Source of the DNA: a virus
Direction: 5' to 3' (one strand)
DNA: 24,051 nucleotides
IMG/VR virus record: IMGVR_UViG_3300000116_000219
Span: 1-24,051 of that record
Positions 1 to 24,051 of this stretch are shown piece by piece (the first letter of the stretch is position 1; every line of letters begins with the position of its first letter). Made by a program: the position numbers and the translations under genes. Under the pieces are notes generated by a model. The model was not told the origin of the DNA. It was given only the letters and a program-made list of their open reading frames with translations, and did no database searches.

Positions 1-631
1 GAATCATCTGTTTATAATCTATTTCACTAGAATATGTAGCATTTTCATTTAATACAGGTGAAACTATGTTAAATACCATTTCTTTATCTTCTTTTGATAA
101 AATATCTGGTAGGTAGGGGGTAAAATATGCTTTTCCTTTTTTAGCTGCTGCTCTAGAATTTCTACCTCTCATACCTTCATCTTGTGTAGTAACAACTTTT
201 AAATCTAAATTATTATACTTTTCAGGATTTTTCTTTAGGGCTTTTGCTCTATTTATTATATCTTTTTCATCATCATCTGCTCCTTCTCTTTTACCTATTA
301 TCCAATAAATAATATCTTGAGGATTATTTTTAGCAAAGCTATAAATATCACCAATAGGCATTTTTGAAGGTTGTATTTTAACTTTAGGTGGTAAATAATT
401 CTGATATATTTCCCAAATTAAAATAGCTTCTGCTTGAGATATACCATTTCTTTCACCACTACCTACTAATATTATTAATTCATCAATTTCAGGGTATTGT
501 TTTAAAGCTTCATCTACTACTTCAAAATGTCCCCCTATAGGTGGTTTAAAACCCCCACCATATAAAGCAACTATTTTATTTTTATTTTCGGGCAATAACC
601 CTTCTAATAATGATTTTGTTAATTTATTCAT
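1..631 (-). CDS. Nucleotidyltransferase (cytidylyltransferase/NadM-like), 3' part beyond the window
   Basis: Open for 210 codons from ATG at 631-629 to the left edge, so the C-terminus is missing. Residues 25-35 read GGGFKPPIGGH. This is the phage form of the GGF-P-(H)xGH nucleotide-binding loop of the HIGH-superfamily nucleotidyltransferases (NMN adenylyltransferase, CoaD, glycerol-3-phosphate cytidylyltransferase). An Ile-rich strand with GSGERNG follows at 52-63, and a basic segment GRNSRAAAKKGK at 156-167 sits where the family has its second phosphate-binding motif (ISxxxxR). These enzymes transfer a nucleotide from NTP to a phosphorylated acceptor; the acceptor here cannot be read from sequence. 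The start overlaps the stop of the upstream kinase gene as TAATG, so the two are probably translationally coupled. The N-terminus carries LLEG (residues 8-11), compatible with a prohead-protease site. Superfamily call strong, substrate unknown. Confidence 0.8.
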   Translation of the reverse strand, partial: MNKLTKSLLEGLLPENKNKIVALYGGGFKPPIGGHFEVVDEALKQYPEIDELIILVGSGERNGISQAEAILIWEIYQNYLPPKVKIQPSKMPIGDIYSFAKNNPQDIIYWIIGKREGADDDEKDIINRAKALKKNPEKYNNLDLKVVTTQDEGMRGRNSRAAAKKGKAYFTPYLPDILSKEDKEMVFNIVSPVLNENATYSSEIDYKQMI

Positions 632-1449
632 TAAGCTAAAAATTGTTTTAATCTCATTTGTGCTTCTTCTTTAGACATAGTGTATTCAATTACATCCTGT
701 AAAAATTCATCACTTAACATATCTTGAATTTCAGCATTTAATTCTGCTTTTTGAATTTTAGATTTTTCTATTTGTGATGGGGTTTTAGGTTTTGTATTTT
801 CTGGTTTAAATGGGTCAAGGTATTTTTTTATAATCTTATCTATATCTTGCATTCTATCATCTAATGTGTTAGCTACTGCTACAAAATTATTTCCAAATAA
901 ATTAGCGTATTTAGGTAAATTATCTGTTACACTTTTCCAAGTACGCATTACAATTGCAGGAGCTAAACTTCTATCTTCCCCTCCTGATTTTGTGTATCTA
1001 TCTTGATTTTGGCTTAGTGAACGTTGTAAATCAGTATACACATATAGCATAAACACTTCATATCCAGCTTCTTCTAATTCATTTTTTAATTTAACAGTAT
1101 TATTAAATGAAGCTGCTGTACCATCTAATATAAATGATTCTTTACCTTCAATAGTAGCAGCTATATCACCTTTAAAATTTTTATTAGCTTGAGCCATTGA
1201 TTTAGCTTGTTGACTTCTTTCTTCAGGTGTAGCATTTTTTAAATCTAATGATACATTAGCTTGTTTTAACATATCAACAAAAATATTATCAATATTCATT
1301 ATTTTTAAACCACCTAAGTCTAAACCTTTTAATATATATCCTTTACCAGCTCCAGGAGCTCCTGCTAAAATTATAGCTTTAGGCGCATCTGTAGCCTCTT
1401 TTAATAGCCTACCTTCTGCTACATATTTTTTATAATTAAAGTCGTCCAT
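631..1449 (-). CDS. P-loop kinase, AAA/zeta-toxin-like, with a capsid-targeting-like N-terminus
   Basis: 272 aa. A Walker A loop GAPGAGKG lies at residues 30-37 (Lys36). It is followed by an acidic NID at 53-54, a second strand FILDGT at 106-111, and a lid-like Arg series (R143, R151, R160). This layout fits small NMP-kinase/zeta-toxin/polynucleotide-kinase-like P-loop enzymes that phosphorylate a small molecule or a nucleic-acid end. The target is not identifiable. The C-terminal third (about 212-272) is Lys/Glu-rich and helical. The first 19 residues (MDDFNYKKYVAEGRLLKEA) resemble the T4 internal-protein capsid-targeting peptide (MKTYQEFIAEA), with possible gp21-type cuts after VAE (E12) and LKE (E18). 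The gene has its own upstream AT element and is coupled by TAATG to the nucleotidyltransferase downstream. Kinase fold fairly sure; capsid targeting is inference. Confidence 0.75.
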   Translation of the reverse strand: MDDFNYKKYVAEGRLLKEATDAPKAIILAGAPGAGKGYILKGLDLGGLKIMNIDNIFVDMLKQANVSLDLKNATPEERSQQAKSMAQANKNFKGDIAATIEGKESFILDGTAASFNNTVKLKNELEEAGYEVFMLYVYTDLQRSLSQNQDRYTKSGGEDRSLAPAIVMRTWKSVTDNLPKYANLFGNNFVAVANTLDDRMQDIDKIIKKYLDPFKPENTKPKTPSQIEKSKIQKAELNAEIQDMLSDEFLQDVIEYTMSKEEAQMRLKQFLA

Positions 1450-1451
1450 AG

Positions 1452-1470
1452 TATTTTGTTATAAATATTA
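1452..1470 (-). promoter_or_regulatory. Conserved AT element, copy 1 (putative phage promoter)
   Basis: On the minus strand this reads TAATATTTATAACAAAATA and ends two bases before the ATG of the kinase gene. Its first three bases are the stop codon of the PD-(D/E)XK nuclease gene. The core ATATTTATAA is identical in three other leaders of this window. It holds a -10-like TATAAC (1463-1458) only 8 nt from the start codon, so a promoter here would give an almost leaderless mRNA. A translation-related or RNA-processing element is the alternative. Confidence 0.45.
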
Positions 1471-2256
1471 TAACTTTCTTTTAGCTGTAGTTTTAAATTC
1501 TGTAAATGTAGGAGAATGTCTAGGAAATTCTAAATCAAATAATTTTTTAACAGTATTAAAAATATCTATATTTTCACCTTGTGTACGTTTTGACTCATGC
1601 ATTTCCCAACCTTTACCTTTTAAACGTTTACCTTCTTTATCTTTACCTCTAGATTTAGATTTTAACCATAATACTCCTACTCTATCTACAGTTTTACCAT
1701 AACATTCTTCATAACATTGAGCATAAATAGCTCCTTGTAAGTCATGAGTTATTTGTAGGTTATTTGATGTTTTAAAATCAATAATCCACATTTCTGTTTT
1801 ACCATCTATTTCTATTTCACATACTAAATCACAAGTACCTGCTACTTTAATTTTATCTGAAAATAAATGTACTTCTGCTTCAACTAATGTAGGATTATAT
1901 TCTTCCCAAAAATCAACAAATTTTAAAAACATTTGCCAAACATCAGGATTATATACAGGTATACCATTGGATAAAAAATTTAATTCTTTACCATTAAGAT
2001 AATCCTCAATCATTTCGTGTACTTGAGTACCTTCTTCAGCTGCTTTTTTAACAATCCAATCAGCACTAAAACCTACTTTCTTTAACCAATCTTGAAAATG
2101 TTTTCCTTTAGGATAACAACTTAAAACATACGTTATTGAAGGATAATATTTACCATTTCTACGATAATATCTTGCATCGGGGAGTGTGATTTGTTTTGAA
2201 TCTTCACTAATTTCTAAAATTCTATTATAAGACTTTTTTATATTTCTTTTTTTCAT
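1468..2256 (-). CDS. PD-(D/E)XK exonuclease, RecB/Cas4-like
   Basis: 262 aa. All core motifs of the RecB-type PD-(D/E)XK nuclease family are visible in order: GTQVHEMIE with H80; acidic strand EAEVH at 126-130; GTCD with D143; IIDFKT with D160 and K162; and QGAIYAQ at 174-180 matching the QxxxY motif. D143, D160 and K162 form the expected metal/catalytic set, so it is likely active. The length suits a single-domain phage exonuclease used in recombination, replication-end processing or host-DNA breakdown. I see no Fe-S cysteine cluster like that of Cas4. The N-terminal 45 residues are basic and the C-terminus is Lys/Arg-rich, compatible with DNA binding. The start overlaps the primase stop by four bases (ATGA), so the two replication-type proteins are probably made together. 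Confidence 0.85.
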   Translation of the reverse strand: MKKRNIKKSYNRILEISEDSKQITLPDARYYRRNGKYYPSITYVLSCYPKGKHFQDWLKKVGFSADWIVKKAAEEGTQVHEMIEDYLNGKELNFLSNGIPVYNPDVWQMFLKFVDFWEEYNPTLVEAEVHLFSDKIKVAGTCDLVCEIEIDGKTEMWIIDFKTSNNLQITHDLQGAIYAQCYEECYGKTVDRVGVLWLKSKSRGKDKEGKRLKGKGWEMHESKRTQGENIDIFNTVKKLFDLEFPRHSPTFTEFKTTAKRKL

Positions 2257-3185
2257 ATTGATTGTAATTTCCTTTCCATTAATTGGTAGGAGGTTAAGGG
2301 GAATGTATTTTGGATTAATGTTGTAAAATCATAAAACCCCATTTCACTAGGATCTTTTTCTTTAAGATCTATTAAATAAACTTCTTTTCCTTCATTTATA
2401 AATTCTTCTGCAAATTTAATTGCTTGTTTCATAGCGTCTGTATCTAATGCTATGTATATTTTTTTAATTGTTGATGTAACTATTTTTTTCCTTAATTCAG
2501 ATTGTATGTTTTTACCTAATAAAGGAATAGCATTGCGTTTTATGGCAATAGCATCAAACATACCTTCACATATAACTAAGGGTAAAGACCAATTAATTAA
2601 ATGTTCATTTGGTATTATATTTCTTGATGCTTCTGGGTTTTTATATTTTATATAAGGATCTTTTTCAAATGACCTTCCTGTAAAATAATTTAAATTACCA
2701 TTTTTATCATAAGAAGGAATAATAACCATTTTAGCATATCTACCATATTCACAATATCCTATATTATATTTTTCAATATCTTTAATAGTTATACCTCTAT
2801 TCTTTAAATAAACCCATGCCTGTCTTCCTATTATATTTTTACTATTATTAATTATAGGGATAAATTCATCTGGTAGTTTTAAATCGTATTTAATTACTTC
2901 TATATCTTTAACTTGATAGCCCGTCTTTACTAATGACTTTAATTCTGAAAAATGTTCGGGTAATGCTTTTACCTTTTTAAATAAAGTATTTAAGTATTTT
3001 CCTTTTTCATTACAAACCCAACAATGCCAAGGATGATATCCTTTTTTATTATCTGTAAAATTAATTTCTAATTTAGGTTTAGAATGATTACATAAGGGAC
3101 AATGAAATGCTCTATTACCCCGAGCAGTCATTTTTCCATCTCCTAATACTCTACTTACTAAGCTTACTAGTAGTTCATTTATCAT
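2253..3185 (-). CDS. DNA primase, DnaG/T4 gp61-like
   Basis: 310 aa, close to the size of T4 gp61 and much shorter than bacterial DnaG. An N-terminal zinc ribbon has CPLC (C29, C32) and CWVC (C55, C58). The primase core has the motif around GRYAKMVIIPSYD (148-160) with YFTGRSF (167-173). The TOPRIM fold follows, with VICEG (E207), ALDTDA (D248, D250) and a third acidic residue in KEKDPSE (D278). It synthesises RNA primers for lagging-strand replication. No helicase-interaction domain is obvious, and no gp41-like helicase lies in the window. It directly precedes, and overlaps by ATGA, the RecB-like nuclease gene. An 18-bp A/T leader without Shine-Dalgarno separates it from the GIY-YIG gene. 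All catalytic residues appear present. Confidence 0.92.
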   Translation of the reverse strand: MINELLVSLVSRVLGDGKMTARGNRAFHCPLCNHSKPKLEINFTDNKKGYHPWHCWVCNEKGKYLNTLFKKVKALPEHFSELKSLVKTGYQVKDIEVIKYDLKLPDEFIPIINNSKNIIGRQAWVYLKNRGITIKDIEKYNIGYCEYGRYAKMVIIPSYDKNGNLNYFTGRSFEKDPYIKYKNPEASRNIIPNEHLINWSLPLVICEGMFDAIAIKRNAIPLLGKNIQSELRKKIVTSTIKKIYIALDTDAMKQAIKFAEEFINEGKEVYLIDLKEKDPSEMGFYDFTTLIQNTFPLTSYQLMERKLQSI

Positions 3186-3203
3186 ATAGGAAATGTACGA
3201 ATA

Positions 3204-3704
3204 TTATTTTATATCTCCAAAGTCACGTGAAAAAAATTTACCTAATATATTATCATTAATATGAGTACTATGTTTATCTTCTAATACTTCATTTTTAAAT
3301 AAATGTTTAGTCTCATAGTATGTTAATAGTTTTTTAGAAGGAACAAATTCTAATATACGTTTTTCCCAATTTTCACCTGCATTATCTTGTTGGGATAATG
3401 TAATTATTTCTTTTTGAGATCCAAAATAATCTTTCCAATCTGATTCTGTTATAGTTTTTTGTTTTAAAGGAGTGCGTCCTTTAAGACCTTGTTTAGATCT
3501 TTCTTCTTTTAAAGCTTGTAAAGCCTTTTTACCTAGTTTTTTATTTCTCTCAAAATATAAAACTTTTTTACCTATATATCTTGTATCTGTAGGTTTATGT
3601 TTAACTTCATATATAAACCCATAAGTTCCTTTAGGCATATCTTTTATTGATGTTATAACCCTTCCCTGGTATATCCAGGTAGCGGCTGTTGGCATATTTG
3701 TCAT
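3204..3704 (-). CDS. GIY-YIG family endonuclease
   Basis: 166 aa. The N-terminal half carries GTYGFIYEV (26-34, GIY strand with Y32) and RYIGKK (42-47, YIG strand). Arg53 lies in the helix position of the catalytic Arg. ETKHLF starts at 131 with the candidate metal-binding Glu131, followed by NDNILGKFF (150-158). The YIGKK, SDWKDYFGS and E-x-x-HLF...NILGKF series matches small freestanding phage GIY-YIG proteins. It could be a homing endonuclease (Seg-like) or a repair/degradation nuclease. No separate DNA-binding module is evident beyond the basic stretch at about 53-85. It sits exactly between the last tail-surface gene (18 bp gap) and the primase gene (18 bp gap), a position typical of an inserted mobile gene. 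Fold confident, role open. Confidence 0.82.
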   Translation of the reverse strand: MTNMPTAATWIYQGRVITSIKDMPKGTYGFIYEVKHKPTDTRYIGKKVLYFERNKKLGKKALQALKEERSKQGLKGRTPLKQKTITESDWKDYFGSQKEIITLSQQDNAGENWEKRILEFVPSKKLLTYYETKHLFKNEVLEDKHSTHINDNILGKFFSRDFGDIK

Positions 3705-3722
3705 TTAAAGTTATTAATAAGG

Positions 3723-4898
3723 TTAAATTGAGTCAAATGATACTTGAATTTCTAAGTCAGAATTCATTGGAACTTTAGTAGGAACCGATAATTTTCCAAT
3801 AGCTAATAAATTTTGTTCATTATCATATAACCCTACAGTTGTAATATAAGGACTAAAATATGATCCTGTTGCAAAATCTTTATAAACATTATTAGTTCCT
3901 AAAGGAACATTTGCTTGGCTACCCGATAATAATGATGGGTTTAATGAATAACCAAATTCATTTTCTCTTACAGTACATTTGTATTGATGTTCATATAAGG
4001 TAACTGATGATGAAAATCCTACAGTAAGATATTGTAATTGGTTAGCTCCAGAAAAACCATTTTGTCCTCCTAACACTGAATTTCCTATTCCAGCAACAAC
4101 AGCAAGTGAAGAATAAGGATTACCTGCAGATTTACTTATAGGAGTTAAAACTATATTCCCATGTTCATAAGCTACATTACCACAATATTCATTTTTAATA
4201 TTTACCGCACCACCCGTTCCTGAATAAAGCATATTTCCTTCTTTATCATCATGGATTGTATATGTTGTTGGACCTCCATTAGGTATGTATTCTATACCTA
4301 TACTTTGGGGTTCAATATTACTACCCCATAATTTTGAAGGGATTGAAAATAATGTTACAAAATTATTATTAGAAGCACCTGCTACAGTTACCTCTTCTCC
4401 TAATAATGCTGTTCTAGTTTGAGTAATAGTACTTGATAGATAATTATCATATTGAGGACTTTTTGCTGCTCCAATAGGCATATTATTTGATCCTTCAATA
4501 CCTAAATTAAGATTGTTATATCCAGCAAATGTATTATTTTGAGGACCAGATAAACCATATAGTAAACTTGAAGTAGCAACTAAACTACCAGATTCACTTC
4601 CAAAATAATTAGAATAATAAAGTTGCATTACACTTGAATAAACAGAATTAGTATTCAATTTATTTACAAATCCTGTAAAATTTTGAGAACCCGAAATAGT
4701 AGATCCATAAGCTGAACCATATAAAGTATTTTGTGTAGTTTCAAATATTAATTTATTAGCTGGGGGTTGAGTACCAAAATAAACTTCAATTCCTACATTA
4801 GATGCCGTCATAGCATTTCCTGTAAAGCTAAATCCTTTATTAGCTGAAAAGGGGGTTATTACAATGTCTTTTGTTGTAAATTGTTTGTACGCTGACAT
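3723..4898 (-). CDS. Phage virion surface/structural protein, paralogue B
   Basis: 391 aa, Ser/Gly/Asn-rich, low in charge and mostly predicted beta, as expected for a virion surface protein. Its last ~90 residues contain the pattern F-x-Y-S-x-NPS-x-x-SGS, then YITTVGLYDNEQNLLAIGKLS (start at Y354 or close by) and a final beta strand. The same pattern ends the neighbouring 357-aa protein. The middle (GSESGSLVATSSLLY, NTFAGYNNLNLGIEG) also aligns with that neighbour, so the two are full-length tandem paralogues that have diverged strongly. I recall this C-terminal VGLYND-type signature in structural proteins of marine myoviruses and Bacteroides phages, but its exact virion position is not known to me. 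The gap to the upstream gene is 5 nt. There is no signal peptide or membrane segment. Confidence 0.7.
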   Translation of the reverse strand: MSAYKQFTTKDIVITPFSANKGFSFTGNAMTASNVGIEVYFGTQPPANKLIFETTQNTLYGSAYGSTISGSQNFTGFVNKLNTNSVYSSVMQLYYSNYFGSESGSLVATSSLLYGLSGPQNNTFAGYNNLNLGIEGSNNMPIGAAKSPQYDNYLSSTITQTRTALLGEEVTVAGASNNNFVTLFSIPSKLWGSNIEPQSIGIEYIPNGGPTTYTIHDDKEGNMLYSGTGGAVNIKNEYCGNVAYEHGNIVLTPISKSAGNPYSSLAVVAGIGNSVLGGQNGFSGANQLQYLTVGFSSSVTLYEHQYKCTVRENEFGYSLNPSLLSGSQANVPLGTNNVYKDFATGSYFSPYITTVGLYDNEQNLLAIGKLSVPTKVPMNSDLEIQVSFDSI

Positions 4899-4903
4899 AC
4901 ATT

Positions 4904-5977
4904 TTAGTAATCTAATTTAACTCTAACAAGTAGTTCTTTTGTAAAATCTTTAGCTAAGGGTCTGCTTAATTTTGCTATAGCACACAATTCATTTGAATCA
5001 TTATATAAACCTACACTTGTAATAAATGTTTGTGGATTATTTTGCATTTGAGGCCATAATAATTGTCCTGTTGAACCTGAAACAAATGATGGATTTGAAG
5101 AATAATTAAAATCTGCATTTTGAGCTCTTACAAAATAAAAATCAGATGCTAATGTTTCTTGAGAATTTAATCTAAAAGTATTTCCAGCAAATACACTTTG
5201 AGATATAGCTCCATATAGTTTAGACATATTAGCATCATTTTGATTTGAGTTTCGTGCTGTACCTAAACTAATACCTCCATCAGTTCCAAAAGGTTGATCG
5301 CCATCTAATGCTGCTGCATTTAATAATATTAATCCTACATCTGGTAAAAATAAACCATATGATCCTGAAGCTGGTGTATAACCATTAGCATTTAAACCTG
5401 TATAAACTGTTCCTTCTGATCCTGAAACTACTTGGTAAACTCTTCCAGCATTTCCAAAAACATTACCAGTACTTATATTACTATTATCTGTTAAGCTTAA
5501 TGTTACACCTGCTCCTGCTCCAGCACCACCTGATGATCCTGATAAAGATAAAGCCATTGTACCTAATGCTAATGATTCTTTGTATCTTGCTCTTTCAAGT
5601 GATATAGCGTAAAAATATGAGGATGAATAATTTCCAAATATAAAAGGTTCTGTATCATCCCCTAAAGCTATATTTTGATATTGACCAAATATAGTAGATG
5701 AAGGTGATTTACCAGGAACTAAAGAATTATAAAGTAAACTACCACTACCTACTTCATCACCATAAGCTATATCAAATTGAACTGCTGCTGTAGTTTCTGT
5801 AGATGCTGTTTGGTAAACATGAAGATAGTATTGTCCTGAATTAGATGAGTTTTGTACTGATGAAGTATAAGCTTCAGTTAATCGAGGTTCATTTCCACTC
5901 CATAAAGTTCCTGTTGTAGAATCTATACTATTAATTATGTCACCTGCACCAAATGTTGTAAAAGCTCCGTTAGCCAT
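4904..5977 (-). CDS. Phage virion surface/structural protein, paralogue A
   Basis: 357 aa. It has the fuller version of the family pattern: QFDIAYGDEVGSGSLLY at 66-82, STIFGQYQNIALG in the next segment, then AISLERARYKESL. The C-terminus has NYSSNPSFVSGS, FITSVGLYNDSNELCAIAKL and RPLAKDFTKELLVRVKLDY. A Gly/Ala linker (SGSSGGAGAGAGV, about residues 147-159) separates two halves. It is probably a repeated tail-fibre, head-fibre or decoration protein; the role is inferred from family resemblance and from its position after the tail-tip genes. The 21-bp leader contains a 9-T run (5979-5987; A-run in the mRNA) and no Shine-Dalgarno. Paralogue of 3723-4898. Confidence 0.7.
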   Translation of the reverse strand: MANGAFTTFGAGDIINSIDSTTGTLWSGNEPRLTEAYTSSVQNSSNSGQYYLHVYQTASTETTAAVQFDIAYGDEVGSGSLLYNSLVPGKSPSSTIFGQYQNIALGDDTEPFIFGNYSSSYFYAISLERARYKESLALGTMALSLSGSSGGAGAGAGVTLSLTDNSNISTGNVFGNAGRVYQVVSGSEGTVYTGLNANGYTPASGSYGLFLPDVGLILLNAAALDGDQPFGTDGGISLGTARNSNQNDANMSKLYGAISQSVFAGNTFRLNSQETLASDFYFVRAQNADFNYSSNPSFVSGSTGQLLWPQMQNNPQTFITSVGLYNDSNELCAIAKLSRPLAKDFTKELLVRVKLDY

Positions 5978-5998
5978 GTTTTTTTTTGTTTTAAATTT

Positions 5999-6649
5999 TT
6001 ATTGCATTCCTGCTGATTTTCTTAACTCAAATGGAACCTGTAATCTTGCTCCTGTATTTCTACCTACAACTGTTAAAGTTGCATATAATGTATCTAAAGA
6101 ACCAAATATATTAATTGAGGTAGCAGTAATTGTAAAGTTAGTTCCTGTTACTGTTTTAGAAACATTAGTACCTAAAGTTGTTTGTTGGTTTAATACTTCA
6201 TTTGAATTAGCTCCTCCACCTGTAATGTTAGCATAAGTAATATTTGACATAGTTACAGTATAACCATCTGCTTCTGACTCTACACCTGTAAATGTTTGGG
6301 TTTGTGGTGTAAATGATGGTGCTAAAGTTTCTCCTGTTACTAATTGGATAACTGATGGTGCTATAATAGTAGGCATAACTGCAGTTGAACGAGGTAAAGT
6401 AACTAATTTATACTTCATCGTTTGTAATTCATTAGGAAATGCCTCTAATACAGGCATATTTTCAATTGCTTCCCCATAATAAGCTGATCCTGAAGGATGA
6501 TTTGGATTATATAAAGAATAATCTACTTCATCATCTGCTAATGAAAATTGTGTTACATTAAAAGCATTACCACCTTGAGCTAATAATTCTCTTCCTTTTT
6601 TTGTTAAAATAGCATCTACTGTTACTACTTGATTATTTAAATATCCCAT
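5999..6649 (-). CDS. Phage structural protein with DAILTKKGRELLA N-terminus and Ig-like C-terminus
   Basis: 216 aa. The N-terminus (VVTVDAILTKKGRELLAQ, 8-25; then VTQFSLADDEVDY, 32-44, and YNPNHPSGSAYYGEAIENMP, 47-66) is a compact module I recall from many marine T4-like phages, where it precedes fibre or baseplate genes. Residues ~95-216 are Thr/Ser-rich beta strands ending in LYATLTVVGRNTGARLQVPFELR, which reads as an immunoglobulin-like domain. Likely a baseplate- or fibre-attachment protein. It stands behind the giant protein with a 57-bp gap, the longest in the window, which contains copy 2 of the conserved AT element. It may therefore head a transcript that also covers the two paralogues and possibly the GIY-YIG gene. 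Confidence 0.65.
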   Translation of the reverse strand: MGYLNNQVVTVDAILTKKGRELLAQGGNAFNVTQFSLADDEVDYSLYNPNHPSGSAYYGEAIENMPVLEAFPNELQTMKYKLVTLPRSTAVMPTIIAPSVIQLVTGETLAPSFTPQTQTFTGVESEADGYTVTMSNITYANITGGGANSNEVLNQQTTLGTNVSKTVTGTNFTITATSINIFGSLDTLYATLTVVGRNTGARLQVPFELRKSAGMQ

Positions 6650-6659
6650 TTTTTATTAG

Positions 6660-6678
6660 TATTTTATTATAAATATAT
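6660..6678 (-). promoter_or_regulatory. Conserved AT element, copy 2 (putative phage promoter)
   Basis: Minus-strand sequence ATATATTTATAATAAAATA lies in the 57-bp gap before the 216-aa gene. It contains TATAAT (6671-6666) 16 nt from the ATG. Copies 1 and 2 share AATACT downstream of the core, so their match extends to about 19 positions with one internal difference. This is the clearest promoter-like location, because the preceding gene is the 7.6-kb giant structural gene. Confidence 0.5.
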
Positions 6679-6706
6679 GTATTTTTTGTTTCTAATCCAA
6701 ATTATA

Positions 6707-9700
6707 CTAAGCACTCGAACCTCCTAAATTGTCAGGACTGTCTTGTGTAAATACATTTTCAGATTTTAATTTATTAATTATTTTTTGAACATTTCTTTGT
6801 TGTATTTCAGTTATATCATTTGGTATTAAATAACCATCACCAGATAACGTTAAAGCACCTGCTGATCCTGATGGTTGGTTTACATTTAATATAACTCTAT
6901 CATCCGCTTCAACTCTTTTTCTTAAAGTCATAGCAAATATTCTTCCTGATGGAATTGGAATATCTAAATCATTTGGGTTTGGAGTAACTACTACTCTATC
7001 AAAAAGATATCCTGGGTCTATTGGTAATCCCTGACTTGTATTGTGATTGACCCCATTTATATCAAGAACAGGTGAAACAAAACCTACTTTTTTCATTTCA
7101 GTAGCTTGTGAAGTTGTATCACCAGCTTGCATAGTATAATTTGTTCCAAAGACTAAATTAGTATCATCAACATACTGACTATGATTATCTCCATTTAAAG
7201 ACATTGTAACTCCTATTATTCCTGTACCATTAACTTCATTATATGAATTAACCCCTGTTATAGACCCAGATGAATTATATATTGTTCCCCCACCAGTATG
7301 AATACCTAAAGAATAAATATCACCATTATTCATTGCTACCTTATATTTATTTAACATAGAACCAAAATTATAATAACCACTTTTAGGGAAATTAGATAAA
7401 TATGGCCTTTTTGGTAATACATTTCCTGATGTATTTGCTCCTACAACGGCTACTGAAAATGAAACAGCTGTTTGGGCATCAAAATCAGCTGCTTTAATAG
7501 GAAGAGTATAAATTGCAGGAGCACATTGGTCATAACTTAAAACTGTAAAATCTTGGAAGGTTTTATTTAAAGTACCTTGGTTATTTTCATTTACATAATA
7601 GGCATATGATACTCTAATTTCATCTCCTGGTTCTATTAATATTTTTTGGTCTTCAAAATCCCTATATTCTAAAACCATTGATCCTGATCTATTAAACCTA
7701 TAATAATTTTGATTATTATTTACTTCTGTTGGTGTTAACACAGGCAAACTTCCAGGTCCAATTTCTAAACCATATGCTCCTATAATAGGTTTAGAACAAG
7801 GTAATATAGGAGCAACAATATCTCTTTGCTGTTCTAGGGGTTGGGGAGTTGCTGTGTTATTAGATGATGATATTAAAGGATTAATATCTCCTAATTTAAG
7901 CAAATTATTCCAAGAATTAAACACAGAAAGTGTTGTTCCTCTTACACCACGAATTCTATCACTTCCAGCTGAAGTTTGGGTATAAAACATTCCAGGGTAT
8001 GTTGGAGCTAAAGGTCCTTTTAAGTTTAGAACCCCAATGTCTCTATTATTTTTATCTTTTCTACTTCCTGTATAAGCCATTACTACACCATTTGTTGCTC
8101 CAGTATAAAAAGTATTTTCAAAAGGATCAGTACTACCTCCTGTTATTGAAAATAAATTATTTTCAAAAGGTGTAAAGAAACTAGCTGAAGTTGTAAAAGG
8201 AATAAGACCCGAACCTACTCCATAATAAGATCCCGATAATAAAAGAGATTGTGAATTAGGAGTTGCCGCTATATTTGGATTTTCACCCCCTTGACCTGCT
8301 GTTTGAGATGATGTTGCTATACCGTAATTATACCAAATAGGTAAATCATAGTATTGAATAGTTGTTAAAATATCTAATTTTAATTCATTTGTTGAAAACA
8401 TTTCAAAATTACTTCCTCCAGCATATATAGTATTAGAACCAATTCCTAAATTTGTATAATTAAGTATAGTACCACCAACATTATTAAAAGTTTTATTTGT
8501 TTGGTTATAAACAATTGTTGCTTCTCTTCCAGGCATAAAAGTAGAAGACATTGCTATTAAATTTTCATTACTACCATTTATTAAAGATGAAGTAATAATT
8601 GGGGATTGTTCATTTAATATTTCTTCAAAAGGAATTTGAATTAATTGATCAATATTAAAAGTAGTAGTACCAAAATATTCTTTACTTTCTAAAGATGATT
8701 TAAAGTGAGCAATATTAATTGGATTTCTACTAATTACTGCATTTTTACCATAGGAAGTGTCTCCTGTCCAACTACCAGTTTCACCATTTATATATTGAAC
8801 TTTATTTTGAGTTAGTAAAAATGGAGGATTTGCTAATCCTGTAATTCCTGTATCTGTAGATCTTCCAATTGCTAAACTTTCAGAAGGTATTCCTGTGTAA
8901 AAATTATAGTCTGCACTTTCTAATAAACATCCTACATATCTTGGGTTTATTATTGCTTTTGTAGTATAATTACTATCAGGTACCTCTGAGTATTCTAATA
9001 AATTTTCATTGGTAGCCGTTCCTTCCCACCCTAATTGTGAAGCTGAAATAGTTAAGGCATAATCATTTGGGATTCCTTCTTTTAATTCAAAACCAGGTGA
9101 TACAGGATCAAAATCTTGATCAAATAAGAAAGAATTTTTTCTACTACCACTTATATTATTAAGAAGTGGATTATATGGAGAAGCTTGGAATAGTTGACTT
9201 GCTGATGGTACTATAGTAAAAGCATCTCTTTCGTAAAAATGTTTAGGACCTAATTCACCTATAGGGGTTATTATAACATTTGTAATTATAATTGTGCAGG
9301 TTCCAGTAACACCAGTTGTTGAAAATAACCACCCCCCATTATCAAAACCTTCTCCTGATGGTTGATAAACAGTACCTGCTGCTATATTAGTTGGTATAAA
9401 ATTAAAATTAAATGCACCAGACGCAACACCAGTATTTGTTGCTGTTGTTGCTCCATTTACATCTAGGGTTGTAAAAGCAAAATTTGGAGTAAAAAAAGCA
9501 TAATCTATCATTGTAAGAGCAGGAGCGAAATTAACTGTACCCGAACCTAAGGCACCAACAATATTTACATTTGCTGAAAAGTTATACAGTTGACCAGGAA
9601 CTAAATTTTGAAAAGAACCTGTATAATAATAGGTACCTGCAGTTAAAGAACTATCTACTTCAAAATTAATAGCGTTAGTTCCTGCAGTTATGCTAGCAAA

Positions 9701-12700
9701 ATTACCTGAACCTCCACCCCCAGGTAGATTTACTCCACCACCATTAGAATAATTTACAGAAGGTGGTGACGGAAATATGTCTGGTGTTTGATCATTTCCA
9801 TCAGCAAATATCCTATAAGGATTATATTGAGCAGGAACCATTGGTACATTACTACCACTATACTCACCATTATAAAATTCTTCTTGAGTATCTTTTACTT
9901 TATATTCGCCTGTAAAATCATCTATATACCAATTAACTTGTTGAGAGACTTTTGGTTCAGGTTTGTCAAAATTATTTCCTTCTCCAATTTCAAAAGAAAA
10001 ACCATCTATTAAAATATTATTACCACCTGTATCTAAAACATCACATGCAATGTAAACATAAAGTCTTTCATCAGGATAAACATCTATGTAGTTTTCAGAT
10101 AATAATGATGGGGGATTTTGTGCAGTTTGTGGTGGAAAAGTATTAGTAAATATTCCCCCTCTTTCACTTGAAGTTATTTGTATTGTAAATTCTACTCCAG
10201 GTGAAGCAGGTGCAACTGCAAGATAAGGATTAAATCTCATTTGAGATCTAAAAGCAACTGTAGATTCTAAATATATATCTCCATTAAAATCAACCGCTTG
10301 AAATATACTATTTTCGTTTTGTGTAGTAACATTAGTATCAGGAAATAAACTTACAAAGACATTTGGGGGAGCAGTAATTACATCAGAAGAGTCACTATAA
10401 TAATAACTTCCTTCATTAGTTATAATATTATATTTATTAATACTTCCTCCTGCACTTCCTGTTAAGGAATACATTCCTATACTTGAAGTAATTAGAAGAT
10501 TTTGTTGCGACATTATACTATTAAATCCTGTTTGAGTAGTAGCTCCAAAACTATTAGAGCCGGTTTCAGGCGTCTTAGCTACAGGAGTTTGTGTATGCAT
10601 ACCAATCACTGCATCAGTTTTATTTCGTTCTAATAGATGTTGTTTTACGATAATTCCTGTACTTAAACTAGTACGAGCAGGAACATAATTTTTAATTGCC
10701 TTAAATAGTGAGGTTTCATAAAATTTAATTAATCTATTATAATCATATTCTTTTTCTATTATAGTAGGTAATCCTGTATATCTAGGATCATTGATAGTAA
10801 TACCTTGATATTTTTTAAAGTAATCATTTGCTATACGAGTTAATTCAGGATATCTATCTGAGCTTTCTGATATAAATCTTGGATCTGCTATTGCATCAGA
10901 AACTACCCCATGCCCAAACGTAGCAATTATATCATCATTTATTTCATTTTGGAATGAAAATCCAACTTCTAATGAATTTAAATCTTCTGTGTAACTAGCA
11001 CTTTGTTCAAATTCTTGTTGTATACTTCTAAAAGGAGATAGTGTAGTACCATACTCATTACCATCAATTACTTGAATTTTATTTTTAATTCTGTTTCTAA
11101 TACCAGCTGCTGGCTGGTCCATGTAATTTATTTGGGTATTAGGTTCTAAGTATGATGATGTTAATGATGTTGTATATGTACCATCACTTCCTGCGTAAAC
11201 AATAGTATAACCACTTCCAGTATTATAACCAGTCATGTAAAGAAATGATGAAGTATATAATGTTCCTTTTTTATTAACTAAAGAAGGATGTAATGATCCT
11301 AAAGCACTTCCCCCAAATGATGGAAAGCTAATTATATCAGGTGTTCCCCCAAATTTAAAAATACCTACAGCCCCTCCATCCTCAACTGCACCTAAAGTAA
11401 CCCCTGCAGAACCTGTAACATCAGTATATTCTAATTCATTTCCTAAAGGTAGTCTAAAAGATAATAAATCATAAGAACTACCCTCTCCAGTATTTGAATC
11501 TTCATGACCCTGAATGGATTCAGGATTCATTACATAATCATTAAATTGAGATGATGATAATGCTCTTCTATAATATCTAAATTCTTGAAATGATCCTGAA
11601 AATGAATCACCTAAACCTATACCAGCTGTACTACCAACTATAATTGATGTTGGTCCTATTAATTTATTATAGTCAGCAGTTGCAGACATATATCCCCCTA
11701 GCATAATACCTCTTGATGATGGAAGAGCTGCATCATTAGCAAATCTATTCCAGGCTTCATTAACCCCATTATTTCCAACGGTTGTAATTGTTGATACTCC
11801 TTGAAATCCTATTTGATTACCATCATAACCATCATATATGTTATTTGCTACTCTTAATTCAAACTCATTATTTGTATTATCTTGATTTGATGCTGATATG
11901 TGAGTTTTTCTTTGTAGTTGTACAGACCACCAATCATCATTAAAAAATGGTAATGATATAGGAGTTGATTCTCTATACCCACCAGCACCTGATGCAGATA
12001 TTCTAAAAGATAAATTTCCATATTGGCTAGTTGTTGGTAAAACAGATCCCGAATATGATCCTGATTGTGATCCTGAGTAGTGTAATGTGATACCAAAATC
12101 GGAGAAACCACCACTATTACTACTATTTTTTACTAATAAAGATTGAGAAAAATTAGATGTTGCTGTTATAGGTTCTGCTGCTTTAAATCTAAATTGAATG
12201 CAATCAGGAACAGCTATATCAGGAACAGCTGCTGTTTCATAATAATTACCTGTTAAAGGTGTCCATGGAATTCTTATTGATCCACTAGGTGATAATGCTC
12301 CTTTTTTATAATCATAAGTAGTTAAAGCATTACTATAACGATTCATCCATAGATCATAATCATTTTTATCATCCTTATTTTTACCCCCAAATTCACTTAT
12401 ACGAAGCATTGTATTAGGAACTCCCCATATATTAATTAATTGTCTTAACCCCGTAACAGTTCCTTTTCTTTTTACTAAAGAAACCATATTATGGAAAATT
12501 CTTTTATAAATTTCTTGAGCTGCATTATTTAAGGGGTAAGGAAAAGAAGGATCTGATAATGCTATAACATATCCTAAAGTAGATTGATCTTGATCATAAT
12601 AATTTATAACTGAGCCAGAAGCTATATCTATGTAACGATCAATATATTCTAAACCTGATCCTGTTGCAGGAAATACTCCTATCCCATTAACATTAAATCC

Positions 12701-14299
12701 TATAGAATTAAAGTCATTACCATATGTTTCAAAACCTAAAGATTCTATTACATCATCAGCCATACCTAAAGGTAAAACTGATCCTGTTAAGCCTGAATTT
12801 GTATTTCTAACTTGCTCAACAGCTTCAGTATAAAGATACATTTCATCAAAAGTTTGACCTGTCATGTTTACAAACTTAACATATTGGTTATTACTACTAT
12901 TGTCAGTAATATATGGAGGTATTAAATAATATAAATAATCTTGATTATTTTCATCATATCTAGAAGCTGAATATATTTGATTCTTTCCTGTATTAAAATA
13001 AGTATTATCTTCATCTGTACTTCCAAACCAATTTAATACTGCTGAACTTGTTACAGAATAGTTTGTGTAAGGATATGTTGATGTATATTTAGGCCATGAT
13101 TCAGATCCTGTTACGTAATATAAAAAATATTCATAACTATCAAATTTACTAATAATTTTATTAATATTATTGCTAACAGAATTATAACTAGAAGAATAAT
13201 TTAAGGTAGCATTTGATGCTCCTGTTATAGTTTCAAGATTTGACAATTCTGCCTCATAATCTTCAATTAAAACCATCTTATCATAAAAATTATTTAATCT
13301 TTGTTCAGCAGATGAAAATTTTACAAATTCACTCCAATCTCCCCAATTTTTAGTTAAAAATACACCTTTTTGATCTTGTAAAGAGTTAAATTGATAATAA
13401 GATTGAGAACTATTTGTATTAACTAAATCTTTTAAAGATTTAAAATTAGTAGAATTATTAACTTTATCTTTAATATCTATATTATAATTAGGACCTTTTA
13501 ATGAAAGTAAATTATCTATAAACTCCAAATTAGGGTTAAATTCTACTTCAAAAACTTGAGTTTCTCCTACTTTTGTAATTATTTGAAGTTCTTCTTCTAA
13601 TTCAAAATCTGTAGGGAGAGGTTGATATAATTTAATTAATATTGAAGTTGTAGTAGTTTCAGAAGAAGTTTCTAATTGACTATTTATTCCTATAAAATTT
13701 CTATTACCTGTAAATGATAAATAAAACTCATCAACGTTTTGTCTAGCACTTAATTTATTTTTAAAATTATTATAATAAGTTTCTATCTGTTGAGATGTTA
13801 AAAAATTATTTTGAATTCTTAATTCTGTTCTATCCCCAGAAATTTCTTTAATAAAATAAGGATGACCCCTATAAGATATAACATCTTCAAATTCTATATC
13901 ACTATTATCAGGTGTTGGTTGAGAATTTAAAAGTTCTGATCCTAATTCATAGTCTATAAAATTATAAACAGCATAAAATTTACCATTAGAATACCCTTGA
14001 TTGTAAATATCTTCATTTGGAGACAATTCAAACTGATTATAAACAGAAGCAGTTGCTGGTGAAGTTGAAGTACCTAATTCAGGTAATAAAAATGATCCAT
14101 TATTTGTATAATCTAAATTTGTATATAATATAGTTTTAGTATAATCATATATATAAAATTGAGTTTTACTTTTAAATTCAGTAAAGGATCCTGTTAGTTC
14201 TATTGACGGAACAATAGCATCTAAACTCAATTCAAATCCTTCTTGAAAAAAAGTTTCAGCATTTAATTGTATTAAAGATGAAGAAATTGGTATTGCCAT
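6707..14299 (-). CDS. Giant baseplate/tail-tip structural protein (P2 gpI-like region plus LamG-like domain)
   Basis: 2530 aa. The first ~590 residues are Tyr/Ser/Asn-rich with no recognised domain. Residues 600-640 (NMVSLVKRKGTVTGLRQLIN, WGVPNTMLRISEFGG) match the KKGT-xxGL-xxLIN-xxG-(I/V)P motif of P2 gpI-like baseplate tail-tip proteins found in many marine phages. A concanavalin/LamG-like jelly roll follows at ~700-930, with IQFRFKA, DDWWSVQLQR, and a closing GSFQEFRYYRRALS near 902-915. Residues 1186-1227 (RLIKFYETSLFKAIKNYVPA, TGIIVKQHLLER) form another conserved block. From ~1510, with a Gly-rich hinge (GGGVNLPGGGGSG), the chain is beta-rich. The C-terminus is helical (TEIQQRNVQKIINKLK, 2497-2512). 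It follows gp6 in the baseplate operon where T4 has gp7/gp8-type wedge genes. Probable roles: joining wedge to fibres, and glycan recognition. The frame is intact and Ser/Gly-rich, with no stop or frameshift. Confidence 0.8.
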   Translation of the reverse strand: MAIPISSSLIQLNAETFFQEGFELSLDAIVPSIELTGSFTEFKSKTQFYIYDYTKTILYTNLDYTNNGSFLLPELGTSTSPATASVYNQFELSPNEDIYNQGYSNGKFYAVYNFIDYELGSELLNSQPTPDNSDIEFEDVISYRGHPYFIKEISGDRTELRIQNNFLTSQQIETYYNNFKNKLSARQNVDEFYLSFTGNRNFIGINSQLETSSETTTTSILIKLYQPLPTDFELEEELQIITKVGETQVFEVEFNPNLEFIDNLLSLKGPNYNIDIKDKVNNSTNFKSLKDLVNTNSSQSYYQFNSLQDQKGVFLTKNWGDWSEFVKFSSAEQRLNNFYDKMVLIEDYEAELSNLETITGASNATLNYSSSYNSVSNNINKIISKFDSYEYFLYYVTGSESWPKYTSTYPYTNYSVTSSAVLNWFGSTDEDNTYFNTGKNQIYSASRYDENNQDYLYYLIPPYITDNSSNNQYVKFVNMTGQTFDEMYLYTEAVEQVRNTNSGLTGSVLPLGMADDVIESLGFETYGNDFNSIGFNVNGIGVFPATGSGLEYIDRYIDIASGSVINYYDQDQSTLGYVIALSDPSFPYPLNNAAQEIYKRIFHNMVSLVKRKGTVTGLRQLINIWGVPNTMLRISEFGGKNKDDKNDYDLWMNRYSNALTTYDYKKGALSPSGSIRIPWTPLTGNYYETAAVPDIAVPDCIQFRFKAAEPITATSNFSQSLLVKNSSNSGGFSDFGITLHYSGSQSGSYSGSVLPTTSQYGNLSFRISASGAGGYRESTPISLPFFNDDWWSVQLQRKTHISASNQDNTNNEFELRVANNIYDGYDGNQIGFQGVSTITTVGNNGVNEAWNRFANDAALPSSRGIMLGGYMSATADYNKLIGPTSIIVGSTAGIGLGDSFSGSFQEFRYYRRALSSSQFNDYVMNPESIQGHEDSNTGEGSSYDLLSFRLPLGNELEYTDVTGSAGVTLGAVEDGGAVGIFKFGGTPDIISFPSFGGSALGSLHPSLVNKKGTLYTSSFLYMTGYNTGSGYTIVYAGSDGTYTTSLTSSYLEPNTQINYMDQPAAGIRNRIKNKIQVIDGNEYGTTLSPFRSIQQEFEQSASYTEDLNSLEVGFSFQNEINDDIIATFGHGVVSDAIADPRFISESSDRYPELTRIANDYFKKYQGITINDPRYTGLPTIIEKEYDYNRLIKFYETSLFKAIKNYVPARTSLSTGIIVKQHLLERNKTDAVIGMHTQTPVAKTPETGSNSFGATTQTGFNSIMSQQNLLITSSIGMYSLTGSAGGSINKYNIITNEGSYYYSDSSDVITAPPNVFVSLFPDTNVTTQNENSIFQAVDFNGDIYLESTVAFRSQMRFNPYLAVAPASPGVEFTIQITSSERGGIFTNTFPPQTAQNPPSLLSENYIDVYPDERLYVYIACDVLDTGGNNILIDGFSFEIGEGNNFDKPEPKVSQQVNWYIDDFTGEYKVKDTQEEFYNGEYSGSNVPMVPAQYNPYRIFADGNDQTPDIFPSPPSVNYSNGGGVNLPGGGGSGNFASITAGTNAINFEVDSSLTAGTYYYTGSFQNLVPGQLYNFSANVNIVGALGSGTVNFAPALTMIDYAFFTPNFAFTTLDVNGATTATNTGVASGAFNFNFIPTNIAAGTVYQPSGEGFDNGGWLFSTTGVTGTCTIIITNVIITPIGELGPKHFYERDAFTIVPSASQLFQASPYNPLLNNISGSRKNSFLFDQDFDPVSPGFELKEGIPNDYALTISASQLGWEGTATNENLLEYSEVPDSNYTTKAIINPRYVGCLLESADYNFYTGIPSESLAIGRSTDTGITGLANPPFLLTQNKVQYINGETGSWTGDTSYGKNAVISRNPINIAHFKSSLESKEYFGTTTFNIDQLIQIPFEEILNEQSPIITSSLINGSNENLIAMSSTFMPGREATIVYNQTNKTFNNVGGTILNYTNLGIGSNTIYAGGSNFEMFSTNELKLDILTTIQYYDLPIWYNYGIATSSQTAGQGGENPNIAATPNSQSLLLSGSYYGVGSGLIPFTTSASFFTPFENNLFSITGGSTDPFENTFYTGATNGVVMAYTGSRKDKNNRDIGVLNLKGPLAPTYPGMFYTQTSAGSDRIRGVRGTTLSVFNSWNNLLKLGDINPLISSSNNTATPQPLEQQRDIVAPILPCSKPIIGAYGLEIGPGSLPVLTPTEVNNNQNYYRFNRSGSMVLEYRDFEDQKILIEPGDEIRVSYAYYVNENNQGTLNKTFQDFTVLSYDQCAPAIYTLPIKAADFDAQTAVSFSVAVVGANTSGNVLPKRPYLSNFPKSGYYNFGSMLNKYKVAMNNGDIYSLGIHTGGGTIYNSSGSITGVNSYNEVNGTGIIGVTMSLNGDNHSQYVDDTNLVFGTNYTMQAGDTTSQATEMKKVGFVSPVLDINGVNHNTSQGLPIDPGYLFDRVVVTPNPNDLDIPIPSGRIFAMTLRKRVEADDRVILNVNQPSGSAGALTLSGDGYLIPNDITEIQQRNVQKIINKLKSENVFTQDSPDNLGGSSA

Positions 14300-14311
14300 T
14301 TATATTTATTT

Positions 14312-14737
14312 TTATCCTCTTGTGAAAACATCATTACTAACTGATGGAGTATTTGCTATTTGACTTCTACCATCAAACCCCACATCATTAGAATCAATTG
14401 CGTTATCTAAATTAGTAGCATCTTTAATTAACTGTAAATTTTCAGCTCTTAATTCAGCAATTTCATCTAATAAAGCCTGTATTTCATCACTAATAGTTGA
14501 AAAGTCAGCGTATTCAGCACTAGTTTTGGCAAGATACTGATGAGATTCTGTTACTCCAAGCTTAGGTATAATGTAAAAGAATTTTTCATAAAGATACCAA
14601 AAATCAGGTAATTCAGCTAAGTTTACATCAAAAAAAGAAGGATTTGGGGTATTTACTAATTGAGAAAAACTAGTATCTATAGTTTCATTAAATTTATCTC
14701 TATTAAATCTTTGGGCCTTTAATGTTATTTTTTTCAT
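14312..14737 (-). CDS. Small baseplate-associated coiled-coil protein, unknown
   Basis: 141 aa; I do not recognise a family. The basic N-terminus (MKKITLKAQRFNRDKFNETI) is followed by an aromatic segment (LPDFWYLYEKFFYIIPKLG, 43-61). A clear heptad-like coiled coil at about 82-107 (DEIQALLDEIAELRAENLQL) precedes a disordered Asp/Ser/Asn tail ending in a Gly. It starts with a TAATG overlap on the stop of the 481-aa gene, and a 12-bp gap separates it from the giant gene. An oligomerising adaptor between the 481-aa and the giant protein fits this context, but that is inference from position only. T4 gp53- or gp48-type functions cannot be excluded. Confidence 0.6.
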   Translation of the reverse strand: MKKITLKAQRFNRDKFNETIDTSFSQLVNTPNPSFFDVNLAELPDFWYLYEKFFYIIPKLGVTESHQYLAKTSAEYADFSTISDEIQALLDEIAELRAENLQLIKDATNLDNAIDSNDVGFDGRSQIANTPSVSNDVFTRG

Positions 14738-16182
14738 TATCCATTTATTACTTTAAACATTATATCTTCATCAAATACCTTAGTAGTACCATTAATAGTA
14801 GTTTTTAATAGAACAGTATAATATCTTTCTGGTTCTAATCCTCCCATGTAAATATCAAAATAACTTGAAGTTGTATCTGCACTTACTTTAGTATATTCAC
14901 TATCAAAATTTATTACATATTCATTAGTTTCCGAATCTTTTATAGCATATTCTGCTTGTTTTGGTAAATAATAATTAGTTAAATAACCAGAAGCTGTTTG
15001 GAATATTTTTTTAGGATATTGAGGTACTGCTGCTATTCTAAACCTTTGTACACTTTGTGGATAATAAACTCCATCATTATTATATGAAGATATAAATGCT
15101 TCTGGTTGGTATAATGTTTGCATTTGGGATGATGTACCATAGAAAAAGTCATCAAATTTTATTTCTAATGTTGGTGGATAAATTGTATTAGTATCTACAG
15201 AATAAAATTTAAAAGTTGATGCTTGTGATTGTGAAGGAATTAATTCAACTGATGAGGTTTGTTTTATTATAAACCCTTCATTAGGTATGTCTCCACCTAA
15301 TTCATTAGATTGACTAAACCAAACATCTACAGCAAAAGTTACATCTACATCTAAATCTATAGAATCAGCATAAGTAAAAGTTTGAGAAGAAGTTATTATT
15401 TTAGCAGTAGAAGATCCAGTATGCCATGTTCCTCCTCCAACTGATGTTCCTTGATTTTGGGAATAAGATCCAGTAGTTCTAATATTAAATGTTCCATTAG
15501 TCCAATTAATACCTGTTTTTCTTTCTCCCCAATTACATCCATCTTGTGTAACAGGTGAATTTCCAAATCTTCCTGTTCCCATATCCCAACTTTGAGAAAT
15601 AGGATAAACCTTTAAATATGATGTTGAATTTAAATTTGTAACTACAGCAGCATAGTTTTTTAAATTAGCTCCCCATTTTCTTTTTTTAAAATCAACACTA
15701 CTTAAAGTTATTGAGCCTGTAGTTTGGGAAACTCTACCATTAGTTGAAAAAGATTGGGATAAATTTGTTGTTAATAATATATCACCTGCTTTGTAATTTT
15801 TTCCTCTATTAGTAAGTATAATACTTGATATAGTATTTCCAGCTGTTGTTATATTTCCATATGCTCCAACTCCATTTCCCGTAGAACTAGTAAAAGGTAC
15901 ATTTAAATAAGTTCTATTAACTAAATCTGTTGGATTTTCAGTAATAGGAGATGCTAATGCATTATCTAATGTTAAATAACTTATACCTGATCCTGATATA
16001 TAACTAGTATATGCACTGTTTATTTCATTTTGTGAAAATTTTATTAAATATCTACTAGTTTGTGCTGAATCATCTAATAAATAGGTAGATGCTTCTAATA
16101 TCTCATCTAACCCTGTATTCATATTAGTATTTTGAGTATATAAGGTAGCGTCTTTTTCTGGAAATAATTTATAAATTGCCAT
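14737..16182 (-). CDS. DNRLRE-like tail/baseplate structural protein with an inserted beta module
   Basis: 481 aa. It opens with MAIYKLFPEKDATLYTQN and later has YPISQSWDMGTG (193-204), QDGCNWGERKTGINW (213-227), NEGFIIKQTSSVE (301-313) and TIYPPTLEIKFDD (333-345). This order (KDATLY, SW-MGTG, DG-sW, G(F/L)xIK, TxTIYPPxLEI) is the DNRLRE-type beta sandwich seen in phage structural and surface proteins. Residues ~90-165 interrupt it with a TGNGVGAYGNI...IILTNRGKNYKAGDILL stretch. That resembles the GSGY-x-x-GD-x-L repeat module of tail fibres. The C-terminal ~130 residues form a second beta domain (GGLEPERYYTVLLKTTING). Likely a baseplate or fibre component assembled next to gp6. It starts 4 nt after the preceding stop and overlaps the 141-aa gene by TAATG. 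Confidence 0.65.
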   Translation of the reverse strand: MAIYKLFPEKDATLYTQNTNMNTGLDEILEASTYLLDDSAQTSRYLIKFSQNEINSAYTSYISGSGISYLTLDNALASPITENPTDLVNRTYLNVPFTSSTGNGVGAYGNITTAGNTISSIILTNRGKNYKAGDILLTTNLSQSFSTNGRVSQTTGSITLSSVDFKKRKWGANLKNYAAVVTNLNSTSYLKVYPISQSWDMGTGRFGNSPVTQDGCNWGERKTGINWTNGTFNIRTTGSYSQNQGTSVGGGTWHTGSSTAKIITSSQTFTYADSIDLDVDVTFAVDVWFSQSNELGGDIPNEGFIIKQTSSVELIPSQSQASTFKFYSVDTNTIYPPTLEIKFDDFFYGTSSQMQTLYQPEAFISSYNNDGVYYPQSVQRFRIAAVPQYPKKIFQTASGYLTNYYLPKQAEYAIKDSETNEYVINFDSEYTKVSADTTSSYFDIYMGGLEPERYYTVLLKTTINGTTKVFDEDIMFKVING

Positions 16183-16186
16183 TTAA

Positions 16187-16780
16187 TTATATATTAAAGT
16201 TTTTTAAATCATTAAGTTTAGGTTTAACATTTTCAGGAACAATACTTTCATCTATACTATCAGGTATGCCTCCTTCTGCCGGTTGTTGGTCTGTGGATAT
16301 GCCAACAACTTTTTCAATATCTAAATTTGGATCTGATAATACCTCTAAATAAGTTCTATCAGGTGTATATTGTTGTAATGTCATTGTTTCTAATGTTCCC
16401 CCATCTTCAGAATTTATAGTAGTATCTATAAATTTTGCTCTTGTAGGGTATCTTAAAACTTTATAATCTCCCCCATCTATAAAAGATGACTTTTCCCCAT
16501 TAGCTGCAGATGTTCTATTAGGTCCTCCACTTCCCCCTTGTTTTACACCAGCTGCAGCATCTTCAACATCTAATGCTGATATTTTAGTAGATTGAACTAA
16601 ATCGTTAGTTGAGATATTAGCTCTAACTACTCCTTCATTAGTAGTATAATATGCATTATCAGCATTATATCTTTGAATAAAGCCAGATGATGGGTTGTTA
16701 GTTATTCCTCCATCTATAGGAGTACCATCTACAGGTTGTGATTCTTTTTGGTTGTTATATATTTCTAATAAACTTTTCAT
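16187..16780 (-). CDS. Unrecognised virion-associated protein between gp6 and the DNRLRE-like protein
   Basis: 197 aa, acidic, rich in Gly, Asp, Asn and Thr, and probably largely extended or disordered. It has a short helical start (MKSLLEIYNNQKE), a Gly-rich loop (GVKQGGSGGPNRTSAANGEK, 78-97) and a Pro-rich C-terminal third. There are no cysteines, membrane segments or recognisable catalytic motif. Repeated Pro-x-Asp/Gly turns (PVDGTPIDGG, PAEGGIPDSI) suggest a linear binding protein that wraps around partners. The A-rich leader ATAAAAATAAAAAT directly precedes the ATG, with TATAAA 9 nt from the start. It is encoded 10 bp after gp6 and 4 bp before the 481-aa gene, so it is almost certainly co-transcribed with the baseplate wedge genes. 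Function unknown. Confidence 0.6.
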   Translation of the reverse strand: MKSLLEIYNNQKESQPVDGTPIDGGITNNPSSGFIQRYNADNAYYTTNEGVVRANISTNDLVQSTKISALDVEDAAAGVKQGGSGGPNRTSAANGEKSSFIDGGDYKVLRYPTRAKFIDTTINSEDGGTLETMTLQQYTPDRTYLEVLSDPNLDIEKVVGISTDQQPAEGGIPDSIDESIVPENVKPKLNDLKNFNI

Positions 16781-16790
16781 ATTTTTATTT

Positions 16791-18653
16791 TTATAGTGGG
16801 ACTACTCTTCCTACAATATCAGATGAAGGAAATTTTAATTCAAAAATCATAGGGTCAACTGATGGGTATACAATACCATTATTAGTTGCTGCTGCTATAT
16901 CATATGAATAATCACTATATCCTTTACTTGTTCCTGCTACATTTTTAATAAGTACATTAGTTACAGTTTGTACCCCTTCTACTTTATCAATTAATATACT
17001 TAAACTTTTTAATAAAATAGGTTGATTAATATTCCAATTATCTATATTAAAATATTCTGTTAAGGTATTTATACAGTTTAAAATTACTTCATTATTATTA
17101 AAATTAGGTAGTACTATTATATCAAATTCACAAGTTATATTAATAATATAAGCATCTTTAATTTTTATAGAATCATTTATCATTCTATATTCAGATAAAT
17201 AAGTCTTTAAGTTTTGTTTTAGAGTTGAAGAAGCTGTTCTTAATGTTTTATTTGAATTATAAGATAAAACATACATATCCAATATTGTAGGTAATTCACC
17301 TATACCATATTCTGCTACTTTAGTAGGTTGAATATATGATTTTGCTATAGTACCTATATTTGAAGGCATACTTAATGATCTAATTAAATAATCTTGCTGA
17401 GTAACTGTTCTTAATTGGTTTTGAAAATTACCTAAAGCATTTTGTCTAATTTCTTCAACTGTATCTGCACCTTGTCCTCCATCAGCTGCTAATATATTAT
17501 TTGTTGCTAAGGAATCAAATATAATATTAGCTAGTGGAGTATTTGAAAGGTTTGGATTTTTAAATACTACCCCAGTATTATTAAAATTAGTTAATGTTCC
17601 AGAGTCAACATTAGCAGACAATCCTCCTCCTGTTAAATATCTTATAGTTAAAGTTGTATTAGCAGGAGCAATACCATAAGTATCAGTAAACATAAAATTT
17701 AAGGGAGAATAAGCTGCTGTTAATTTATCTTTTGAAAAAGCTAATCCTGTACCTACATTATCTGGGTTTGGAACTAAATCTTCATCATTATCACTTACAG
17801 TTCCTGCTCCAAAACCTAATTGAAGAGTAGTAGAATTTAAAAATCGTGTTGTAAATCTTCTTTGAACTTGTTTTAAATTTAATAAATTAGGAGCGTCATC
17901 TTGAATTGCATTTGGATCTGTATATGAGGCGTTTATTTTTGTAGTAAATACAGTATCTTGAGCTAAATTTAATACCTCATGCCATTGGTTCCCATCACTA
18001 TCAAAACAATCTAATACATTAATAATACTAGAAGCATTTATATTTACTGTAGGATATTTAGAAGGAGCATTAAATATACTTTGTATTGAATTAACAGTTC
18101 CTGATATTGCCTTTCTTGTTTTCTTCAATAAAAACCTTTGGGGCGTATTAGCTGATAAAGAATAAATAGAAACATCTGTTGGGTCTTGAGAGGATGAAAC
18201 TGAGAAGTCACAGACATCTTCTGTTATAAAGTTTACACTAGCATTTTCATTAGAAGTTAATTGAAAACCACTTGGAATTATTAAAGCATAATCAAAATCA
18301 GGTACAGATGCTCCATTAATATCAATTTTATTAGGTAATAATTGATAAATAGCAATATCTACAGTTGCAGCAGTTGTAACTTTAGGTTTAGAACCTAACA
18401 TATAAGCTAAATCAAATAAATTTTGTTCTTGTCTAGCATATTGTATAAAAGTTTCTTGTATTTGGTTATCTAAATAAAATGATAAAACATCCCCAACATA
18501 AGAGGCCATTTCAATAAATAACATTCCTGTTGAATCAGAAGAAAAATCATTATAAGTATTAGGAAAGTATGTTTGTGAATAGTTTATAAGAGAATTTCTA
18601 AAACTATTAAAGTCTCTTTCAGTATATGCTATATTTCTATTTAAATTTGCCAT
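16791..18653 (-). CDS. gp6: Baseplate wedge subunit, T4 gp6-like (baseplate J family)
   Basis: 620 aa, close to T4 gp6 (660 aa). The N-terminal block (YTERDFNSFRNSLINYSQTY at 10-29, then FSSDSTGMLFIEMASYVGDV at 37-56, and LGSKPK) is the typical gp6 signature for the inner wedge ring. The region around 391-435 (DGGQGADTVEEIRQNALGNF, QQDYLIRSLSMP) is the conserved core shared with Mu gp47/P2 gpJ. A final Pro-rich segment follows. In T4-like virions gp6 forms the continuous inner baseplate ring with gp7 and gp53 and contacts gp25. It starts with a TAATG overlap on the gp25 stop, the same gp25-gp6 order as in marine T4-like phages. No break or missing motif seen. Confidence 0.93.
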   Translation of the reverse strand: MANLNRNIAYTERDFNSFRNSLINYSQTYFPNTYNDFSSDSTGMLFIEMASYVGDVLSFYLDNQIQETFIQYARQEQNLFDLAYMLGSKPKVTTAATVDIAIYQLLPNKIDINGASVPDFDYALIIPSGFQLTSNENASVNFITEDVCDFSVSSSQDPTDVSIYSLSANTPQRFLLKKTRKAISGTVNSIQSIFNAPSKYPTVNINASSIINVLDCFDSDGNQWHEVLNLAQDTVFTTKINASYTDPNAIQDDAPNLLNLKQVQRRFTTRFLNSTTLQLGFGAGTVSDNDEDLVPNPDNVGTGLAFSKDKLTAAYSPLNFMFTDTYGIAPANTTLTIRYLTGGGLSANVDSGTLTNFNNTGVVFKNPNLSNTPLANIIFDSLATNNILAADGGQGADTVEEIRQNALGNFQNQLRTVTQQDYLIRSLSMPSNIGTIAKSYIQPTKVAEYGIGELPTILDMYVLSYNSNKTLRTASSTLKQNLKTYLSEYRMINDSIKIKDAYIINITCEFDIIVLPNFNNNEVILNCINTLTEYFNIDNWNINQPILLKSLSILIDKVEGVQTVTNVLIKNVAGTSKGYSDYSYDIAAATNNGIVYPSVDPMIFELKFPSSDIVGRVVPL

Positions 18654-19060
18654 TATTGTATTGCTATATTTATTTCATCTTCTACTCCTATGTTACTAAT
18701 TATATAATTTATAAATAAATTTATTGTATTTCTATCTGGTTGGTTATCAAAATTTATATTTTGTATAGTTATTTCCGGGAATTGTAAGGTAACATTATCT
18801 TTAATTCTTGTTGTTATAGCACTATTAGTTCCATCATTAATTCCTTCCCCTATAAAATCTCTTAAATTTGCACCAAAAAGAGGTCTCATAACTCTTTCAC
18901 CTTTATTAGTTAATAACCAATTAATTAAATTAGTTCTTATTACTTCTTTGGTTGTAAAAGTTGGGTTAAATACAGCTCTTCCTGATAAGGGCAAACTAAA
19001 GCCTAAGGCAGCACTACCACTACTAACTGTTGGAAAAACATTACTTACAATTTGAGCCAT
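18653..19060 (-). CDS. gp25: Baseplate wedge subunit, T4 gp25-like
   Basis: 135 aa, matching T4 gp25 (132 aa). The core motif is NKGERVMRPLFGANLRDFI (52-70), equivalent to the E-x-R-P wedge-core motif shared by gp25 and TssE of type VI secretion systems. Helices and strands follow, ending in LFINYIISNIG. gp25 nucleates sheath polymerisation by handing a beta-strand to the first sheath ring and anchors gp6. Some databases call the family gp25-like lysozyme; the catalytic claim is not supported by structure. It is flanked by TAATG overlaps on both sides (with the 117-aa gene upstream and gp6 downstream), so translation of all three is likely coupled. Together with gp6 it shows that the phage has a contractile tail. 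Confidence 0.93.
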   Translation of the reverse strand: MAQIVSNVFPTVSSGSAALGFSLPLSGRAVFNPTFTTKEVIRTNLINWLLTNKGERVMRPLFGANLRDFIGEGINDGTNSAITTRIKDNVTLQFPEITIQNINFDNQPDRNTINLFINYIISNIGVEDEINIAIQ

Positions 19061-19413
19061 TATTTACTATTCATTAAATTTATTATTTGATCCATACCTA
19101 CATTTCCATCGGGTAATGTACCATTAGCTACATCCATTCCTGGGTTAGGTCTAAAAGTTTGAGCATTATTGGTATTAAATCCTGCTGCTGTTTCACCTAA
19201 AATGTTTTTATAAGCATCTCTTTTTTCTTGAGAAGACATTACAGGGGTAGTGGGTGATGGAGATGTTATAGAAGGATTATAAGACTCCATTACTGGGGTT
19301 TGAGTTACTACTTTTGGTGTTTTTACAGCTTCTAAAAGTATATCTTTTAATTCTTCTTGTATTACTTCTCTAACAGTTTCTTTTAGTACTTTTTTTAATT
19401 CTGTTAATTTCAT
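19060..19413 (-). CDS. Small protein with amphipathic N-terminal helix and disordered Pro/Thr linker
   Basis: 117 aa. Residues 1-34 (MKLTELKKVLKETVREVIQE, then ELKDILLEAVKTPK) form a strongly amphipathic, charged helix of a type I recall at the N-termini of many short marine-phage proteins. Residues 36-62 are Pro/Thr/Ser-rich. The rest is Gly/Asn/Pro-rich (FRPNPGMDVANGTLPDGNVG) with a short terminal helix (MDQIINLMNSK). It contains LKE-T and LLE-A sequences that fit the T4 prohead-protease preference. No enzyme motif is present. The 45-bp gap before it holds copy 3 of the AT element, so it probably heads the gp25-gp6 transcript, and its stop overlaps the gp25 start (TAATG). A chaperone, scaffold or baseplate glue peptide is possible; function unknown. 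Confidence 0.6.
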   Translation of the reverse strand: MKLTELKKVLKETVREVIQEELKDILLEAVKTPKVVTQTPVMESYNPSITSPSPTTPVMSSQEKRDAYKNILGETAAGFNTNNAQTFRPNPGMDVANGTLPDGNVGMDQIINLMNSK

Positions 19414-19417
19414 CTTT

Positions 19418-19436
19418 AATTTTATTATAAATATTA
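19418..19436 (-). promoter_or_regulatory. Conserved AT element, copy 3 (putative phage promoter)
   Basis: Minus strand reads TAATATTTATAATAAAATT. It contains TATAAT (19429-19424) 10 nt from the ATG of the 117-aa gene and shares the ATATTTATAA core with the other three copies. It is inside a 45-bp gap, the only non-overlapping junction between 18651 and 21416, where the genes otherwise overlap. This is consistent with a transcript start for the small protein, gp25 and gp6. Confidence 0.45.
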
Positions 19437-19458
19437 ATAATTTATGTTTTTATATCAA

Positions 19459-21414
19459 TTATGACCCAGTAGGTGCGGGTAAATTATTTTTACCAAATTC
19501 AAAATACCATGGGTCCGTTTGATCTATAAATTGATTTGGATCCTTATCATCTATTGAACCAGGGCTAGTATTAGGGAATTTAAGATACCAAAAAGGTAGT
19601 TCTGATGTTGTAAGCGCATTTGCATTATACCACTCTACTCCTAATGCTTCTCTTAATTTTAGAAATAATTGAGTTTTAACAAAAGAAAGGAAGTTTCCAT
19701 TTACACCCCAATCATATGACATGGCAGAGTTATTTGGATCGTAATTAATTACTGGTTTTCCATCAAATATTGCTTCCTCTGGGTATGAACCTGGTACTGA
19801 ATTACTAATAAACCATAGAGTCCAAATTTCATTAATTTCCCATTCCCATAACATTTTAACTTCCTCAAATGAAATAGGTGAAGTTCCATCCCCAGTAATT
19901 GCAAATCCACTAATATTAGGCATATTATATCCTATTTCTCTACTAAGAAAATATTCTGATAAAGGATCATTAAATGAAATTTCTGGATTTTGTGAGCTTA
20001 AGTAATTAGCTTCTTCAAATATAGCTTGCATCAAACGTCTTCTTTTTGTTATTTCAGGTCTTAAACTTTCAAAAGATCCTAAGTTATCGTTATTTCTTAT
20101 ACCAGTCTGACTTAACCTAAAAGAATATGGGTATAATTTTGTTGCATTAATAAATAAATTATCACCATCATTTTCCCAAGTTTTCTTTGTAGGATTAAAA
20201 GCACCACCAAAATTATTAGCTTTCTTTTCTAAATCACTACCTTTTTTTCTTAACTGGCTTATGTATCCTTTAATTTTTATTTCATCTGTAACTCCTCCTA
20301 AAAATAACTTTTTAATAGTTGAGTCTAATACTCTATCTCCTTCTTTCCATTCATACCCTTCATTAACTACGGCTTGTTCTAAAACAGTTCTAGAATTATT
20401 AAATGCTTCCCTAACTAATGTATCGTAATACCCTTTATTTGGCCCCTTGTTTTGTGATAATTCCCAAGCCATTTCATATAATTCATTTGCTTCTTCTTCA
20501 TTAGCCCCATAAATAGACATTAATACAACAATTTGTCCTGCTTTATATATAGCTTTTAAGGGATCTTCAGCTGGTGGAGGTGGTGGAAAGATTAAATCTT
20601 TAGTATCAATTAACCATTTCATTTCATTAACTAAAACTAAATTTGATGAAGAAAAAGACTCATCACCGTACAACATTTCAACTGCTACCCCTTCTTTATA
20701 ATATTCTCCATCTAGAACTGATTCTTTATTTTGTGCTGTAATTTGTTTTTTGTTAAAAGAAAATTCAGAAGAAATAAGCTGTTTTCTTAAATAATAATCA
20801 CCATATAATAATCCAGGGGGTTCACTTAATGCTTTTTCTAATTCTGCATTTGTTAATACTTCAATGAAGTTTTCTTCTTCAACTAAATCATCAATATCAT
20901 CAAAATCTTCCTGTGTAATGTTAGGATCTTCTTCTAAACATTTATTTAAAACTTCATCTAATTTTTTTAATTTTGTAAATACAGTTCCAACATCTTTTTC
21001 AATTATATTTAAAGCTTCGGGAATTGTATCTAAGGATGCTTTTTCTTTATCTATTAAAGTTCCTAAATTATCTAAAGCATCAGAAAAGTTATTAAATATA
21101 TTTAAAGGCAATCCTACACCAGGAGGAACTGCTGAAGGTGCTGGTAGTTGTTTTATTACAGTTTTTCCAGTATTTAAAGCTTCAGCTGCTACTTCAGAAC
21201 CTTTTGCTACTTTATTTAAAGTAGCTATTTTTTGTTCTATTTGTTCTAAAGCTCCATTAATGTCGTTTTTTTGAGCTATTAATATTCTTAACTCTTGAGT
21301 TGTGGGGCAACCTTCTTTAAATTTATCTATTAATACATCTAAAGATTTATTAAATTGAAATGTTGTTCTAGTTATACTAGTTACAATTTTTGATATAAAA
21401 TCTGCTAAGGCCAT
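19459..21414 (-). CDS. Large unrecognised tail/baseplate protein with helical N-terminus
   Basis: 651 aa; I do not recognise a family. Residues ~10-190 are mainly long amphipathic helices (ALEQIEQKIATLNKVAKG; DVGTVFTKLKKLDEVLNKCL) broken by a Pro-rich loop (LPAPSAVPPGVGLPL, 90-104) and followed by an acidic stretch (EEDPNITQEDFDDIDDLVEE, 161-180). A polyproline hinge FPPPPPAEDP (276-285) separates this from a mixed alpha/beta C-terminal half containing many Trp and Tyr (WEWEINEIWTLWF). No signal peptide or lysozyme/peptidase motif is visible. It lies between the gp5-like hub gene (TAATG overlap at its start) and the gp25 operon, so a hub, tube-tip or wedge-hub connector role is the best contextual guess. 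It is too short and wrongly placed for a tape measure. Confidence 0.6.
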   Translation of the reverse strand: MALADFISKIVTSITRTTFQFNKSLDVLIDKFKEGCPTTQELRILIAQKNDINGALEQIEQKIATLNKVAKGSEVAAEALNTGKTVIKQLPAPSAVPPGVGLPLNIFNNFSDALDNLGTLIDKEKASLDTIPEALNIIEKDVGTVFTKLKKLDEVLNKCLEEDPNITQEDFDDIDDLVEEENFIEVLTNAELEKALSEPPGLLYGDYYLRKQLISSEFSFNKKQITAQNKESVLDGEYYKEGVAVEMLYGDESFSSSNLVLVNEMKWLIDTKDLIFPPPPPAEDPLKAIYKAGQIVVLMSIYGANEEEANELYEMAWELSQNKGPNKGYYDTLVREAFNNSRTVLEQAVVNEGYEWKEGDRVLDSTIKKLFLGGVTDEIKIKGYISQLRKKGSDLEKKANNFGGAFNPTKKTWENDGDNLFINATKLYPYSFRLSQTGIRNNDNLGSFESLRPEITKRRRLMQAIFEEANYLSSQNPEISFNDPLSEYFLSREIGYNMPNISGFAITGDGTSPISFEEVKMLWEWEINEIWTLWFISNSVPGSYPEEAIFDGKPVINYDPNNSAMSYDWGVNGNFLSFVKTQLFLKLREALGVEWYNANALTTSELPFWYLKFPNTSPGSIDDKDPNQFIDQTDPWYFEFGKNNLPAPTGS

Positions 21415-22658
21415 TATAAAGTTCTTGTTGTTTTTGATTTATACCTTTCAATTGAAGTTAACATAGTTTGTGCTTGTAGTCCTACTTTAGTTGCTGTTTG
21501 AGCAACAGCAATATTAGGAGTATAAGGTACAGGTGTACCTACAGTTCCTAAAGCTGTAGTTAAAGATACCATGTTAGTTAATAAAGATTTAAAATCATCT
21601 AAAAATTTATCTCCTAATATTAAAGGTTCAGTATTGCTTTCTTCTTTATCCCCCAACATTATTTTAGTTCCTACTTTAACAACAAAATTAGAAGTAGTAT
21701 CAAAATTAAAGCCTTTTTGTGCTCCAAATGAAATTGTTCTTGCAGAACTAAGTAAAATGTGATCATTTTTAGAATTGAATAATAAACGACCTGAGTTGAT
21801 AATAACTTGAGAACCATTATATAAGCTAGGTGAGCTAGGGACTTCACCAAATGCAGGTGTATATGAACTATAATCAGTATTAGCTGCTCCTATTGGTATT
21901 TTTTGATTAGATGTTAAATAAATTGAAGATTTATCTGTATTAATATTTTCTACTTGAGGAATCCAAGAATCATTTTCGGTTTCGGATTGACCATTTTTTA
22001 TAGTAATAATAGGTTCACCATTAACTCCACTATCTGACCAAGGATTAGGAGGTGTACTATCATTAACAGTACTTCCAAACCTTATAGTATTACCCCATCT
22101 TCCTTCTATTAAAACATCACCTTCAAAAGGTTGTAAATTTCTTATTCCTGCTCTTTCTTTAAAAGTAAAACCAAAATTAATATTTTCTGTATTAGCATCT
22201 GATGATATTTCAACCCCAGCTTCAGTTTTGGAATAATTTTGATCCTGAGTAGGTTTAGTAGCAAGAGAATTTGGAGAAGCATTATGGTGTATACTATTCC
22301 ATATATTAATACTTTGAAAATAATAATATGCTTTACCAGTAGAAGGATTTGTTTGGGTAGTGGCATTAGGTAATGAAATTATATAAACTATTTCATTTAC
22401 TAAGGGTAAAAATGTTATATTAGAATATAGGGGACTAGCAAAGCTTAAAGTAGATAAAGACTTTCCTGATGGGTTGGATAGTTCTTCAAATAAAATACCA
22501 CCTATACTACTATATTCTCCATATTCTTTCCAATTAATGGGATAATCTTTTCCATTTAAAGAAACAAATTTAACTCTTACAGGTATTATTTCTGGTCCTT
22601 TTGAAGATTGTAAATTTAAAGGTTTTAAAGAATTTAACCCTGTAGGTGTTCTAGCCAT
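21414..22658 (-). CDS. Baseplate hub/spike-like protein (gp5-type OB-fold region, no lysozyme domain)
   Basis: 414 aa. Residues ~20-130 look like an OB-type beta barrel with a cell-puncturing-protein flavour (PVRVKFV; FLPLVNEIVYIISLPNA; YYYFQSINIWNSIHH). A diagnostic block LQPFEGDVLIEGRWGNTIRF (175-194) is one I recall in marine T4-like hub/structural proteins. Residues 245-335 have repeated short strands (SSIYLTS, QVIINSGRLLFNSKNDHILL, NFVVKVGTKIMLG) that may form a beta-prism spike stem. The C-terminus is helical. Against T4 gp5 (575 aa) there is no recognisable lysozyme domain. Function inferred: central hub/spike below the tail tube. It overlaps the upstream 117-aa gene by 8 nt (ATGGCTAG) and the 651-aa gene by TAATG. 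An alternative is a non-hub structural protein of the same family. Confidence 0.65.
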   Translation of the reverse strand: MARTPTGLNSLKPLNLQSSKGPEIIPVRVKFVSLNGKDYPINWKEYGEYSSIGGILFEELSNPSGKSLSTLSFASPLYSNITFLPLVNEIVYIISLPNATTQTNPSTGKAYYYFQSINIWNSIHHNASPNSLATKPTQDQNYSKTEAGVEISSDANTENINFGFTFKERAGIRNLQPFEGDVLIEGRWGNTIRFGSTVNDSTPPNPWSDSGVNGEPIITIKNGQSETENDSWIPQVENINTDKSSIYLTSNQKIPIGAANTDYSSYTPAFGEVPSSPSLYNGSQVIINSGRLLFNSKNDHILLSSARTISFGAQKGFNFDTTSNFVVKVGTKIMLGDKEESNTEPLILGDKFLDDFKSLLTNMVSLTTALGTVGTPVPYTPNIAVAQTATKVGLQAQTMLTSIERYKSKTTRTL

Positions 22659-23004
22659 TTTTATTTTCTTTATTAATCCTCTCTAATTTATCCATTTCTG
22701 CCATTAATTCAGCTTTTTCTTCTTCTGAAATTCCAAATTCGCCTTCATCATTAGTATTATTAACTGCTCTTTGAATAATAGTAGCCATTTTTATTAATTG
22801 TTCATCGTTTTTTACTCCAATTTCTAAATATTCTTTTATTAAAGGTACTATTAAAGTAGCATCACCTATTTCCTGGATTAATGGTTTTAATTCACTTATT
22901 AAAGATGTAATCTGTTGTTTTTTAGTAGTTTGATTTTCATATATTTCATGTAAGATATCCGAAAATTTTTTATCACCAAATACTATTGAATCTAATTGTC
23001 CCAT
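22651..23004 (-). CDS. Small acidic helical protein, unknown
   Basis: 117 aa, almost entirely helical by residue pattern (ISELKPLIQEIGDATLIVPLIKEYLEIG; MATIIQRAVNN), with a very acidic C-terminal tail (GISEEEKAELMAEMDKLERI). It has no cysteines or catalytic motif. It is placed between the sigma factor and the hub protein, and its stop lies inside the hub gene (8-nt overlap), so co-expression with the hub is expected. The 34-bp leader contains copy 4 of the AT element, so it may head the hub transcript. Size and position allow a baseplate assembly chaperone or a late-transcription accessory protein (gp33-like). I see no T4 gp33 sequence resemblance. Confidence 0.6.
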   Translation of the reverse strand: MGQLDSIVFGDKKFSDILHEIYENQTTKKQQITSLISELKPLIQEIGDATLIVPLIKEYLEIGVKNDEQLIKMATIIQRAVNNTNDEGEFGISEEEKAELMAEMDKLERINKENKNG

Positions 23005-23006
23005 AA

Positions 23007-23025
23007 TTTTTGATTATAAATATTA
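23007..23025 (-). promoter_or_regulatory. Conserved AT element, copy 4 (putative phage promoter)
   Basis: Minus strand reads TAATATTTATAATCAAAAA. It contains TATAAT (23018-23013) 8 nt from the ATG of the 117-aa gene. The core ATATTTATAA is identical to copies 1-3. It lies in the 34-bp gap directly after the sigma-factor gene. Confidence 0.45.
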
Positions 23026-23038
23026 GAAAATTAAATTT

Positions 23039-23848
23039 TTAAGATGGAAAATATCCTGCTTCAGAATATACTATATATTTTTCCTTAAATACTTTATATA
23101 ATTTATTAGCTATTTTAGTTATTTTAGGAGTTTTAACATCAATCATTTCTCTTATGTAGATATAAAGTGCTTTTTTATTAAATACATCAATAGCATCTCT
23201 TTTTCTAAATAATTCTAGAATGCAATCAGCTATTTGAGCATCATATTCTTTAGGAAAATAATTAAAAATATATTTAGTCATATGTTTTACATATAAATCA
23301 ACAAAAATAGATAATCTATCTCCTTCTTTATACCCTTGAGTATATAGTTCATCTCCAAAGTTACTGTCTGATTCTACAAACTTTTGTGAAGATTGTTCTA
23401 ACTTAGTATTTAATATAAAAAATGAATTATCTCCAATATCTAAATTTTGATGTTTAGATATATCTCCTATATCAATAGATTCTATTTTTTTCTTATAATT
23501 TTTTTGATTATATACTATTAACCATCTTTTTACAATAGTACCAAAATAAGAATAAGCTTTAGCACCTTTTGAAGGATCAAAAAGATGAATTTTATCTAAA
23601 AGAAATACCATAATTTCATGTTGAAGATCTTCTAGATTTTCAACCCCATCAGTATAATAAAATTTAAAGGTATGAATTATATTTTCAGTTAATTTGTAAA
23701 AAGGATAATGTATTTCTTTAGAGTATATATCACTTTTAAACTTTTTATCTTTACTTAAATTATACTGAACAATAGCATCTTCTGTTTCTTGAGTAAAATA
23801 ATTTCTTTTCTGTCTTTTTTTCTTAGCGGCATTTATTATATTATCCAT
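23039..23848 (-). CDS. gp55: RNA polymerase sigma factor, T4 gp55-like (late transcription)
   Basis: 269 aa. Residues ~49-122 match sigma-70 region 2: helix YPFYKLTENIIHTFKFYY, then ENLEDLQHEIMVFLLDKIHL (70-89), FDPSKGAKAYSYFGTIVKRW (90-109) and a basic NQKNYKKK (114-121) that would contact the -10 element. The Asp-Pro-x-x-G-x-x-x-x-Y/F-x-Y pattern is typical of gp55-like phage factors. T4 gp55 has 185 aa; here an extra ~110 C-terminal residues include a helix-turn-helix-like stretch (YIREMIDVKTPKITKIANKL, about 226-245), possibly a region-4-like remnant. It would direct host RNA polymerase to late promoters, in T4 together with the sliding clamp. The 9-nt gap upstream carries TATAAT 8 nt from the ATG (23862-23857), the same spacing as copies 1 and 4 of the AT element. 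Confidence 0.8.
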   Translation of the reverse strand: MDNIINAAKKKRQKRNYFTQETEDAIVQYNLSKDKKFKSDIYSKEIHYPFYKLTENIIHTFKFYYTDGVENLEDLQHEIMVFLLDKIHLFDPSKGAKAYSYFGTIVKRWLIVYNQKNYKKKIESIDIGDISKHQNLDIGDNSFFILNTKLEQSSQKFVESDSNFGDELYTQGYKEGDRLSIFVDLYVKHMTKYIFNYFPKEYDAQIADCILELFRKRDAIDVFNKKALYIYIREMIDVKTPKITKIANKLYKVFKEKYIVYSEAGYFPS

Positions 23849-23857
23849 TTATCACAA

Positions 23858-24051
23858 TTATAAGTCTTTAATTTTAAATCCATTTAGTAAATCTTGTATT
23901 GTCATAACTGTTTTAAAGAAAAAACCTATTTCATCATCACTCTTAAACCTTCCTTGAGCATCTAATTTTTTTAATCTTGCATCTGATACTTCTATTGCTT
24001 TTGATATTTTGTTTAAATATTTCATATATTCAACTAGAATATCTTCTTGTT
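23858..24051 (-). CDS. Unidentified small protein, 5' part beyond the window
   Basis: Only the last 63 codons are present; the frame is open to the right edge and ends in TAA at 23860-23858. The visible part is helical and charged (VEYMKYLNKISKAIEVSDAR, LKKLDAQGRF, FFFKTVMTIQDLLNG). There is no recognised motif. It ends 9 nt before the sigma-factor start, so the two are likely co-transcribed. In T4-like phages the neighbours of gp55 are recombination, transcription or small unknown genes, which does not decide the identity. Confidence 0.6.
   Translation of the reverse strand, partial: QEDILVEYMKYLNKISKAIEVSDARLKKLDAQGRFKSDDEIGFFFKTVMTIQDLLNGFKIKDL

Follow-up and report, generated by a model that had tools for sequence, protein, structure and literature searches.

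A predicted kinase gene in a 24-kb IMG/VR virus record (24,051 nt, the whole of which we call the window) begins with a peptide resembling the capsid-targeting sequence (CTS) of phage T4 internal proteins, which raises the question of whether this kinase travels in the phage head. Judged by its own genes and by its relatives, the window is a fragment of a T4-like myovirus. An initial annotation, made from the sequence alone, had proposed that the kinase is packed into the head, trimmed, and injected with the DNA. Our analysis supports that proposal, with a stronger case than was first made, and we consider it likely (probability about 0.8) that the first 18 residues of the kinase are a capsid-targeting propeptide with the function that such peptides have on T4 internal proteins. 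That the kinase is packaged, cleaved, and injected is still an inference, as we found no virion proteomics for this lineage; against the propeptide reading, no experiment shows these proteins in the virion or cut. Also weighing against it are the lack of head genes in the window, the imperfect VAE site, the extra length of the long leader, and the shortness of the T4 similarity, all taken up below.

The kinase and its exchangeable leader

The kinase gene lies at 631-1449 on the minus strand, with its stop codon at 631-633. It is predicted to encode a protein 272 aa long with a zeta-toxin/adenylate-kinase-like P-loop kinase body starting at about residue 22. The N-terminus of the open reading frame is MDDFNYKKYVAEGRLLKEATDAPKAIILAGAPGAGKG, and the 19 residues quoted in the initial annotation are exact. 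The leader, given as MDDFNYKKYVAEGRLLKEA, comprises M1-E18 (1396-1449, minus strand); it is the long form of leader class A, MDDFNYKKYVAEGRLLKE, and is found exactly in the sequence. It contains two candidate protease sites, after E12 (VAE followed by G) and after E18 (LKE followed by A). Both had been noted before, and they fared differently when set against L/I-x-E, the cleavage consensus of the T4 gp21 protease (PMC9026906). The LKE site held, whereas the VAE site is not a strict match, having V in place of L/I; most relatives have LAE at this site. The T4 peptide used in the original comparison, MKTYQEFIAEA, also held, as ipII and ipIII of T4 (NC_000866) both begin with it.

The Pfam Zeta_toxin domain (PF06414) matches residues 20-180 of the kinase with 59.7 bits (cut-off 22.3), so the leader lies outside this domain. 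The P-loop, GAPGAGKG, is of the adenylate-kinase type and occupies residues 30-37 (1339-1362, minus strand); it is invariant across 35 relatives. In an AlphaFold model of modest quality (mean pLDDT 68.5), residues 1-20 have an average pLDDT of 39-49 and the first strand starts at residue 24.

We took 80 relatives from viral contigs, among which there were 60 distinct kinases. The body of these 60 is conserved and begins PKA[IV]ILAGAPGAGKG. Eight carry a long leader, M[DNK][DN]F[DN]xKKY[LVI][AS]EG.LLKE, and the other 52 a short leader of the MISL.QLLKEA type, such as MISLVQLLKEA. On a maximum-likelihood tree built from the bodies alone, the leader changed state about seven times, and at least five of these changes are forced by well-supported branches. 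When 35 kinases were aligned, the only invariant leader positions were L16 and E18, with residue 17 free to be K, R, S, N, or L. This L16-x-E18 is the gp21 consensus (PMC9026906). Thus, the leader is a modular, interchangeable N-terminal tag and not part of the kinase. The initial annotation named as a refutation a peptide that belongs to the kinase fold in every homologue. Leader swapping on a conserved body and the low model confidence of residues 1-20 exclude this, and we rejected the leader as part of the fold on the same grounds.

Leaders on unrelated proteins

The check suggested alongside the original claim, a search of relatives for unrelated proteins that start with this peptide, came out strongly positive. 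A survey of open reading frames in nine longer relatives and the window showed that near-identical leaders head unrelated small proteins, frequently in tandem. Examples are six consecutive genes in relative G002 (61961-64979), six in G003 (87820-94004), and four in G006 (24614-27347). A degenerate DNA scan of viral contigs returned at least 120 stretches. The leader pattern occurs 248 times in the collected loci, and 241 of these occurrences are within six residues of the start methionine. The long leader was found on 206 distinct proteins whose bodies fall into 83 blastp families. Shuffled N-termini gave an expectation of about 0.0 long leaders per genome versus 3-7 copies in each of the three longest relatives; the match exceeds chance. 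Leader residues F4, K8, Y9, and E12 vary little or not at all, with the constancy of F4 and E12 partly imposed by the search pattern.

There is also a third leader class, C, with the pattern MKEL[YNST]xFRQ[FY]L[TA]EG. Among 100 families carrying a class A, B, or C leader, eight have more than one class: three combine A with B, the kinase among them, and five combine A with C. These counts depend on the patterns used, the scan behind them was incomplete, and near-copies are present among the contigs. Overall, leaders with one or two (L/I)-x-E motifs are present on approximately 100 unrelated cargo families in phages that have a gp21-type prohead protease.

The cargo bodies are highly divergent both between and within genomes, as are T4 internal proteins. 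Nearly all were without a match in the Pfam and PHROGs sets scanned; beyond the kinase, these searches returned only DUF5872 and three weak PHROG hits. One leader-bearing cargo (L132:3495-3878, minus strand) looks NlpC/P60-like by eye, but Pfam gave it no match and PHROGs only a weak one, to a tail protein. Among the leader families are several of acidic and low-complexity or repetitive proteins (for example, L204, L023, and L195). Further copies of the leader, or of its second half, EGRLLKEE, lie inside some cargos (L205:4046-5074, L094:5921-6469, and L199), and the protease might cut such fused cargos into pieces. The T4 late promoter (TATAAATA) upstream of leader genes was considered as a sign of late expression; there were few sites and these were not informative.

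A possible objection is that the leader is a recombination or translation-start module, that is, 5' DNA that serves gene duplication and shuffling and encodes a peptide with no targeting role. The tandem arrays and the internal leader copies do show recombination at leaders. However, within one locus, leader codons 4-13 differ by 198 synonymous and 118 non-synonymous changes, when random single changes in these codons would be 18% synonymous, and the DNA upstream of the leaders is unrelated between copies. The excess of synonymous changes together with the unrelated upstream DNA indicates that the leader peptide itself is under selection, and we rejected the idea that it is mere duplicated 5' DNA. 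In addition, the three leaders exchange on the same bodies yet retain an L/I-x-E ending, and the second of the two motifs in the long leader is kept in two registers, as described below. We therefore regard the recombination-module explanation as very unlikely.

Putative cleavage motifs, head genes, and the T4 system

An (L/I)-x-E motif ends at residue 12 in 178 of 180 long leaders. A second such motif, which played no part in selecting the proteins, has its last residue at position 17 in 86 leaders and at position 18 in 75, together 161 of the 180. The proportion of long leaders with this motif within residues 14-20 is 92%, compared with 1-3% for control windows further into the proteins. A second motif that is kept in two registers while its residues vary is as expected if a protease with an L/I-x-E consensus selects the motif.

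Ten residues suffice for the T4 CTS, and amber-suppressor analysis of IPIII showed that residues 4 and 7 target the protein and residues 8 and 10 are needed for processing (PMC9026906). The short leader, at 11 residues, has the length of the T4 CTS and contains L4, L7, L8, and E10; it shares with the CTS the hydrophobic residues 4 and 7. The long leader has two more residues than the CTS before its E, so that F4 aligns and position 7 is shifted. As in IPII and IPIII, a short N-terminal peptide, here a putative propeptide with L/I-x-E before the predicted cut, is borne by unrelated small proteins. The systems differ in the sequence of the peptide, in the presence of at least three leader classes replacing each other on one body, in the number of cargo families (a handful in T4 versus about 100 in this lineage), and in the long leader with its two LxE sites. 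Common descent with the T4 CTS cannot be proved from a likeness over ten residues. The injected ADP-ribosyltransferase Alt of T4 is a packaged enzyme with a short propeptide ending in L/I-x-E (ITE-6, PMC5694885); it is a different enzyme and the kinase leader is longer. Redundant propeptide sites have been described in phiKZ-type phages (PMC9026906). The head proteins of phiKZ and SPN3US resemble the present case, as inferred, in having protease-removed N-terminal propeptides with redundant cut sites on injected proteins, but several of those propeptides exceed 100 residues, whereas the leaders here are 10-20 residues long, as in T4.

The window, being a fragment, contains no capsid or prohead-protease gene in its 24 kb. 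A gp21-type protease (PF03420) is encoded by all six relatives in which the head region is covered, and gp23 (PF07068) by five of those six. Scaffold candidates, identified by position and start, are gp22-like and begin MNRNFL[QKR]EA or MANNDLLKEA. As in T4, an S77 gp21-type protease, a gp22-like scaffold, and gp23 are found in the same phages. The N-terminus of the protease in relatives is M..LLIET and that of the major capsid protein (MCP) is MSQLNSLLESANPYKS...TGLLEG...ILEN.

The nearest isolate is Flavobacterium phage vB_FspM_immuto, whose host is Flavobacterium sp. LMO8 and whose MCP is 60% identical. Its leaders are MENFDLKKFLVEN, MENTFDLKKFLVEN, and MADNFNLRSFLTEN, on proteins mostly annotated as hypothetical. 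Immuto gp069 is a homologue of a leader cargo that has a leader-like start, MENNFDIHKWQAKFLKES, and its gene has the prohead protease gene on one side and that of scaffold candidate gp067 on the other. The host of the window phage is likely a flavobacterium, with near relatives also occurring in Flavobacteriales and Winogradskyella metagenome bins. In the literature searched, we found no virion proteomics for immuto or for Pelagibacter phage HTVC008M.

Two alternatives accept the leader as an address. The first holds that it targets proteins to the prohead core, where, as T4 gp67 and gp68 do, they act as core or scaffold parts during maturation or are degraded in it, without being injected. 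In its favor, the acidic, low-complexity families L204, L023, and L195 could be core components consumed in maturation, which counts against reading all leader proteins as injected cargo; immuto gp069 is placed in the core operon; and gp21 cuts T4 core proteins into fragments (PMC9026906). Against it, the kinase has a whole P-loop enzyme body in which active-site-like residues are invariant, and the cargo bodies vary widely whereas core proteins are conserved. We think this alternative unlikely. The second holds that the leader sends proteins elsewhere in the cell or virion, such as to the tail or a replication compartment, through another receptor and protease. There are no direct localization data, and one of the three long-leader genes of G001 (58087) is far from the head genes. 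Against it, the main leader clusters are co-oriented with the portal gene and lie approximately 5-20 kb upstream of it; the L/I-x-E motif fits the gp21 consensus and is also present in the N-termini of the protease, scaffold, and MCP of the same genomes; and one start pattern is common to the internal proteins of T4 and the kinase of Aeromonas phage 65. This second alternative appears very unlikely.

Under the propeptide reading that we prefer, the leader would bind the gp22-like scaffold core during head assembly and so bring the kinase into the prohead. The prohead protease would then cut after E18, and possibly after E12, to leave a kinase of roughly 28 kDa with A19 as its first residue, a few residues ahead of the first strand. 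The freed kinase would stay with the DNA, enter the host at injection, and, ahead of all phage gene expression, phosphorylate a small molecule that is a nucleotide or resembles a nucleotide sugar.

Kinase function and related phages

Foldseek with the modest kinase model ranked PezT/zeta and adenylate kinases first with low TM-scores, and a PDB profile search with the kinase family gave no hits at E 0.01. The kinase shares with zeta/PezT and adenylate kinases a P-loop kinase body, a Zeta_toxin match above the Pfam cut-off, and the best Foldseek hits. It differs from zeta/PezT in having an adenylate-kinase-type loop and a putative packaging leader and in lacking an antitoxin gene beside it; its substrate, which in zeta toxin kinases is UDP-N-acetylglucosamine, is unknown. 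The adjoining genes instead encode an exonuclease, a primase, and a nicotinamide-mononucleotide-adenylyltransferase-like (NMNAT-like) protein. Because there is no adjoining antitoxin gene, the kinase does not look like part of a toxin-antitoxin pair. The upstream neighbors are a PD-(D/E)XK exonuclease (1468-2256, minus strand; phrog_298, 1e-40; PF12705) and a DNA primase (2253-3185, minus strand; phrog_47, 5.7e-48). On the other side is a cytidylyltransferase/NMNAT-like gene, MNKLTKSLLEGLLPENKNKIVALYGGGFKPP, which starts at 631 on the minus strand and runs off the window (1-631). The order primase-exonuclease-kinase-NMNAT is the same in relatives such as G003.

The G003 relative of the NMNAT-like protein matches CTP_transf_like (PF01467) with 22.9 bits (cut-off 21). 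The first 18 residues of the NMNAT-like protein form an optional extension (MNKLTKSLLEG...) containing LLE followed by G. It is present in G003 and G007 and partly in G002, and is absent from G001, G005, G006, and G009. The NMNAT-like protein is a possible second tagged enzyme beside the kinase. Given this adjoining, optionally tagged gene, a role for the kinase in NAD or nucleotide metabolism is a reasonable first guess, inferred on weak evidence. In L019 (frame 0, residue 2897), an NMNAT-like protein has joined to it, at about residue 501, a cargo domain that bears a leader elsewhere. The counter-defense function suggested in the initial annotation is only a possible role. Injected phage proteins are the first to meet host defenses; in T4, IPI blocks the GmrSD restriction enzyme and IPIII is needed on E. 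coli ECOR17 (PMC9391042).

A second kinase lineage is approximately 32% identical to the window-type kinases and about 50% or more identical among its own members. It includes kinases of Methylophilales phage Melnitz and Pelagibacter phage HTVC008M and is found in 80 viral loci. Its members start MKTFAELQEG (Melnitz), MKSYEQILSEG (a metagenomic contig), MKQFKSIIQEG, MKDFKTYLHEG, or MIPFILKEG, and the leaders of this lineage have Y4 and I7. In HTVC008M the kinase and a cytidylyltransferase are neighbors, as in the window. Within T4's own family, the kinase homologue of Aeromonas phage 65 starts MKKFSEFIKLEE, which, like the contig leader MKSYEQILSEG, resembles the leader of T4. The pattern M-K-x-[FY]-x-E-F-I matches the kinase gene alone in the phage 65 genome and never in the reversed control. 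In the T4 genome it matches only ipII, ipIII, and gp61.1, with no match in the reversed control. IpI is not among the T4 matches. T4 gp61.1 (NC_000866 18966-19130, minus strand; locus L350) is a hypothetical protein of 54 aa with a CTS-like start, MKTFKEFIKED.

The kinase of Agrobacterium phage Atu_ph07 follows a YRGM-motif domain in one fused protein that has the leader MKWNDLNEA. This fusion, gp053, is the first of ten tandem genes. All ten (gp053-gp062, L344:17485-27508) start with M[KR]WxxLxE and share a YRG[MI] motif of unknown fold. We considered whether the YRGM domain is an Alt-like ADP-ribosyltransferase; a profile comparison with T4 Alt and a PDB search gave nothing, and we do not claim it. 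Mass spectrometry identified 29 Atu_ph07 virion proteins among CDS 31-76 (PMC6102473); gp053 falls in this range, not necessarily among the 29, if RefSeq numbering follows that of the publication.

The packaging tag itself is known from T4, and its use by T4-like phages for packaging a variety of proteins has already been proposed by reviewers (PMC9026906). The novelty lies in how large the repertoire is, in leaders that replace one another, in the two candidate cut sites of the long leader, and in a kinase cargo common to branches of the T4 superfamily. We found no paper describing any of these in the literature searched, which did not cover most subscription journals. A bolder reading, toward which we lean only slightly, is that marine T4-superfamily phages use a general cargo-loading code. 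The scaffold core and the prohead protease would recognize several different leaders, the approximately 100 cargo families would be exchangeable, and the zeta-like kinase would be an ancient cargo shared from Bacteroidota phages through those of Pelagibacter and Methylophilales to those of Aeromonas. If this is true, many injected effectors of ocean phages could be read from their first 18 residues. Few injected phage proteins are known so far, and with a recognizable tag, dozens of proteins of abundant marine phages that are now hypothetical become predicted injected cargo. The predicted head contents are testable with one isolate, and the interchangeable packaging signals may be of use for loading proteins into phage heads.

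The window also encodes a protein of 117 aa (19060-19413, minus strand) beside a gp25-like baseplate gene. It has a helical-looking start, MKLTELKKVLKETVREVIQEELKDILLEA, with several L/I-x-E motifs, and is conserved in relatives.
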